Source of the DNA: Paracoccaceae bacterium
GTDB lineage: Bacteria; Pseudomonadota; Alphaproteobacteria; Rhodobacterales; Rhodobacteraceae
DNA length: 64,000 bases
NCBI GenBank assembly: GCA_011389685.1
Contig: JAABTV010000001.1
Location: forward strand, 62,001 to 126,000
Direction of reading: 5' to 3'
Part shown: one piece after another, positions 1-64,000 of the stretch
Layout of the letters: each line of letters starts with the position of its first letter
Position numbering within the stretch: position 1 is the first letter of the stretch
Made by a program: the position numbers and the translations under genes
The notes under the pieces: model-generated
What the model was told of the DNA's origin: nothing
Seen by the model: only the letters and a program-made list of their open reading frames with translations
The model's database searches: none

Positions 1-754
1 AGCCCAAACCGCGCACCAGAAGGTTGCCAAGCGTCACCCGCCGCGCCGCCGGCGGCCGCGCGAGCGTGGCCAGCACCGGCGGCAGCGCGCCGCCGAAATT
101 GGCGCCCAGCACCAGCACCACCGCCAGCGCCGGATCAAGCCCCCCGGTGGCGCCCAGCGACAGCACCAGCATCACCACCGCCAGCGACGAGGAAAACAGC
201 ACTGCCAGCACCGCGGCCACCGCGAAGGCCACCGGCCAGGCATTGCCCAAGAGCCCGAGGAACGCCACCAGCGCCGGCGAGTCGCGCAGCGGCGCCGTGG
301 CCTCGCCCAGCAAGGTCAGCGACAGCAGAACCAGGCCGATGCCGATCAGCGCCTGCCCGGTGCCGGCCACGGCCGGGCGCGCCTGTCGCCGCAGCACGTA
401 GCCCGCCAGCAGCAGCAGCGGCGAAAGCGCCTCGATCCCGGCGGTCACGATCCAGACGGTCAGCGCGGTGCCGAGATTGGCACCCAGCAGCGCCACCTGT
501 GCCCGCCCCGGGCGGATCATGCCGCGTTCGACGAAATCCGAGGTCATCAGCGCGGTCGCGGTCGAGGACTGGAGCCCCAGCGCCGCGACCAGCCCGGCGA
601 GGAAGGCGCGCGGCGAGGTGCGGGTGCCCTTGCTGAGCGCCAGTTTCAGGCGCAGCCCGAACGCCTCGGTCACGCCGTACCGCACCAGCCGCAATCCGTA
701 GAGCAGCAGCGCCACCGCGCCGCCGATCGCGATCAGGATTGCCAGAGACTGCAC
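1..754 (-). CDS. Na/Pi cotransporter family protein (3' end outside window)
   Basis: This is an inner-membrane protein of the Na/Pi-cotransporter II family, expected to move phosphate or a related anion with sodium. About 251 residues are visible; the C-terminus lies left of the window. I chose the GTG start at 754 because an AAAAGGGGG ribosome site sits about six bases upstream and the reading frame is then continuous. The family signature QSSTATAL is at residues 62-69, followed by GANLGTALT near 91-99. A second half-repeat has SSSLAVVM and then GANFGGALP, which matches the internal duplication known for this family. Several long Leu/Val/Ala membrane segments are present. Substrate is inferred from family only. 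Confidence 0.85.
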   Translation of the reverse strand, partial: MQSLAILIAIGGAVALLLYGLRLVRYGVTEAFGLRLKLALSKGTRTSPRAFLAGLVAALGLQSSTATALMTSDFVERGMIRPGRAQVALLGANLGTALTVWIVTAGIEALSPLLLLAGYVLRRQARPAVAGTGQALIGIGLVLLSLTLLGEATAPLRDSPALVAFLGLLGNAWPVAFAVAAVLAVLFSSSLAVVMLVLSLGATGGLDPALAVVLVLGANFGGALPPVLATLARPPAARRVTLGNLLVRGLG

Positions 755-879
755 GCATACCCCCTTTTCAGAGCCGGCCTTACCGAGCCAGCCTGCCGGT
801 TCGGAGTGTCATATTTCTGTTACATTCGGCCGGGGGGGCAGGTGAAGTCAACCGGCGGGCGCGGCGGCGTGATGCCGGT

Positions 880-1191
880 TCAGCGGATCACGATCTCGTC
901 GGCGCGGATCAGGCCCAGTACCGAGCGGACCTGTTCGTCGAGCAGGTCGAGATCGAGATAGCTGTCCGAAAGCCGCCGCGTCAGGTTTTCCATCCGCGCG
1001 ACCTCTCTTTCGAGCGTGGCGAGCCGCTTTTCAAGCTCGGACGCCTCGGCCAGGATCTCGGACCGGCGGAACAACCCGTAATCACCCTGCACGGCGGCAA
1101 AGGTGAAATAGAGCCCGAGCGAAAAGGTCACGGCAAAGAACACCATGCCGCCGAGGGCGGGCCGATATCCGGTGAGCCAGCGTATTGCCAT
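880..1191 (-). CDS. FtsB/DivIC-like septum formation initiator
   Basis: This 103-residue bitopic membrane protein has the FtsB/DivIC layout: a short cytoplasmic N-terminus, one membrane segment at about residues 12-32 (GMVFFAVTFSLGLYFTF), then a Leu/Glu/Arg-rich coiled coil at about 40-75 (ASELEKRLATLEREVARMEN). FtsB proteins work with FtsL and FtsQ in the divisome. In Rhodobacterales this gene is often near central-metabolism genes, so the location is ordinary. It is transcribed away from the acyl-CoA dehydrogenase to its right. The family call is good; direct orthology to E. coli FtsB is inferred. Confidence 0.8.
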   Translation of the reverse strand: MAIRWLTGYRPALGGMVFFAVTFSLGLYFTFAAVQGDYGLFRRSEILAEASELEKRLATLEREVARMENLTRRLSDSYLDLDLLDEQVRSVLGLIRADEIVIR

Positions 1192-1347
1192 GTCCTGCCT
1201 GTCCTCGTTCCTGGTCCGCTCTGCCCCTTCGTCCAGGCTGTGCCGCCCGTGACGCGAGGAAATCCTGCCACAGGCCCGCCGGATTGTGAATCCCCCTTTT
1301 GCGGAACCGGGCGATTTGCGAGGATTGCGTCAAAGGGAGAGACCACG

Positions 1348-2970
1348 ATGACACATTCACCGCCGATCGCAGACCTTGGAACCCACGAGGTGATGAACCA
1401 GCCGCCGGCGCGCACGGCGTCGGATCTTTGGGCATCGGACCCGATCTTGCGTCATCATGCCGGGGCGAACGGCGTCGATCAGGTGGCGCTGGCCGAGTAT
1501 GGCGCCCGCATGGGCAGCGCCGAAATGCGCGAGGCGGGGCGCGAGGCCAACCGCGTTCCGCCGGTTCTGGTGAGTTTCGACCGGTCGGGGCGGCGCCTCG
1601 ACGAGGTGAAATTCCATCCCGCCTACCACGATCTGATGGCGGCGGGGTTGCAGGCGGGGTTCTCGGCCGCCCCCTGGGAAGAGGCGACGCCGGCGGGTCA
1701 CAGCGCCCATGCCGCGATGTGCTACATGACCAGCCAGGTCGAGCCGGGCGTGACCTGCCCGATGGTGATGACCTATGCCGCCGTCCCCGCGCTCAGCGCC
1801 GATCCGGCGCTGGCGGCGCAATGGGTGCCCAAGCTGACCGCGCGCGATTATGACACCGCCCGCGCGCCCATGGGCGAGAAACGCGCGGTGACGCTGGGCA
1901 TGGCGATGACCGAGAAGCAGGGCGGATCGGATGTGCGCGCCAACACCACGCGGGCGGTGCGCTCGGGCGATCATTACCGCCTCAGCGGGCATAAATGGTT
2001 CTGCTCGGCGCCGATGTCGGACGGGTTCCTGACGCTGGCACAGGCCGAGGGGGGACTGAGCTGTTTCCTGGTGCCGCGCTGGCTTGATGGCGACCGCAAC
2101 CCGATCCACGTGATGCGGCTGAAGGACAAGCTCGGCAACCGGGCCAATGCCTCCTCGGAGATCGAGTATCACGATACGCTGGCCTTTCGGCTGGGCGACG
2201 AGGGGCAGGGGGTCAAGACCATCATCGAGATGGTGCATCACACCCGGCTTTCGACCTCGGTGGCGCCGGCGGGGCTGATGCGCGGGGCGCTGTCGGAGGC
2301 GAAATACTGGGTCGAGGGGCGCAGCGCGTTCCAGCGCCGGCTGATCGATCAGCCCTTGATGCGGGCCGTGCTGGCCGACCTGGCGCTTGACCTCGAGGGC
2401 ACCACGGCGCTGGCATTCCGCGTGGCGCGGGCCTTCGATGCGGGCACGCCCGAGGAGCGCGCCTTTTCGCGGATCGCGGTGGCGCTGGCCAAGTTTCTCG
2501 GCAACAAGCTGGCCCCGAACGTGATCTACGAGGCGATGGAGTGCCTCGGCGGCATGGGCTATGTCGAGGAGACGCCGCTGCCGATGCTGTTTCGCGAAAG
2601 CCCGCTCAACTCGATCTGGGAGGGGTCGGGCAACGTGATCTGCCTTGATGTGATGCGCGCGCTGGCCCGCGACGAGGCGGCGCGCGAGGCGGTGATGGCG
2701 GAATTGTCGGGCGTGCGGGGCGAGAACCCGTCCTATGACGCGGCGCTGTCGGCGCATCTCGACCGCTGGCCCGGCCTGCCCGAGGAGGCTGAGGCGCGCT
2801 GGTTCACCGAAAGCCTGGCCTCGCTGCTGAGTGCCAGCGTCCTGATCGGCCAAGCCCCCGCGGCGGTGGCCGACGGCTATGCCGCGACACGGCTGGGCGG
2901 GCCGCGGGGCCGGGTCTACGGCGCGGTTACAGGGCTGGATACGCAGGCCATCCTGGAGCGGCTGGGATGA
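1348..2970 (+). CDS. AidB-like acyl-CoA dehydrogenase family protein
   Basis: A 540-residue flavoprotein of the acyl-CoA dehydrogenase superfamily, AidB branch (E. coli AidB has nearly the same length). The ATG at 1348 was chosen over upstream in-frame ATGs because it follows an AAAGGGAGA ribosome site and begins the conserved N-terminal domain. AidB-type motifs are visible: KQGGSDVRANTT, GHKWFCSAPMSD, a KLGNRANASSEIEY stretch, then ECLGGMGYVEE and SIWEGSGNV near the C-terminus. E. coli AidB belongs to the alkylation response and binds DNA; many alphaproteobacterial relatives are annotated only as acyl-CoA dehydrogenases. The stop overlaps the next gene, a thioesterase, by four bases. That suggests a fatty-acyl or amino-acid-derived CoA substrate rather than a pure repair role, which is an inference. 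Confidence 0.85.
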   Translation: MTHSPPIADLGTHEVMNQPPARTASDLWASDPILRHHAGANGVDQVALAEYGARMGSAEMREAGREANRVPPVLVSFDRSGRRLDEVKFHPAYHDLMAAGLQAGFSAAPWEEATPAGHSAHAAMCYMTSQVEPGVTCPMVMTYAAVPALSADPALAAQWVPKLTARDYDTARAPMGEKRAVTLGMAMTEKQGGSDVRANTTRAVRSGDHYRLSGHKWFCSAPMSDGFLTLAQAEGGLSCFLVPRWLDGDRNPIHVMRLKDKLGNRANASSEIEYHDTLAFRLGDEGQGVKTIIEMVHHTRLSTSVAPAGLMRGALSEAKYWVEGRSAFQRRLIDQPLMRAVLADLALDLEGTTALAFRVARAFDAGTPEERAFSRIAVALAKFLGNKLAPNVIYEAMECLGGMGYVEETPLPMLFRESPLNSIWEGSGNVICLDVMRALARDEAAREAVMAELSGVRGENPSYDAALSAHLDRWPGLPEEAEARWFTESLASLLSASVLIGQAPAAVADGYAATRLGGPRGRVYGAVTGLDTQAILERLG

Positions 2971-3416
2971 GCCTTGCCACATATGGCGATTACGCCGCCC
3001 GCACCCGCGAGAGTTTCGCCCGCCAGCCCGCGATGCGCGCGATGGGAATCTCGATCGACGATGTCGCCCCGGGCGAGGTCTGGCTGTCGATGCCGTTCAA
3101 CCCCGATTTCACCCAGCAGCACGGTTTCATGCATGCGGGGACGATCGTCTCGGGGCTGGACACGGCCGCCGGGTTCGCGGCCTTTACCCTGATGCCGGAA
3201 GAGGCCGGGGTGCTGACGGTGGAGCTCAAGACCGCGCTGATGCGGCCGGGCAAGGGGCAGCGTTTCAACTTTCATGCGCGGGTCGTGAAGCCGGGGCGCA
3301 CGATCCTCTTTACCGAGGCCGTGGCCATGGCGATCGACGCCGGGCAGGAGCACGAGATCGCCCGGCTGAGCGCCACGATGATGGCGGTTGAGGGGCGCGC
3401 CGACATCAGGGGATGA
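2967..3416 (+). CDS. PaaI-type hotdog thioesterase
   Basis: A 149-residue single hotdog-fold protein resembling PaaI/YiiD acyl-CoA thioesterases. The typical core is HGFMHAGTIVSGLDTAAGFAA at about residues 52-72, with the HGG-like region and the Asp on the helix, followed by a TVELKTALMRPGKG strand. It would hydrolyse CoA thioesters in the cytoplasm. The ATGA overlap with the upstream acyl-CoA dehydrogenase indicates translational coupling and a shared acyl-CoA pathway. Its exact substrate cannot be read from sequence. It converges with pgk across a palindrome-rich gap. Confidence 0.82.
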   Translation: MSLATYGDYAARTRESFARQPAMRAMGISIDDVAPGEVWLSMPFNPDFTQQHGFMHAGTIVSGLDTAAGFAAFTLMPEEAGVLTVELKTALMRPGKGQRFNFHARVVKPGRTILFTEAVAMAIDAGQEHEIARLSATMMAVEGRADIRG

Positions 3417-3490
3417 GGGTCGCGTCTGAAGCGATGCACCGTGCCCTGTCATCGCTGCGTCCTGTCGGTGCCGTGCCTGCCATCGACCGG

Positions 3491-3536
3491 GCACGAGGGC
3501 GCGCGCCCTCGTGCGGCGGGGCCGCGCGGCCCCGCC
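3491..3536. repeat. Dispersed bipartite palindrome, copy 1
   Basis: Two perfect GC-only palindromes sit side by side in the gap between the convergent thioesterase and pgk genes: a 24-bp one at 3491-3514 (half-site GCACGAGGGCGC) and a 22-bp one at 3515-3536 (half-site GGCGGGGCCGC). The same pair in reverse order occurs at 18465-18508. There is no T-run, so it is not a canonical terminator, though either hairpin could stop transcription or stabilise mRNA ends. Confidence 0.85.
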
Positions 3537-3550
3537 CTCCCAGCGACGGC

Positions 3551-4735
3551 TCAGCCTTCGAGTGCGGCCACGCCGGGCAGGGTCTTGCCTTCCATCCATT
3601 CGAGGAATGCGCCGCCCGCGGTCGAGATATAGGTGAAATCCGCCGCCGCCCCGGCCCGATTGAGCGCCGCCACCGTATCGCCCCCGCCCGCGACCGAAAC
3701 CAGCGCGCCGGCGCGGCTGCGTTCGGCGGCCCTGGCGGCGGCGGCATTGGTCGCACTGTCGAAGGGGGCGATCTCGAACGCGCCGAGCGGACCGTTCCAG
3801 ATCAGGGTTTTGGCATTGTCCAGCGCCGTGGCGATGCGCGCGACGGTCAATGGCCCGGCATCGAGGATCATCGCGTCGGCGGGGCATTCGGTGGCCGGCA
3901 CGGTCTCATGCGCGGCATGGGCGGCGAAGTCGCGCGCCACCACCACGTCTTCGGGCAGGATGATCTCGCAGCCCTTGGTGCTGGCCTTGGCCATGATCGC
4001 GCGCGCGGTGTCGGCCATGTCGTGCTCGCACAGCGAACGGCCCACGTCGATGCTCTGCGCGGCCAGAAAGGTATTGGCCATGCCGCCGCCGATCACCAGG
4101 GTGTCGACCCGCTCCACCAGGTTGCCCAGCAGGTCAAGCTTGGTCGAGACCTTGGCGCCGCCCACCACCGCCACGACAGGGCGCACGGGATTGCCCAGCG
4201 CCGCCTCCAGCGCCTCCAGCTCGGCCTGCATCAGCCGCCCGGCGCAGGCGGGCAGGTGGTGCGCCACCCCTTCGGTCGAGGCATGCGCGCGATGCGCGGC
4301 GGAAAAGGCATCGTTGCAATAGACATCGCCCAGCCCGGCCAGCCGGGCGGCGAAATCGGGGTCATTGGCCTCTTCGCCGGGGTGAAAGCGGATATTCTCC
4401 AGAAGCAGCACATCGGCGGCCCGCGCCTCGTCGGTCAGCACCTCGGCGGCCTCCAGCGTCTCGACGAATCCCACCGAACAGCCCAGCGCCTGTTCCAGCG
4501 CGGGCAGGACAATGCGCAGGCTCAGGTCGAGCACCACCTTGCCGTCGGGCCGGCCGAAATGGGCCAGCAGGATCGGTTTGCCGCCCTGGGCGAGGATGTC
4601 GCGCACGGTGGGGGTGATGCGGGTGATCCGCGTGGCGTCGCTCACCCGGCCATCCTGGACCGGCACGTTGATGTCGACGCGGGTCAGCACGCGCTTGCCC
4701 GCAAGATCCATGTCGTCGAGTGTCTTCCAGCGCAT
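3551..4735 (-). CDS. pgk: Phosphoglycerate kinase
   Basis: A 394-residue phosphoglycerate kinase, the glycolytic/gluconeogenic enzyme converting 1,3-bisphosphoglycerate and ADP to 3-phosphoglycerate and ATP. The N-terminal substrate motif [19 protein letters not shown] is at about residues 18-36, the [12 protein letters not shown] segment follows, and the nucleotide-site [23 protein letters not shown] and the C-terminal GGGDTVAAL loop are all present. Length is normal for the family. It is divergent from the cyclophilin pair and convergent with the thioesterase. Confidence 0.97.
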
Positions 4736-4811
4736 CCTGTCCCCTGGTCCGCTCCCTGCCTCTTGTTGGCGCCTCTTTGGCGAAGCCCCGCGCGCACGTC
4801 AATGGCGTGAC

Positions 4812-4840
4812 TTGTCGCGGGCGCGATTGCGGCTTAGGTA
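4812..4840 (+). promoter_or_regulatory. Predicted sigma-70 promoter for the cyclophilin pair
   Basis: TTGTCG at 4812-4817 and TAGGTA at 4835-4840 are separated by 17 bases and lie about 32 bases before the ppiB start, in the region divergent from pgk. The match is partial at the -10 and this is a prediction from spacing only. Confidence 0.45.
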
Positions 4841-4872
4841 GCGGGCAACATGACAAGACAAGGAGCGCCGAC

Positions 4873-5382
4873 ATGGCCGAGATCAAGGACCCCGAGAACA
4901 CCATCCTGATGGAGCTGAAGGGCGGCACCGTCACAATTGCCCTGATGCCCGACGTGGCGCCCAAGCATTGCGAGCGGATGAAGGCGCTGGCCCGCGCCGG
5001 GGCCTATGACAACGTGGCCTTTCACCGCGTGATCGACGGTTTCATGGCCCAGACCGGCGATGTCCAGAACGCCAACATGGAAAAGGACTGGAACCCCCGC
5101 CTTGCCGGCACCGGCGGATCGGTCATGCCCGACCTTCCGGCCGAGTTCAGCCGCATCCCCCATGCCCGCGGCAGCCTCGGTGCGGCGCGCTCGCAGAACC
5201 CCGACTCGGCCAATTCGCAGTTCTTCATCAGCTTCAAGGACAATGATTTCCTCAACGGGCAATACACGGTCTATGGGCAGGTGATCGAGGGCATGGAACA
5301 TGTCGACGCGATCACCCGGGGCGAGCCGCCCGCAAATCCCGACCGGATGATCAGCGTGAAGGTGGCCGCCGATGTTGCATAA
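4873..5382 (+). CDS. ppiB: Cytoplasmic peptidyl-prolyl cis-trans isomerase (cyclophilin)
   Basis: A 169-residue cyclophilin that catalyses proline isomerisation during folding. It has no signal peptide. The start at 4873 follows an AAGGAG site. Family motifs include FHRVIDGFMAQTGD at about residues 55-68, a GSLGAARSQNPDSANSQFF segment, and GQYTVYGQVIEGM. Its 3' end overlaps the start of a second, exported cyclophilin by 11 bases, so the two are a duplicated operon pair, one cytoplasmic and one periplasmic. Confidence 0.93.
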   Translation: MAEIKDPENTILMELKGGTVTIALMPDVAPKHCERMKALARAGAYDNVAFHRVIDGFMAQTGDVQNANMEKDWNPRLAGTGGSVMPDLPAEFSRIPHARGSLGAARSQNPDSANSQFFISFKDNDFLNGQYTVYGQVIEGMEHVDAITRGEPPANPDRMISVKVAADVA

Positions 5383-5920
5383 GTTTCTTGTCATGGCCGC
5401 ATTGATGGCCACCCCCGCCGCCGCCACCGGTCTCAAGATCGAGGTCGAGGGCGAAGCCAATGGCGTGATCGAGATCGACCTGCTGGAGGATGTGGCGCCG
5501 GGCCATGTCGAACAGATCACCGCGCTGGCCGAGGCGGGCGCCTATGACGGCGTCGTCTTTCACCGGGTGATCGAGGGTTTCATGGCGCAGACCGGCGATG
5601 TGCAGTTCGGCAAGATCGGGCAGGACATGCGCCGCGCCGGCACCGGCAGATCCGAGCGCCCGAACCTCAGCGCCGAATTCTCGGACGTGAGTTTCGAGCG
5701 CGGCGTCGTGGGCATGGCCCGCAGCAGCGACCCCGACAGCGCCAATTCGCAATTCTTCATCATGTTCGCCCCCGCGCCGCATCTCGACGGGCAATATACC
5801 GTCGTCGGGCGGGTCACGTCCGGCATGGATGTGGTCGACGCGATCAAGCGCGGCGAGGGTCGCAGCGGTGCCGTGACCGGTCAGCCCGACGTGATGAAAC
5901 GCGTCACCGTCACCGACTGA
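5372..5920 (+). CDS. Periplasmic peptidyl-prolyl cis-trans isomerase
   Basis: A 182-residue cyclophilin paralogue of the upstream gene with an N-terminal signal peptide (MLHKFLVMAALMATPAAA, probable cleavage near residue 18-19), so it acts in the periplasm. The motifs FHRVIEGFMAQTGDVQ and DPDSANSQFFIMF are intact. It overlaps ppiB by 11 bases in a different frame, implying translational coupling. It corresponds in role to PpiA-type cyclophilins. Confidence 0.9.
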   Translation: MLHKFLVMAALMATPAAATGLKIEVEGEANGVIEIDLLEDVAPGHVEQITALAEAGAYDGVVFHRVIEGFMAQTGDVQFGKIGQDMRRAGTGRSERPNLSAEFSDVSFERGVVGMARSSDPDSANSQFFIMFAPAPHLDGQYTVVGRVTSGMDVVDAIKRGEGRSGAVTGQPDVMKRVTVTD

Positions 5921-5971
5921 GATCAAACCCTCTCACAACCGCGTGTCGGGGGCTGTGCAAACCCGCCTGCG

Positions 5972-6011
5972 ATGGGTCATCCTTGTGTCGAACCAAGGGA
6001 GGATGACCCAT
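5972..6011 (+). promoter_or_regulatory. Start-codon-sequestering hairpin upstream of the DUF3179 gene
   Basis: ATGGGTCATCC at 5972-5982 is a perfect 11-bp reverse complement of GGATGACCCAT at 6001-6011. The right arm contains the end of the GGGAGGA ribosome site (5997-6003) and the first two bases of the start codon at 6010. TTG at 5983-5985 and CAA at 5994-5996 can extend the stem past a GGGA bulge. Folding this mRNA would block ribosome entry, so it is a candidate translational switch or thermometer. The structure is seen; the function is inferred. Confidence 0.55.
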
Positions 6012-6972
6012 GATCTTGCGCGCATTTCTTTTCTGGCTGGCCCTGGCGGGCACCGCGCTGGCCAATCCCGATGTCTGGCGCCATGAATGGCCCGACACCG
6101 ACTTTTCCCGCTCGGCCGTGCCGGCCTGGTCCGAGATCATGTCGGGCGGGCCGGGCAAGGACGGCATTCCGGCGCTGAGCAAGCCCGATTTCATCCCCGC
6201 GGCGCAAGAGGAGCGGATCGACGGGCGCGAGCCGGTGATCACGGTCGAGATCGGCGACGCCACGCCGCGCGCCTATCCGATCCGCTATCTCACCTGGCAT
6301 GAAATCGTGAACGACACCGTCGGTGGCGTGCCGGTGGCGGTGACCTTCTGCCCCCTGTGCAACTCGGCGCTGACCTTCGATCGGCGGGTGCGGGGCAAGG
6401 TGCTGAGCTTTGGCGTGACCGGCAAGCTGCGCAATTCCGACATGGTGATGTATGACCGCGAAACCCAGAGCTGGTGGCAACAGGCGCTGGGCGAGGGTAT
6501 CGTGGGCGAGATGACCGGGGTCGAGCTGACTCAGGTGGCGAGCTGGATGGAAAGCTGGGACCAGTTCCGCACCCGCAACCCCGAAGGGCTGGTGATGGCC
6601 GAACCCGGGATCTCGCGCCCCTATGGCAGCAACCCCTATCGCGGCTATGACAGTGCCGCGCGGCCGTTCCTCTATAATGGCGAGAACCCGCCCCACGGGA
6701 TCGACCCGCTGTCGCGGGTGGTGCGGGTCGGCGCGCGCGCCTGGCCGATGGAACGGCTGCGCAAGGCCGGCCGTATCGCCGAAGGCGGCGTGGTGATCAC
6801 CTGGGAAGCCGGGCAAGCCTCGGCGCTCGATACGAGCGAAATCGGCGAGGGGCGTGACGTGGGTTCGATCCGGGTCCGTGACGGGCAGGGGGGCAACGTG
6901 GCCCATGACGTGATGTTCGCCTTTGCCTATCACGCCTTCTGGCCCGAGGGGCGCTGGATGCTGGGTGGTTAG
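6010..6972 (+). CDS. Exported DUF3179 domain protein
   Basis: A 320-residue protein with a signal peptide (MILRAFLFWLALAGTALA, cut near residue 18) and a full DUF3179 domain. The hallmark FCPLCNSALTFDR begins at residue 113, and YLTWHEIVND precedes it. Biochemical function of DUF3179 is not established; the CxxC pair suggests metal or thiol chemistry. It stands alone between the cyclophilins and yebC. Its ribosome site and start codon lie in a perfect hairpin (5972-6011), which is unusual. Confidence 0.85.
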   Translation: MILRAFLFWLALAGTALANPDVWRHEWPDTDFSRSAVPAWSEIMSGGPGKDGIPALSKPDFIPAAQEERIDGREPVITVEIGDATPRAYPIRYLTWHEIVNDTVGGVPVAVTFCPLCNSALTFDRRVRGKVLSFGVTGKLRNSDMVMYDRETQSWWQQALGEGIVGEMTGVELTQVASWMESWDQFRTRNPEGLVMAEPGISRPYGSNPYRGYDSAARPFLYNGENPPHGIDPLSRVVRVGARAWPMERLRKAGRIAEGGVVITWEAGQASALDTSEIGEGRDVGSIRVRDGQGGNVAHDVMFAFAYHAFWPEGRWMLGG

Positions 6973-7279
6973 AGCCGCGCCGCAATACAGACCGGCGCAT
7001 GACGCGGGTTGAACAGGGGAACGAGGGCAGCGCCTGCCTGGGTAGGCGCTTGCGCCTGACGATGCCACCCGCGCAACGATCTTGAAATTCCTTGCGTTGC
7101 AATCTGTTGAAACCTCGAAAGCGCCTGCCGGGGGGCAGGCAGGCGCTGCCCGGCGGTGCCGCCGGGCGGATCATTGCGCGAGGTGGTGTGTCGCCCCTGG
7201 GGCGGTCAACAGGGATTGAACCCGGGCGCGGGCGTGGCCTATAGAGGCGCGGTCAGATCAAACACGTCGGGAGAGCGAC
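6973..7279. other. 307-base intergenic gap with two tandem perfect hairpins
   Basis: No coding frame, tRNA or recognisable RNA gene is seen. At 7121-7146 GCGCCTGCC pairs with GGCAGGCGC (9 bp), and at 7148-7167 GCCCGGCGG pairs with CCGCCGGGC (9 bp, TG loop). They may end the DUF3179 transcript, although there is no T-run. The remaining bases up to the yebC ribosome site (GGGAGAG) show nothing I can assign. Confidence 0.6.
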
Positions 7280-8026
7280 ATGGCCGGCCACTCCAAATGG
7301 GCAAATATCCAGCACCGCAAGGGGCGCCAGGACGCGGCGCGCTCGAAACTGTTTTCGAAACTTTCCAAGGAGATCACCGTCGCCGCCAAGATGGGCGACC
7401 CCGACCCCGAAAAGAACCCGCGCCTGCGGCTTGCCGTCAAGGTGGCCAAGTCGCAATCCATGCCCAATGACAATATCGACCGCGCGATCAAGAAGGCCAC
7501 CGGCGGCGAGGCCGAGGATTACGAGGAAATCCGCTATGAGGGCTATGGCCCGGGCGGGGTCGCGGTGATCGTCGAGGCGATGACCGACAACCGCAACCGC
7601 ACCGCCTCGAACGTGCGCTCGACCTTCACCAAGCATGGCGGCAACCTCGGCGAGACCGGATCGGTCGGGTTCATGTTCGAACGCAAGGGGGCCGTGACCT
7701 ATCCGGTCGGCGCGGGCGATGCCGACACCGTGATGATGGCCGCGATCGAGGCCGGCGCCGAGGACGTGGAAAGCACCGAGGACGGCCATGTCATCTGGTG
7801 CGCCGATACCGACCTCAACGATGTGGCCAACGCGCTCGAGGCCGAACTGGGCGAAAGCGACGAGACCCGGCTGGTCTGGCGCCCGACCACCACGACCGAG
7901 CTTGACCTCGAAGGCATGCAGAAGCTGATGAAGCTGATCGACGCGCTGGAAGACGATGACGACGTGCAGCGCGTGACCACCAATTTCGACGCCAGTGACG
8001 AGGTGATGGAGCAACTCGCGGGATAG
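7280..8026 (+). CDS. yebC: YebC/PmpR-family protein (TACO1 homologue)
   Basis: A 248-residue YebC/PmpR protein of the expected length. The N-terminus [18 protein letters not shown] is nearly invariant in the family, followed by [20 protein letters not shown] and [11 protein letters not shown]. Members bind DNA as regulators (PmpR) or act on ribosomes to relieve stalling at polyproline (TACO1/YebC2-type). In many alphaproteobacteria the gene lies near ruvC, but ruvCAB is not here. A GGGAGAG site precedes the ATG. Confidence 0.95.
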
Positions 8027-8246
8027 GGGGCGGGCTTGGGCATGCCCCCCGCCCGGAACAGCGGCGAAGCCGCCCGGGGAGCACACGGCCGCCCCCCGGC
8101 CGGGTGCTTTCGATGGGTCGCGCTCCGCTTCGGGCCGGGGATGACGCTGCAAGATAAACTGCCCTGCGCCAATGTTGTGAGCACCCGACCGCGGCCATGT
8201 GCTGCCCTATTGTCCGGCATGGGGCGAACCGGTCTTTGCGAGTCCC

Positions 8247-8567
8247 CTAGATATCAAGCCGCCCCTGCGCGCCCCTGTCCTCTTCTCGGGCGGCCTTCTT
8301 GAAGGCGTCGTCGCGGCGCGCGGGCAGGCGCACGGCGCGGTCGCGCAGCTGCAACGCCTCCTCGATGGTGACGATCTGGATGCGCGGCACCGGCTCGAAC
8401 CCCTCTTCGGCCGCGGCGGATTCATTCCCCGAGGGGCCGCGAAACAGCACGTTGCAGGAGGCGTTCGAGTTGAACGGCGGGTCGAGATAGACGAGGTTCA
8501 CCGACTCGTCCGCGATGCTCTCGCGCAGCACCGCGAGGTTGTCGCCATAATAGAGATGGTTGCGCAT
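8247..8567 (-). pseudogene. Internally deleted site-specific DNA methyltransferase remnant
   Basis: The open frame encodes 106 residues whose first half reads as the N-terminus of a phage/RM-type DNA methylase (MRNHLYYGDNLAVLRESIA, then the catalytic DPPF motif at residues 29-32 within LVYLDPPFNSNAS). Its last half (PRIQIVTIEEALQL ... AFKKAAREEDRGAQGRLDI) resembles the C-terminal end of the same family. The roughly 300-400 residues normally between them, including the SAM-binding FxGxG region and target recognition part, are missing. The frame is kept across the junction near residues 50-60. It is probably inactive. That the tail belongs to the same family is recalled similarity, not an alignment. 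Confidence 0.65.
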
Positions 8568-8668
8568 GACCCCTGCGCCCTGTTTTGTCGCCCTTATCAG
8601 GCGTGACCTTGGTCAAGATCGAGTTTAAGGGCGAGGGGGCGTAAAAGGCAATGGCGGGGGCAGGGCAT

Positions 8669-9268
8669 ATGCAGGCAGCACTGGCGGGATTCGCGCTGGG
8701 GTTTTCGCTGATCCTCGCGATCGGGGCGCAGAATGCGTTCGTGCTGCGGCAGGGGCTGAGGCGCGAGCATGTGCTGGCCACGGTGCTGATCTGTGCCATT
8801 TCCGACGCGGTGCTGATCGCCGCGGGCGTGGCGGGGTTCGGGGCGCTGGCGCAGGCGGTGCCGGGGCTTGAGCTTGCGATGCGGCTTTTCGGGGCGGCGT
8901 TTCTCATTTGGTATGGTGCGCGCAACCTTCGGGCGGCGTGGCGCGGGGGCGCGGCGCTCGATGCGGGCGGCGAGGCGCGGCATTCCCTGAGCGGCGTGGC
9001 GCTCACCGTGCTGGCGCTGACCTGGCTCAACCCGCATGTCTATCTCGACACGGTGGTGCTTCTGGGGTCGGTCTCGGCGCAGTATGACGAGAGGCTGGCC
9101 TTTGGCCTCGGCGCGATGACGGCCAGTTTCGTGTTCTTCTTCTCGCTGGGTTATGGCGCGCGGGTGCTGGCGCCGCTGTTCGCGCGGCCCGCGTCGTGGC
9201 GGGTGCTGGATCTGGTGGTCGGGCTGACCATGTGGGCGATTGCCGCGAAACTGCTCTTGGGCGGATGA
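8669..9268 (+). CDS. LysE/ArgO-family amino-acid exporter
   Basis: A 199-residue polytopic membrane protein of the LysE superfamily. The family signature IGAQNAFVLRQGL is at about residues 17-29, matching the placement in E. coli ArgO. That is why I prefer the ATG at 8669 to the in-frame ATG at 8651. LTWLNPHVYLDTVVLLG at about residues 122-138 is the second hallmark. It exports basic amino acids or analogues such as canavanine; the exact substrate is not visible. It converges with the next gene with only 10 bases between stops. Confidence 0.88.
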   Translation: MQAALAGFALGFSLILAIGAQNAFVLRQGLRREHVLATVLICAISDAVLIAAGVAGFGALAQAVPGLELAMRLFGAAFLIWYGARNLRAAWRGGAALDAGGEARHSLSGVALTVLALTWLNPHVYLDTVVLLGSVSAQYDERLAFGLGAMTASFVFFFSLGYGARVLAPLFARPASWRVLDLVVGLTMWAIAAKLLLGG

Positions 9269-9278
9269 GGGTCCGCGC

Positions 9279-9797
9279 TCAGGGATGCACTCCGCCGGGA
9301 CAGCGCGCGCGCATCCAGATCGCGAACCAGTCGAACCCGGGGTCGATCCCCTGAAGCCGCAGCCACGCTTCCTGAAGCCGGTAGGCATCCCATTCCATCG
9401 CCTGCACGCAGGGCCACTCGCGCGCGCCGATCTGCGCGGCGTGGACCAGTTCATGCAGCAGGACCGAGCGGTCGAACGGGTCGGTCTCGTGCCAGGGTTC
9501 GACCAGGTAGATGAGGTTGGCCTGCGCGTCATAGGCGGCGCGCAGATCGGGATCGACGATCACCCCGCGGCCCTCATACGGGATCACCGTGCCGGTCCGG
9601 CAAAAGGCGATGTCGGGCGGGGTGGCGCGCAGCGCCGTCACGTCATGGCCGCCCTCCGCCCCAATCCAGTCGATCAGTTCCGCCACGAGCGCCGGGGCAG
9701 GCGGGGCGCATTCCCCGATCGCCTGCGCCCGGGCGTTGCCGCCGGGCAGGGGCAAGATCAGGCAGCAAATGATCAGGAGGCGCAAGACGAAAGCCAT
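9279..9797 (-). CDS. Exported HExxH-motif protein (putative zinc metallopeptidase, DUF6647-like)
   Basis: A 172-residue protein with an N-terminal signal peptide (residues 1 to about 25) and a zincin-type HELVH motif at about residues 115-119 in RSVLLHELVHAAQ. Six Cys residues occur, two in the signal region. The start at 9797 is preferred to one at 9830 because it begins with the hydrophobic export signal. It resembles small Rhodobacterales proteins grouped as DUF6647. A third zinc ligand is not obvious, so protease activity is inferred from HExxH only. Confidence 0.7.
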   Translation of the reverse strand: MAFVLRLLIICCLILPLPGGNARAQAIGECAPPAPALVAELIDWIGAEGGHDVTALRATPPDIAFCRTGTVIPYEGRGVIVDPDLRAAYDAQANLIYLVEPWHETDPFDRSVLLHELVHAAQIGAREWPCVQAMEWDAYRLQEAWLRLQGIDPGFDWFAIWMRARCPGGVHP

Positions 9798-9913
9798 GCC
9801 AAAGGATGGCAAGCCATGCGATTCCGTCAACCCCGTGTTGCGTGACGCGCCGGATGGGAAAAGTTAACAGGTTATCGCTTGCGGGTCGCGCCGCTTCATG
9901 TCCAGATGCGGGC

Positions 9914-10819
9914 ATGGAGAGAATACGTGGAGCCAGCCCGGTCACCGGGGTTCTATGGATGATCCTGACAGGAGTTCTGTTTGTCGGGGTGACCGCGGTG
10001 GTCAAGCTGCTGGGCACCCGCATTCCCGCGCCCGAGGCGGCCTTTCTGCGCTATCTTCTGGGGCTTGTCTTCCTGATCCCGATGATCCGGCCGGTGCGGC
10101 GGGCGCGGCTGACAGGCCGGCAGTTGAAATTCTTCGGCTTTCGCGGGATCGCCCATACCGTCGGCGTGTCGCTCTGGTTCTTCGCGATGACCCGGATTCC
10201 GATCGCCGACGTGACCGCGATGAATTACCTCGCGCCGGTTTACGTCGCCATCGGGGCGGCGCTTTTCCTGGGCGAAACGCTGCATCTGCGGCGCATTCTG
10301 GCGGTGGCGGCGGCGCTTGTCGGCGCGCTGATCATCCTGCGCCCGGGCTTTCGCGAGGTCGGGCCCGGGCATCTGGCGATGCTGATCGCGGCGGTGTTCT
10401 TTGCCGCCTCCTATCTCGTCGCCAAGCAGATGGCGGACGAGACCGGGCCCGAGGTCACGGTGACGATGCTCTCGTTTTCGGTGACGCTGGGGCTGGCGCC
10501 GCTGGCGCTGATGAACTGGGTCTGGCCCACGGGCGAGGAGTTTCTGCTGCTCCTCGTTGTCGCCTTCCTGGCCACGACCGGCCATTACACCATGTCGCTG
10601 GCGCTGGCCGCGGCGCCGGTGACGGTGACCCAGCCGGTGGGTTTCCTGCAACTGGTCTGGGCGGTGCTTCTGGGCGCCTTCGTCTTCGGCGAGGGAATCG
10701 ACCCCTGGGTGATCGCGGGGGGCGCGGTCATCGTCGCCGCGATCTCGTTCATGACCTGGCGCGAGGCGGTGCTCAAACGCCGTCTGCGCACCCCCATCGT
10801 GCCCGAAACCAAACTCTGA
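9914..10819 (+). CDS. EamA/DMT-family transporter
   Basis: A 301-residue drug/metabolite transporter with about ten membrane segments and two EamA repeats. The start at 9914 begins directly before the first membrane helix (VTGVLWMILTGVLFVGVTAV); earlier in-frame ATGs would add a non-hydrophobic extension. The RYLLGLVFLIPM region and the ALFLGETLHLRRILAVAAAL segment ending the first repeat are typical. The second repeat ends with GAFVFGEGIDPWVIAGGAVI. The transported compound is unknown. It converges with the choline ABC operon. Confidence 0.87.
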   Translation: MERIRGASPVTGVLWMILTGVLFVGVTAVVKLLGTRIPAPEAAFLRYLLGLVFLIPMIRPVRRARLTGRQLKFFGFRGIAHTVGVSLWFFAMTRIPIADVTAMNYLAPVYVAIGAALFLGETLHLRRILAVAAALVGALIILRPGFREVGPGHLAMLIAAVFFAASYLVAKQMADETGPEVTVTMLSFSVTLGLAPLALMNWVWPTGEEFLLLLVVAFLATTGHYTMSLALAAAPVTVTQPVGFLQLVWAVLLGAFVFGEGIDPWVIAGGAVIVAAISFMTWREAVLKRRLRTPIVPETKL

Positions 10820-10850
10820 CCAAGCCTTGAATTCGCGGTCCACGCCGCCC

Positions 10851-10893
10851 CTTCATCTTGCCCCAAATACTCCCGCCGGAGGCGTCCCCGGGC
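10851..10893 (+). repeat. Dispersed CTTCATCTTG-type intergenic repeat, copy 1
   Basis: The core reads CTTCATCTTG, then CCCCAAATACTCCC and a GC palindrome (CGCCGGAGGCG). It lies between the convergent EamA and choV genes. The same core recurs at 16686-16716 and, inverted, at 33821-33848. It is a Rhodobacterales-style intergenic element of unknown function. Confidence 0.7.
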
Positions 10894-10897
10894 CGCG

Positions 10898-11944
10898 TCA
10901 CCCCCGCGGGTCGAGAAGCTTGGCCAGCACCCGGTCCTTGGTCACCTGACCGACGATCCGCCCGTCCTCCTCGACACCCACCGGCGCGCCGCTCTGGCCG
11001 ACCTTCTCCATAACCGCGCGGATATCGGAGTCCGGCGTCACGGTGATCCGGGGCGTTCCTTGCGCCGGTTCCATCACGTCGCGCGCGCACAGCACGCCGA
11101 GCGGATTCATATGGGCCACGAAATCGGCCACGTAGTCATTGGCCGGGTTCGAGAAGATCTCTTGCGGGGTGCCGCATTGCACGATCCGCCCGCCCTCCAT
11201 GATGGCGATGCGGTTGCCGATCTTGAATGCCTCGTCGAGGTCATGGGAAACGAAGATGATGGTGCGGTGCAACTTCTCCTGCAACTCCAGCAACTCGTCC
11301 TGAAGCCGGGTGCGGATCAGCGGGTCGAGCGCCGAAAACGGCTCGTCCATCAGCAGTATCGGCGCATTGGTGGCAAAGGCCCGGGCCAGCCCGACGCGCT
11401 GTTGCATGCCGCCCGACAATTCGCCCACCTTGCGCTCGGCCCAGTCGGAAAGGCCGACGATATCAAGCTGTTCATCGACCCGCGCGGCCCGCTCGGACGT
11501 GCCGATGCCGCCCAGTTCAAGGCCCAGCCCCACATTCTCGCGCACCGTGCGCCAGGGCAGCAGGCCGAACGCCTGGAACACCATCGAGATATGCGAAAGC
11601 CGCATCTTGCGCAGGGTCTGCGCGCCGGCATGGGTGATGTCCACCAACGCGCCATCCTTGCGCACATGCACCGCGCCGCGCGCCACCGGGTTGAGCCCGT
11701 TGACCGCCCGCAAAAGCGTCGATTTGCCCGATCCCGACAGGCCCATGAGAACGAGGATCTCGCCCTCCTGAACCTCGAGCGCGCAATCATGCACGCCCAG
11801 CACCTGGCCCGTGGCGGCCTGGATCTCGCTGCGTTCCTGCCCCTCGTCCATCAGCGGCAGGGCACGTTCGGGGTGATCGCCGAAGACGATCGAAACCTTG
11901 TCGAAGATCACGGTGGGGGCGGTCTCTGTCTCGGGTGCGGTCAT
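10898..11944 (-). CDS. choV: Choline/betaine ABC transporter, ATP-binding subunit
   Basis: A 348-residue ProV/ChoV-type ATPase of a quaternary-amine importer. Walker A GLSGSGKST is at residues 68-76, the signature LSGGMQQRVGLARA follows, Walker B is ILLMDEPFSALDP, and the switch His is in IIFVSHDLDEA. The C-terminal third carries a CBS-like module (RDVMEPAQGTPRI ... GRIVGQVTKDRVLAKLL), as in osmoregulated OpuA/ProV. It overlaps choW by four bases. Context with choX and the bet genes points to choline as the substrate. Confidence 0.92.
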   Translation of the reverse strand: MTAPETETAPTVIFDKVSIVFGDHPERALPLMDEGQERSEIQAATGQVLGVHDCALEVQEGEILVLMGLSGSGKSTLLRAVNGLNPVARGAVHVRKDGALVDITHAGAQTLRKMRLSHISMVFQAFGLLPWRTVRENVGLGLELGGIGTSERAARVDEQLDIVGLSDWAERKVGELSGGMQQRVGLARAFATNAPILLMDEPFSALDPLIRTRLQDELLELQEKLHRTIIFVSHDLDEAFKIGNRIAIMEGGRIVQCGTPQEIFSNPANDYVADFVAHMNPLGVLCARDVMEPAQGTPRITVTPDSDIRAVMEKVGQSGAPVGVEEDGRIVGQVTKDRVLAKLLDPRG

Positions 11945-12774
11945 TTGCGTTCGATCCTCAGCATCCGGTCGAGCATGATCGCCACCACCACGATGACGAT
12001 CCCCGATTCAAAGCCCAGCGCGGTGTTCACGGTGTTGAGCGCGCGCACCACCGGCACGCCCAGCCCGCTGGCCCCGACCAGCGCCGCGATCACCACCATG
12101 CTGAGCGACAACATGATCGTCTGGTTGAGCCCGGTCATGATTTGCGGCAGCGCGAAGGGCAGTTCGACCTTCCACAGAAGCTGGCGCTTGGTGGCGCCGA
12201 ACGCCTGCGCCGCCTCGATCAGCGGCTGCGGAGTCGAGGTGATGCCCAGATGGGTGAGGCGAATCGGCGCGGGCAGCACGAAGATCACCGTGGCGATCAG
12301 CCCCGGCACCATGCCGATGCCGAAGAACACGATCGCCGGGATCAGGTAGACGAAGGTCGGCAGGGTCTGCATCAGGTCGAGCACCGGGCGCATCCAGGCA
12401 TAAAGCCGCGGGCGATGCGCGGCGGCGATGCCGATGGGCACGCCCACCGACATGCACACGACACAAGCCGACAGAACCAGTGTCAAACTCTCGGTGGTCT
12501 CTTCCCAATAGCCCTGATTGAGGATGAAAAGAAAGCCGAGCCCGACCAGGAGCGGCATCTTCCAGCCCCGCTGCAACAGCCATGTCAGCGCCACGAACCC
12601 GGCCACCACGACCCATTCGGGCGGGGTTTGAAACACCCAGAGGATACCGTCGATCAGCATTTCCATGATCCGCGACAGCCCGTCGAAGAACGGCTCGCCC
12701 ACGTCCTGGAACCAGTCGAAGACCTGCTTGGCGGTCTTGCCCACGGGGATTTTCGTATCGGTCAGCCAGTTCAC
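11941..12774 (-). CDS. choW: Choline/betaine ABC transporter, permease subunit
   Basis: A 277-residue ProW-family permease with about six to seven membrane helices. The LPTFVYLIPAIVFFGIGMVP segment and the ATPase-coupling EAA loop (EAAQAFGATKRQLLWKVELP) are characteristic. Its ATG overlaps the stop of an unrelated upstream gene by four bases and its own stop overlaps choV by four, so all three are translationally coupled. It forms the membrane channel of the choline importer with ChoV and ChoX. Confidence 0.93.
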   Translation of the reverse strand: MNWLTDTKIPVGKTAKQVFDWFQDVGEPFFDGLSRIMEMLIDGILWVFQTPPEWVVVAGFVALTWLLQRGWKMPLLVGLGFLFILNQGYWEETTESLTLVLSACVVCMSVGVPIGIAAAHRPRLYAWMRPVLDLMQTLPTFVYLIPAIVFFGIGMVPGLIATVIFVLPAPIRLTHLGITSTPQPLIEAAQAFGATKRQLLWKVELPFALPQIMTGLNQTIMLSLSMVVIAALVGASGLGVPVVRALNTVNTALGFESGIVIVVVAIMLDRMLRIERK

Positions 12775-13433
12775 GGTCCCATATCCTCCAGATAGCGGCT
12801 GTCGCCTCTGGCCCAGGCCAGACGCAAGCGCAGCCCGTCGGGCAATTCCATGTCGACGCGATCATTCTTCACCGGCCGACCGGTGAGCCATTCCGAAAAC
12901 GCGGCAAAATCGTCGAACCACATGCCGTCAGGGCTGAACGACTGGACGACCATCGCCGCCATCGGTCGATGAAACCGCCGCGCCTCCACAATGGCCGCAG
13001 CCGTCCGGTGAAACAGTTGATAGCGCAGATGCTCAGGTGGCATCTTTTGCTCGAACCATGCGCAGATCGTTCCGAGCCGCTCCAGCTTGTTGGCGGAAGG
13101 CGCGGGGCCAAGCCACTCCCCGACGGTGCGGCCGAAAGGTTCATTCACCTTCGCCTCGACCGCAACGGCCTGATCCATGCCATCCGCACGGGTCAGGGCG
13201 AAGACATCGCATTGCGACGGATAGCCGATGCCGGGCATCGCCACCTTGTGTTCGACAAGCGCGATCTGCAACGCGACCTTGTCACCCAGCGCCTCCGCCA
13301 CCTCGGGTGGAAACCCGGCCTCCCAGCTTTGCGCGGCCGCCATGGCCGAGTAACCGGCCCGCCATTGCTTGATGGGGTCGGCCAGAAGGTCCCGCCAATC
13401 GGCGGAACCCTTGGTCCGGCGATGAACGCTCAA
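12771..13433 (-). CDS. Unknown protein with PD-(D/E)xK-like motif, inserted in the choline operon
   Basis: A 220-residue soluble protein I do not recognise by name. It contains CDVFAL at residues 75-80 and then VAVEAKVNEPFG at 90-101. Asp76 with Glu93-x-Lys95 on successive strands is the usual signature of the PD-(D/E)xK nuclease fold. It has no signal peptide or membrane helix. It sits exactly between choX (6 bases upstream) and choW (4-base overlap), so it must be co-transcribed with the importer, although nothing in it suggests transport. The nuclease fold is inferred from the motif; a degenerate or non-nuclease role is equally possible. Confidence 0.75.
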   Translation of the reverse strand: MSVHRRTKGSADWRDLLADPIKQWRAGYSAMAAAQSWEAGFPPEVAEALGDKVALQIALVEHKVAMPGIGYPSQCDVFALTRADGMDQAVAVEAKVNEPFGRTVGEWLGPAPSANKLERLGTICAWFEQKMPPEHLRYQLFHRTAAAIVEARRFHRPMAAMVVQSFSPDGMWFDDFAAFSEWLTGRPVKNDRVDMELPDGLRLRLAWARGDSRYLEDMGP

Positions 13434-13439
13434 AGCCGC

Positions 13440-14366
13440 TTACATCCCCAGCGCGGCGTCCACCGCTTCCACGGCGTCGCCGCCATCCTTTGTGGTCACC
13501 CCGTCAAGCCAGGCCTGATAGGTCTCCGGGTTGGCCTTGAGCCATTCGCGCGCCGCGTCGTCGGGCGATTCACCATCGTTGAGGATCGCGGCCATGATCT
13601 CGTTCTCCATGGCCAGCGTGAAGCTCAGGTTTTCCAGAAGCGCCCCCACATTGGGGCATTCCTCGACATAGCCGGCGCGGGTGTTGGTGTGCACCGTCGC
13701 GCCGCCCAGGTTCGGCCCGAACCAGTCGTCGCCGCCGGTGAGGTATCCCATCTCGTAATTGGCGTTCATCGGATGCGGCTCCCAGCCCAGGAACACGATC
13801 GGCTCACCGCGTCGCGTGGCCCGGTCGACCTGGGCCAGCATGCCCTGTTCGCTGCTTTCGGTGACGCTGAACCCTCCGAGGTCAAAGGCGTCGGCCTCGA
13901 TCATGTCCATGATCAGCCGGTTGCCGTCATTGCCCGGCTCGATGCCGTAGATCTGTTCGCCCAGCGCATCGCGATGCTCCGCGATATCGGCGAAATCACC
14001 GATGCCCAGCTCCATCGCCGGCTTGTTCACCGCCAGCGTGTATTTCGCGCCTTCAAGGTTCATGCGCACCGTGTCGACCGTGCCCGCCTCGCGGTAAGGG
14101 GCGATATCGGCCTCCATCGTCGGCATCCAGTTGCCAAGGAACACGTCCACATCGCCGCTGGCCAGCGCGGTATAGGTCACCGGCACCGACAGAAGCTTGA
14201 TCTCGGTTTCATAGCCCAGCGCCTCGAGCACCTCGCTGGTGGCCGCGGTGGTGGCGGTGATGTCGGTCCAGCCCACATCCGACAAGGTGACCGTGTCGCA
14301 TTGCGCGGCGGCCATGGTGCCCGTGGCCATCAGGGCAAGGGCGGAAATCGTGGTCTTGAGCGTCAT
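13440..14366 (-). CDS. choX: Choline ABC transporter, periplasmic binding protein
   Basis: A 308-residue binding protein with signal peptide MTLKTTISALALMATGTMAAA. The start at 14366 has a GGGAGACAG site upstream. Trp residues in DVGWTDI, LGNWMPTME and LGWEPHPMN match the aromatic-box layout known from Sinorhizobium ChoX and related quaternary-amine binding proteins. It delivers choline to ChoW/ChoV. It is divergent from betI across 79 bases that contain a BetI-like operator, so repression relieved by choline is likely. Confidence 0.93.
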   Translation of the reverse strand: MTLKTTISALALMATGTMAAAQCDTVTLSDVGWTDITATTAATSEVLEALGYETEIKLLSVPVTYTALASGDVDVFLGNWMPTMEADIAPYREAGTVDTVRMNLEGAKYTLAVNKPAMELGIGDFADIAEHRDALGEQIYGIEPGNDGNRLIMDMIEADAFDLGGFSVTESSEQGMLAQVDRATRRGEPIVFLGWEPHPMNANYEMGYLTGGDDWFGPNLGGATVHTNTRAGYVEECPNVGALLENLSFTLAMENEIMAAILNDGESPDDAAREWLKANPETYQAWLDGVTTKDGGDAVEAVDAALGM

Positions 14367-14389
14367 TTTCTGTCTCCCTGTTTTCTTTG

Positions 14390-14403
14390 ATTGACGAGTC
14401 AAT
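14390..14403. promoter_or_regulatory. Probable BetI operator
   Basis: ATTGACGAGTCAAT has two perfect 6-base arms around a GA spacer and lies midway between the divergent choX and betI starts. It resembles the TTGA-N-TCAA core of the E. coli BetI site. One site could control both transcription units. Confidence 0.65.
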
Positions 14404-14445
14404 AAAAACCATCCTAGCTTTCCGGGCAAGCGAAATGAGGATAAC

Positions 14446-15030
14446 ATGCCCAAGCTTGGAATGGAGCCTATCCGACGCGAGGCTCTGGTGAAAGCCACGA
14501 TTGCCGAGATCGGCGAACACGGCACGCTCGACGTGACCGTGAGCCAGATCGCGCGCCGCGCGGGCATGTCCTCGGCGCTGGCGCATCACTATTTCGGCGG
14601 CAAGGAACAGATTTTCGTGGCCGCGATGCGCTATACGATGGGGGTCTATGCCGCCGAGGTGCGCGGTGCGCTGGTGATGGCGACCGGCCCCGCCGAGCGG
14701 GTCGAGGCGATCGTGCGCGCCTCGTTCAGCCCGCGCAATTTCCGCACCGACACGGTGGCGGCCTGGATGAATTTCTACGTGCTGGCCCAGACATCGCAAA
14801 AGGCGCGGCGGTTGCTTGACATCTATCACCGGCGCATCCGGTCAAACCTGTGCCACGCGCTGCGCGATCCGCTGGACGATCACGCCTGCGAGGCCGCCGA
14901 ACGGGTGGCCGCGCTGATCGACGGTGTGTATCTGCGCCAGTCGCTCGGCCATGGCACACCCGATGGCGCGGGGGCGGTCGAACAGGTCATGGGCTATGTC
15001 CGGCTCGAACTGGAAAGGGGGGTCCCATGA
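14446..15030 (+). CDS. betI: TetR-family repressor BetI
   Basis: A 194-residue TetR-type repressor. The N-terminal helix-turn-helix is at about residues 26-48 (SQIARRAGMSSALAHHYFGG), with GGKEQIFVAAMRY following as in BetI. BetI represses choline-oxidation genes and is released by choline. It is the first gene of the betI-betC-betA group and its stop overlaps the betC ATG by four bases. A palindrome at 14390-14403 is its likely operator. Confidence 0.93.
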   Translation: MPKLGMEPIRREALVKATIAEIGEHGTLDVTVSQIARRAGMSSALAHHYFGGKEQIFVAAMRYTMGVYAAEVRGALVMATGPAERVEAIVRASFSPRNFRTDTVAAWMNFYVLAQTSQKARRLLDIYHRRIRSNLCHALRDPLDDHACEAAERVAALIDGVYLRQSLGHGTPDGAGAVEQVMGYVRLELERGVP

Positions 15031-16538
15031 GCAAACCCAACATTCTCATCTTCATGGTCGACCAGTTGAACGGCACGCTGTTCCCCGACGGCCCCGAGGC
15101 TTGGCTGCACACGCCCAACCTCGCCCGGCTGGCCGAACGCTCGACCCGGTTCACCAACGCCTATACCGCAAGCCCGCTTTGCGCGCCGGGGCGGGCGGCC
15201 TTCATGTCCGGGCAACTGCCCTCGCAGAACGGGGTTTATGACAACGCCGCCGAATTTGCCTCGTCGATCCCCACCTATGCCCATCACCTGCGCCGCGCCG
15301 GCTATCAGACCTGCCTGTCGGGCAAGATGCATTTCGTCGGCCCGGATCAGCTTCACGGATTCGAAGAACGCCTGACCACCGACATCTACCCGCCCGATTT
15401 CGGCTGGACACCGGATTATCGCAAACCGGGCGAGCGGATCGACTGGTGGTATCACAACCTCGGATCGGTCACCGGCGCGGGCGTGGCCGAGATCTCGAAC
15501 CAGATGGAATATGACGACGAGGTGGCGTTTCACGGCGTGCAGAAGGTCTATGACCTGGCACGCGGCCATGATGCGCGGCCCTGGTGCCTCACGGTCAGCT
15601 TCACCCACCCGCACGACCCCTACGTGGCGCGGCGCAGATACTGGGACCTCTACGCCGATTGCGCGCATCTCGCGCCGCGTATCGGTCCCATTCCTTACGA
15701 GGAACAGGACCCCCATTCGCAACGCATCTTCGACGCCAATGACTGGCGCAGCTTCGAGATCACCGACGAGAATGTCGCCCGTTCGCGGCGTGCCTACTTC
15801 GCCAATATCTCCTATCTCGACGACAAGATCGGCGAGGTGATGGCGGCGGTTGAGGCGACGCGCCAGGAGGCGATCATCCTTTTCGTCTCCGATCACGGCG
15901 ACATGCTGGGCGAGCGCGGGCAGTGGTTCAAGATGTCCTTCTACGAGGGTTCGGCGCGGGTGCCGCTGATGATCTCGGCGCCCGACGCGATGAACCCGGG
16001 CCGCGTGGGCGAGCCGGTCTCGACCATCGACATCTGTCCGACGCTGTGCGACCTCGCCGGAGTCAGCATGGACGAGGTCATGCCCTGGACCACCGGCGAA
16101 AGCCTGGTCGGGCTGGGGCAGGGGCGCATCCGCAAGAGCCCCGTGGCGATGGAATACGCCGCCGAGGCGTCATATTCGCCGATGATCGCCCTGCGCGCGG
16201 GGCGCTGGAAATACACCAACTGCGCGCTCGATCCCGAACAATTGTTCGACATGGAAAACGACCCCGACGAGCTGACCAACCTCGCCGAGAACCCGGACCA
16301 TGCCAAGGTGCTGGAACCCTTCCGCGTCGAGGCCGCCGCGCGCTGGGATCTCGAACAGTTCGACGCCGAGGTGCGCCAGTCCCAGGCCCGCCGCTGGGTG
16401 GTCTACGAAGCGCTGCGCCAGGGCGGCTATTACCCCTGGGACTACCAGCCGCTGCAAAAGGCATCCGAGCGCTACATGCGCAACCACATGGACCTCAACA
16501 CGCTGGAAGAACGCCAGCGTTTCCCGCGCGGGGAATAG
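15027..16538 (+). CDS. betC: Choline-sulfatase
   Basis: A 503-residue type I sulfatase that splits choline-O-sulfate into choline and sulfate. The formylglycine signature CxPxR is present as [18 protein letters not shown] around residues 51-68; the Cys must be converted to formylglycine by a maturase not seen in this window. [17 protein letters not shown] at the N-terminus holds the first metal-binding Asp, and [13 protein letters not shown] holds the second metal pair. The ATGA overlap with betI fixes the start. It feeds choline from sulfated osmolytes to BetA. Confidence 0.94.
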
Positions 16539-16549
16539 CGCGCCATGCG

Positions 16550-16585
16550 CCCCATGCTCTCCCCCATGCTCTCCCCCACGCTCTC
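16550..16585 (+). repeat. 12-bp tandem repeat, three units
   Basis: CCCCATGCTCTC is repeated at 16550-16561 and 16562-16573, with one change (CCCCACGCTCTC) at 16574-16585. It begins 12 bases after the betC stop, in the betC-betA gap. No function can be assigned. Confidence 0.8.
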
Positions 16586-16685
16586 CCGGAGTCTCTGCCC
16601 CCCAAGCCGCAGAATGCCCAAGGCATCTTGTCGACATACCGCCGGGACAGTCCCGGCAAAAGGAAAAGCGGAAATGGCCCCGGTT

Positions 16686-16716
16686 CTTCATCTTGCTGGA
16701 AATACTCTGGGGGTGA
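16686..16716 (+). repeat. Dispersed CTTCATCTTG-type intergenic repeat, copy 2
   Basis: CTTCATCTTGCTGGAAATAC is followed by TCTGGGGGTGAG. It is the same core as 10851-10893 and, inverted, 33821-33848. The preceding segment near 16596-16630 also shares the GCCCCCCAA plus GCAGA-TGCCC pattern with the copy before the MAPEG gene. Confidence 0.65.
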
Positions 16717-16795
16717 GGGCGGGCGCCAGCCCGTCCGAGGGGGCAAAGCCCCCTGCCTTTCGCCGCGCAGGGAACATGACCGGAGCGGGCGCATG

Positions 16796-18454
16796 ATGCA
16801 GGCCGATTACGTCATCATCGGCGCCGGCAGCGCGGGCTGCGCCATGGCCTACCGGCTGACCGAGGCCGGCAAATCCGTGATCGTCATCGAACATGGCGGC
16901 ACCGATGCGGGGCCGTTCATCCAGATGCCCGCGGCACTGTCCTATCCGATGAACATGTCGCGCTATGACTGGGGCTACATGAGCGAACCCGAACCGCATC
17001 TCGGCGGGCGCCGCCTCGTCGCGCCGCGCGGCAAGGTGATCGGCGGGTCGAGCTCGATCAACGGCATGGTCTATGTGCGCGGCCATGCCCGCGATTTCGA
17101 CCATTGGGCCGAGAGCGGCGCGCGCGGCTGGGGCTTTGCCGATGTGCTGCCCTATTACAAGCGGATGGAGAACTGGCACGATGGCGGCCATGGCGGCGAT
17201 CCGGCATGGCGCGGCCGCGACGGCCCGCTCCACATCACCCGTGGCCCGCGCAGGAACCCGCTCTATCACGCTTTTGTCGAGGCCGGGCGGCAGGCGGGCT
17301 ATCAGCTGACCGGGGATTACAACGGCGAGAAACAGGAAGGCTTCGGCCCGTTCGAACAGACCGTCTGGAAGGGGCGGCGCTGGTCAGCGGCCAATGCCTA
17401 TCTCAAACCGGCGCTGAAAACCGGGCTTTGCACGGTCGCGCGTGGTCTGGCCACCCGCATCGTCATCGAAGCGGGCCGCGCCACCGGGGTCGAGATCGCC
17501 CGCCGCGGCGGGCACGAGATCATTCACGCGCGCGCCGAGGTGATCGTCGCGGCCTCGGCCTTCAACTCGCCCAAGCTGCTGATGCTGTCGGGGATCGGCC
17601 CCGCCGCGCATCTGGCGGAACACGGGATCACCCCCGTCGCCGACCGCCCCGGCGTGGGGCAGAACCTCCAGGATCATCTCGAGATCTATTTCCAGATCGC
17701 GGCAAGCCAGCCGATCACGCTCTACAAGCACTGGAACATCCTGTCCAAGGCGCTGATCGGCGCGCAATGGCTGTTCACGAAAACCGGGCTGGGGGCCACC
17801 AACAATTTCGAATCCTGCGCCTTCATCCGCTCGGCGGCCGGGGTGGAATATCCCGATATCCAGTATCATTTCCTGCCCTTCGCGGTGCGCTATGACGGGC
17901 GCGCGGCGGCCGAGGGCCACGGCTTCCAGGCCCATACCGGCCCGATGCGCTCGCCGTCGCGCGGCGCGGTCACCCTGCGCTCGCCCGACCCGCGCGAGGC
18001 GCCGCGCATCGCCTTCAACTACATGTCCACGGATCAGGACTGGCGCGATTTCCGCCGCTGCATCCGCCTCACCCGCGAGATATTCGAGCAACCGGCCTTC
18101 GCGCCCTTCCGTCGCCACGAGATCCAGCCCGGCGAGGCGGTCACAAGCGACGATGAGATCGACGCCTTCATCCGCGAACACGCCGAAAGCGCCTATCACC
18201 CCTGCGGCACCTGCAAGATGGGGGCCAGGGATGACCCGATGGCGGTGGTCGATTCCGAGACCCGCGTGATCGGAGTCGAGGGCTTGCGCGTCGCCGACAG
18301 CTCGATCTTCCCGCGCATCACCAACGGCAATCTCAACGGACCCTCGATCATGGTCGGAGAAAAGGCCGCCGACCACATCCTCGGGCGCGACCCGCTGCCC
18401 GCCGCCAACGACCGTCCCTGGATTCACCCCGACTGGAAAACCGCGCAACGCTGA
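16796..18454 (+). CDS. betA: Choline dehydrogenase
   Basis: A 552-residue GMC-family flavoenzyme, membrane-associated, oxidising choline to betaine aldehyde. The FAD dinucleotide-binding motif is at the start ([15 protein letters not shown]). The first GMC signature is [18 protein letters not shown]. The catalytic His is in [11 protein letters not shown] and the Asn in [12 protein letters not shown]. The start is the second of two adjacent ATGs (16793 and 16796). Betaine-aldehyde dehydrogenase (betB) is not next to it; downstream lies an unrelated nuclease. Confidence 0.95.
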
Positions 18455-18464
18455 GGCCGCGCAG

Positions 18465-18508
18465 GCGGGGCCGCGCGGCCCCGCAACACGAGGGCGCGCG
18501 CCCTCGTG
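18465..18508. repeat. Dispersed bipartite palindrome, copy 2 (inverted order)
   Basis: The 20-bp palindrome with half-site GCGGGGCCGC (18465-18484) is followed, after AA, by the 22-bp palindrome with half-site CACGAGGGCGC (18487-18508). This is the copy-1 element at 3491-3536 in reverse orientation, 10 bases past the betA stop. It may mark the end of the bet transcript. Confidence 0.85.
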
Positions 18509-18583
18509 CCCCCGTCGGCGTGGCGCCATACCCGCGATCCGGCATGTCCCTCTGGCTTGAAAGTTAACACGGCACGCGCCATG

Positions 18584-18598
18584 TTAACGAAATGTTAA
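18584..18598. promoter_or_regulatory. Candidate CtrA box at the thermonuclease start
   Basis: TTAACGAAATGTTAA fits TTAA-N7-TTAA, the full CtrA recognition site in Alphaproteobacteria. It overlaps the ATG at 18592, so binding would repress rather than activate a start upstream. A further GTTAACA lies 20 bases before it, inverted relative to TGTTAAC. Confidence 0.4.
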
Positions 18599-19254
18599 GA
18601 CTTTTGACCACGCTGCTTCTGCTGCCCCTGGCAATCGCCGGATCGGCCCTGGCCAACCCTTCGGGAGTGGTGCGGGTGATCGACGGTGACACGTTCCTTG
18701 TCGGCGATACCCGCGTGCGCCTGCACGGGATCGACGCGCCGGAAGCCGCACAGACCTGCCGTACCGAACAGGGTGTCCGCTGGGCCTGCGGCGACTGGGC
18801 CAGCGACGAGGCCCGCAAGCGCTTCGAGGGCGGCTACGCGACCTGCCGGGCGATCGACACCGTCCGCTATGGCCGCACCGTCGCGCGCTGTCATGTCGAC
18901 GGTGTCGAGGTCGGGCAATCCCTCGTGCAGGACGGCGTCGCCTTCGCCTACCGCAAATACGCGCGCCGCTACGTCGCTGCCGAAGATCGCGCACGCGCGC
19001 GCGCGGCCGGTCTCTGGGCCATGCAGGTGCAATCCCCCGCCCAATACCGCAAGACCCGTGCGGCCAGCCGTGCCGCCACATCGGACAAGAGCTGCGCCAT
19101 CAAGGGCAATATCAGCTCCAGAGGCGAGAAAATCTATCATGTGCCCGGGCAGAGGTATCATGCCCGCACCCGCATCTCGCCGGGCAAGGGCGAACGCTGG
19201 TTCTGTTCCGAGGCCGAGGCCCGCCGCGCCGGGTGGCGCAAATCGAAGATCTGA
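18592..19254 (+). CDS. Exported thermonuclease-family (SNase-like) protein
   Basis: A 220-residue protein with signal peptide MLRLLTTLLLLPLAIAGSALA and a staphylococcal-nuclease-like domain at about residues 24-145. The VIDGDTFLVGDTRVRLHGID segment carries the calcium-binding and catalytic Asp/Arg pattern of the family, and RYGRTVARCHVDG holds the second Arg. A C-terminal extension (YHVPGQRYHARTRISPGKG ... FCSEAEARRAGWRKS) resembles the short Arg/Trp-rich module often found after SNase domains. It probably cleaves nucleic acid in the periplasm or outside. It is not obviously linked to the choline genes. Confidence 0.85.
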   Translation: MLRLLTTLLLLPLAIAGSALANPSGVVRVIDGDTFLVGDTRVRLHGIDAPEAAQTCRTEQGVRWACGDWASDEARKRFEGGYATCRAIDTVRYGRTVARCHVDGVEVGQSLVQDGVAFAYRKYARRYVAAEDRARARAAGLWAMQVQSPAQYRKTRAASRAATSDKSCAIKGNISSRGEKIYHVPGQRYHARTRISPGKGERWFCSEAEARRAGWRKSKI

Positions 19255-19327
19255 CCTGCGCGAATGACGCGCCGAAACGATTGCCGATCGGGCCCGCCGC
19301 CGCTTAGGCTTCCCGCGAGGAGGCCCC

Positions 19328-20335
19328 ATGCGATTTCCCAAGGACCTTAACGACTGGCACGCGCAGATCGACGAGCCGATCATCGACCCCGCGCGCGAGA
19401 TCACCGACCCGCATCACCACCTCTGGCCCGAGCGGCTGGGCAGTTCCTACGAGCTGGCCGATCTCCGGGCCGATACCGGCTCGGGGCACAACGTCACCAA
19501 GACCGTCTTCATCGAATGCGGCGCGGGCTATGACCGCGGCGATCCCGACCCCATGGCCCCCGTCGCCGAGAGCCATTACGTGCAAGCCATCGCCACCGAG
19601 GCCGCGAAATTCCCGCAAAAGGCACAGATCGCCGCCATCATCGCCCATGCCGACCTGCGCCTTGCGCCCGACACGCTCAACGCCGTGCTCGACGCGCATC
19701 ACGCGGCCAGCCCGCTTTTCCGCGGCATCCGCCATGCCGGCGCCTGGGACGAGGAGCGCGAGACATTCATGTTCAAGGGCCAGGCCGTGCCGCTGCTCTA
19801 TCTCGATGCCGATTTCCAGCGCGGTGTCGCGACCCTGGGCGAACGCGGCCTGACCTTTGACAGTTGGCATTTTCACCCGCAGAATGGCGAGTTCCTCGCG
19901 CTGGCCCGCGCCTGCCCGAAGACCACGATCATCCTCAACCATTTCGGCACGCCGATCGGCACGCATCGCTTTGCCGGCCGGCGCGAGGCGCGCTTTGCCG
20001 ACTGGCAGCGCGAGATGCAGGAGATCGCCCAGTGCCCCAACGTGGTCGCGAAACTGGGCGGGCTTGCCATGCCGGTCAACGGCTTTGGCTGGGACGGGCG
20101 CGCGACGCCGCCCACATCGGACGAGATCGCCGCGGCGCAGGCGCATTACTATCACCACATGATCGACATCTTCGGCCCCGAACGTTGCATGTTCGAAAGC
20201 AATTTCCCGGTCGACAAGCTCTCGGTCGGCTACGTGACCTACTGGAACGCGATGAAGAAACTCGCCGCGCTCTATGATGGCGCGGCGCAGAACGCGCTTT
20301 TCAAGGACACCGCCGACCGGGTCTATGCGCTGTGA
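19328..20335 (+). CDS. Amidohydrolase-family metal-dependent hydrolase
   Basis: A 335-residue TIM-barrel hydrolase of the amidohydrolase_2 / dicarboxylate-lactonase type. The metal-binding DPHHHLW is at about residues 27-33. A conserved FRGIRHAGAWD, a SWHFHPQN strand, ILNHFGTPIG and a C-terminal SNFPVDKLSVGY follow in the expected order. It acts in the cytoplasm on a lactone or carboxylate; the substrate is not deducible. An AGGAGGC site precedes the ATG. Confidence 0.83.
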   Translation: MRFPKDLNDWHAQIDEPIIDPAREITDPHHHLWPERLGSSYELADLRADTGSGHNVTKTVFIECGAGYDRGDPDPMAPVAESHYVQAIATEAAKFPQKAQIAAIIAHADLRLAPDTLNAVLDAHHAASPLFRGIRHAGAWDEERETFMFKGQAVPLLYLDADFQRGVATLGERGLTFDSWHFHPQNGEFLALARACPKTTIILNHFGTPIGTHRFAGRREARFADWQREMQEIAQCPNVVAKLGGLAMPVNGFGWDGRATPPTSDEIAAAQAHYYHHMIDIFGPERCMFESNFPVDKLSVGYVTYWNAMKKLAALYDGAAQNALFKDTADRVYAL

Positions 20336-20447
20336 CCGGCCCGGCGGGTGGGAAAAACCGCCGCGCTTGATCCGTGTCAAAGCGGGGCGGCGGGCCGGGG
20401 CCATAGACTGCCCTGACCAAAGCATGACACCAGAGGAGAAAACGCGC

Positions 20448-20687
20448 ATGTCCCACACCCCGCACGAGTTGCACGAGGAATTTCCCGAACACGCCGAGAA
20501 ACTGACCGAACTGAAAACCACCGACGCGCATTTCGCGCGGCTCGCCGATGAATATCACGAGATCAACCGCGCCGTGCACCGCGCCGAAACCAATGTCGAG
20601 CCGATGGACGATCTGGCCGAAACCGAAATGCGCAAGAAGCGCGCCCATCTCAAGGACGAGATCTACGCGATGCTCACCAAGGTCTGA
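20448..20687 (+). CDS. YdcH/DUF465 small protein
   Basis: A 79-residue acidic and basic helical protein of the YdcH/DUF465 family: DAHFARLADEYHEINRAVHR followed by ETEMRKKRAHLKDEIYAML. Such proteins are short coiled coils of unknown role. I start it at 20448, after an AGAGGAG site, rather than at upstream ATGs lying in the previous gene. Confidence 0.82.
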   Translation: MSHTPHELHEEFPEHAEKLTELKTTDAHFARLADEYHEINRAVHRAETNVEPMDDLAETEMRKKRAHLKDEIYAMLTKV

Positions 20688-20795
20688 TCGCGTGGCGCGG
20701 GGGCATCGCGTAGACCGTTCGATGCGGTGTGCCCGACCAAAAAATGTTGCGCCGAATGGCATTCGGCCGACGCCCAACGAAAGGGCGGCGCCCGA

Positions 20796-20848
20796 CCCGG
20801 GGTGGGTGCGAAGCGCCCGCCCATGGGGCGGGGCGGGCGCTGCCCGGG
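20796..20848. repeat. Dispersed GC-rich hairpin repeat, copy 1
   Basis: A 53-bp element with core GCGCCCGCCCATGGGGCGGG and flanks CCCGGGGTG and CGCTGCCCGGG. It recurs inverted at 63699-63751 with only a few differences. The core is self-complementary around CCCATGGG. The 283-base gap holding it (20688-20970) contains nothing else I can assign. Confidence 0.85.
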
Positions 20849-20970
20849 CTGCCAGCAGCCCGTGCGGGGTGAGTTCGATCGAGTGCAACGCGCCCTAGAT
20901 AGCATCCGGCGTTGATGAAAGGGCATGTGTCCGCCCGAGGGCGGGGGAGTTTGATCAATCGTTGCGCCCT

Positions 20971-22368
20971 TCACCCCACCTCGTAGGGCAGAACCCCGCG
21001 CCGGTCCGTGTCGATGTTCAGCCGCCGTTCCAGCGGCGGCACCGCGCGTTGATGGCAGTTGACCCGCTCGCAGATGCGACAGGAAATGCCGATCGGCTCG
21101 AAATTCTGCTTGTCCCCCACGTCGAGCCCGTCGCCATAGACTAGGCGCCCGGCATGGGCCACCTCGCAGCCCAACGCGATGGCAAACCGCCGCACCGGCG
21201 CGCCGAAATGGCCGCCCGGCTTGCTCACGTCGCGCGCAATCGAGAGATAGCGCACCCCGTCCGGCGTCTCGGCCAGTTGCCGCAGGAACCGCCCCGGCGT
21301 CTCGAAGGCGCGATGCACGTTCCACAACGGGCAGGCCCCGCCGAACCGCGCGAATTGCAGCCGCGTGGCGCTGTGGCGCTTGGTGATCGTGCCGGCCTGA
21401 TCGACCCGCACGAAGAAGAACGGGATGCCCTTGGCGCCCGGCCGTTGCAGCGTCGAAAGCCGATGCGCCACCTGCTCGATCGAGGCGCCGAAAAGCTGTG
21501 CGAGCCGCTCCAGGTCGTGCCGCGTCTCGCGCGCCGCGGCGAGGAACGCGCCATAGGGCATCAGTGCCGCGCCCGCGAAATAATTGGCCAGCCCGATCTT
21601 GGCGATGGCGCGCGCCTCGTGTGACTGGAACCGCGCGAGATCAAGCATCGCTTCGAGCAGTTGATCCTGCCGGAGCAGCGCCACCTGCAACAAAAGCTGG
21701 AAGGTCCGTGTCTCGGGTGCGACCCGCGCCGAAAGCGTCAGAACCCGCGCCTCGGGGTCGAAGCGGCGCAGGATCTCGGTGTCGCCCTCCTGCACGGTGA
21801 TGCCCTCGCCGCGCAGCGTCTGCACCGAGTGGGCGGCGATGCCCCCGGTCCCCGCGCCTTGGGCGAAATGCTCGGCGGCGCGATCCACCGCGTCGATGTA
21901 ATTGTCGCAATAGTGAAAGAAGTCGCGCACCTCGTCCCACGGGCTGGGCTGCATCCGCGCATCTTCGCGCCCCAGCGCCTCGTCGAGGCTGGCCAGCCGC
22001 TCATGGGTTTCGCGATAGGCCCGGTGCAACGCCAGAAACGCCCGCGCCAGCCCCGGCGCGTTCGAGGCCGTCAGCCGCAGATCGGCCAGCGGCGGCGGAT
22101 CGTCGGCAAAGACCGGATCGGCCATCGCCTCGCGCATGTCCGAGACCAGCCGCTCGCTGTCGCCCGAGGCCAGTTCGGTCACGTCAAAACCGAATTCCTG
22201 CGCCAGCGCCAGGACCACCGTGGTGCTGACCGGGCGCTTGTTGTTTTCCATCTGGTTGAGATAGGGCAGGGACACGCCCAGCTTGGCGGCGAAATCCTTC
22301 TGGGTGAGGCCGAGACGGCGGCGGGTCTCGCGCAGCTTGGCACCGGCATAGATTCGGGGATTGGCCAT
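20971..22368 (-). CDS. pccR: PccR/ScfR-family regulator of propionyl-CoA metabolism
   Basis: A 465-residue XRE-type regulator with the short-chain fatty acyl-CoA regulator layout. An N-terminal helix-turn-helix lies at about residues 9-60 (LGLTQKDFAAKLGVSLPYLN), followed by a long central domain and a C-terminal domain with CRICERVNCHQRAVPPLE, which is characteristic of the family. In Rhodobacter sphaeroides the family member PccR controls pccB and mcm. Here it sits beside pccB, with TTTGCAAA-like boxes before both genes, so orthology is strongly supported. Confidence 0.9.
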   Translation of the reverse strand: MANPRIYAGAKLRETRRRLGLTQKDFAAKLGVSLPYLNQMENNKRPVSTTVVLALAQEFGFDVTELASGDSERLVSDMREAMADPVFADDPPPLADLRLTASNAPGLARAFLALHRAYRETHERLASLDEALGREDARMQPSPWDEVRDFFHYCDNYIDAVDRAAEHFAQGAGTGGIAAHSVQTLRGEGITVQEGDTEILRRFDPEARVLTLSARVAPETRTFQLLLQVALLRQDQLLEAMLDLARFQSHEARAIAKIGLANYFAGAALMPYGAFLAAARETRHDLERLAQLFGASIEQVAHRLSTLQRPGAKGIPFFFVRVDQAGTITKRHSATRLQFARFGGACPLWNVHRAFETPGRFLRQLAETPDGVRYLSIARDVSKPGGHFGAPVRRFAIALGCEVAHAGRLVYGDGLDVGDKQNFEPIGISCRICERVNCHQRAVPPLERRLNIDTDRRGVLPYEVG

Positions 22369-22392
22369 CGGGCACCTTTCGGGGCTTGTAAA

Positions 22393-22430
22393 TCTGCAAA
22401 TGTCCTATTGCAAATTGCACAGCTTGCAAA
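22393..22430 (-). promoter_or_regulatory. PccR-type boxes upstream of pccR
   Basis: Three GCAAA half-sites occur in 38 bases: TCTGCAAA (22393-22400), ATTGCAAA (22407-22414) and CTTGCAAA (22423-22430), 25 to 60 bases before the pccR start. They resemble the TTTGCAAA repeats recalled for Rhodobacter PccR, with a different spacing. Autoregulation is inferred. Confidence 0.55.
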
Positions 22431-22480
22431 GTCACCGCGCGACGCATTCACGATTGGCGTTTTCGGCACCGGGCCACGTG

Positions 22481-22530
22481 CCCGGCAGCCGGGCGGCAGC
22501 CGGATGTCAGCCGGGAGTCACTCCCCGGGG
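22481..22530 (+). repeat. 11-bp-unit GGCAGCCGG repeat element, copy 1
   Basis: Units GGCAGCCGGGC, GGCAGCCGGAT and GTCAGCCGGGA are arrayed at an 11-bp period and end in GTCACTCCCCGGGGATT. Copies lie at 52099-52152 and, inverted, at 61043-61099. All three are intergenic. Confidence 0.75.
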
Positions 22531-22551
22531 ATTCGCCGCTTTCGGCAAAGG

Positions 22552-23814
22552 TTAAGGCCCGTCGAGCCCCGCCGCGCCCAGCCGCGCCGCGCGGCGGATC
22601 ACGTAGAGGATCGCCAGCACGCCGCCCGCCGATGACAGCGTCTGGATGAGCACCAGCGGCGTCGCGCTCTGCCCGCCTTCGAGCGCCCATCCGGCCAGCG
22701 CCGAAAGCCCCGCGCCGCCGGCTAGCATCATCGCGCCACCCAGCCCCGAGGCGGTTCCCGCCAGATGCGGGCGCACCGACAGCGTGCCCGACACCGCGTT
22801 GGGGATCGACATACCATTGCCGAACCCCACCGGCACCATCAGCGCGAAGAAGCTCACGAGGGTTTGCAGACCCAGCAGCGACAGCGTCAGCGACGTGCCC
22901 GCGGCCGTCAGCAGGATCACCATTCCGATCAGCACCATCCGGTCGCCGCCAAGCCGCGCCGAGTAGCGCCCGGCGGCGAAATTGCCAAAGAAATAGCCTA
23001 GCGCAGGTGCTGCGAAATAGACGCCAAGCTCTTGTGGTTTCAACAGGAAAACATCCGTGGCCACGAAGGGCGCGCCGCCGAGGAACGAAAAGAACGTCCC
23101 CGCCGAACAGGTCGCCGCCATGCTGTAACCCCAGAACCGCGGGCTGCGCAGCAGTTCGGGCATCTCGCGATATTGCTGGATCAGCGTGATCTCGCTTTTG
23201 CGCGCCGTCTCGCCCAGATCGGCCCAGGCCACCACCAGCCCGACCACCCCGGCCCCAAACAGGATCCAGAAATTCGCCTGCCAGCCGAAATGCTGCTCGG
23301 CGAGGCCGCCCACCGCCGGGCCGAACATCGGCACCACCGCCATGCCCATCGTGACATAGGCGATCCGCGCGCCGGCCTTGTCCCCCGGCGTGATGTCGCG
23401 CACCACCGCGCGGCTCAGCACCATGGCCACCGCGATGCTGGCCTGCAACATCCGGAAACTCAGGAAAACCAGAGCGTTGGGCGCGAATATGCAGCCCAGC
23501 GAGGCCAGGCAATAGACCACCAGCGAGCCGATGATCACCCGCCGCCGTCCGAACCTGTCCGAGATCGGCCCGACCACGAGCTGAAGGATCGCGTTGACCA
23601 GCAGGAAAAGCCCGACCGAAAGCCCCATCACCCCCGGGGTCACGCCGAAATGCGCCGCCATGCCGGGCAGCGAGGGCAGGAACAGGTTCATCGCCAGCGC
23701 CGCGATCCCGGTCAGCCCGATCAGGGTTCCAAGATGCGGTGGGCTGTGCTTGTCGAGAAAACGGGCAGGGGCGTGCGCTTGCATAAGGAGATCTTTAACC
23801 GGATTGTGCAACAT
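22552..23814 (-). CDS. Bcr/CflA-type MFS multidrug transporter
   Basis: A 420-residue twelve-helix MFS exporter. The Bcr/CflA pattern is seen: LPGMAAHFGVTPGVMGLSV after helix 1, then VVGPISDRFGRRRVIIGSL, the antiporter loop. A later in-frame start at 23784 (MQAHAPARFLDKHS) is possible; neither has a clear ribosome site. It lies between pccR and pccB and faces away from pccB, so it is probably regulated separately. The substrate is unknown. Confidence 0.88.
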   Translation of the reverse strand: MLHNPVKDLLMQAHAPARFLDKHSPPHLGTLIGLTGIAALAMNLFLPSLPGMAAHFGVTPGVMGLSVGLFLLVNAILQLVVGPISDRFGRRRVIIGSLVVYCLASLGCIFAPNALVFLSFRMLQASIAVAMVLSRAVVRDITPGDKAGARIAYVTMGMAVVPMFGPAVGGLAEQHFGWQANFWILFGAGVVGLVVAWADLGETARKSEITLIQQYREMPELLRSPRFWGYSMAATCSAGTFFSFLGGAPFVATDVFLLKPQELGVYFAAPALGYFFGNFAAGRYSARLGGDRMVLIGMVILLTAAGTSLTLSLLGLQTLVSFFALMVPVGFGNGMSIPNAVSGTLSVRPHLAGTASGLGGAMMLAGGAGLSALAGWALEGGQSATPLVLIQTLSSAGGVLAILYVIRRAARLGAAGLDGP

Positions 23815-23931
23815 GTCGGGCGCGCTGCTTCACAGGTTAAATAGGCCCGACCACGCCACTTGACCAGCTTCCGGCACGGAAGGCCAGAGATGCGGCGCCG
23901 GTTTTTGATCTGCCGTCGCGGCATTCGCGAC

Positions 23932-23976
23932 TTTGCATTTCGCAATTTTTGAATTTGCTTAACTTTGCAAATTTGC
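23932..23976 (+). promoter_or_regulatory. PccR-type boxes upstream of pccB
   Basis: TTTGC cores occur at 23932, 23954, 23964 and 23972, including an exact TTTGCAAA at 23964-23971. This AT-rich stretch is 66 to 110 bases before the pccB start in otherwise GC-rich DNA. It is the likely operator for PccR control of propionyl-CoA carboxylase. Confidence 0.6.
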
Positions 23977-24041
23977 CGAATTTCCCTTTTGCCACTGGCG
24001 CCGCCCCGATATGCTGCGCCAAATTCGCAAAGGGGACTTCC

Positions 24042-25574
24042 ATGAAAGACATCCTTCAAGAGCTCGACAACCGCCGCGCCATCGCCCGCCAGGGCGGCGG
24101 CGAAAAACGCATCGAGGCGCAGCACGCCAAGGGCAAGCTGGTCGCCCGCGAACGCATCGAGATCTTGCTCGACGAGGACAGTTTCGAAGAGTTCGACATG
24201 TTCAAGGCGCATCGCTGCACCGATTTCGGGATGGAGGCACAGCGGCCCTATGGCGACGGCGTCGTGACCGGATGGGGCACGATCAACGGGCGGCAGGTCT
24301 ATGTTTTCTCACAGGATTTCACCGTCTTTGGCGGCTCGCTTTCGGAAACCCACGCCGAGAAGATCTGCAAGATCATGGACATGGCGATGCAGAACGGCGC
24401 GCCGGTAATCGGGCTCAACGACTCGGGCGGCGCGCGCATCCAGGAAGGTGTCGCCAGCCTCGCCGGCTATGCCGAGGTGTTCCAGCGCAACATCATGGCG
24501 AGCGGCGTGGTGCCGCAGATTTCGGTGATCATGGGCCCCTGCGCGGGCGGCGCGGTCTATTCCCCGGCGATGACCGACTTCATCTTCATGGTCAAGGATT
24601 CGTCCTACATGTTCGTCACCGGCCCCGACGTGGTGAAGACCGTGACCAACGAGGTCGTGACCGCCGAGGAACTGGGCGGTGCGGCGACCCATACCCGCAA
24701 GTCATCGGTCGCCGACGGCGCCTTTGAAAACGATGTCGAGGCGCTGGCCGAGGTCCGCCGTCTCGTGGATTTCCTGCCGCTCAACAACCGCGACAAGGCC
24801 CCGGTGCGCCCGTTCTTCGACTCGCCCGACCGCATCGAGGAAAGTCTCGACACGCTGATCCCCGAGAACCCCAACACGCCCTATGACATGAAGGAGTTGA
24901 TCCACAAGGTCGGGGACGAGGGCGATTTCTACGAGATCCAGGAGGAGTTCGCCCGCAACATCATCACCGGGTTCATCCGGCTCGAAGGGCGCACCGTGGG
25001 GGTCGTGGCCAACCAGCCGATGGTGCTGGCCGGATGCCTCGACATCGACAGCTCGCGCAAGGCCGCGCGCTTTGTCAGGTTCTGCGATGCCTTCGAAATT
25101 CCGATCCTCACCTTTGTCGACGTGCCCGGTTTCCTGCCCGGCACGGGGCAGGAATTCGGCGGTGTGATCAAGCACGGGGCCAAGCTGCTTTTTGCCTATG
25201 GCGAGGCGACGGTGCCCAAGGTCACGGTGATCACCCGCAAGGCCTATGGCGGGGCTTATGACGTGATGGCCTCGAAACACCTGCGCGGCGATTTCAACTA
25301 TGCCTGGCCCACCGCCGAGATCGCGGTGATGGGCGCCAAGGGCGCGACCGAGATCATCCACCGTGCCGATCTGGGCAATGCCGAAAAGATCGCACAGCAC
25401 ACCAAGGATTATGAAGAACGCTTCGCCAATCCGTTTGTCGCCGCCGAACGCGGCTTCATTGACGAGGTGATCCAGCCCCATTCGACCCGCAAGCGCGTGG
25501 CCCGCGCCTTTGCCGCCCTGCGCAACAAGAAACTCCAGAACCCATGGAAAAAGCACGACAATATCCCGCTTTGA
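24042..25574 (+). CDS. pccB: Propionyl-CoA carboxylase, carboxyltransferase (beta) subunit
   Basis: A 510-residue carboxyltransferase that moves CO2 from biotin to propionyl-CoA, giving (S)-methylmalonyl-CoA. The start at 24042 follows an AAAGGGG site and matches the family N-terminus. Typical stretches are [30 protein letters not shown], the long [20 protein letters not shown]-like acyl-CoA region (here beginning CLDIDSS) and [16 protein letters not shown]. It pairs with PccA, encoded about 2 kb downstream, and is probably controlled by PccR. Confidence 0.95.
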
Positions 25575-25582
25575 GGTCCGTC

Positions 25583-26062
25583 ATGCCATCGCCTTTCCGA
25601 CCAGTCCGCAGCGCCGACCGCGCGTCCGGTGCCTTTGGCGCCGGCCTGCGCCTTCGATGGTGCCTGGCGGGGCTGGCAATGGTTACGGCCGGTGCTGTGG
25701 CGGCGGGCAATCCCGGGCAGATGCCGGTGCCGCCCTTGCCCTCGGGGCTCGATGCCACGTTGCAAGAGATGTTTCTCGACGTCAAACCCGACGGTATGCT
25801 GACCTATGCGCGGTTTCGCTTTGTCGCGCCAAGAATCGCCGGGGCCGATGCGCCGGATTTCGCGGCGCGGCTCGCCGATATGGAATTCCTGTGCGCCACC
25901 TATGCCATGCCCCATGTCGCGGCGACGCCCGAACCGGTCGACCGGATCGTGATCTCACTGGCCGACCGCGCGGTGCCGTTCGGCCAGCCCGATCCCGACG
26001 CGATCCAGTATTTCGAGGTGTTCTCGACCCGGGACGGTGCCTGCATCTGGGAGGAGTTTTGA
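25583..26062 (+). CDS. Exported DUF6497-like hypothetical protein
   Basis: A 159-residue protein with a hydrophobic export region (RWCLAGLAMVTAGAVAAG) following a basic N-terminus, then a mature domain with PLPSGLDATLQEMFLDVKPD and a C-terminal IQYFEVFSTRDGACIWEEF. The ATG at 25583 follows a GAGGT site; an in-frame ATG at 25544 would overlap pccB. It resembles the DUF6497 family often seen next to pccB in Rhodobacterales. Function is unknown; the nearness to pccB suggests co-transcription. Confidence 0.7.
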   Translation: MPSPFRPVRSADRASGAFGAGLRLRWCLAGLAMVTAGAVAAGNPGQMPVPPLPSGLDATLQEMFLDVKPDGMLTYARFRFVAPRIAGADAPDFAARLADMEFLCATYAMPHVAATPEPVDRIVISLADRAVPFGQPDPDAIQYFEVFSTRDGACIWEEF

Positions 26063-26276
26063 TGCAGCCACAATATCTTGCGGCTCAAAGCTCAGACAGA
26101 GCGGCGATTGATGCTTTCGAGTCACAACCTCCGAGGATCGCTGTGGATAAGTTTCCTTCGCCGCGGCTTTACTGTATCATGACCGGGGGTTTCCTCCGGG
26201 CGGCCCTTACCTCGTACGAGGGGCAGGCGTGGCAAGAATGCCCCGATCTGTCCAAAAAAAGTGACAGGAGAAGCAG

Positions 26277-26417
26277 ATGTCGAAAGCCATCAAGAGCATT
26301 CTTGCTGTGGGATTGTTCGCCCTCGTGGCGGCCTGTGCCCAGCAGGAAGAAGAATATGTCGTCATGGAGCCCGAGCCCATCTCGGTCGAGCCGACATACA
26401 CCGGTAAATACAAGTAA
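26277..26417 (+). CDS. Small lipoprotein, 46 residues
   Basis: An ORF encoding 46 residues behind a strong CAGGAGAAG ribosome site. It has a basic start (MSKAIKSIL), a hydrophobic core and a lipobox ALVAAC, so the mature lipoprotein begins CAQQEEEYVVMEPEP, a short acidic, Pro-rich peptide ending TYTGKYK. Its position between pccB and pccA suggests it is carried along in the operon. The coding call rests on ribosome site plus lipobox. Confidence 0.72.
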   Translation: MSKAIKSILAVGLFALVAACAQQEEEYVVMEPEPISVEPTYTGKYK

Positions 26418-26498
26418 CCGGACCTCGGGGCGGGCCGTGGTGCCCGTCCCGCTTTGCCACAATGCCAGCCGGCGCCGCACCCTGTTTCGAGGTGACGC

Positions 26499-26855
26499 AT
26501 GCTGAAACATCGTGGCTTTCCCGGGCGTTTGCCCGGCACCGATTTCCAGTTCATCATCCGGCGGGCCAATCCGCGCGGTGTCACGCCGATCGTCGCGCGT
26601 GATCGCTATCGCGACCGCAGACCCGCTGACCGTCGCGCCGACGAGGGGTTTCTTGCCGCGCTCTGGGAGCATTTCGGCGATGCGCCGTTCGAGCGGGGCA
26701 ATCTCGATGCCGGTCGGATTTCGTGGCTGTTCGGGCGCGAGGTGATTCCCGCCGAAGACCCGTTCGACCCGGCGAGCTATGACGCGCTCTTGCGCGTCGA
26801 TGTCGAGACCGCGCGCCGATCCTTTCCCGAGGTTTTCGGGGGCGAATCGGCATGA
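26499..26855 (+). CDS. Hypothetical protein between pccB and pccA
   Basis: A 118-residue protein I do not recognise. It has an Arg-rich middle (ARDRYRDRRPADRRADEG), aromatic clusters (FLAALWEHFGD, RISWLFGREVIPAED) and no signal peptide or membrane helix. Codon use matches the surrounding genes and it fills the interval between the small lipoprotein and the gap before pccA. No motif points to a function. Confidence 0.6.
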   Translation: MLKHRGFPGRLPGTDFQFIIRRANPRGVTPIVARDRYRDRRPADRRADEGFLAALWEHFGDAPFERGNLDAGRISWLFGREVIPAEDPFDPASYDALLRVDVETARRSFPEVFGGESA

Positions 26856-27192
26856 TCTTGCTCAACCTATCCGCGTTTAGGCAGAGATCGGCTCATTTCA
26901 GGGCGCGGAAAACGGCGCGCTTGGCAGGGCGTAGGAGATGCCCCACCCTCGGAAATGTAGTGGCGGTCCACAAGCGGGCCGAGACACATTGTCTGAACCG
27001 TTACCCTTCCCCTCTGGGGCGGATTGGCTATCCCCAAGGCCATCCGCCCCATTTTTCCTTTTGCGCAACAGGGATTTGCCGGCTTGGGCGAGAACTCGCC
27101 GCAACCGTGTTGCGGCTCGCAGACCGGTTCCCCGGGCGGCATGGTTGCGCCAGGATCGGTGCCACAAGAGAAACAACCGGAAGAGGCAAAAC
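26856..27192 (+). other. 337-base gap with a terminator; possible small RNA or long 3' UTR
   Basis: No protein-coding frame is convincing here. The main structure is a rho-independent terminator at 27016-27061, about 160 bases after the preceding stop and 130 bases before the next start. The 26900-27015 stretch could therefore be a 3' UTR or a separate short RNA. No clear promoter was found within it. After the terminator the sequence runs to the ribosome site of the next gene without a recognised feature. Confidence 0.5.
27016..27061 (+). terminator. Rho-independent terminator
   Basis: GGGGCGGA (27016-27023) pairs with TCCGCCCC (27043-27050), and TGGC with GCCA extends the stem past one bulged T. 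The hairpin is followed by ATTTTTCCTTTTT. This is the clearest intrinsic terminator in the window and should end the pccB-side transcript. Confidence 0.8.
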
Positions 27193-27402
27193 ATGCGAAG
27201 CACAGTCACGATCCGCGCCCTTGTCCTTGCATCCTTCGGGCTGCTTGCGGCCTGCGGCGATACGGCGGTCGAACAGGCGCTCATGGGGGGCGGGGCCGGT
27301 GCGGCGACGGCCATCGTTCTCAACGGCAGCGTGGGCACCGGCGTGGCCGTCGGCGCCGCGGCCAATGTCGCCTATTGCCAGAGATACCCGACGCGCTGCT
27401 GA
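27193..27402 (+). CDS. Small glycine-zipper lipoprotein, 69 residues
   Basis: A 69-residue lipoprotein with lipobox LLAAC after a basic, hydrophobic leader (MRSTVTIRALVLASFG). The mature part is Gly/Ala-rich (GGGAGAATAIVLNG, GTGVAVGAAANVAY), a glycine-zipper-like membrane-interacting pattern, and ends in YCQRYPTRC with two Cys. It starts after an AAGAGGCA site and lies just upstream of pccA. Function is unknown. Confidence 0.7.
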   Translation: MRSTVTIRALVLASFGLLAACGDTAVEQALMGGGAGAATAIVLNGSVGTGVAVGAAANVAYCQRYPTRC

Positions 27403-27537
27403 TCGCGCGCGCCTCATAACGGCCTTCGGGCCATCACTCACATATTCGGCCATCGCGGGCACCGTCCGCGGTGGCCGTTTTGTCGGGTTCGCTTCGGGGG
27501 ACGGCCCCCTGCAGCCAAGAAACGGAAGGGACGAGAC

Positions 27538-29538
<2,001 letters not shown>

Positions 29539-29543
29539 GGGTG

Positions 29544-30077
29544 ATGCCGGGCGGGTGGCTCATCTCGGCGCGTCGGGCGGGGCAGGGCATGGCCCTTGCC
29601 GCGCTGGCCTTCGTGCTGGCCGGCTGTGACCGGCATTCCGAGGAGGAGGCGCGGGCGCTGGCGGCGCAGTGGTTCGATATCGGCGAGACGCTGCATTTCG
29701 ATTCCCGGCAACGATGCACCGCCGCCGTCTTCCGCGCCCAGAGCGGTGAGGTGAAATCGCGCGTGCCACTGTTTGCCAGCCCCGAGGCCGTGGTGGGAAA
29801 TCAGGCGCAGTCAGGCGCTTTTGCGCTTGCTGTGCCCGATACCTCGGCCGATGCGCTGTTCCTTGCCCTGATGAAGGTTGACCGGTCGACCGGCATGGCC
29901 CTGCAAGAGGTGGGCATCACCGCACGCCCCTGCATGACTGAAAGCGCGCGTCAGGCCTTCTACAGCGCGCTGACCGTCGTGCCCTCGGTTCTGGTGTTCT
30001 CGGGGCCTGATGGCGCCTTTGCCGTGCTTGACCCGGTGCGCCGCCACGTCGTGTTGACCAGCGGGGCGATCCAATGA
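29544..30077 (+). CDS. Hypothetical lipoprotein
   Basis: A 177-residue predicted lipoprotein with a lipobox VLAGC at about residues 24-28, 5 bases after the pccA stop and hence probably co-transcribed. The mature domain has RQRCTAAVFRAQ, a central RVPLFASPEAV and a C-terminal VLVFSGPDGAFAVLDPVRRH. No family is recognised. It converges with the next gene with 7 bases between stops. Confidence 0.72.
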   Translation: MPGGWLISARRAGQGMALAALAFVLAGCDRHSEEEARALAAQWFDIGETLHFDSRQRCTAAVFRAQSGEVKSRVPLFASPEAVVGNQAQSGAFALAVPDTSADALFLALMKVDRSTGMALQEVGITARPCMTESARQAFYSALTVVPSVLVFSGPDGAFAVLDPVRRHVVLTSGAIQ

Positions 30078-30084
30078 TCCGGGC

Positions 30085-30534
30085 TCATTCCTCCTGCGAT
30101 TTCTCGCGTGTGATTTCCTGTTGGCGCAGCGGTATCTTGTCGATCGAGCGTGTCAATTCGCGCACATTCCAAGGCACCGGCTTGCGCAGGTATATGGTTC
30201 CGTCCTTGCCCAGCAGGATCAGCATGAAACCGCGCGGTCGAAACTGGCGGCGCAATTCGCTTTGCCCGGCGGGGTCGGTGTCGGTGAGCACGACGACATC
30301 ACGTTCTTCCAAAGCCTCCGGGCGATCGGCCAGAAGCCTGAGTTGCTCGGTGAATTGCGGATCGTTTGGGTTGTTGGCGAAGACAATGACCAGCCGGTTT
30401 TTCCAGAGGAATTGTTGCAAATCCGGTTCTTCGCCCTCGGGAATGCGCGGTGCCACCGTCTCGGGAAGATCCGCCTGCGCGGCGGCGATCGAGGCGAAAA
30501 ACACAGTCATAACAAGGGCAAGAACAGGCTTCAT
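30085..30534 (-). CDS. Exported DUF4174 protein
   Basis: A 149-residue protein with signal peptide MKPVLALVMTVFFASIAAA and a DUF4174 domain: LQQFLWKNRLVIVFANNPND, EERDVVVLTDTDPAG and GFMLILLGKDGTIYLRKP. The fold resembles a thioredoxin-like strand order without the CxxC. Function is unknown. It is divergent from the following gene. Confidence 0.82.
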   Translation of the reverse strand: MKPVLALVMTVFFASIAAAQADLPETVAPRIPEGEEPDLQQFLWKNRLVIVFANNPNDPQFTEQLRLLADRPEALEERDVVVLTDTDPAGQSELRRQFRPRGFMLILLGKDGTIYLRKPVPWNVRELTRSIDKIPLRQQEITREKSQEE

Positions 30535-30708
30535 GTTGTCTCCTTCGGACTGTCATATAGGCTTGTTTTGCCCCAATACGACAGCCGCCTTGCAAGAATG
30601 CACAAAAATTGTTTCGGTTAAACGCTTTGTGACGAAAGGGGGCGCAGGATGATTGGCGTTCTCACCATGTCGCCACTCGTGGCGGCGCTTCACAAGGCGG
30701 TCGGATTC

Positions 30709-31656
30709 ATGGATGTCATCTTGCATATCGGGGCACATCGCACGGCCTCGACCACGCTGCAACACTATCTGCGCGCGAATACCGAACGGCTGCGCGCCCA
30801 GGGGCTGGGCGTCTGGGGGCCGATGCAAACACGTCATGGCGGTTTGCTGAGCGGGGTGATCCCTGTCGCCGGGGCCGATCCCGGGGCCGGGTTCGATCGC
30901 GCCCGGGGCCGTATCGCCCTGCGACTCGACTCCGCGGCCCGCAAGGGTCTGCACCATGTCATCATCAGCGATGAGAACATCCTCGGGTCGGTGCGCCAGA
31001 ACCTGCGCCAACGCCGATTCTACCGCGACGCCGGCGCCCGGCTTTCGCGTTTTGCCGCCGCCTTCGACGGGCGGGTGACGCGGATCGTGCTGGCGGTGCG
31101 GCGGCTCGATTCATTGTGGGAATCGTCGCTGGCCTATGGGGTCGCGCGCGGGCGGGCGGTGCCGTCGGCGGACGATCTTGACCGGTTCGTGACCCAGGGG
31201 CGCAGCTGGCGCACCCTGGCCGAGGAGGTGGCCACCGCCTTTCCCGGCGTCGCGATCCAGGTGCATGTTCACGAAGAGATGGCCGGCCGCCCCGACCGGC
31301 GGCTCTGGCACATGCTGGACGGGACGGTAAGCGTTCCGCAAGGCAATGCGGGGCTCTGGCTCAACCGCGCTCCGGGTCTGTCAGCGCTGCGCGAGATTCT
31401 GGCGCTGCGGGGCGAAGACACGAACCTGCTGCCGCCTGGCGACGGTCGCTGGACCCCGTTCGACGATGCGCAGGCCGCGGCGTTGCGTGAAATCCATGCC
31501 GACGACCTGTTCCATCTGGCCTCGGGCGCGGGCGGAACGGTGCGGCTGATCAAGGAAGCCACCCCACAACCAGGCGGGACGAACCTGCCGGACGGGGCGA
31601 TGACAAGAGGACAAGACGATGACGGACAAGATGGATGCGTGGCGCAAACTGGCTGA
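30709..31656 (+). CDS. Sulfotransferase-like P-loop protein overlapping mcm
   Basis: A 315-residue protein beginning [20 protein letters not shown], which resembles the phosphate-binding loop of sulfotransferases and other short P-loop enzymes. A second pattern [20 protein letters not shown] fits the 3'-phosphate region. I start it at 30709 rather than 30649 because the first strand begins there. Its 3' end overlaps the mcm start by 38 bases in another frame, so the two must be coupled. A link between sulfation and methylmalonyl-CoA is not obvious. Confidence 0.68.
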
Positions 31657-33748
31657 GAAAGAGCTTCGTGGCCGCCCGCTCGACGATCTGACCTGGCACA
31701 CGCTCGAAGGGATCGCGGTCAAGCCGCTTTATACCGAGGAGGATACCGAGGCGCTGCCCCATATGGGCAGCCTGCCGGGGTTCGAGCCCTTTACCCGCGG
31801 CCCCAAGGCGACGATGTATGCCGGACGGCCCTGGACGATCCGGCAATATGCGGGGTTCTCCACGGCCGAGGATTCGAACGCCTTTTACCGGCGCAACCTC
31901 GCCGCCGGGCAGCAGGGCGTTTCGGTCGCCTTCGACCTCGCCACCCATCGCGGCTATGACAGCGATCATCCGCGTGTGGTGGGCGATGTGGGCAAGGCGG
32001 GTGTGGCGATCGATTCGGTCGAGGACATGAAGATCCTGTTCGACGGCATTCCGCTCGATCAGGTGTCGGTGTCGATGACGATGAACGGCGCGGTGATTCC
32101 GATCCTGGCCAGCTTCATCGTGGTCGGCGAAGAGCAGGGCCATGACCGGTCGGCGCTCTCGGGGACCATCCAGAACGACATTCTCAAGGAATTCATGGTC
32201 CGCAACACCTATATCTATCCGCCCGAGCCGTCGATGCGGATCATCTCGGACATCATCGAATACACCTCGAACGAGATGCCGAGATTCAACTCGATCTCGA
32301 TCTCCGGCTATCACATGCAGGAGGCGGGCGCGAACCTGGTGCAGGAGCTGGCCTATACGCTGGCCGACGGGCGCGAATACGTGAAGGCCGCGATCAAGGC
32401 CGGCATGGATGTGGACAGTTTCGCACCGCGCCTGTCGTTCTTCTTTGCCATCGGCATGAATTTCTTCATGGAGGCGGCCAAGCTGCGCGCGGCGCGGTTC
32501 CTGTGGCACCGGATCATGACCGAATTCGGCGCGACATCCGAGAAGTCCAAGATGCTGCGCACTCATTGCCAGACATCCGGCGTGAGTTTGCAGGAACAGG
32601 ACCCTTATAACAACGTGGTCCGCACCGCCTATGAAGCGATGAGCGCGGTGCTAGGGGGCACGCAAAGCCTGCACACCAACGCGCTTGACGAGGCGATCGC
32701 GCTGCCCACCGATTTCTCGGCCCGCATCGCGCGCAACACGCAGCTCATCCTGCAGGAGGAAACCGGCATCACCAACGTGGTCGATCCGCTGGCGGGGTCC
32801 TACTATGTCGAGAAGCTGACTCATGACCTGGCCGAGAAGGCCTGGGAACTGATGGAGGAGGTCGAGGAGATGGGCGGCATGACCAAGGCCGTGGCCTCCG
32901 GCATGCCCAAGCTCAGGATCGAGGAAACCGCGGCGACGCGGCAGGCGATGATCGACCGCGGCCAGGAGGTGATCGTCGGGGTCAACAAGTATCGCAAGGA
33001 CAAGGAAGACCCGATCGATATTCTCGACGTTGATAACGTCAAGGTCCGCGAGAGCCAGATCGCGCGGCTGGAGAAGATCCGCGCAACACGCGACGATGCG
33101 GCCTGCGTGGCCGCGCTCGATGAAGTGACCCGCCGCGCCAAAGAGGGCGGCAACCTGCTCGAAGCGGCGGTCGAAGCGGCCCGCGCACGGGCCTCAGTGG
33201 GGGAAATCAGCATGGCAATGGAAAAGGAATTCGGCCGCCACCGCGCCGAGGTCAAGACGCTCGCCGGGGTCTATGGCGCCGCCTACGAGGGCGACGCGGG
33301 CTTTGCCGCCATCCAGAAGAACATCGAGGATTTCGCCGAGGAAGAGGGCCGCCGCCCGCGTCTTCTGGTGGTCAAGATGGGCCAGGACGGCCATGATCGC
33401 GGCGCCAAGGTGATCGCCACCGCCTTTGCCGATATCGGCTTTGACGTGGATGTGGGGCCGCTGTTTCAGACCCCCGAAGAGGCCGCGCAGGACGCCGTCG
33501 ACAATGACGTGCACGTGGTCGGCATCAGCTCCCAGGCGGCGGGGCACAAGACGCTGGCGCCGCAACTGATCGAGGAACTCAGGAAAAAGGACGCCGGGGA
33601 CATCATCGTGATCTGTGGCGGGGTGATCCCGCAACAGGATTACGCGTTCCTGAAGAAGGCCGGGGTCAAGGCGATCTTCGGACCGGGCACCAACATCCCC
33701 CATGCCGCGAACGAGATCCTCGAACTGATCCGCGCCGCGCGGAACTGA
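31619..33748 (+). CDS. mcm: Methylmalonyl-CoA mutase
   Basis: A 709-residue adenosylcobalamin enzyme converting (R)-methylmalonyl-CoA to succinyl-CoA. The substrate-barrel domain includes [18 protein letters not shown] and [19 protein letters not shown]. The C-terminal cobalamin domain carries the base-off DxHxxG motif as [11 protein letters not shown] near residue 590. It is a single-chain enzyme. Together with pccA/pccB it completes propionyl-CoA to succinyl-CoA except for methylmalonyl-CoA epimerase, which was not found here. Confidence 0.96.
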
Positions 33749-33787
33749 TCCGGGCGTGGTGTCCCCGGGGGGCTGTCTGCCCCCCAA

Positions 33788-33848
33788 AGGTGCAGATTGC
33801 CCTTGCAATCCGCACCTTCCCCCCGAGAGTATTTCCCGCAAGATGAAG
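33788..33848 (-). repeat. Dispersed CTTCATCTTG-type repeat, copy 3, with hairpin
   Basis: GGTGC-A-GATTGC (33789-33800) can pair with GCAATC-C-GCACC (33805-33816) around a CCTT loop, and is followed by CCCCGAGAGTATTTCCCGCA and AGATGAAG (33821-33848). The latter is the inverse of the element at 10851 and 16686. Its final bases merge with the ribosome site of the next gene. Confidence 0.7.
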
Positions 33849-33856
33849 GAGGGGAC

Positions 33857-34342
33857 ATGTCACCGCGCGTGAAGATCGTTCTGGGGCAGGGGATCGGGCT
33901 GATCCTCGCCATCCTGTTGCTTTGGCTGCCGCTGTCGAGGTCACAGCCTTTCATGCCGCTCAACACGGCGCTGATCACCGCTTTCCTGCCCGTTGGGCTG
34001 GTGGTGCTGGCCATGGTGGGTGTGGTCGCGCTGCGGCGGCGGTTCGATCCCGGGGTCATCGCCGGTGGCGCGCTGCGCCCCGGATCGCGCGGCGAGATCG
34101 ATCAGCGTGCCCTGTCAAACACGGTCGAGCAGCTTGTCGTCGCTCTTGCGCTGTGGCCATTCGTGGCGCTGACGCTGGGCGGGTTGGTGGTGATCTGGAT
34201 GGGGGTGGGCCTTGCCCTTGCCCGGCTGGTCTACTGGTTGGGCTATCACCTTTCACCGCTTGTCAAATCCGTCGGATTCGGCGCAGGATTCTACCCCACG
34301 GTCCTGGCCACGCTCTGGGCCTTGGTGAAATGGGCGACATGA
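33857..34342 (+). CDS. MAPEG-like membrane protein
   Basis: A 161-residue protein with four hydrophobic segments. The ALSNTVEQLVVALALWPF stretch at about residues 84-101 is the conserved glutathione-site region of MAPEG proteins, which conjugate or reduce lipophilic compounds. The start at 33857 follows AAGGAGGGG. It opens a short cluster with the VOC, GNAT and DnaJ-like genes. Confidence 0.78.
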   Translation: MSPRVKIVLGQGIGLILAILLLWLPLSRSQPFMPLNTALITAFLPVGLVVLAMVGVVALRRRFDPGVIAGGALRPGSRGEIDQRALSNTVEQLVVALALWPFVALTLGGLVVIWMGVGLALARLVYWLGYHLSPLVKSVGFGAGFYPTVLATLWALVKWAT

Positions 34343-34352
34343 GGGGCAAGCC

Positions 34353-34967
34353 ATGCTGAAACTCGACCATCTTGCGGTGGCGGCCACCGATCTGGACGCA
34401 GGGCGCGACCATATCGAGGCGGCGCTGGGTGTGACCATGCAGCCCGGCGGCAAGCACGCCAATTTCGGCACGCACAACATGCTTCTGGGGCTGGAGGACG
34501 GGATCTATCTCGAAGCCATCGCCATCGATCCCGATGCGCCCGATCCCGGGCGGCGGCGCTGGTTCGATCTCGACGATTTCACCGGCCCGCCGCGCCTGAC
34601 CAACTGGATCTGCCAGACCCGCGATATCGACGAGGCGCTGGCGCTGGCGCCCGTCGGGATGGGCCCGGTAACGGACCAGCGGCGCGATGAGCTGCATTGG
34701 CAGATGGCGGCCGGTGAGAACGGGCATCTGCCTCTCGAAGGCAGTTTTCCCGCGGTGATCGCGTGGGGGGACACGCCGCACCCGTCGACCCGGCTGGCCT
34801 CCACCGGTCTCCGGCTCGACCGACTGATCGTGACCTCGCCGGTAGCCGATGCGCTGCGTTCCACCTTGCGTCATGTGCTGGCCGATTCGCGGATCGTGAT
34901 CGAGCAGGGCGACAAGGGCCTGCGGGCCGAGTTCTCGACACCATCGGGGCACCGTGTGCTGGAATGA
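34353..34967 (+). CDS. VOC/glyoxalase-like protein
   Basis: A 204-residue protein of the glyoxalase_3-like group in the VOC superfamily. KLDHLAVAATDLDAGRDHIE at the N-terminus supplies the first His, and a second repeat begins near residue 140 (RLDRLIVTSPVADALR). It is not a methylmalonyl-CoA epimerase by appearance, because the epimerase motifs are absent. It overlaps the next gene by four bases. Confidence 0.82.
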   Translation: MLKLDHLAVAATDLDAGRDHIEAALGVTMQPGGKHANFGTHNMLLGLEDGIYLEAIAIDPDAPDPGRRRWFDLDDFTGPPRLTNWICQTRDIDEALALAPVGMGPVTDQRRDELHWQMAAGENGHLPLEGSFPAVIAWGDTPHPSTRLASTGLRLDRLIVTSPVADALRSTLRHVLADSRIVIEQGDKGLRAEFSTPSGHRVLE

Positions 34968-35440
34968 TCCGTCCTGCCGAACCGGGTGACGCGGCGTCGA
35001 TCGCCGCGATCTGGAACCACATCATCCGCGACACGACCGTCACCTTCACCACCGAGGAAAAGACCCGGGAGGGGCTTTGCGCGATGATGGCCGACCGGGC
35101 GCCGGGAGTCGTCGTCGCGCAGGAGGGCGGGGTGATCACGGGGTTTGCCACTTATGGCCCGTTCCGCAACGGGCCCGGCTATGCCCATACCCTCGAGTTG
35201 ACCATCCAGCTGGTGCCCGAAGGGCGGGGCCGCGGTCTGGGCCGCGCCCTCATGTCGGCCCTCGAAGAGGTGGCGCGCGGGGATGGCGTGCATGTGCTGA
35301 TGGCCGGGATCAGCGGGGCCAACCCCGGCTCGGTCGCCTTCCATGCCCGGCTGGGTTTCCAGACCTGCGGCACGCTGCGCGAGGTGGGGCGCAAATGGGG
35401 CGAATGGCTCGATCTTGTGCTGATGCAGAAGATTCTCTGA
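34964..35440 (+). CDS. GNAT-family N-acetyltransferase (phosphinothricin acetyltransferase-like)
   Basis: A 158-residue GNAT enzyme. MIRPAEPGDAASIAAIWNHI at the start and the acetyl-CoA loop VPEGRGRGLGRALMSAL at about residues 85-101 are typical, and NPGSVAFHARLGFQTCGTL is close to phosphinothricin or methionine-sulfone acetyltransferases. It probably detoxifies an amino-acid analogue. Its ATG overlaps the VOC gene stop. Confidence 0.88.
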   Translation: MIRPAEPGDAASIAAIWNHIIRDTTVTFTTEEKTREGLCAMMADRAPGVVVAQEGGVITGFATYGPFRNGPGYAHTLELTIQLVPEGRGRGLGRALMSALEEVARGDGVHVLMAGISGANPGSVAFHARLGFQTCGTLREVGRKWGEWLDLVLMQKIL

Positions 35441-35495
35441 CCTGCGCGCCCATCGCGCACTGACAGCCGCGCCGCGACGGGTTAGGCTCTTGCCC

Positions 35496-36200
35496 ATGTC
35501 GATCTGGTCCCGCATCACAGCCGCCGTTTCCGCGCTCGCCCAGGGCGAATCGCTCTCGGCGGTGTTCGAGCATCTGCGCAGCCCGCCCGAACGCTCGGTG
35601 GCCTTCACCATTGCCGTGATCGCGCTAGGGGCCAAGATGGCCAAGGCCGACGGGCAGGTGACGCGCGACGAGGTCAAGGCGTTCCGCGAGGTGTTCCAGA
35701 TCGCAAGAGAGGACGAGGCAGGCGCGGCGCGGGTCTTCAACCTGGCCCGGCAGGATGTCGCGGGTTACGAGGAATACGCGGGCAAGATCAAGGCGATGTT
35801 CGGCGACGGCTCGGACTCGCTGTGCGACCTGATGGAGGGGCTGTTTCACATCGCCGTGGCCGATGGCGAGTATCACCCCGACGAGGATGCGTTCCTGGCC
35901 CGGGTGGCCGAGATACTCGGCCTGCCCGAGGCCAGCTTCCGCAGGCTGCGCGCGCGGTTCGTTCCGGATGCGCAGCCCGATCCCTACGCGGTTCTGGGCG
36001 TCGATCATGCGGCTGCGCTGCCCGAGATCCGTGCCGCGTGGCGCGAGCAGGTGCGCGACACCCATCCCGATCGCCTCTTGGCCCGAGGACTGCCCGAAGA
36101 GGCGTTGAAACTGGCCGAGAAGCGCATGGTCGCGATCAATGCCGCCTGGGAGGAGATCCAGCGCGAAAGGGCAAGGGCCGATGCGCATCGCGACCTATAA
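35496..36200 (+). CDS. TerB-DnaJ protein (DjlA-like without membrane anchor)
   Basis: A 234-residue protein with a TerB/DjlA-type helical domain (about residues 35-145; AKMAKADGQVTRDEVKAF and AVADGEYHPDEDAFL are its two acidic repeats) and a C-terminal J domain (DPYAVLGVDHAAALPEIRAA, HPD at 190-192). It would stimulate DnaK. No membrane helix precedes the TerB part, unlike E. coli DjlA. It overlaps the next gene by 20 bases. Confidence 0.88.
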   Translation: MSIWSRITAAVSALAQGESLSAVFEHLRSPPERSVAFTIAVIALGAKMAKADGQVTRDEVKAFREVFQIAREDEAGAARVFNLARQDVAGYEEYAGKIKAMFGDGSDSLCDLMEGLFHIAVADGEYHPDEDAFLARVAEILGLPEASFRRLRARFVPDAQPDPYAVLGVDHAAALPEIRAAWREQVRDTHPDRLLARGLPEEALKLAEKRMVAINAAWEEIQRERARADAHRDL

Positions 36201-37212
36201 CGTCGAATGGTTCAACAATCTCTTTGACGACACGGGGGAGTTGTTGATGGATGACGGCCCCTCGGGACGCCACGAGACGACGCGCGCCGCCCAGATCGAG
36301 GCCTTGGGCATGGTCTTCACCGCGCTTGACGCCGATGCCGTCATGGTGATCGAGGCACCGGACCAGAACACGCGGCGCGACACGGTTTCGGCGCTGGAGA
36401 GTTTTGCGCGGGTGTTCGACCTGCGCGCGCGCCGGGCCGTGATGGGCTTTGACAATGATACCCAGCAGGAGATCGCCCTGCTGCACGATCCCGACCGGCT
36501 TGCGGCGCGGCATGATCCGATCGGGGACGAGACCGGCAAGAAGGGCGCGCATGGCGCGCCGCGTTTCGACAGTGTCTTTCGCATCGACCTCGATTTTGAC
36601 GCGACCGAGGATCTCGTGCGGTTCTCGAAGCCGCCGCTCGAACTGGCCATGCGGACCGCGGGCGGGTTCGAATTCCGCATGATCGGCGCGCATCTCAAGT
36701 CCAAGGCGCCGCATGGGGCGCGGGGCAAGGATGCGATCATGCGGCTGGCGATCCAGAACCGGCGCAAGCAACTGGCCCAGGCGATCTGGCTGCGTCGCCG
36801 GATCGAGGACCATCTCGACGTGGGCACGCCGCTCATCGTTCTGGGCGATCTCAACGATGGTCCGGGGCTCGACGAATACGAGGATCTGTTCGAGCGCTCC
36901 TCGGTCGAGATCGTGATGGGCGAGAATGATGGTGTGCCGCTCCACGATCCCCATGCACGACAGGTCCTGAAACGCCGCGTCGGGCCACGGCCCAGCACCG
37001 CGCGATTCCACCTCGCCGATCAGCACCGTTTTCTCGAGGCGCTGCTCGATTACATCATGATTTCCGCCGATCTGCGCGCGTTCGATCCGCGCTGGCGCAT
37101 CTGGCATCCGTTCGACGATGCCGATTGCTATCGCTTGCCGGAACTGCGTAATGCGCTGATTTCCGCCTCCGACCATTTCCCGGTCACGCTCGATATCGAG
37201 TTGCCGTCTTAA
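36181..37212 (+). CDS. Endonuclease/exonuclease/phosphatase-fold protein
   Basis: A 343-residue protein with the EEP fold. MRIATYNVEWFNNLF supplies the first Asn, VMVIEAPDQN the metal Glu, LIVLGDLNDGPG the catalytic Asp-x-Asn, and SASDHFPV the C-terminal Asp-His. Active-site residues are therefore complete. It has no signal peptide. Substrate could be nucleic acid or a phosphoester. The ATG at 36181 lies inside the previous gene. Confidence 0.85.
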   Translation: MRIATYNVEWFNNLFDDTGELLMDDGPSGRHETTRAAQIEALGMVFTALDADAVMVIEAPDQNTRRDTVSALESFARVFDLRARRAVMGFDNDTQQEIALLHDPDRLAARHDPIGDETGKKGAHGAPRFDSVFRIDLDFDATEDLVRFSKPPLELAMRTAGGFEFRMIGAHLKSKAPHGARGKDAIMRLAIQNRRKQLAQAIWLRRRIEDHLDVGTPLIVLGDLNDGPGLDEYEDLFERSSVEIVMGENDGVPLHDPHARQVLKRRVGPRPSTARFHLADQHRFLEALLDYIMISADLRAFDPRWRIWHPFDDADCYRLPELRNALISASDHFPVTLDIELPS

Positions 37213-37243
37213 ATTCTCCATCGATCCGGGCTATATTGACGTT

Positions 37244-37612
37244 ATGAAACATGTTCCGGCCATTGTCCTGTCGCTATGCCTTGCCGCCCCCGTGGCCGCG
37301 CAGGAGCAAGAGAGTGAGCGGGGCTTTTCCCTGATGGAGGAAGGCGTGCGCCTGTTTCTCGAAGGGATCATGCGTGAAATGGAACCCGCGCTCGACGATC
37401 TGCGCGAGTTTTCCGAAGAGGTCGAGCCCGGTCTGCGCCGATTCGTCGAGGAAATGGGCCCCGCTTTGGGAGAGCTTCTGGACAAGGTCGATGATTTCAC
37501 CGCCTATCACCCGCCCGAGATGCTGCCCAACGGCGACATCATCATCCGCCGCAAGACCCCGCTCGAACGGAAACTCGACGAGCGCCAGCCAGGCGACGAG
37601 ATCGAACTCTGA
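37244..37612 (+). CDS. Small exported acidic protein
   Basis: A 122-residue protein with signal peptide MKHVPAIVLSLCLAAPVAA. The mature part is helical and acidic (EGIMREMEPALDDLREFSEE, VEEMGPALGELLDKVDDF) and ends with IIIRRKTPLERKLDERQPGD. Homologues in Rhodobacterales are sometimes labelled as ATPases, but no P-loop is present here. Function is unknown. It converges with the MttB-family gene. Confidence 0.72.
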   Translation: MKHVPAIVLSLCLAAPVAAQEQESERGFSLMEEGVRLFLEGIMREMEPALDDLREFSEEVEPGLRRFVEEMGPALGELLDKVDDFTAYHPPEMLPNGDIIIRRKTPLERKLDERQPGDEIEL

Positions 37613-37633
37613 AGCGAACCGGGGCCGGGCCTT

Positions 37634-39172
37634 TCAGCGCGGCAAATGAATCACGAAGCGATTGCGGATCGCCCGGTCAAGCTGTGGGTCGAACCGCGCG
37701 GCCGATGGTTCGGACAGGATCGCCTCCTTGCGGACCCGGGCCCTCGCGACGAGATCGGGCTTGCCGGTTTCCTCCCATTCCCTTGGTGACATCCGGTTGC
37801 CCATCGCGGGATAGACGTGGTCGGCCTGCATCCGTGCAAGCGTCGCACCGGTGCCGAGATAATGACCCGTTCCGCCCAGGCAGACCTCGCGCATCTGGTC
37901 AAGCGCGAGCGTGTCCTCGTCCACCTCGATCCCGCGCACACAGCGCAGCGCCTGGCCGATGATGTCATCGCCAAGGATCAGGGATTCATGGCAGAACCCC
38001 AGAAGCGAGGCATGCATCCCCGCCGCCTCATAGACCATGTTGAGCCCCGCCAGCCCCGCCATGACATTCGAGCACATCTGCTCCCACCCGGCCTGCATGT
38101 CGGGCAGCTTGGCATCGCTGATCCCCGCCGCCGCCCCTCCGGGCAATCCGTAGAACCGGTGCATCTGCGCGCAGCCCGCCGTCAACAGCGCCTGTTCGCC
38201 CGAGCCCCCTGTCATCGCCCCGGTGCGCAGATCGAGACCGAAGGGCCAGGTGCCGAAAATGGCCGGATAGCCCGGCGCAATGGCGTTGACATAGACGACA
38301 CCGGCCAGGCATTCCGCGACCGCCTGCACGATCGCGCCCGCCACCGTCGATGGCGCGGTTGCCCCGGCCATGCCCGCCGACAACAGCAGCACCGGCATGC
38401 CGCCCGCGATCACCCGCTCCATCACCCGGCAGGCATCGGTGGCGAATTTCATCGGCGGCACCACGAAACAGTTCGAGTTGGACACGAAGGGTCGCGCCCG
38501 CCACGCGCCTTCGCCCCCGGCGACCATGTGCAGCATCTCGAACGCGTCGCCGAGATAGTCGGGATCGGTAAAGGACAGGCCCACATGCTTGGAGGTTCCC
38601 GAACAGCAGGCATAAAGCGTGTTGAGGTCCATCTCGCGATTGTCCTCGATGTCGCGACAGACCATCGGGCGTTGCAGGAAATGGATATTGTCGAGCCGGT
38701 CCGCGACTCGTGCCGCATCATGCAGATCCTGCACCGTGCTGTGGCGATAGATGCGCCCCTCGGCATCCACCATGCTGACCGCCGCGCCTGCCGTGCCATA
38801 ATGCACCCTGGCCCCCGACAGCGTCAGATCATGGGTCGGGTCGCGACCGCAAAGCGTGATGTCGCGCGCAGCCCGGGCCAGCATGTCCTCGACCAGCGCG
38901 CGGGGAAACCGCAGCCGCCCGTCAGTGCCGAGGATCGCCCCGGCCCGTGTCATGGCTTCGATCCCGGAGTCGGGCGCATCGGCCAGCCCGATTTCCTCCA
39001 GCGCCGTGAGTGCCGCCTCGTGGATGCGCGCGACCTGCGCATCGCTCAGCGGTCGATATTGCCCGCCCTCGAGGCCGGCCCGGATCGGGCGCAGCCCGGC
39101 ACCCAGCGGCGCGCTGCGCGCCGCATGGCGTGCGCTGCGCCCACCGGTGCGGCGTCTGGTTTTCGTTGTCAT
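37634..39172 (-). CDS. MttB-family (non-pyrrolysine) methyltransferase
   Basis: A 512-residue member of the trimethylamine methyltransferase superfamily. The frame is continuous with no internal UAG, so it lacks pyrrolysine. Such proteins can demethylate glycine betaine or other quaternary amines using corrinoid (MtgB-like), or have unrelated demethylase roles. Conserved stretches include LSGARVHYGTAGAAVSMVDA, GMPVLLLSAGMAGATAP and GGAAAGISDAKLPD. The start at 39172 was chosen over 39208 because the Arg-rich N-terminus resembles other family members. No corrinoid protein is adjacent, so the substrate is uncertain. Confidence 0.85.
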   Translation of the reverse strand: MTTKTRRRTGGRSARHAARSAPLGAGLRPIRAGLEGGQYRPLSDAQVARIHEAALTALEEIGLADAPDSGIEAMTRAGAILGTDGRLRFPRALVEDMLARAARDITLCGRDPTHDLTLSGARVHYGTAGAAVSMVDAEGRIYRHSTVQDLHDAARVADRLDNIHFLQRPMVCRDIEDNREMDLNTLYACCSGTSKHVGLSFTDPDYLGDAFEMLHMVAGGEGAWRARPFVSNSNCFVVPPMKFATDACRVMERVIAGGMPVLLLSAGMAGATAPSTVAGAIVQAVAECLAGVVYVNAIAPGYPAIFGTWPFGLDLRTGAMTGGSGEQALLTAGCAQMHRFYGLPGGAAAGISDAKLPDMQAGWEQMCSNVMAGLAGLNMVYEAAGMHASLLGFCHESLILGDDIIGQALRCVRGIEVDEDTLALDQMREVCLGGTGHYLGTGATLARMQADHVYPAMGNRMSPREWEETGKPDLVARARVRKEAILSEPSAARFDPQLDRAIRNRFVIHLPR

Positions 39173-39435
39173 ATGCGTGATGCTCCCTGCGCGGGCTCCT
39201 GATCCCAAACGTCAAGACCGGTTTCAGGGGCGTCCCCGCGCGGCAAGCCCGCGTTCCGCACCGATGGTGCGGCTCACGATCAAAAGGATGCAGGCCGGAT
39301 GCTGCATGTGCACTCCTCGATGGCTGTTCCCATCATGGCGCCGGGCATGTGTCGGGTCTGTCCCGGCTGCGACATGTTGTCGTTTTCGCGCCGCCCTCCC
39401 GGCGCCCCCTTGGCCCGGGACCGCGATGCCAAAGG

Positions 39436-40275
39436 CTACCAGCGTCCCGAGGCCCCGCCGCCACCGGATTTGCCGCCGCTGAACCCGGACTTGGAACGCG
39501 ATGAGCGCACCTTCGAGATCGAGTAATCCTCGTCACTGTGATAGCCGCAATCGCTGCACCTGATGGTGCGGCGGCCCAACCCGTTGATCGTCTGACTGGC
39601 CGGTCGGATCGTGCGCCGGGTGACCGACAGGCCGCGTTCGCCGCATTGCGGGCATTTGCCCATCGACGCGAACCTGTCCTTGATGCTGCGCCAGAACATC
39701 AGCAGGAGAACCGGCAGAACGATCAGCGCCCCCATCCATGCGCCGCCACCGCCCTTGCGTTCCGGCGCGGGTTGGCCCGCGTGAAACGATCGGGCGATGG
39801 TGGCGATCGTCTCACGCACACCGGCGCGGATGCCCGCCTCATGGCGATCCTTGCGAAACGCGGGCAGGATGGCGCGACCGATCACGGCTTCGGCCTCGCG
39901 GTTCCAGGCGTTGTCATAGCCCAGCCCCAGCTCCAGCCGCACCTCGCGGTCGTCGCGCAACACCAGCAACAGGATGCCGTCGTTGCGGTGCGCGTCCCCA
40001 ATACCCCATTGATCGAACAATCCGGCGGCGAAAGTCTCAAGATCCTGATCCGGGGCGAAAACCGCCTTGCGCGACAGGGTGACGACGGTGAATTCGATCC
40101 CCGTCTCCTCGCGCAGCGAGTCCAGTTCAGCGCCGATCTCGGCCTCGGCCTCGGGGGACAACAGCCCCGCGAAATCGTTCACTGTGATGGTTTCGGGGTC
40201 GGGATAGGTCTGCGCGCCCACAGGCGCGGCCAGACTCAGAGCCAGCAGCAGCCAGCCGATCAAAATGCGTTTCAT
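39436..40275 (-). CDS. TPM-domain membrane protein with C-terminal zinc ribbon
   Basis: A 279-residue protein with signal peptide MKRILIGWLLLALSLAAPVGA and a periplasmic TPM domain (about residues 30-160; VNDFAGLLSPEAEAEIGAEL and NDGILLLVLRDDREVRLELG). A membrane helix (MGALIVLPVLLLMFW) follows, then a cytoplasmic zinc-ribbon-like part (CPQCGERG and CSDCGYHSD) and a Gly/Ser-rich tail. TPM proteins are implicated in membrane quality control or photosystem repair. The zinc ribbon is an unusual addition. Confidence 0.88.
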   Translation of the reverse strand: MKRILIGWLLLALSLAAPVGAQTYPDPETITVNDFAGLLSPEAEAEIGAELDSLREETGIEFTVVTLSRKAVFAPDQDLETFAAGLFDQWGIGDAHRNDGILLLVLRDDREVRLELGLGYDNAWNREAEAVIGRAILPAFRKDRHEAGIRAGVRETIATIARSFHAGQPAPERKGGGGAWMGALIVLPVLLLMFWRSIKDRFASMGKCPQCGERGLSVTRRTIRPASQTINGLGRRTIRCSDCGYHSDEDYSISKVRSSRSKSGFSGGKSGGGGASGRW

Positions 40276-40338
40276 GGCAATCTCGCTTCAGTCAAATCAA
40301 CGGATACGAGACTACGGCAAGACCGGCCCGCGAATCAA

Positions 40339-41511
40339 TCAGATCTGCGCCTGCGCGAAATCGACCAGTTCTTTCAGGGCCTTGGCGAAGGCGGAATCCT
40401 CGATCGTCATCGCGACCCGGACATGCCCCGCCGCCGCCGCGCCAAAGCTTTCGCCCGGCATCACCGCGATTTGGCGCTCATCAAGCAGCCGATCGGCGAA
40501 AGCCGACCCGCTCATCCCCGTCGCGCGGATGTCGAGCATCAGATACATCGCCCCCTGCGGCGGCACCAGCCGCAGCGCGTTCTGCCCGGCCAGCACGTCA
40601 AGCGCGATCTCGCGCCGCCGCCTGAACGGCGCGGCCACCTCTTCCTCGCGGACGGTTCCGCGGCGCAGCGCGAACAGCGCGGCGTCCTGGATATAGCCCG
40701 CAACGCCATAGGTCGTGTGGGTCGAGAGGTTGATCATATGCGCCACCGCCTCTTGTGGCCCCACGACCCAGCCGATGCGGCTGCCGGTCATGGCATGGCT
40801 TTTCGACATCGACCCCACGACCAGCGTGCGTTCGGCCATGCCCTCTATCGCGCGGATCGACAGATGCGTCCCGTCCCAGACCTGGGTGTCATAGACCTCG
40901 TCCGAGATGACCCAGATGTCGCGTTTGCGGGCCACATCGGCGATCCCGTCCAGCGTCTCGCGGGAATAGACGATCCCGGTGGGATTGTTGGGCGTGTTGA
41001 TCATCAGCGTCGCCGCCCCCCCGGCGGCGGCGGCGTCGATATCGGCCGGGTCGGGCTGAAACCCGTTCTCCGGGCGCGCGGCGACGGGGCGGGGAATCGC
41101 ACCCGCCCCCCGGATCGTTCCGGGATAGGTCGCGTAATAGGGGTCGATGAACAGCGCCGTCTGCCCCGGATCGCACAGCGCCATATGCGAAGCGAACAGC
41201 CCCGATTGCCCGCCCGGCGTCACCAGCACGTTGTCGCGGGTGGTCGTGACGCCGCTCGCCGCCTCGATCCGCGCCGCCACCTCGTCGCGGAGCGCGGGAA
41301 TGCCCGGAATATCGGCATAGCCGGTGTGCCCGGCCAGCGCCGCGCGGTGCATCTCGTCCAGGATCGCCGGATCGGTGCGGATGTCATGCTCGCCGATGGT
41401 CAGTTCGGTCACATCGACGCCCGCCGCCTTCATCGCGCGCGCCCTGAAGAACAAATCCCACCCGCCCGATGCGTCGGGCGTCAACGTCGTGATCCGCTGT
41501 GAAAGCGCCAT
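40339..41511 (-). CDS. Class I/II pyridoxal-phosphate aminotransferase
   Basis: A 390-residue fold-type-I aminotransferase. The PLP Lys is K237 in VVGSMSKSHAMTGSRIGW; SDEVYD at 203-208 carries the pyridine-N Asp, and NTPNNPTG at 172-179 is the usual loop. A substrate cannot be assigned. It is divergent from the cysS leader region, with about 100 bases between its start and the leader ATG. Confidence 0.9.
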   Translation of the reverse strand: MALSQRITTLTPDASGGWDLFFRARAMKAAGVDVTELTIGEHDIRTDPAILDEMHRAALAGHTGYADIPGIPALRDEVAARIEAASGVTTTRDNVLVTPGGQSGLFASHMALCDPGQTALFIDPYYATYPGTIRGAGAIPRPVAARPENGFQPDPADIDAAAAGGAATLMINTPNNPTGIVYSRETLDGIADVARKRDIWVISDEVYDTQVWDGTHLSIRAIEGMAERTLVVGSMSKSHAMTGSRIGWVVGPQEAVAHMINLSTHTTYGVAGYIQDAALFALRRGTVREEEVAAPFRRRREIALDVLAGQNALRLVPPQGAMYLMLDIRATGMSGSAFADRLLDERQIAVMPGESFGAAAAGHVRVAMTIEDSAFAKALKELVDFAQAQI

Positions 41512-41575
41512 GCCGGAATCTCCTGTCGTGAAGTCGGCTCATGCAGCAGAGGCGCGGGGGGATTGTCAATCGCGC

Positions 41576-41604
41576 TTGGCAGAGGCCTGGAAATCTCCTA
41601 AGCT
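41576..41604 (+). promoter_or_regulatory. Predicted promoter of the cysS leader
   Basis: TTGGCA (41576-41581) and TAAGCT (41599-41604) are 17 bases apart. The leader ATG at 41612 is 7 bases past the -10, where transcription would begin, so the leader peptide mRNA would be leaderless. Confidence 0.6.
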
Positions 41605-41611
41605 CGCGCCC

Positions 41612-41653
41612 ATGAACGCAACCTGCATCACCATCTGCTGTATTATCGGCTGA
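41612..41653 (+). CDS. Cysteine-rich leader peptide upstream of cysS
   Basis: A 13-residue ORF, MNATCITICCIIG, with Cys codons at positions 5, 9 and 10 (TGC, TGC, TGT). It ends 105 bases before the cysS ATG. It has no ribosome site, but its ATG coincides with the predicted transcription start, as in leaderless trpL of rhizobia. Ribosome stalling at the tandem Cys codons would report low Cys-tRNA. Coding status is inferred from Cys density and position. Confidence 0.6.
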   Translation: MNATCITICCIIG

Positions 41654-41657
41654 CATC

Positions 41658-41728
41658 GGTCGGGGCTCCCGACCACCGGGCGGGTTGTTCTTCTGTTTCC
41701 TCTTCGAAATGAAATTGCTAAGCCCGCC
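41658..41728 (+). promoter_or_regulatory. Candidate cysS attenuator hairpins
   Basis: GGTCGGG (41658-41664) pairs with CCCGACC (41668-41674) around a GCT loop. CCCG (41668-41671) can instead pair with CGGG (41677-41680), just before a T-rich run (41685-41703), and GGCGGG (41679-41684) can pair with CCCGCC (41723-41728). The first two are mutually exclusive. This is compatible with attenuation; the fold is unmeasured. Confidence 0.45.
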
Positions 41729-41758
41729 GCGCAGCCGCACGCGAGGGCAAAAGGCATC

Positions 41759-43249
41759 ATGACCGAGATCAAGCTTTACAACACCCGCACCCGCAAGAAA
41801 GAGCGGTTCGATCCGATCGACCCCGACAATGTGCGGATGTATGTCTGTGGCCCCACGGTCTATGACCGCGCCCATCTGGGCAATGCGCGCCCCGTGGTGG
41901 TGTTCGACGTGCTGTTTCGGCTCCTGCGTCACGTTTATGGGCCGGACCATGTGACCTATGTGCGCAACTTCACCGACGTCGATGACAAGATCAACGCCCG
42001 CGCGACCGAGTCGGGGCGCCCGATTTCCGAAATCACCGCCGAGACGACGCAATGGTTTCTCGATGACATGGGCGAGCTGGGCGCGCTCGAGCCCACCCAC
42101 ATGCCGCGCGCGACGCAATACATCCCGCAGATGGTGGCGATGATCGAGGATCTGATCGCGAAGGGCCACGCCTATGAGGCCGAGGGCCACGTGCTTTTCG
42201 CCGTGGATTCATGGCGCGAGCATTACGGTCGGCTCTCGGGGCGCTCGGTCGATGACATGATCGCCGGCGCCCGGGTCGAGGTTGCGCCCTACAAGCGCAA
42301 CCCGATGGATTTCGTCCTGTGGAAACCGTCCACGCCTGACCTGCCGGGCTGGGACTCGCCCTGGGGCCGCGGCCGCCCCGGCTGGCATATCGAATGCTCG
42401 GCGATGGCGTTCGAACTCCTGGGCAAAAGCTTCGACATCCACGGCGGCGGCAACGACCTGATGTTCCCCCACCACGAGAACGAAATCGCCCAAAGCTGCT
42501 GCGCACACCCCGAGGGCGACTTCGCACGCTACTGGATGCATAACGAGATGCTGCAGGTCGAGGGCAAGAAGATGTCCAAGAGTTTGGGCAATTTCTTCAC
42601 GGTGCGGGATTTGTTGGAGGGTAACTGGGACGGCGGCTGGAAGGTGCCGGGCGAGGTGATCCGCTTCGTGTTTCTCAGCACGCATTATCGTAAGCCGATG
42701 GATTGGACTGAAAAGAAGGCCCGCGAGGCAAAAACGGCACTTAGAAAGCTGTCCGAACAAGCGGATGAGACCAGGTCCGGGGCGCCGGATCAGAGAATCG
42801 TCGATGCATTGGCAAGTGACTTGAATACGCCCATGGTTTTTGATCTTCTCAATAGGTTGTGGGCGCGTGGTGATAGCAAGACGCTGACGGCAAGCGCAAA
42901 GCTATTGGGCATTGACCTTGTCAAAATATCGAAGTCCATTTGGGGAAAGCCATTCTTTGTGGAATTCCCTGGTGGGGCAGGCGGTGAGGGTGAAGATTTC
43001 CAGCCCAATATTGGCTTTCTCTCTTGGGGAAGTATTTCGCAAGCCACTATGGATAAACTTCGCCCAATGATTCACCGATGGCTCAAGCTTCGTCGCGATA
43101 AGAATTGGAGCGAAGCTGACGAACTCAAGGAGAGAATTGGCACAACGGGCATTGAGCTGACTGTTACGAAAACGCCAGCAGGCGTGACGTCTGCAACTGC
43201 GAAAATCGGTGACAACTTCGACCCCGCCAAGCTGGAGGCTCTCGAATGA
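41759..43249 (+). CDS. cysS: Cysteinyl-tRNA synthetase with atypical, lower-GC 3' part
   Basis: A 496-residue class I synthetase charging tRNA-Cys. Cys30 begins the zinc site ([10 protein letters not shown]), the HIGH-type motif is HLGN at 39-42, [12 protein letters not shown] and [11 protein letters not shown] supply further zinc ligands, and KMSKS is in [12 protein letters not shown] near residue 271. Up to about base 42,680 the DNA is GC-rich like its neighbours. From there to the stop it is much less so, with codon use to match, and the C-terminal segment ([16 protein letters not shown] ... [16 protein letters not shown]) differs from the usual alphaproteobacterial form. The open frame looks intact and it is the only cysS in view. 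Confidence 0.93.
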
Positions 43250-43267
43250 CACGCAGCACAACAGAGG

Positions 43268-43351
43268 TTCGCCCCCGGCCCGAGGGTGGGGGCGTATTCG
43301 CCCCCGCCCTGGGGGGCGGGTCGGGGGCGAAGCGGGATGCAAGCATCCCGC
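43268..43351 (+). repeat. Large nested hairpin plus second hairpin after cysS
   Basis: The outer arms TTCGCCCCCGGCCCG (43268-43282) and CGGGTCGGGGGCGAA (43317-43331) pair with one mismatch or G-T pair. Inside, GGGTGGGGGCG (43284-43294) pairs with CGCCCCCGCCC (43299-43309), loop TATT. A second perfect hairpin, GCGGGATGC / GCATCCCGC, is at 43332-43351. There is no T-run. They separate cysS from cimA. Confidence 0.7.
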
Positions 43352-43433
43352 AAGTGGGTCTGTCCAATTGCCTTGGGGCGTCGCGGTCGGGCACTGCCCG
43401 TGACGCTACGCGCCCCGGCTGGGAGTGTGCATA

Positions 43434-45050
43434 ATGACCGAACGCCTCTACATCTACGACACCACCCTGCGCGACGGGCAACAAACCCAGGGCGTGCAAT
43501 TCTCCACCCCCGAGAAACAGGCCATCGCCAAGACCCTCGATGCGCTTGGCGTCGATTACATCGAGGGCGGCTGGCCCGGCGCCAACCCCACCGACAGCGA
43601 GTTTTTCCACAAAGCCCCGCAAACCCGCGCCACCTTCACCGCCTTCGGCATGACCAAGCGCGCGGGCCGCTCTGCCCAGAACGACGACGTTCTGGCCGAG
43701 GTGATGAACGCGGGCACGCCTGCCGTCTGCCTCGTCGGCAAGACCCATGATTTTCACGTCGAAACCGCGCTTGGCATCACCCAGGAGGAAAACCTCGAAA
43801 ACATCCGCGCCAGCATCGCGCATATGGTCGCGCAGGGCCGCGAAGCCCTCTTCGATGCCGAGCATTTCTTTGACGGTTACAAGGCCAACGCGCCTTACGC
43901 GCTCGAATGCGTTCTGGCCGCCCATGAGGCGGGCGCGCGCTGGGTCGTGCTGTGCGACACCAATGGCGGCACGCTGCCATCCGAGATCCACGACATCACC
44001 CGCGCGGTGATCGAGGCGGGCGTGCCGGGCGACCGGCTCGGTATCCACACCCATAACGACACCGAATCCGCCGTCGCGGGCACCCTTGCCGCCATCGACG
44101 CCGGCGCGCGGCAGGTGCAGGGCACGTTGAACGGACTGGGCGAGCGGTGCGGCAACGCGAACCTCACCACGCTCATCCCCACGCTGCTCCTGAAGGAACC
44201 CTATGCCAGCAGCTTCGAAACCGGCATCACCCGCGACGCGCTGAAGACCCTCACCCAAGCCAGCCGCCAGCTTGACGATATTCTCAACCGCGTGCCCACG
44301 CGACAGGCGCCCTACGTGGGCGCCAGCGCCTTTGCCCACAAGGCCGGGCTGCATGCCTCCGCCATCCTCAAGGATCCCACCACCTACGAACATATCGACC
44401 CCGAGGCGGTGGGCAATACCCGCATCATCCCGATGTCGAACCAGGCCGGGCAGTCGAACCTGCGCCGCCGCCTGGCCGAAGCGGGCATCGAGGTGCCGCC
44501 CGGCGATCCGGCACTGCCCCGCATCCTCGAAGCGATCAAGGCGCGCGAGGCGATCGGCTATACCTATGACAGCGCACAGGCCAGTTTCGAACTGCTCGCG
44601 CGGCGCGAACTGGGCCGGATGCCCGAGTTTTTCGAGGTCAAGCGCTACAAGGTCACGGTCGAGCGGCGCAAGAACAAGTATGATCGCATGGTCTCGCTCT
44701 CCGAGGCAGTGGTGGTGGTCAAGGTCGATGGCGACAAGAAACTCTCGGTCTCCGAAAGCCTTGACGAAAGCGGCTCGGATCGAGGCCCGGTCAACGCTCT
44801 GTCGAAGGCGCTGGCCAAGGATCTGGGCCGTTACCAGTCGCTCATCGACGATGTGAAGCTGGTGGATTTCAAGGTCCGCATCACCCAGGGCGGCACCGAG
44901 GCCGTGACCCGCGTCATCATCGACAGCCAGGACGGGCAGGGGCGGCGCTGGTCCACCGTCGGGGTCAGCGCCAACATCGTCGATGCCAGCTTCGAGGCCC
45001 TGCTGGATGCGGTGAACTGGAAACTCCTGCGCGACGGCGCGGCGGCTTGA
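43434..45050 (+). CDS. cimA: (R)-citramalate synthase
   Basis: A 538-residue enzyme of the isopropylmalate/citramalate synthase group, condensing pyruvate and acetyl-CoA toward isoleucine. The N-terminus MTERLYIYDTTLRDGQQTQG holds the catalytic DTTLRDG motif; GIHTHNDTESAVA supplies the metal His pair, and GTLNGLGERCGNANL follows. The C-terminal LeuA-type regulatory domain (about residues 400-530) is present. The start at 43434 is preferred to an in-frame ATG at 43425. It follows cysS by 184 bases. Confidence 0.92.
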   Translation: MTERLYIYDTTLRDGQQTQGVQFSTPEKQAIAKTLDALGVDYIEGGWPGANPTDSEFFHKAPQTRATFTAFGMTKRAGRSAQNDDVLAEVMNAGTPAVCLVGKTHDFHVETALGITQEENLENIRASIAHMVAQGREALFDAEHFFDGYKANAPYALECVLAAHEAGARWVVLCDTNGGTLPSEIHDITRAVIEAGVPGDRLGIHTHNDTESAVAGTLAAIDAGARQVQGTLNGLGERCGNANLTTLIPTLLLKEPYASSFETGITRDALKTLTQASRQLDDILNRVPTRQAPYVGASAFAHKAGLHASAILKDPTTYEHIDPEAVGNTRIIPMSNQAGQSNLRRRLAEAGIEVPPGDPALPRILEAIKAREAIGYTYDSAQASFELLARRELGRMPEFFEVKRYKVTVERRKNKYDRMVSLSEAVVVVKVDGDKKLSVSESLDESGSDRGPVNALSKALAKDLGRYQSLIDDVKLVDFKVRITQGGTEAVTRVIIDSQDGQGRRWSTVGVSANIVDASFEALLDAVNWKLLRDGAAA

Positions 45051-45076
45051 ACATGTGTTGATGCAAAAGGTTTGAG

Positions 45077-46072
45077 ATGATCCGCATTGCCTTGATATTC
45101 CTCGGGGTTTCGGTCCTGATCTATTTCGGGACCGCCTTCGGATTGATCCTGTCGCAACCCCCGCTGCGGGAGACGCCCACAGGCCAATCCCTCGATTTCT
45201 CGGGCCTCTATTCCGATCGGGGCACCGTGCCCGAGAATGATCCGCACCTGCGCCGTGAACATGCGGAGATGCCCGACGGTGCTCGGCTTGCGATCACCCA
45301 TGTCCTGCCGGATGGGCCAGCCCCGGACGAGATGCCGCTGGTCATCATGCTCCATGGCTCGGGCTGGCATGGCGGGCAATTCGACGCGCTGGCCTGGCAA
45401 CTGCGCGATCTGGCCGAGGTCAAGGCGCTCACTATGCGCGGCCACGGGGCCGATCCGGTGCGCCGTGGTGATGTGGACTATATCGGCCAGTTGGAGGACG
45501 ATCTCGCGCATCTGATCGGCCAGACCCCGGGTCGGCGCGTGGTGCTGCTGGGACACAGCTCGGGGGGCGGTCTGGTGGTCCGGATGGCGGGTGGGCCACA
45601 TGGCGAGTTGATCGACCAGGCCATTCTGCTCGCCCCGTTCCTGCAACATGATGCGCCGATGACGCGGGCCAATTCCGGCGGTTGGGCGCATCCGCTGATC
45701 CGGCGGATCATCGGGCTTTCGATGCTGAACATGGTGGGGATCCACGCGCTCGACCACCTGACGGTGATCCAGTTCGCGATGCCGCGCAGGGTGCTTGACG
45801 GTCCGATGGGCCACATGGCCACCACCGCCTATAGCTGGCGCCTCAACCAGAGCTTCGCGCCCCGCCGGGACTGGCACGCCGATGTGGCCGCCTTGCCCGA
45901 TTTCCTGTTGATCGCAGGTGGCGCCGACGCGGCGTTTGACGCGACCGGGTATGAGCCGGCCCTGTCGGAGGTCACGGATCGTGGCCGCTATGTCGTCGTG
46001 CCGGGCGTGGGGCATCTCGACATCGTGGATCATCCCGAAACCCTGGCCGAAATCCGAAACGTGTTGCAATGA
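45077..46072 (+). CDS. Membrane-anchored alpha/beta hydrolase
   Basis: A 331-residue hydrolase with an N-terminal membrane anchor (IRIALIFLGVSVLIYFGTAF). The nucleophile is Ser in LLGHSSGGGLV, the oxyanion segment is MLHGSGWHGGQFD, and VVPGVGHLDIVDHPE contributes the C-terminal His. The acid is probably Asp in GGADAAFDA. It overlaps the next gene by four bases. Substrate unknown. Confidence 0.85.
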   Translation: MIRIALIFLGVSVLIYFGTAFGLILSQPPLRETPTGQSLDFSGLYSDRGTVPENDPHLRREHAEMPDGARLAITHVLPDGPAPDEMPLVIMLHGSGWHGGQFDALAWQLRDLAEVKALTMRGHGADPVRRGDVDYIGQLEDDLAHLIGQTPGRRVVLLGHSSGGGLVVRMAGGPHGELIDQAILLAPFLQHDAPMTRANSGGWAHPLIRRIIGLSMLNMVGIHALDHLTVIQFAMPRRVLDGPMGHMATTAYSWRLNQSFAPRRDWHADVAALPDFLLIAGGADAAFDATGYEPALSEVTDRGRYVVVPGVGHLDIVDHPETLAEIRNVLQ

Positions 46073-46830
46073 GCGAGGATATCGCCGCCTGCGCCGCGAT
46101 CGTGCAAAAGGGCGATCCGCACCGGTTCCGCGCCACCATGGCCGCGCCGGTGCCCGCGCGCGAAAAGCTGTTCCCGCTCTATGCCTTCAATGTCGAGGTG
46201 TCGCGCGCACCCTGGGTCACATCCGAGCCGGGCATTGCCGAGATCCGCCTGCAATGGTGGATCGAGGCGCTTGAGGAGATCGCCGCGGGTGGGGTGGTGC
46301 GGCGGCACGAGGTGGTGCTGCCGCTGGCGCTCTGCCTTGGCGCCGATCAGGCCCGCGCGCTGATCCCGCTGATCGAGGCGCGGCAATGGGACATCTATTC
46401 CGATCCCTTCGCCAGTGACGCGGCCCTCGCCGAGCATCTGGCCGACACGTCGGGGCGCCTGATGCAGGTGGCCAGCGGCCTGCTGGGGCAGGGTGGCGAG
46501 GCGGCGGCGCGCGATGCCGGGCTGGCCCTTGGGGTTGCCAACTGGCTCACCGCCGTTCCGAACCTCACGGCTGCAGGGCGCCATCCGCTCCCTGATGACA
46601 GCGACTCGGGCATTCGCGCGCTGGCCGAGCTGGGGCTCGACCATTTGGCCCGGGCTCGCCACGCGCCCCTGCCGCAACCCTTGCGCCCCGCCTTCCTGCC
46701 CATGGCGGGCGCCGCCCGGATGCTCCGGACCGCCCGTGCCAATCCCGCGCGGGTGCGTGAAGACGCATTGGATGCTCCGTTTCGCGCGCGTCTGTCGCTG
46801 ATGAGAACCGCCCTCACCGGACGGTGGTAG
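46069..46830 (+). CDS. Squalene/phytoene synthase-fold protein (NDUFAF6-like)
   Basis: A 253-residue protein with the trans-isoprenyl-diphosphate synthase (HH) fold but short and degenerate. KLFPLYAFNVEVSRAPWV and EIRLQWWIEALEEIAAG resemble the mitochondrial complex I assembly factor NDUFAF6 and its bacterial relatives. The aspartate-rich metal motifs of true phytoene synthases are not evident, so terpenoid synthesis is unlikely. A role in respiratory complex assembly is inferred from similarity only. It overlaps the hydrolase by four bases and converges with an MFS gene. Confidence 0.78.
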   Translation: MSEDIAACAAIVQKGDPHRFRATMAAPVPAREKLFPLYAFNVEVSRAPWVTSEPGIAEIRLQWWIEALEEIAAGGVVRRHEVVLPLALCLGADQARALIPLIEARQWDIYSDPFASDAALAEHLADTSGRLMQVASGLLGQGGEAAARDAGLALGVANWLTAVPNLTAAGRHPLPDDSDSGIRALAELGLDHLARARHAPLPQPLRPAFLPMAGAARMLRTARANPARVREDALDAPFRARLSLMRTALTGRW

Positions 46831-46848
46831 GCGTCAGGTCAGCAGGCG

Positions 46849-48075
46849 TCAGGCCAGTTCGTCCCGGCGGCTGAACCAGAACCAGATCAGCGCCCCGCCG
46901 GCCAGCACCAGGAACGGCGCCATGGCAAGGTTGACGCTGGCCCATCCGGCCAACGCATCGCCGCCCGAACAGTTCATCAGCCCGCCCGAGGCCAGCGAGG
47001 CCACGGTCACGCCACCGAACACGATCAGGTCGTTCATCCCCTGCATCCGGCCGCGCTCTTCGGGGGTATGTGCACCCGAGAGCATGGTGGTTGCGCCGAT
47101 GAAACCGAAATTCCATCCCAAGCCCAGCAGGATCAGCGCAATATAGAAATTTTCCAGCGCCACGCCCTGGAGCGCCACCGCGCCGGCACCCGCCAGGATT
47201 GCCAGGCCCGTGGCCACGATGGTCTTGACCCCGAACCGCGCGATCAGGTGGCCTGTGAAGAAACTCGGCACATACATCGCCAGCACATGCGCGGTCACGA
47301 TATCCGCCGCTGTTCCGGTGTCGAAGCCGCAGCCCACCACCGCCAAGGGAGTCGAGGTCATCACCAGGTTCATCAACGCATAGGACACCATCGCACAGAT
47401 CACCGATACGGCGATGATCGGTGTCGTGATCAACTCGCGCCGTGTCCGGCCCCGGGCGCTGCCCGGCTTGGGTGCCGGGGGCTTGGGGATGTCGAGGAAA
47501 AGAAACAGCGCCGAACCCAGAACATTGGTCAGGATCACCGCCAGATAGGTGCCCATGAACGGAATCACCATCGCGTCGGCGGTGAATTTCACGATTTGCG
47601 GCCCGATGATCGCCGAGGCGAGCCCACCCGCCATCACATAGGAAATCGCCTTGGGCCGGAACGCGTCGCTGGCGGTATCGGCGGCGGCAAAGCGATAGAA
47701 ACCATGCGCCGACATGTAGACGCCAGTCAGGAGCGATCCCAGAAGGAAGATCGGAAATGACGCCATGTAAAGCCCATAGGCCCCGACGACCCCGCCCATG
47801 GCGCCAAAGCTCGCCCCGAGGAAGAACCCCGCGCGCCGCCCGTATTTCTGCATGATCGCCGAAACCGGAGTGGCCGCCAGCATCGAGCCCAGCACGATCA
47901 GCGAAATCGGCAGCGTCGCCCAGCACGGGTTCGGCGCCAGCGACTGCCCGGCCAGCCCGCCGATGGTAAAGATCATCGGCATCTGCGCGCCCAGGATCGC
48001 CTGCGCAAGCACCAGGATGATCACGTTGCGCCGGGCGCGGCGATCATCGACGGGGGAAAGGACGGCATCTGTCAT
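46849..48075 (-). CDS. MFS transporter
   Basis: A 408-residue MFS protein with about twelve membrane helices. The loop SAIMQKYGRRAGFFLGASFG after helix 2 is the MFS antiporter signature, and GAHTPEERGRMQGMNDLIVF is a typical later loop. The substrate is not deducible. It converges with the phytoene-synthase-fold gene with 18 bases between stops. Confidence 0.87.
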   Translation of the reverse strand: MTDAVLSPVDDRRARRNVIILVLAQAILGAQMPMIFTIGGLAGQSLAPNPCWATLPISLIVLGSMLAATPVSAIMQKYGRRAGFFLGASFGAMGGVVGAYGLYMASFPIFLLGSLLTGVYMSAHGFYRFAAADTASDAFRPKAISYVMAGGLASAIIGPQIVKFTADAMVIPFMGTYLAVILTNVLGSALFLFLDIPKPPAPKPGSARGRTRRELITTPIIAVSVICAMVSYALMNLVMTSTPLAVVGCGFDTGTAADIVTAHVLAMYVPSFFTGHLIARFGVKTIVATGLAILAGAGAVALQGVALENFYIALILLGLGWNFGFIGATTMLSGAHTPEERGRMQGMNDLIVFGGVTVASLASGGLMNCSGGDALAGWASVNLAMAPFLVLAGGALIWFWFSRRDELA

Positions 48076-48160
48076 GGCAAATCGCTACCCCGAAGCGTCG
48101 GGGGCTGCAAGCGTCACATTGCGCCCCCGCGATGTGACGCTGCGCCTCGAAGCCGATGCA

Positions 48161-49036
48161 TCAGCCCTCTTCGGCCGGCCGCCCGCGTCCCAGCGGGTCG
48201 AGGTTGCGCGGCGCTTCACCGGCGACCAGGGCCTGCCAGTCGAGAACCTGCCGCATCAGGACCGCGCGCCCCACGCACAGGATCGCCGGGGGGCGAAGCC
48301 CGCTGCTCTCGATGTCCTGTGCCACCCGGCCCAGCGCCGTCTCGAGCACCCTTTGCCCGGGCAGGCTGGCCTCTGCCACCACCGCCACCGGCTCATCCGC
48401 CGGGCGCCCGCCCGCGATAAGGGCCTGTGCGATCCGCCCGGCATGTTTCATGCCCATGTAGATCACCAAAACCTGACCGCCCCGCGCCAATGCCGCCCAG
48501 TCGAGCGCCGGCGCCTCGCCCGACGGGTCATGGCCGGTGACGAAGGTCACGGCCTGGTTCACATCGCGATGCGTCACCGGAATCCCGGCATAGGCCAGCC
48601 CGCCGATACCGGCGCTGATCCCCGGAACGATCCGCACCGGCACCCCATGCTGGATCAGGGTCTGTGCCTCTTCTCCGCCGCGCCCGAACACGAACGGGTC
48701 TCCCCCCTTGAGCCGCAGCACCCGCTTGCCGGCGCGCGCAAGATCGATCAACTGCATCGAGATGTCGCGCTGCCGCGCCGACGGCTGCCCACCACGCTTG
48801 CCGGCAAAGATGCGCTCGGCCTGCGGTGCCCAGCGCAGGATCGCCTCATGCACCAGCGCATCATGAACCACCACATCCGCCTGACGCAGCGCGCTCAGCG
48901 CATGAAGCGTCAACAGTCCCGGATCACCCGGCCCCGCACCGCAAAGCCAGACCCAGCCCGGCGCCATCTCGGGCCAGTCATGATCGGGCAGGGCGGGGAA
49001 CGGGATTGCGGCGGGGGGCCGGGTCGACTCGGTCAT
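48161..49036 (-). CDS. cobA: Uroporphyrinogen-III C-methyltransferase
   Basis: A 291-residue SUMT enzyme adding two methyl groups to uroporphyrinogen III, giving precorrin-2 for cobalamin and siroheme. The glycine loop WLCGAGPGDPGLLTLHAL is near the N-terminus, RLKGGDPFVFGRGGEEA carries the SAM-site motif, and VPGISAGIGGLAYAGIPVTH follows. The start at 49036 was chosen over 49105 as the extra N-terminus is not conserved. Cobalamin made here would serve methylmalonyl-CoA mutase. Confidence 0.93.
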   Translation of the reverse strand: MTESTRPPAAIPFPALPDHDWPEMAPGWVWLCGAGPGDPGLLTLHALSALRQADVVVHDALVHEAILRWAPQAERIFAGKRGGQPSARQRDISMQLIDLARAGKRVLRLKGGDPFVFGRGGEEAQTLIQHGVPVRIVPGISAGIGGLAYAGIPVTHRDVNQAVTFVTGHDPSGEAPALDWAALARGGQVLVIYMGMKHAGRIAQALIAGGRPADEPVAVVAEASLPGQRVLETALGRVAQDIESSGLRPPAILCVGRAVLMRQVLDWQALVAGEAPRNLDPLGRGRPAEEG

Positions 49037-49253
49037 GACATCCTTATCCTGCCTTTGATCGGTCGGCGAAAGGCGGCAAATCGCACCTATGGGATGCCGA
49101 TGCACCCGCTGTCATGCAAGAAAATCGGCGCCAACACCCACATGCGGCCTATTGCGTCTTTCATCCGGGCGCGCGAGAGATTAGATAAACGGTCACAATT
49201 CACCGGGCGCATGGCGGCGCATACCGCATGACCCCGGCCTAGGGAGAAGTCAA

Positions 49254-49469
49254 ATGCTCAACAATATCGGCCTTCCGGGCCTCCTGCTCATCGCCGTCGT
49301 CGTGCTTGTGCTGTTCGGCCGTGGCAAGATCAGCTCGCTCATGGGCGAGGTCGGCAAAGGCATCACCGCCTTCAAGAAAGGCGTGAAAGACGGCACCGAA
49401 GAGCTTGAAAACCAGGCCGCCGACGAGGCCAAGGACGTCACACCCGAAGACGAAAAAGACAAGGTCTGA
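49254..49469 (+). CDS. tatA: Sec-independent translocase subunit TatA
   Basis: A 71-residue TatA with an N-terminal membrane helix ([21 protein letters not shown] at 21-25), then the amphipathic helix ([18 protein letters not shown]) and a charged tail ([15 protein letters not shown]). It forms the protein-conducting oligomer for folded twin-arginine substrates. The gene starts the tatABC operon; tatB begins 8 bases after its stop. Confidence 0.95.
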
Positions 49470-49476
49470 ACGCTCC

Positions 49477-50109
49477 ATGCTTGACCTTGGCTGGACCGAG
49501 CTTCTGCTCATCGGCATTGTCGCGCTGATCGTCGTGGGGCCCAAGGATTTGCCCGTCCTGTTCAGGAAGCTGGGCGAATTCGTGGGCAAGGCGCGCGGCA
49601 TGGCCCGCGAGTTCAGCCGCGCCATGAACGAGGCGGCGGATGAATCCGGCATGAAGGACACGGCCAATTCGCTGCGCTCGATGGCCGATCCCAAGAAAAT
49701 GGGGCTCGACGCGGTCAAGGAAGCGGCCGACTTCCAGAAATGGGACCCAGAATCCGAGACGGCCAAGCTTGCCGAAGAGCGTCAGGAAGCCAAGCGCAAG
49801 ATCCAGGAATCGGCCGCCAACAAGGCCGCGGCACGCAAGGCAGAAGAGGTCCGCGCGGCCCGCGCCGCCGAAGAAGGCGCACAGCCCACCGATGATGCCG
49901 ACAGCGCGCCGGCCGAAACGCAGACCAAAGCCGCCAGGCCCGCCGGGAAACCGGCCGCGAAGAAAACGGCGGCCAAGACCACAGGCAAAGCCGCCGCCAA
50001 ACCCAAGGCCGCCGAGACCGCCACGAAAAAACCCGCAAGGAAACCGGCCGCCAAAAAGCCGGCACCCAGAAAAACGGCCACCAAGAAAACCGACCAACAA
50101 GGCGGGTAA
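49477..50109 (+). CDS. tatB: Sec-independent translocase subunit TatB with long basic tail
   Basis: A 210-residue Tat[21 protein letters not shown] is the N-terminal helix and [20 protein letters not shown] the start of the amphipathic helix. From about residue 95 the protein is Glu/Lys/Ala-rich, and from about 150 to 205 it is almost entirely Lys/Ala/Pro/Thr ([39 protein letters not shown]). E. coli TatB is shorter (171 residues) and lacks this low-complexity basic tail. The start at 49477 follows tatA by 8 bases. Confidence 0.94.
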
Positions 50110-50115
50110 ACCTCC

Positions 50116-51201
50116 ATGAGCCCATCAGACGCCCAAGACGATATCGAGGACAGTTCCGCCCCGCTGATCGAGCATCTGGCCGAGCTGCGCACACGGCTCA
50201 TCCGCTCGGTTCTGGCCTTTATCGTGGGCATCGTTCTGGCCTTCATCGTGGCCGAGCCGATCCTGCAATTCCTGCTTTTCCCGATCGAGGAAACGCTGCG
50301 CACGATGGGCGACCCGGACCCGACGCTGCAATATACCTCGCCGCAGGAATACCTGTTCACGCTGTTTCGCATCTCGATGGTGTTCGGCTTCGCGCTGGCC
50401 TTTCCGGTGATCGGCGCGCAGTTGTGGCGCTTCGTGGCGCCCGGACTCTACCGGTCAGAGAAATCGGCCTTCCTGCCGTTCCTGATCGCGTCGCCGGTGA
50501 TGTTCCTGCTCGGGGCGTCCTTCGCGCAATTCGTCGTCACCCCGCTGGCGATGCGCTTCTTTCTGGGCTTCGCCGATGTCACTTCGATCTTCGCCAACCT
50601 TCTGGCGGTCGCGGCGGGCGATGCGCCACCCGATGCCGCGATTGTTCCGTCCAGCACCGAGGGACTCAAGATCACCTTCTTCGGCAAGGTGAACGAGTCG
50701 CTCGACATCACGCTCAAGTTCATCATCGCCTTCGGGCTCTGTTTCCAGCTTCCCGTGCTGCTCACCCTGATGGGCAAGGCCGGGCTGGTCAGCGCCGAGG
50801 GTCTGGGCAATGTGCGCAAATACGCGATGGTCGGCATCCTGTTGCTGGCCGCGCTGGTCACGCCGCCCGATGTCATCACGCAGTTGATCCTGTTCACCGT
50901 GGTCTATGGTCTGTACGAGGTCTCCATCTTCCTCGTCCGCCATGTCGAGAAGAAGCGCGAGGCCGATTTGAGGGCACAGGGGCTCTGGTTCGAGGACGAC
51001 GACGAGGACGAGGACGAGGACAAGGGCCCGGATGACACGACGGAAACCGACCCCGAAGAGGAATTCGACGATCCGCTCATGCGCGAAATGGACGACGAGA
51101 TTGCAGCGGAAGAGGACGAGGACGAAGGCGACGATGATGACGGGAACGATGACGATGACGACGACGATCCCGATGACGGGATGGTAGACCGGACACGATG
51201 A
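50116..51201 (+). CDS. tatC: Sec-independent translocase subunit TatC with long acidic tail
   Basis: A 361-residue TatC, receptor for twin-arginine signal peptides. The N-terminal signature SSAPLIEHLAELRTRLIRSV and six membrane helices occupy residues to about 285. The rest, about 293-357, is a run of Asp and Glu (FEDDDEDEDEDKGPDD, EDEGDDDDGNDDDDDDD) not found in E. coli TatC, which is about 258 residues. It overlaps the next gene by four bases. The tail is opposite in charge to that of TatB. Confidence 0.95.
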   Translation: MSPSDAQDDIEDSSAPLIEHLAELRTRLIRSVLAFIVGIVLAFIVAEPILQFLLFPIEETLRTMGDPDPTLQYTSPQEYLFTLFRISMVFGFALAFPVIGAQLWRFVAPGLYRSEKSAFLPFLIASPVMFLLGASFAQFVVTPLAMRFFLGFADVTSIFANLLAVAAGDAPPDAAIVPSSTEGLKITFFGKVNESLDITLKFIIAFGLCFQLPVLLTLMGKAGLVSAEGLGNVRKYAMVGILLLAALVTPPDVITQLILFTVVYGLYEVSIFLVRHVEKKREADLRAQGLWFEDDDEDEDEDKGPDDTTETDPEEEFDDPLMREMDDEIAAEEDEDEGDDDDGNDDDDDDDPDDGMVDRTR

Positions 51202-52043
51202 CCAACAAGACCCTCAAGCGTGTCGCTGCCGCCCTCGAACGCATCGCGCCGGCGCCCCATCCGGTGCCGGATTTCTCGCAGACCGATGGCTTCCTATGGC
51301 ATGTCGACCCTGACCGGCTCGAACCCGTCGCCCAGATCTCGCGGGTCGATCTGTCGCTTCTGCTGGGCGTCGACCGGTCGCGCGATACGCTGCTGGACAA
51401 CACCCGCCAGTTCGCGCGCGGCCTTCCGGCCAACAACGCCCTTCTGTGGGGCGCGCGCGGCATGGGCAAATCCTCGCTGGTCAAGGCCGTGCACGGCGCG
51501 GTGGTGGCCGAAGGGTTGCCGCTCAAACTGGTCGAGCTTCAGCGCGAGGACCTGCCCTCGGTCGGGCGCCTGTTGAACCTGCTGCGCGCGGCCCCCGATT
51601 GTCGCTTCTTGCTGTTTTGCGATGATCTGTCGTTTTCCCATGACGATCAGCACTACAAGTCGCTCAAGGCCGTGCTCGATGGCGGGATCGAGGGGCGGCC
51701 CGACAACGTGGTGCTCTATGCCACCTCGAACCGTCGCCACCTCATGCCCCGCGACATGATCGAGAACGAACGCTCCACCGCGATCAGCCCCTCCGAAGCG
51801 GTCGAGGAAAAGGTATCGCTCTCCGACCGGTTCGGGCTGTGGCTGGGCTTTCACCCGTGCTCGCAGGATGAATACCTTTCGATGATCCGGGGCTATTGCG
51901 CGGTTTTCGGGATTTCGATTCCCGATGACGAATTGCGCGCCGAGGCGATCGAATGGCAGGCCACGCGCGGTGCCCGGTCGGGCCGGGTCGCATGGCAATA
52001 CGTGACCGACCTGGCCGGTCGCAAAGGGGTCCGGCTGGGCTGA
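51198..52043 (+). CDS. DUF815-family AAA+ ATPase
   Basis: A 281-residue P-loop ATPase of the DUF815 group. Walker A is GARGMGKSS at 85-93, Walker B is in RFLLFCDDLSF at about 135-145, and ATSNRRHLMPRDM carries sensor 1. Family function is unestablished. Its ATG lies within the tatC stop, so it is part of the tat operon, a common order in Rhodobacterales. It converges with the M23 gene. Confidence 0.88.
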   Translation: MTNKTLKRVAAALERIAPAPHPVPDFSQTDGFLWHVDPDRLEPVAQISRVDLSLLLGVDRSRDTLLDNTRQFARGLPANNALLWGARGMGKSSLVKAVHGAVVAEGLPLKLVELQREDLPSVGRLLNLLRAAPDCRFLLFCDDLSFSHDDQHYKSLKAVLDGGIEGRPDNVVLYATSNRRHLMPRDMIENERSTAISPSEAVEEKVSLSDRFGLWLGFHPCSQDEYLSMIRGYCAVFGISIPDDELRAEAIEWQATRGARSGRVAWQYVTDLAGRKGVRLG

Positions 52044-52098
52044 TCGGGCGGGGGCGGACGCCGGGTTAACGATTTTCACGCGCTGGGGTCACGACATC

Positions 52099-52152
52099 AC
52101 CCGGCAGCCGGATGGCAGCCGGGCGGTGCACGCAAATCACCCCCCGATTTTT
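52099..52152 (+). repeat. 11-bp-unit GGCAGCCGG repeat element, copy 2
   Basis: ACCCGGCAGCCGGATGGCAG leads into CCGGGCGGTGC and ends AATCACCCCCCGATTTTT. It sits between the convergent DUF815 and LysM/M23 genes. Two 11-bp units are visible, with the same TCACCCCCCGATT end as the copy at 61043-61099. Confidence 0.75.
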
Positions 52153-52195
52153 GGCCACTGGCGGGTATTAACCATGCCGGACGCCGCCTTCGGAT

Positions 52196-53407
52196 TTACT
52201 GAAGATAAGGCATCGGATCGACCTGGCTGGTCCCCTTTGCCACCTGAAACTGGACGTATGGCGGATTGCCGTCCGGCATGGTGGCGATCTTTTGTCCGCG
52301 CTTGACCTTGTCGCCGTTCTTCACCGCCACCTCGTCCACATTGACATAGACCGTGGCGAGCGAATTCGAGTGCTTGATCACCACGAACTGCACGTTTTCC
52401 GTCGACTTCGTCACCGAGACCACGGTGCCCGCTTCGGCCGCACTCACGGCCGCGCCCTTGGCCGCGGTAAAGTCGATTCCGTCATTCTTACCCTTTGAAT
52501 ACTCACGGATAATTCGACCCTGCACCGGATAGGCGAACTGCCCGCCCGATGGCGTTCTGGTCTCGGTTCGGGCTGTTTTCACGGCCTCATCCGTTGCTGC
52601 CGGACGGGCCTCGGAAACCGGTTTCGTTTCTTCATCGGGCAGGGGTTTGGTCGCGCTCGGCGGGGTTGGGGTCGGGGTGCCGCTTCCGGGCGGCTCGGTC
52701 TCGGCGGCCGGGGCGGTCTGCTCCGGCGCGGGTGATTCGGGCACCGGAATGAGCAGATATTGCCCCTCGCGAATCTTGAAATCGCTGCCCAGCCCGTTCC
52801 ACTCGGCAAGCGAGCGCACGCTCACCCCGTAAAGCCGCGCGATCGTATAGGCCGTCTCGCCCCGCACGACCTTGTGCCTCGTGGGCTCCAACCCTCTGGC
52901 AATCTTGGGTTTTTCAGGTTCCGTTGCAGGCGGCAGCTTGGCGGTCTCGACCCTTTGCTCTCCGGCGCGCTCGATGGCGCCGCCGGCCAATTCCGTGATA
53001 TCGACCCCGGGCGGCTGGATCGGCCCGGTGGTGGGCGATCCGGTGTCCGGCGAAGGTTCCTCTACCCTGCTCGGCAGGGCGATGACTTCTCCGGCGCGCA
53101 AGGGATCATCGGGTTGCAGGCCATTGTAACGGGCAAGCGCCCCGGCATCGGTGCCCACCCGGGCGGCGAGGTCGCTCACCATGTCGCCGCGCCGGGCAAC
53201 GGCAACCTGATAATTCGGATAGGAGATGACTCCCCGGTCATCCGCGGCCGGGCGTTTGGCGGTTGCGGCGCGCGCCGCCTCGGCCGTGTTCAACCCTGAC
53301 CCGAATGCGCCCCGCATGTCGAAATCAAGCGATTGGTCGCAGGCCGTTATCAACATGGCCACTCCGGTCAGAAGACATGGTCTCAAGTGCCTGGAAAACA
53401 AGCTCAT
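52196..53407 (-). CDS. LysM/M23-domain lipoprotein (NlpD-like, probably inactive peptidase)
   Basis: A 403-residue lipoprotein (lipobox LITAC near residue 22) with two LysM peptidoglycan-binding motifs (about residues 65-115 and 185-230), a Pro/Thr/Glu-rich linker, and a C-terminal M23 domain. The M23 metal ligands look changed: NDGIDF lacks the usual His before GxD, and YVNVDE replaces the usual YxH motif. Such degenerate proteins act as amidase activators (NlpD/EnvC type). The start is at 53407 after a weak ribosome site; it lies downstream of surE and pcm, the classic NlpD neighbourhood. Confidence 0.88.
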   Translation of the reverse strand: MSLFSRHLRPCLLTGVAMLITACDQSLDFDMRGAFGSGLNTAEAARAATAKRPAADDRGVISYPNYQVAVARRGDMVSDLAARVGTDAGALARYNGLQPDDPLRAGEVIALPSRVEEPSPDTGSPTTGPIQPPGVDITELAGGAIERAGEQRVETAKLPPATEPEKPKIARGLEPTRHKVVRGETAYTIARLYGVSVRSLAEWNGLGSDFKIREGQYLLIPVPESPAPEQTAPAAETEPPGSGTPTPTPPSATKPLPDEETKPVSEARPAATDEAVKTARTETRTPSGGQFAYPVQGRIIREYSKGKNDGIDFTAAKGAAVSAAEAGTVVSVTKSTENVQFVVIKHSNSLATVYVNVDEVAVKNGDKVKRGQKIATMPDGNPPYVQFQVAKGTSQVDPMPYLQ

Positions 53408-53468
53408 CTTAAAATCCTCATCATGCCCCTTGTTCGGTCGGGACTTGGGTTCGCCTCGCCTCGCAGTC

Positions 53469-54122
53469 TCACGTATCCTTGCCGAGCCCCTCAAGCAAGG
53501 GAACGAAACGGACCGGTCGCAACTCTTCATAATCGAAACCGTTTTCGCTGCGCGTCACCTTGATCAGGCTCTGCACCGCATCGGATCGACCCACAGGCAA
53601 CACCATGATACCGCCGATTTTCAATTGGGCCAAGAGCGGCCCGGGCGGATCTTCGGCAGCCGCGGTCACGATGATCCGGTCGAACGGGGCCTGATCGGGC
53701 AGGCCAAAACTGCCATCGGATGTCATCGCAATGATATTGTTGAGATCGAGAGATGCAAACAGGGCCGCGGCCTCCCGAACCAGGCGCCGGTGCCGGTCGA
53801 CGGTATAGACCCGCCTTGCCAACTGGCTCAGAATGGCCGCCTGATAGCCCGAGCCGGTGCCGACTTCGAGCACCTTGTCGCGCGGTGTCACGGCAAGCGC
53901 CTGTGTCATCAGCCCCACGACAGAGGGTTGCGAAATCGTCTGACCACAGGCGATCGGCAACGGCGTGTCCTCATAGGCGCGTTCGGCAAAGAGCCCACGG
54001 ACAAAAGGGCCCCGGTCGATCTTCTCCATCGCGGCAAGAACCCGTTTATCGGTGACCCCCTTCGAGCGGAGCGCGAAGAGAAACCGCATCTTGCGTTCCG
54101 CGATCTCGTCCGAATCACTCAT
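53469..54122 (-). CDS. pcm: Protein-L-isoaspartate O-methyltransferase
   Basis: A 217-residue SAM enzyme repairing isoaspartyl damage in proteins. [35 protein letters not shown] and the SAM loop [15 protein letters not shown] are in order. It overlaps surE by four bases, the usual surE-pcm pairing. Confidence 0.94.
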
Positions 54123-54898
54123 TCGATCGCCCCGAACTTTTCGAGCACGTCATGCGCCGTCAGATCGGCGCGCATCGGGGTAACGGATATGTAACCATCG
54201 AGATTTACATTGGCATCCGTTCCCGGCGCCGTCGGTCTGTGTTGTTCTCCGCCCCGAACCCAAAGGAATTTCCGGCCCGACGGGGAATGGTGCGGTTCGA
54301 CGGTGAATCGCGTGTGTTCGCGAAATCCCTGGGCTGCGGCCCGCACGCCCGCGACCGCCGCCGCTCTGATCGGCGGAAAGTTGATATTGTAGAAGAGTTT
54401 GTAATCGGATGAATCTTCGGGCCGGATCGCAAGAATGCGCCGGATCACATCTGCGCCATGCGCGCGCGCGGCTTCGAACGGGTCGTCGGCGTGGACATTC
54501 TGCGGTCCGAGATATTGCGACAGAGCCAAGGACGTGATGTGTTGAAGCGCGCCTTCCATCGCCCCGCCCAGCGTGCCGGAATAAAGTGCGTTCTCGGCCG
54601 AATTGTTGCCCCGGTTCACGCCGGAGAGGATCAGGTCAGGTCGCTCGTCCATCACGTCATGCAGGCCGGCCATGACGCAGTCTGCGGGGCTGCCTTCGGC
54701 GGCGTAGCGACGTTCGCCCATCCTGGCGATCATCATGGGATGGGTATAGCTGATGCAATGGGCGACTCCGGATTGTTCGAATGCCGGCGCAACGGTCCAG
54801 ACCTCACCATCGGGCCCGGCCAGTTCGGTTGCGATTTCATGCAACACGGCAAGTCCCGGTGCGTTGATACCGTCGTCATTTGTGATGAGAATGCGCAT
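54119..54898 (-). CDS. surE: 5'/3'-nucleotidase SurE
   Basis: A 259-residue survival protein, nucleoside-monophosphate phosphatase. [19 protein letters not shown] carries the two metal Asp residues (8 and 9), SGVAHCISY follows, and [20 protein letters not shown] contains the conserved metal-site Asn. The start at 54898 is the family N-terminus. It is first in the surE-pcm-LysM/M23 cluster. Confidence 0.95.
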
Positions 54899-55002
54899 GG
54901 ATCGCCCCTTCTTGGGCAGTTCTATAGCCGTTCGGCACCGCGATGAACCAGACAAAACAGCACGCGTGAACGCCCGGTCAAGAAGTTCGTAAGGATTTGT
55001 GT

Positions 55003-55671
55003 CTAATTCTCTTCACCACGCGACTCACACAATCCGGCCTGCTGCAACAGCCGCACCGCCTCATCCCGCGGCGCTGAAAGAATGGTGCGATCCTCGCCGG
55101 GGAAAAACCGGGCCCTGGTGGCCGTCGCCATGGGTTGCGGGGCAAGAACATGCACTTGGGTCTTCGACCTGGCTTTTTCTGCGGCCCAACTTTTTGCAAG
55201 GGCGATCTGTGCGGCCTTGGTGGCGCCATAAGCGCCAAAGAATTTCTCGCCGGCATGCGGGTCGTCGAAGAAAAGTGCCGTGCCCGTCTCGCCCAGCAAG
55301 GGGGCGACGAAGGCGATCAGCGTGCCGCTTGCCACGACATTGATCGAGACGGACTTGTCCCAGTCTTTCGCATCGATATGGTCTGCTGGCGACAGGGGGG
55401 CCGCATGGATCGCACAATGGGCCCAGATATCGACCTTGCCCCAACGGTCAAAGATGGACCGGCACAACTGGGCCATCGCGTCGGCTTTCGAGATATCCAT
55501 CGGCGCCAGGGTCGCACTTCCGCCCTTTGCCTGAATACGATCATCCAGCTCTTCCAGCGCGCCGGTCGTGCGGGCCACGGCGACGATGTGGTGGGTGTGG
55601 CACAAGGCCTCGGCGAGGCCCGAACCAAGACCGCGGGACGCACCGGTTATGAGAGCGATTTTCTTGTCCAT
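55003..55671 (-). CDS. Short-chain dehydrogenase/reductase, catalytic Ser replaced
   Basis: A 222-residue [18 protein letters not shown] is the NAD(P) loop and [15 protein letters not shown] provides the YxxxK pair. The strand that normally carries the catalytic Ser reads [11 protein letters not shown], so Asp replaces it. The family member may therefore not be a standard oxidoreductase. Substrate unknown. The start at 55671 is the conserved N-terminus [10 protein letters not shown]. Confidence 0.82.
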
Positions 55672-55866
55672 GGGTGCGGTTTGGGCGGATTGCGAGGCGA
55701 GGTCAAGGGGGCAGGCAGACGCAACAGGCAACCCCGCCACCATCCCGGCACAGGCGCCCATTCCCCAGGTTTCGGAACCGATCGGATAGGCGCAAATCAA
55801 ACCGCCTGAAAGAGTCGAATGCGCGTTTGTTTCCCGTGGGCAGAAAAGCGCCACTCCGCCATTGGA

Positions 55867-57354
55867 TCACTCAGCGGCCTTCAACTGGAAACCCTTCTCG
55901 ATCATGTCGAAAGGGGCCACGGGATATTCCCCGGAGAAGCATGCATCGCAATACTGCGGGCAACTCGCGTCGCGTCCGCTCGCTTCTCCAACCGCGCGGT
56001 AAAGACCATCGAGCGAAACGAACTTGAGGCTGTCAACCTTGAGATGTTGTCGCATTTCGTCCTCGCTCATGGTCGCCGCAATGAGCTTTTCGCGTTGCGG
56101 GGTATCGACACCATAGAAACATGGCCAGGCCGTCGGCGGGCTCGCGATTCGAAAATGCACCTCTTTCGCGCCGGCATCGAGGATCATTTCCGTGATCTTG
56201 CGGCTGGTGGTCCCGCGCACGACGCTGTCATCGACCAGGATGACCCGTTTGCCCCGGATAAGGGCGCGATTGACATTCAGCTTGAGCCGCACACCCATGT
56301 TGCGGATCTGTTCGGTCGGTTCGATGAAGGTGCGCCCCATATACTGATTGCGAATGATGCCCATTCCAAAGGGGATACCGCTTTCATGCGCAAAACCGAT
56401 CGCCGCGGGCGTTCCGCTGTCTGGCACCGCACAGACGATATCCGCCTCGACAGGAGCCTCACGCGCAAGTTCGACCCCGATCTGGCGGCGGGTTTCATAG
56501 ACTGAACGACCGCCGATAATGCTGTCCGGGCGCGAGAAATAGACATGTTCGAAAACACAAAAACGTGACTTCTGGCGGCGGAACGGAAAGTGGCTTTCAA
56601 CACCGTCATCAGTGATGACAACCATCTCGCCGGGTGCGATTTCACGTTCGAATTCGGCCCCGATGATATCAAGCGCGCATGTTTCGGAACTCAAGGCCCA
56701 GCCATCCCCAAGACGGCCCATGACCAGCGGGCGGACGCCCAAAGGATCACGCACGCCGATCAACTGGTTCCGTGTCATCGCGACAATCGAGAACGCCCCT
56801 TCCACCCGGCGAAGCGCATCCTGCATCCGCTCCGGGATATCGCGCTGCAAGGATCTGGCCATGAGATGTACGATGCACTCGCTGTCCGACGAACTTTGGA
56901 AGATCGAGCCCCGTTCGATCAATTCCCGGCGCAGCGCTTCGGCATTGGTGATGTTGCCGTTATGGGCAATCGCTGCCCCACCCATTGAAAATTCGCCAAA
57001 AAATGGTTGCACATCACGGATCTGCGCCACTTTCGCGCCGGTCGTGGAATAGCGGACATGGCCGATCGCCAAAGGTCCGGGCAGGGTCTCCATCAAGGAT
57101 TGCTTGGTGAAACTGTCGCGGACATATCCGAAACGCCTGGCTGAATTGAACCCCTGGTCGGCGTCATGGCTGACGATGCCGCCGGCTTCCTGCCCGCGAT
57201 GCTGCAATGCGTGAAGGCCAAGCGCGACAAAATTGGCAGCGTCAGATACACCGATGACGCCGAAGACACCACACTCTTCCTTCAGCTTGTCATCGTCAAA
57301 AGGGTGGGCAGGGGGCATGGGGCGGGACAAGATTGGCGGCTCCGAATCCATCAC
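55867..57354 (-). CDS. purF: Amidophosphoribosyltransferase
   Basis: A 495-residue enzyme for the first step of purine synthesis, PRPP plus glutamine to phosphoribosylamine. The glutaminase Cys is in KEECGVFGVIGV, a short propeptide-like lead precedes it, and the PRPP loop is VILVDDSVVRGTTSRK. I use the GTG at 57354 because GAGGGGAG lies 8 bases upstream; ATGs at 57351 and 57318 are alternatives. It lies between cvpA and the SDR. Confidence 0.95.
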   Translation of the reverse strand: MMDSEPPILSRPMPPAHPFDDDKLKEECGVFGVIGVSDAANFVALGLHALQHRGQEAGGIVSHDADQGFNSARRFGYVRDSFTKQSLMETLPGPLAIGHVRYSTTGAKVAQIRDVQPFFGEFSMGGAAIAHNGNITNAEALRRELIERGSIFQSSSDSECIVHLMARSLQRDIPERMQDALRRVEGAFSIVAMTRNQLIGVRDPLGVRPLVMGRLGDGWALSSETCALDIIGAEFEREIAPGEMVVITDDGVESHFPFRRQKSRFCVFEHVYFSRPDSIIGGRSVYETRRQIGVELAREAPVEADIVCAVPDSGTPAAIGFAHESGIPFGMGIIRNQYMGRTFIEPTEQIRNMGVRLKLNVNRALIRGKRVILVDDSVVRGTTSRKITEMILDAGAKEVHFRIASPPTAWPCFYGVDTPQREKLIAATMSEDEMRQHLKVDSLKFVSLDGLYRAVGEASGRDASCPQYCDACFSGEYPVAPFDMIEKGFQLKAAE

Positions 57355-57440
57355 GTGGCGTGCTCCCCTCTTAGTGGGTCTGGCGGTTCATGTCACGAAA
57401 GGATCACAAACGGAAGTGTCCGGGGTTGCATCATTCCGCT

Positions 57441-58001
57441 TCACTGTTCCACCGCGCAAGCGCCGACGAGTTCTTCATACTGCCGAGTGATCCAGCCAAG
57501 CGCCTCTTGTGGGTTGCCATCCTCGATCCGACCCGTCATCCGCGAGAAGACGCGGTGGGATCGACTGTCGTCAATCATTTGAATGTCCTGGCTGGTGACG
57601 ACGGTCTCGTAGACGAAGAACGCGATGGCGACCAGAAGAACGCCGCGCAGCACACCAAACAGGAAGCCCGCACCCTGATCCAGCCCACCTAGGACCGAAC
57701 GCTGGACGAGAGATGAGAACAACGGCGTGAAGAAGGACGCAACAACAAGTGTCAGTGCGAAAATCGCGGCAAAACCCGCGATCATGGACAATTCGCAACT
57801 GTCCGAGAGGAAGCCGCCGACGACCGGAACCTCCTTGACCAAGGGTTGCACCTGTGGTGCGAACAGGAAGGCAACGATGGCGGCCGCGATCCATCCTGCA
57901 ATCGCAAGTGCCTCGCGGACGAGGCCTCGGGAATAGGCTAGGAGAGCCGATATGATGATGACCAGTGCGACGCCGCCGTCGACGAAGGTAAAGCTGTCCA
58001 T
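57441..58001 (-). CDS. cvpA: CvpA-family membrane protein
   Basis: A 186-residue four-helix protein of the CvpA/colicin V production family. FVDGGVALVIIISALLAYSR and GLVREALAIAGWIAAAIVAF are the conserved first two helices. The start at 58001 follows AAGGACGGG. The purF-cvpA pairing is common in proteobacteria. Function concerns envelope integrity or purine uptake regulation, not settled. Confidence 0.9.
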   Translation of the reverse strand: MDSFTFVDGGVALVIIISALLAYSRGLVREALAIAGWIAAAIVAFLFAPQVQPLVKEVPVVGGFLSDSCELSMIAGFAAIFALTLVVASFFTPLFSSLVQRSVLGGLDQGAGFLFGVLRGVLLVAIAFFVYETVVTSQDIQMIDDSRSHRVFSRMTGRIEDGNPQEALGWITRQYEELVGACAVEQ

Positions 58002-58029
58002 GCCCGTCCTTTTTCTCTTGTTGCCGTTG

Positions 58030-59394
58030 TCAGTCAGGGCCGAACATGTTTCCCACAAAACCTGTCAAGTCGCGGAACCGGGTCAGGTCAAGGCCCTCGA
58101 TCGTGACGGATTTTCCGCCTGACGGAATAATGGCTGAGGTGAAACCAAGTTTTTGCGCTTCTTTCAACCTGTTTTCGCCTTGAGAGACAGCGCGCAAGGC
58201 GCCGGAGAGGGAAATTTCGCCGAAAAAGACCGCGTCCGACGCCAGGCTGATATCCTCGCGCGCCGAGACGAGGGCGGCGGCGACGGCCAGATCCGCGGCG
58301 GGTTCCGAGATCTTCATACCGCCGGCGACATTGAGATAGACGTCGAGACCGGCAAAAGGAATTCCACAACGCGCATCGAGCACGGCGAGGATCATGGACA
58401 GGCGTCCACTGTCCCATCCGACCACGGTGCGGCGCGGTTGCGATAGTGAAGAAGTGGCCACAAGCGCCTGAAATTCAACGAGAACTGGCCGGGTTCCTTC
58501 GATTCCGGCGAAAACGGCGGACCCGGGAGACGGGTCGCCGCGCTCGGACAGGAACAGGGCCGAGGGATTCGTCACTTCGGCCAGCCCGCTGCCGGTCATC
58601 TCGAACACGCCGATCTCGTCGGCCGGGCCGAAGCGGTTCTTGACGGCACGCAGGATTCGGAACTGGTGCCCTCTCTCGCCTTCGAAATAGAGCACGGTAT
58701 CGACCATGTGCTCGACGACGCGGGGGCCCGCGATCTGGCCATCCTTGGTCACATGACCGACGAGAATGACGGAAATGCCCATGCGTTTGGCGAAGTTCGT
58801 GAGTTCATGCGCGGCGGCGCGCACCTGGGAGACCGATCCGGGGGCGCTTTCGACGTTGTCGGCCCACATCGTCTGAATCGAATCGATGATCACGAGACCG
58901 GGGCGTTCGCTTTCCAATGTGGTCAGGATGTTGCGCAGATTGGTTTCGGTGGCGAGTTGCACCGGGGCGTCCATGAGGCCAAGCCGCGCCGCCCTCATCC
59001 GCAGTTGGGCGCTGGCCTCTTCACCGGAAACATATATTGTTTTCATGCCCTTGCGCGCAAAAGCTGCAGTGGCTTGGAGGAGCAGGGTCGATTTCCCTAT
59101 GCCCGGATCGCCGCCCACAAGGATCGCCGAAGCAGGCACGAGGCCACCGCCGAGGACGCGGTCGAGTTCTGCGATCCCGCTGATCGAGCGTGGCGGCGGC
59201 GCTTCCTCGGTTCCAAGGTCGCTCAGGGTCATGGTGGCGCCGCGTCGCGTTCCCAGCGATTTCGACGCCGGGCCGGTCGAGAGTGGCCGCTCTTCGACAA
59301 TGGTATTCCATTGACCGCATGCATCGCAGCGGCCGGACCATTTCGTGGAATGTGCGCCGCAGGCGGTGCAGGTGAACCTCGGGTTTTTCGCCAT
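58030..59394 (-). CDS. radA: DNA repair protein RadA
   Basis: A 454-residue RadA, a RecA-like helicase acting in recombination. The zinc finger CTACGAHSTKWSGRCDACGQ is at the N-terminus, Walker A GGDPGIGKSTLLL follows, the KNRFG motif is KNRFGPADEIGVFEM and the Lon-like C-terminal domain is complete. The start at 59394 is the conserved MAKNPRF. Confidence 0.96.
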   Translation of the reverse strand: MAKNPRFTCTACGAHSTKWSGRCDACGQWNTIVEERPLSTGPASKSLGTRRGATMTLSDLGTEEAPPPRSISGIAELDRVLGGGLVPASAILVGGDPGIGKSTLLLQATAAFARKGMKTIYVSGEEASAQLRMRAARLGLMDAPVQLATETNLRNILTTLESERPGLVIIDSIQTMWADNVESAPGSVSQVRAAAHELTNFAKRMGISVILVGHVTKDGQIAGPRVVEHMVDTVLYFEGERGHQFRILRAVKNRFGPADEIGVFEMTGSGLAEVTNPSALFLSERGDPSPGSAVFAGIEGTRPVLVEFQALVATSSLSQPRRTVVGWDSGRLSMILAVLDARCGIPFAGLDVYLNVAGGMKISEPAADLAVAAALVSAREDISLASDAVFFGEISLSGALRAVSQGENRLKEAQKLGFTSAIIPSGGKSVTIEGLDLTRFRDLTGFVGNMFGPD

Positions 59395-59619
59395 GCGAAG
59401 CGTGATGCATGAGCCGGGGCGCCGCGTCAAACATCAAAAAAGAAAATAACTTTCAGGCCCGTATCCGAGGCAAGTATCCCAGGGAAGGATTAAGACCAGC
59501 CTTGCCCTGTGCGCGCCTCATGGCGTTTCGGGATAAAGCTGAATCGCAAATCCCCTGCCGCGCGTCGCGCAATCGGGAGAATTGCGATGCATGATGTATC
59601 AGGGATGTCCCGAAACACT

Positions 59620-60378
59620 TTATTCGGCAACCCGTGGCAGGTCGATGACCTTGCGCCGCGGCTGGACGGTCTCGATCCCCATTTCGGGCAGAATGACGAG
59701 GAGTTCATCCCTGAGGCGTTCGAGCTGTGCGGCGGCGACGCTTTCCTCAAGCTCGACCTGGGTCAGCCAGTGCTTGAGCTCCTGATGGACCGCGCGGGCC
59801 TCCTCGAAGCGCTTGTTGAAGCGTTCGACTTCCTGTTGACGCTGGCGCAGGAAATCCCGCGCACGGTTGACGTTGTCATCCGAGTAGGTTTCGGCCAGAT
59901 CCCTTGAAATATAACTCATTCTCGCCGCGAGTTCGAGAATTTCGGGCTCGAGCCGTTCGAGTTCCGGATGATCGCGCAGATAGGCGAGGCGTTCGCGTAT
60001 GGTCTCGAACTCGGAACTGAGCTGGAACACGTCGCTGCGGTCGGCGGCATGGGCATGATGATAGGCGCGGGCGACATCCTGCACACCCAGCGAAAAATGC
60101 CGGTGGGAATTCTCCAGGGCCATGACCCGGCGGCTTGACGGGATGAAGAAAACCAGCGTCCAGGCCAGGCCCGTCAACCCGATCTGAACGAACATCCCTG
60201 CATTTCCGATCGGTTTTCCGTCAAGTCCCAGGTCGAGCGTGATCCACGGCCAGATACCAAGGGCGGCCAGCACACAGGATGTCAAAAGAGCGAATGCGAT
60301 CAGTAGGATGGACCCGAAAGCCAATCTGTGCAGAAGGGCCAGCATGACCTTGAAAAATGAGCGGACAGGCGCAGACAT
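59620..60378 (-). CDS. Two-helix membrane coiled-coil protein
   Basis: A 252-residue protein with two N-terminal membrane helices (about residues 13-38 and 60-78) and then a long Glu/Arg/Leu coiled coil (EFETIRERLAYLRDHPELER, RARDFLRQRQQEVERFNKRF, VELEESVAAAQLERLRDEL). The start at 60378 begins MSAPVRSFFKV; an upstream ATG at 60420 is less likely. No family function is known; homologues next to radA are sometimes called DNA repair proteins, which the sequence does not support. Confidence 0.7.
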   Translation of the reverse strand: MSAPVRSFFKVMLALLHRLAFGSILLIAFALLTSCVLAALGIWPWITLDLGLDGKPIGNAGMFVQIGLTGLAWTLVFFIPSSRRVMALENSHRHFSLGVQDVARAYHHAHAADRSDVFQLSSEFETIRERLAYLRDHPELERLEPEILELAARMSYISRDLAETYSDDNVNRARDFLRQRQQEVERFNKRFEEARAVHQELKHWLTQVELEESVAAAQLERLRDELLVILPEMGIETVQPRRKVIDLPRVAE

Positions 60379-60519
60379 GGCGGCCCCCCGGTTACCCTGT
60401 GTCATAAAATGCGTAGGCAAGATTACGCCGAAAGACCCCGGAAAGGCTAGAAAAAATCCGATTTCTCGGGCGACGCAACCGCCGATTGCAGCGATTGTTG
60501 CGAGGCCTGGGACAATCGT

Positions 60520-60957
60520 TCAACTCCGGGTTTTCTGTTGCGTCAGCAGGCCCACCGCGAATGTTGCGAGGATGCAGGTGGTGAAGAGGTAGAGGCCCCA
60601 GGCGGTTTCGATCCGCCCGTAACCGATGCCTTTGACGATGGTGATGTAGAGCGCGATCAGGAAGATGTCGGCCATCGCCAGCTTTCCCAGGACATGCAGC
60701 GCGGGCAGAAGCTTGGGCGACAGCAGATCGAAATGGATCAATCCCAATCCGATGGTCTTGAGATAGGGGGCGAACAGGGCAAAGAACGTCACCGCAAGAG
60801 CCAGGAAAACATCAGTGTTCCAAAGGGTTTGCAGGCCGGAGATCACGCTGATTTCGTTGAGGCCGAAAAGCGGCAGGTCAAGGCCCGCCCGCATCAGGGG
60901 CGCGAACCACGAGATAGGGAACAACAGGATCAGGGACAGGTTCACGAGCCGCAGCAT
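60520..60957 (-). CDS. PqiA-like membrane protein (single domain)
   Basis: A 145-residue membrane protein matching one half of PqiA. SVISGLQTLWNTDVFLALAV and LHVLGKLAMADIFLIALYIT are conserved in the PqiA family, whose two-domain members stabilise the outer-membrane lipid transport PqiBC. Only one half and no zinc ribbon is present here. It has four hydrophobic segments. Confidence 0.8.
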   Translation of the reverse strand: MLRLVNLSLILLFPISWFAPLMRAGLDLPLFGLNEISVISGLQTLWNTDVFLALAVTFFALFAPYLKTIGLGLIHFDLLSPKLLPALHVLGKLAMADIFLIALYITIVKGIGYGRIETAWGLYLFTTCILATFAVGLLTQQKTRS

Positions 60958-61042
60958 GGCGCCCTCCGGCGGGGTTGCATCGGCTGTTTAGGCGCTGTGG
61001 ACCGATCCGGCAAGCCGTGCGTTAACCTCTGGAGTAAGCTGC

Positions 61043-61099
61043 GAATCGGGGGGGTGACATCTGGCTGCCGCCCGGCTGCCACCCGGCTGCCGGGGAAAT
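61043..61099 (-). repeat. 11-bp-unit GGCAGCCGG repeat element, copy 3
   Basis: On the minus strand: GGCAGCCGGGT, GGCAGCCGGGC, GGCAGCCAGAT and then GTCACCCCCCCGATTC. It lies between the LysR gene and the PqiA-like gene, in a 287-base gap (60958-61244) that otherwise holds no recognised feature. Confidence 0.75.
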
Positions 61100-61244
61100 G
61101 TGATTGCGAAGGCAGCGGCGAAAACGCGGACTCGTGAACAATGCGTGCGCTGCGTTCATCCGATGGCAGGGGAGTCCGAAGACGGGTGCGCCGCGCCGAC
61201 AGGTCCGGACCGGGCTGATTCTCGGAAACGGGATGCGCCGGCCG

Positions 61245-62153
61245 TTATTGGCCGGGGACCGCGAAGGGTGCGAGGCTGGCGGTGAATTGTTCGATGAATT
61301 CCAGCGCGATCATCGACGGTTTGCGCAGCACCGGGCGCACCAGCGAGAGGTGATGCGGCAGGGCGGGCGCGAAGGGCCGGAAATCGAGTCCGCGCCCGAC
61401 ATAGCGAACCGCGTCAAGCTCGCTCACCACCGAGGCGCCGACGCCGTGACAGGCCAGTTCGCAGGCGGCGGTGAATTGCCGGGTCTCGACGATGCCGCGC
61501 ATCTCGACGTCCTGCGAGAGGAACGCCTCGCTCAGGTCGCGGAAAAAGCTGCTGTCGCGACGGGTATGGATCAGCGGCAGACCGGCGAGGTCGCGCGGGG
61601 TGATGACGTCATGCGCGGCCAGCGGGCTGCCCTCGGGAAAGATGCAGACGCTGCGAATGGCGACCTGTTCGCGCTCGACCGCAGGATGCCCTTCGAACCC
61701 GTCGGTGATGCCGAAATCGTATTGTTCGCCGATCATCCATTCGAGGATGCGTTCGGGGCGGTCCGGCTCGATCGTGATCGACACGCCGGGCCGGTCGGCG
61801 AGGAACCCCGCCACCACCTCGGGCAGGTGCGAGGTGGCAAAGCCGGGCAGACAGGCGATGCGCAGGTGGCCGGCCTTCTTCTCGGTGATGTTGCGGCTGG
61901 CCTCGGTCAGTTGATCGACCATGTCGAGAAGTCGGCGGATGTCGGGCATCAGCATCCGGGTTTCCTGGGTCGCGACGAGCCGCCCGTCGCGCCGGTCAAG
62001 CAACTGGAAGCCGAGCGAGTCGCCCAGATCCGACAGCAGGCGCGACACCGCCGGCTGACTCACCCCGAGGGCCTGGGCGGCACGGGTCATCGAACCATGT
62101 TCGACCACGGCGGCAAGGGCTTCGAGCTGGCGCAGGCGCACGGTGGACGACAT
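61245..62153 (-). CDS. LysR-family regulator divergent from ugpB
   Basis: A 302-residue LysR-type regulator. The HTH lies at about residues 6-60 (LEALAAVVEHGSMTRAAQAL, GVSQPAVSRLLSDLGDSLGF), followed by the substrate-binding domain. It is transcribed away from the glycerol-3-phosphate transporter genes across about 190 bases that contain a palindromic LysR-type site. Control of ugp by it is an inference from divergence. Confidence 0.88.
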   Translation of the reverse strand: MSSTVRLRQLEALAAVVEHGSMTRAAQALGVSQPAVSRLLSDLGDSLGFQLLDRRDGRLVATQETRMLMPDIRRLLDMVDQLTEASRNITEKKAGHLRIACLPGFATSHLPEVVAGFLADRPGVSITIEPDRPERILEWMIGEQYDFGITDGFEGHPAVEREQVAIRSVCIFPEGSPLAAHDVITPRDLAGLPLIHTRRDSSFFRDLSEAFLSQDVEMRGIVETRQFTAACELACHGVGASVVSELDAVRYVGRGLDFRPFAPALPHHLSLVRPVLRKPSMIALEFIEQFTASLAPFAVPGQ

Positions 62154-62190
62154 GGATGGCTTGGGCCTCCGCCCCGGTTTCGCACAAAGT

Positions 62191-62205
62191 ATAACGATCT
62201 GTTAT
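62191..62205. promoter_or_regulatory. Candidate LysR operator
   Basis: ATAACGATCTGTTAT is a perfect ATAAC-N5-GTTAT palindrome, fitting the T-N11-A rule for LysR-type sites. It lies 37 bases before the LysR start and 135 before ugpB. Confidence 0.6.
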
Positions 62206-62339
62206 AAATCTGACATATGAAACTTTTATTGAATTATGAAGTTGGGGATGCAAGATTTTTGCCACAACGAGAGCCGGACGGGCCAGATGGCCCGGAAACC
62301 TTTCAAATCAGCGCGTTTGACACGCGAAGGGAGTGAGAG

Positions 62340-63653
62340 ATGAGACAACTGATTCTTGGGGCCGTTGCGGCCGGAACCACCGCCTTGACGCCGATCGTGG
62401 CCTCGGCGCAGACCGAAGTGCAGTTCTGGCACGCCTTTACCGGCCGGCTGGGCGAGCTGGTCGCGGCGCAGGTCGAGGCGTTCAACGCGAGCCAGGACGA
62501 CTATGAAGTCGTCGCCAGCCACAAGGGCAACTATTCGGAAACGCTCAACGCCGGGATCGCCGCGTTTCGCGCCGGCGAGCAGCCCCATATCCTGATGGTG
62601 TTCGAGGTTGGCACCGCCACGATGATGGGCGCCAAGGGCGCGATCAAGCCGGTTTACGAGGTCATGGCCGAAAGCGGCGCCGAGTTTGATCCCGACGCCT
62701 ATATCGGGGCGGTCAAGGGCTATTACACCACGACCGAGGGCGAGATGCTGTCGCTGCCCTTCAACTCCTCGACCCCGGTTCTGTGGGTCAACCGCGATGC
62801 GCTCGAAGGGGCGGGGATCGACCCCGACACCGATCTGAGCACATGGCAGAATGTCGAGGGGGTTCTGGACGAATTGAAGGCGGCCGGTCATTCCTGCCCG
62901 TTGGTCACCGCCTGGCAAAGCTGGATCCACCTCGAAAACTTCTCGGCCTATCATGACGTGCCCTTTGCCACCCGCGACAACGGCTTTGCCGGGCTCGACA
63001 CCGAGTTGGCCTTCAACGGCGAGGCACAGGTGACTCACATCTCGAAAATGGGCGAATGGGCGCAGGACGGCAAATTCGTCTATACCGGCCGCCGCAACGA
63101 AGGCGGGGCGAATTTCCGGGGCGGCGAATGTGCGCTCTTCACCGAAAGCTCGGCCGGCTATGCCGGGATCAAGTCCGAGGCCGAGTTCGATTTCGACGTG
63201 CGCCCGCTGCCCTATTGGGAAGGCGTCGGCAACGCGCCGCAGAACACCATCATCGGCGGCGCGTCGCTCTGGGTGATGGAAGGCCACGAGGCCGAGGAAT
63301 ACAAGGGTGTCGGCGAGTTCCTGGCTTTCCTGTCCTCGACCCCGGTCCAGGCGCAATGGCACCAGGACACCGGCTATCTGCCGATCACCACAGCGGCGGG
63401 CGAGGCGACCCGCGCGGCCGGGTTCTATGAGGAAAACCCCGGCACCGACGTGGCCGTGAAGCAGATGACGGCGAATGAGCCGACCGCCAATTCCAAGGGT
63501 CTGCGGCTTGGTTCCTTCGACCAGATCCGCGGTATCATCGACGAAGAGCTCGAGGCGGTCTGGGCCGGTGACAAGTCGGCGCAAGAGGCGATGGACAGCG
63601 CGGTCGAGCGAGGCAACCAGCTTCTGCGGCGCTTCGAGCAAGCCCACCGCTAA
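62340..63653 (+). CDS. ugpB: sn-Glycerol-3-phosphate ABC transporter binding protein
   Basis: A 437-residue periplasmic binding protein of the UgpB family with signal peptide MRQLILGAVAAGTTALTPIV ... ASA. TEVQFWHAFTGRLGELV is the N-terminal ligand region, GGASLWVMEGHE and HQDTGYLPITTAAGEAT are conserved. It captures glycerol-3-phosphate or glycerophosphodiesters for UgpAE/UgpC. The next gene is the permease. Confidence 0.92.
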   Translation: MRQLILGAVAAGTTALTPIVASAQTEVQFWHAFTGRLGELVAAQVEAFNASQDDYEVVASHKGNYSETLNAGIAAFRAGEQPHILMVFEVGTATMMGAKGAIKPVYEVMAESGAEFDPDAYIGAVKGYYTTTEGEMLSLPFNSSTPVLWVNRDALEGAGIDPDTDLSTWQNVEGVLDELKAAGHSCPLVTAWQSWIHLENFSAYHDVPFATRDNGFAGLDTELAFNGEAQVTHISKMGEWAQDGKFVYTGRRNEGGANFRGGECALFTESSAGYAGIKSEAEFDFDVRPLPYWEGVGNAPQNTIIGGASLWVMEGHEAEEYKGVGEFLAFLSSTPVQAQWHQDTGYLPITTAAGEATRAAGFYEENPGTDVAVKQMTANEPTANSKGLRLGSFDQIRGIIDEELEAVWAGDKSAQEAMDSAVERGNQLLRRFEQAHR

Positions 63654-63698
63654 GCGTGCCCCGTTATACGGAGCCTGTTTTGCCCGGGGCGCTTGCGT

Positions 63699-63751
63699 CC
63701 CGGGCAGCGCCCGCCCCGCCCCATGGGCGGGCGCTTCACGCGCACCCCGGG
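63699..63751. repeat. Dispersed GC-rich hairpin repeat, copy 2
   Basis: The inverse of 20796-20848, with the same CGCTGCCCGGG end and CCCATGGG-type core. It lies in the 223-base gap between ugpB and ugpA. If the hairpin is transcribed it could lower ugpA expression relative to the binding protein, as hairpins in ABC operons often do. Confidence 0.8.
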
Positions 63752-63876
63752 ACGCGCGCCGCCCTCGGGTCCGGGGTGACCGACCCCGGTCAGGCCCGCC
63801 GCCTGACAGGCACGACACCAAGGCAGGCGAGCCCAAGTGAAGGGCCCGACGTATTTCTTCGTTCAGGGGCAGGAGC

Positions 63877-64000
63877 ATGGAAAAACGCGTGACCTTTCGC
63901 GGCTGGATGCTGCCGCTCTTGCTGATCGCGCCGCAGGTCTTCATCTCGGCGGTGTTCTTTTTCTACCCGGCGGGGCAGGCGGTGTGGCAATCGCTCTTCA
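63877..64000 (+). CDS. ugpA: sn-Glycerol-3-phosphate ABC transporter permease (5' end only)
   Basis: The first 41 residues of a permease are visible, MEKRVTFRGWMLPLLLIAPQ then a membrane helix FISAVFFFYPAGQAVWQSLF, typical for UgpA. The gene continues to the right of the window. An AGGAG site precedes the ATG. Confidence 0.85.
   Translation, partial: MEKRVTFRGWMLPLLLIAPQVFISAVFFFYPAGQAVWQSLF

Follow-up and report, generated by a model that had tools for sequence, protein, structure and literature searches.

The cysS-cimA locus

The window, a stretch of 64,000 nucleotides from a Paracoccaceae bacterium, carries a gene for cysteine--tRNA ligase, cysS, followed on the same strand by cimA, which codes for citramalate synthase of the pyruvate route to isoleucine. 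The encoded proteins were identified with TIGR00435 (433 bits, cut-off 340) and TIGR00977 (589 bits, cut-off 450), respectively. The nearest relatives of the window cysS are labelled as Rhodobacteraceae and kin. An in-frame ATG was chosen as start of cimA; the ORF listing has a GTG at 43425. The gap between both genes (43250-43424) contains GC-rich inverted repeats with arms of 15 nt and 13 nt, which might stop or slow transcription between the genes. On the minus strand a divergent PLP-dependent aminotransferase gene (40339-41511) adjoins the putative attenuator described below; none of the best 25 of 70 NCBIfam families scored over the cut-off for this protein. The following features were recognized (P1 denotes an RNA stem and is distinct from the first promoter):

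41576-41604, plus strand: first promoter, TTGGCA, 17 nt, TAAGCT (sequence; -10 spacing in relatives)
41612-41653, plus strand: leader ORF of 13 codons, predicted to be leaderless, peptide MNATCITICCIIG (sequence, PWM, codon counts)
41614-41626, plus strand: stem P1, 5' arm (GAA and GCAACCTGC), within the leader ORF (folding; partner-swap in relatives)
41658-41674, plus strand: insert hairpin GGTCGGG-gct-CCCGACC (comparison of 168 regions)
41679-41686, plus strand: stem H2, 5' arm GGCGGGTT (comparison, partner-swap)
41680-41693, plus strand: stem P1, 3' arm (GCGGGTTGT ... TTC) (comparison, folding)
41685-41700, plus strand: U-rich stretch TTGTTCTTCTGTTTCC, candidate termination site (sequence; U-rich columns in aligned relatives)
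41696-41724, plus strand: P2, second promoter-like element, TTTCCT, 17 nt, TAAGCC (pattern in relatives)
41721-41728, plus strand: stem H2, 3' arm AGCCCGCC (comparison; a possible alternative partner is the cysS ribosome-binding region)
41740-41748, plus strand: CGCGAGGGC, ahead of cysS, which may pair with 41722-41731 (3:4) (weak on the diverse set)
41759-43249, plus strand: cysS, cysteine--tRNA ligase
43434-45050, plus strand: cimA, citramalate synthase

Conservation of the leader ORF

The ATG of the leader ORF lies at 41612 and its TGA ends at 41653, 105 nt ahead of the cysS ATG. In the peptide MNATCITICCIIG Cys occupies residues 5, 9 and 10, and Ile residues 6, 8, 11 and 12. A sequence-only reading of the window had pointed out this 13-codon ORF, with three Cys codons of which two are adjacent and 105 bases to cysS, and the letters confirm it. 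For comparison, cysS upstream regions were taken from 80 public-genome loci, 149 further genomes of the order and the window. Removal of 10 duplicates from these 230 regions left 220, about 10 of which are from outside the Rhodobacterales. Matches to cysS were found in 204 of 205 genomes and, among the matches listed, 149 of the 203 others and the window's own were examined; as best matches were selected, the sample leans towards cysS genes resembling that of the window.

The leader ORF was scored with a PWM of its last 7 residues at a threshold of 10, which was reached by 172 of the 220 distinct regions, including 50 on which the PWM had been trained and which score high by construction. The best score among 1150 shuffled sequences was 4.6, indicating that the leader ORF is present beyond chance. 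The commonest peptide end is I-I-C-C-I-(T/I)-(C/R)-stop; the peptide of the congener L083 is MNATCIIICCIIG. All 172 leader ORFs have at least one Cys codon and 148 have a tandem pair; 126 of the 172 leaders have the first Cys of the pair at residue 9 or 10 (residues 9-10 form the pair in the window). An alignment across Rhodobacterales, the check proposed with the sequence-only reading, thus finds the short Cys-containing ORF conserved. Cys codons number 519 in frame, compared to 13 and 21 in the two remaining frames and a mean of 173 in shuffles, in a frame-count test that was anchored, like one of the codon tables, on Cys-then-Ile, so that these two residues are fixed by construction. The 48 sub-threshold regions include some non-Rhodobacterales, one region cut by a contig end and about a dozen weaker look-alike ORFs. 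Divergent forms were also encountered: L223 has an ORF of 10 codons followed by a long spacer, and in L195 the entire leader is shortened. A leader ORF with the in-frame end MKTAFAIIGCCIIR was found in a record labelled Neomegalonemataceae, a different family.

Rfam yielded zero matches at E <=1 in 40000-45000 of the window. A model of our own, R1, built on an alignment that contains the window, recovers the window element at 3.3e-19, and in the window's own genome its search gave, beside other genes, just one more weak match (E 0.16). With stricter filters 4 of 240 Alphaproteobacteria genomes matched, 3 of them in the window's family, including the window's own genome. The fourth match (G297, E 7e-4) was counted as chance, because the locus layout puts it inside an ORF that by eye codes for a peptidyl-prolyl isomerase.

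Candidate promoters and a probable leaderless transcript

The first promoter consists of TTGGCA (41576-41581) and TAAGCT (41599-41604), followed by 7 nt and the leader ATG. The letters of this element, likewise noted in the sequence-only reading, were verified and its spacing is widely kept: the -10 box ends 5-8 nt ahead of the ATG in 169 of the 172 homologous regions, the start having been picked by promoter score in the 41 ORFs with several ATGs. Regions aligned on the ATG display T and G-rich columns near -35, T-A at -12/-11 and a C at -1 in 84%. A Shine-Dalgarno-like sequence occurs in 3 of the 172 ORF-bearing regions. A simple promoter scan of the locus returned none at its threshold. The comparison across relatives supports the proposal that the leader mRNA is leaderless, with a predicted transcription start at or beside the ATG.

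The P2 pattern occurs in 117 of the 172 regions with the ORF (shuffled mean 2.2) and in 14 of 27 without (0.25); both latter counts include L041, which is clipped by a contig end and was excluded from the tree counts, and several of the 14 retain other leader remnants, so not all are leader-free. Of 120 ORF-bearing regions matching a slightly wider pattern, 119 have a TTYY-to-TA distance of exactly 19 nt. The U/T-rich run overlaps the -35 part of P2. P2 would yield cysS mRNA without the attenuator and basal cysS expression.

RNA stems of the leader

Three stems are conserved. In P1 the ORF's 5' end is paired with the bases ahead of the U-run; H1 joins the final codon plus stop to GCGGG, and in H2 GCGGG pairs with CCCGC about 40 nt further on. 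H1 and H2 are mutually exclusive; the GCGGG within the 3' arm of P1 is common to H2 and in most relatives also to H1. Structure tests were based on 166 regions with both arms, on 163 without a long insert, or on 58 diverse ones, and the alignment A1 comprises 63 of 93 picked rows. Partner-swap z values, 163 regions each, were -17.8 for P1, -16.4 for H1 and -11.1 for H2; on the 58 diverse rows these were -8.3, -10.0 and -6.2, with 0 of 200 swaps as low. Nine control pairings in the diverse-row test ranged from -3.7 to +2.3, which implies that relatedness and composition by themselves produce some signal. Evidence by column is below the swap tests in strength: it is clear for H2, whose outer pair is G-C in 53 and C-G in 52 regions (paired in 114 of 158 versus 63 expected) and in whose core A-U replaces G-C in L106, L127 and L139; modest for P1 (59.0% of cells paired versus 54.8% shuffled); and hardly present for H1 (85.1% versus 84.8%), where substitutions are mostly one-sided. 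RNAalifold predicted H2 alone. In the comparison of relatives the Cys-core region gave no pairing signal with GCGGG, CCCGC or the H1 arm.

The window and its congener carry an inserted hairpin past the stop codon, and their P1 is lengthened to nine pairs plus three. The window leader folds at -31.7 kcal/mol compared to -24.5 for shuffles, 2 of 200 of which were as low, and a simple terminator scan found one terminator-like site at the locus versus 0.4 expected in shuffles. In L063, a locus lacking cimA downstream, promoter-like CTGGCA stands shortly before GGCGTCAGGCGGGCCGTTCC, which looks like loss of the ORF with retention of the later part.

A probable ribosome-mediated attenuator

The effect of a ribosome on the leader fold was modelled by masking an assumed footprint that reaches from 17 nt upstream of the A-site codon's first base to 13 nt downstream of that base. 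In 157 regions the mean probability that the bases preceding the U-run are paired was 0.81 without ribosome. It fell to 0.43-0.51 with the ribosome on the mostly-Ile positions preceding the Cys pair, and was lowest, 0.37, with the A site on the codon that precedes the final core Cys, in most cases the first tandem Cys codon. For the window the picture was less clear-cut, with 0.84 free and 0.50 at Cys9, but 0.10-0.17 at codons 2-5. The model suggests that a stalled ribosome would mean no terminator and expression, and a released ribosome a terminator and shut-off.

From the conservation and the modelling together, the element is probably a uORFC-8-2-type, ribosome-mediated transcription attenuator (see below) ahead of the cysS-cimA pair. 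RNA polymerase would start at or beside the leader ATG, giving a leaderless mRNA. With ample Cys-tRNA the ribosome would complete the leader ORF and depart, after which the 5' end of the transcript would pair with the bases preceding the U-run (GCAACCUGC with GCGGGUUGU in the window) and transcription would end. A ribosome stalled on the tandem Cys codons would cover the 5' arm of P1 and the terminator would stay open, allowing transcription of cysS and cimA. The antiterminator would then be the ribosome itself, and H2 would capture the freed GCGGG. H2 as transcription antiterminator was considered and rejected: its 3' arm, about 40 nt past GCGGG, is transcribed after the U-run and therefore too late. 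Points against the proposed scheme include that a ribosome paused on the stop codon would cover H1 as well, and that the U-rich run is interrupted, unlike a textbook T-tract.

The logic of amino-acid attenuation at Cys codons, as put forward in the sequence-only reading, is thus supported by the comparison across relatives, whereas its RNA switch fared differently. There, GGTCGGG/CCCGACC and an alternative CCCG/CGGG pairing before a T-rich run were taken to be mutually exclusive, a stalled ribosome leaving the first hairpin free to form. The letters are present (GGTCGGG at 41658-41664, CCCGACC at 41668-41674, CCCG/CGGG and the T-rich run), and both pairings can be written from them, which is what could be said for GGTCGGG/CCCGACC as an antiterminator competing with a CCCG/CGGG terminator. 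The exclusive switch is not conserved, however. Among 168 regions the insert is confined to the window and same-genus L083 (the long spacer of L223 differs), and the conserved partners of GCGGG are the ORF 5' end, the stop region or the downstream CCCGC. This competition is therefore considered very unlikely; a CCCG/CGGG terminator was rejected, its pairing not being conserved in relatives. Folding with a stalled ribosome, suggested as a check, did change the modelled fold, and the stem that opened was P1, the conserved terminator candidate.

Control might also act in two layers, with translation attenuated too on read-through mRNA: H1/P1 would free CCCGC to mask the cysS ribosome-binding region, and H2 would unmask it. 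In 165 regions CCCGC is predicted to pair at most 16 nt from the cysS start with a mean probability of 0.54, versus 0.18 when downstream sequence is shuffled. On the diverse set this pairing gave swap z values of -2.6 to -3.2, inside the control range, and the second layer is regarded as rather unlikely. That the leader ORF is non-regulatory and P2 alone drives cysS would agree with retention of the P2 pattern in about half of the ORF-less regions, but it leaves the conserved reading frame, the Cys codons and the paired stems unexplained and is judged extremely unlikely.

Isoleucine codons and cimA

The most likely reading, a leaderless attenuator of cysS-cimA responding to Cys, may extend to Cys and Ile. 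As cimA, for isoleucine synthesis, comes after cysS, it was proposed that the leader is multivalent and senses both Cys-tRNA and Ile-tRNA, an extension compatible with the attenuator as described. The 172 leader ORFs contain more Ile than Cys codons (675 versus 519), and Ile codons out of frame number 12 and 6 (shuffled mean 206), the Ile following Cys being fixed by the anchor of this test. Third positions of Ile codons vary, for example ATC 58 and ATT 53 two codons ahead of the core Cys, and in the masking model a ribosome on the mostly-Ile positions likewise opens the terminator candidate. The third codon ahead of the stop, on the other hand, is ATT in 166 of 172 leaders, indicating that a nucleotide constraint also acts.

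The association with cimA was studied in 79 hand-chosen genomes, 61 with a clear ORF and 18 ORF-negative or weak, a match at E <=1e-80 being scored as cimA. In 72 of 72 genomes with a match, cimA lies on the same strand within 2 kb of cysS. All 61 genomes with a clear ORF have cimA after cysS, as do 6 of 8 in which the ORF is weak (G177 and G161, which have a Cys-rich ORF and no cimA match, were scored as weak) and 5 of 10 that lack the ORF; the difference between clear and no ORF has a Fisher p of 2e-5 with genomes treated as unrelated. In the overlapping 76-locus set the ORF was found in 49 of 61 loci with cimA and in 0 of the 15 that lack cimA, of which 8 are non-Rhodobacterales. On the cysS tree 1-2 supported independent pairs agree and none are opposed, too few for a significant test of joint loss, and five sampled genomes have kept cysS-cimA without the leader ORF. 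One genome without leader ORF, G085, has a cimA match with one in-frame TAA.

Five of the 7 sampled genomes that lack a cimA match are without such an ORF; the other 2, belonging to one genus (L135 and L142), carry in the customary position the short ORF MDWICCLCRA, whose peptide has three Cys and a single Ile. It lies 123-90 nt ahead of cysS, and TATA-like letters precede its ATG by about 6 nt. It is perhaps the same leader having lost its Ile codons. Dual sensing would predict such a Cys-rich, Ile-poor ORF where cimA is absent; it is known from a single genus, and kinship weakens the comparison. On balance, sensing of both amino acids has, in our view, somewhat less than an even chance of being correct. 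The complete model, in which a leaderless Cys plus Ile attenuator controls a cysS-cimA operon by means of a 5'-end terminator arm, P2 remains unattenuated, and absence of cimA entails loss of the leader or an Ile-poor one, is put forward tentatively and with more doubt than confidence.

Comparison with known systems

A motif of this kind was predicted in 2021 as uORFC-8-2, with 145 examples before cysS in Rhodobacterales and ribosome-mediated attenuation proposed (PMC8632094), so the central attenuator idea is not new. The sequence-only reading was aware of Cys leader peptides from Actinobacteria, though not of the present one. The section on uORFC-8-2, as far as consulted, reports a prediction from sequence without functional test (PMC8632094). 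As described there, the motif occurs solely upstream of cysS in Rhodobacterales and has an AUG, tandem Cys codons, a U-run and two stems, the first containing the Cys codons. The window element agrees with the motif in location, codons and U-run, as it lies directly before cysS and has a short AUG ORF with tandem Cys and a 3' U-run. Its first stem is present and extended, and the place of the second stem is taken by the insert hairpin; the Cys pair is at 9-10 and not, as usual for uORFC-8-2, at positions 14 and 15 (PMC8632094), and the insert hairpin past the stop is a further difference. Neither 'leaderless' nor 'isoleucine' appears in the main text of PMC8632094, and its motif section mentions neither cimA nor H2 nor a second promoter. 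In the searched literature the name uORFC-8-2 was found in PMC8632094 only, and to judge from titles and abstract openings the papers found do not deal with the cysS-cimA operon.

Likenesses to other leaders are partial. Leaderless polycysteine short ORFs of mycobacteria were reportedly described by Canestrari in 2020. According to the parts of the sources consulted, these share with the proposed window attenuator a leaderless start, Cys codons and Cys-responsive attenuation (PMC9094748, PMC13236596), but belong to Actinobacteria and attenuate translation of cysteine biosynthetic genes (PMC13236596). The attenuator RNA of Sinorhizobium meliloti trpL, as reported in the part consulted, starts, as predicted for the window, with the ATG of a leader peptide, of 14 aa, but with Trp codons, trpE(G) and formation of an antiterminator structure (PMC7298713). 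A separate antiterminator helix before the terminator, characteristic of trp-type attenuators, was not found in our comparison, where H2 is the sole conserved alternative helix.

The thr and ilv leader peptides of E. coli contain codons for more than one amino acid. Unlike what is predicted for the window leader they are not leaderless, and their genes and structures differ. New relative to the systems above, though unproven, are the Ile-rich leaders, the association with cimA, the Cys-rich, Ile-poor ORF in two cimA-less congeners and the second promoter-like element. If both amino acids are sensed, charging of tRNA-Cys would be tied to isoleucine synthesis, a coupling of which we know no other instance. 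The comparative anatomy (leaderless start, 5'-end terminator arm, codons for two amino acids and second promoter) makes the proposed attenuator directly testable.
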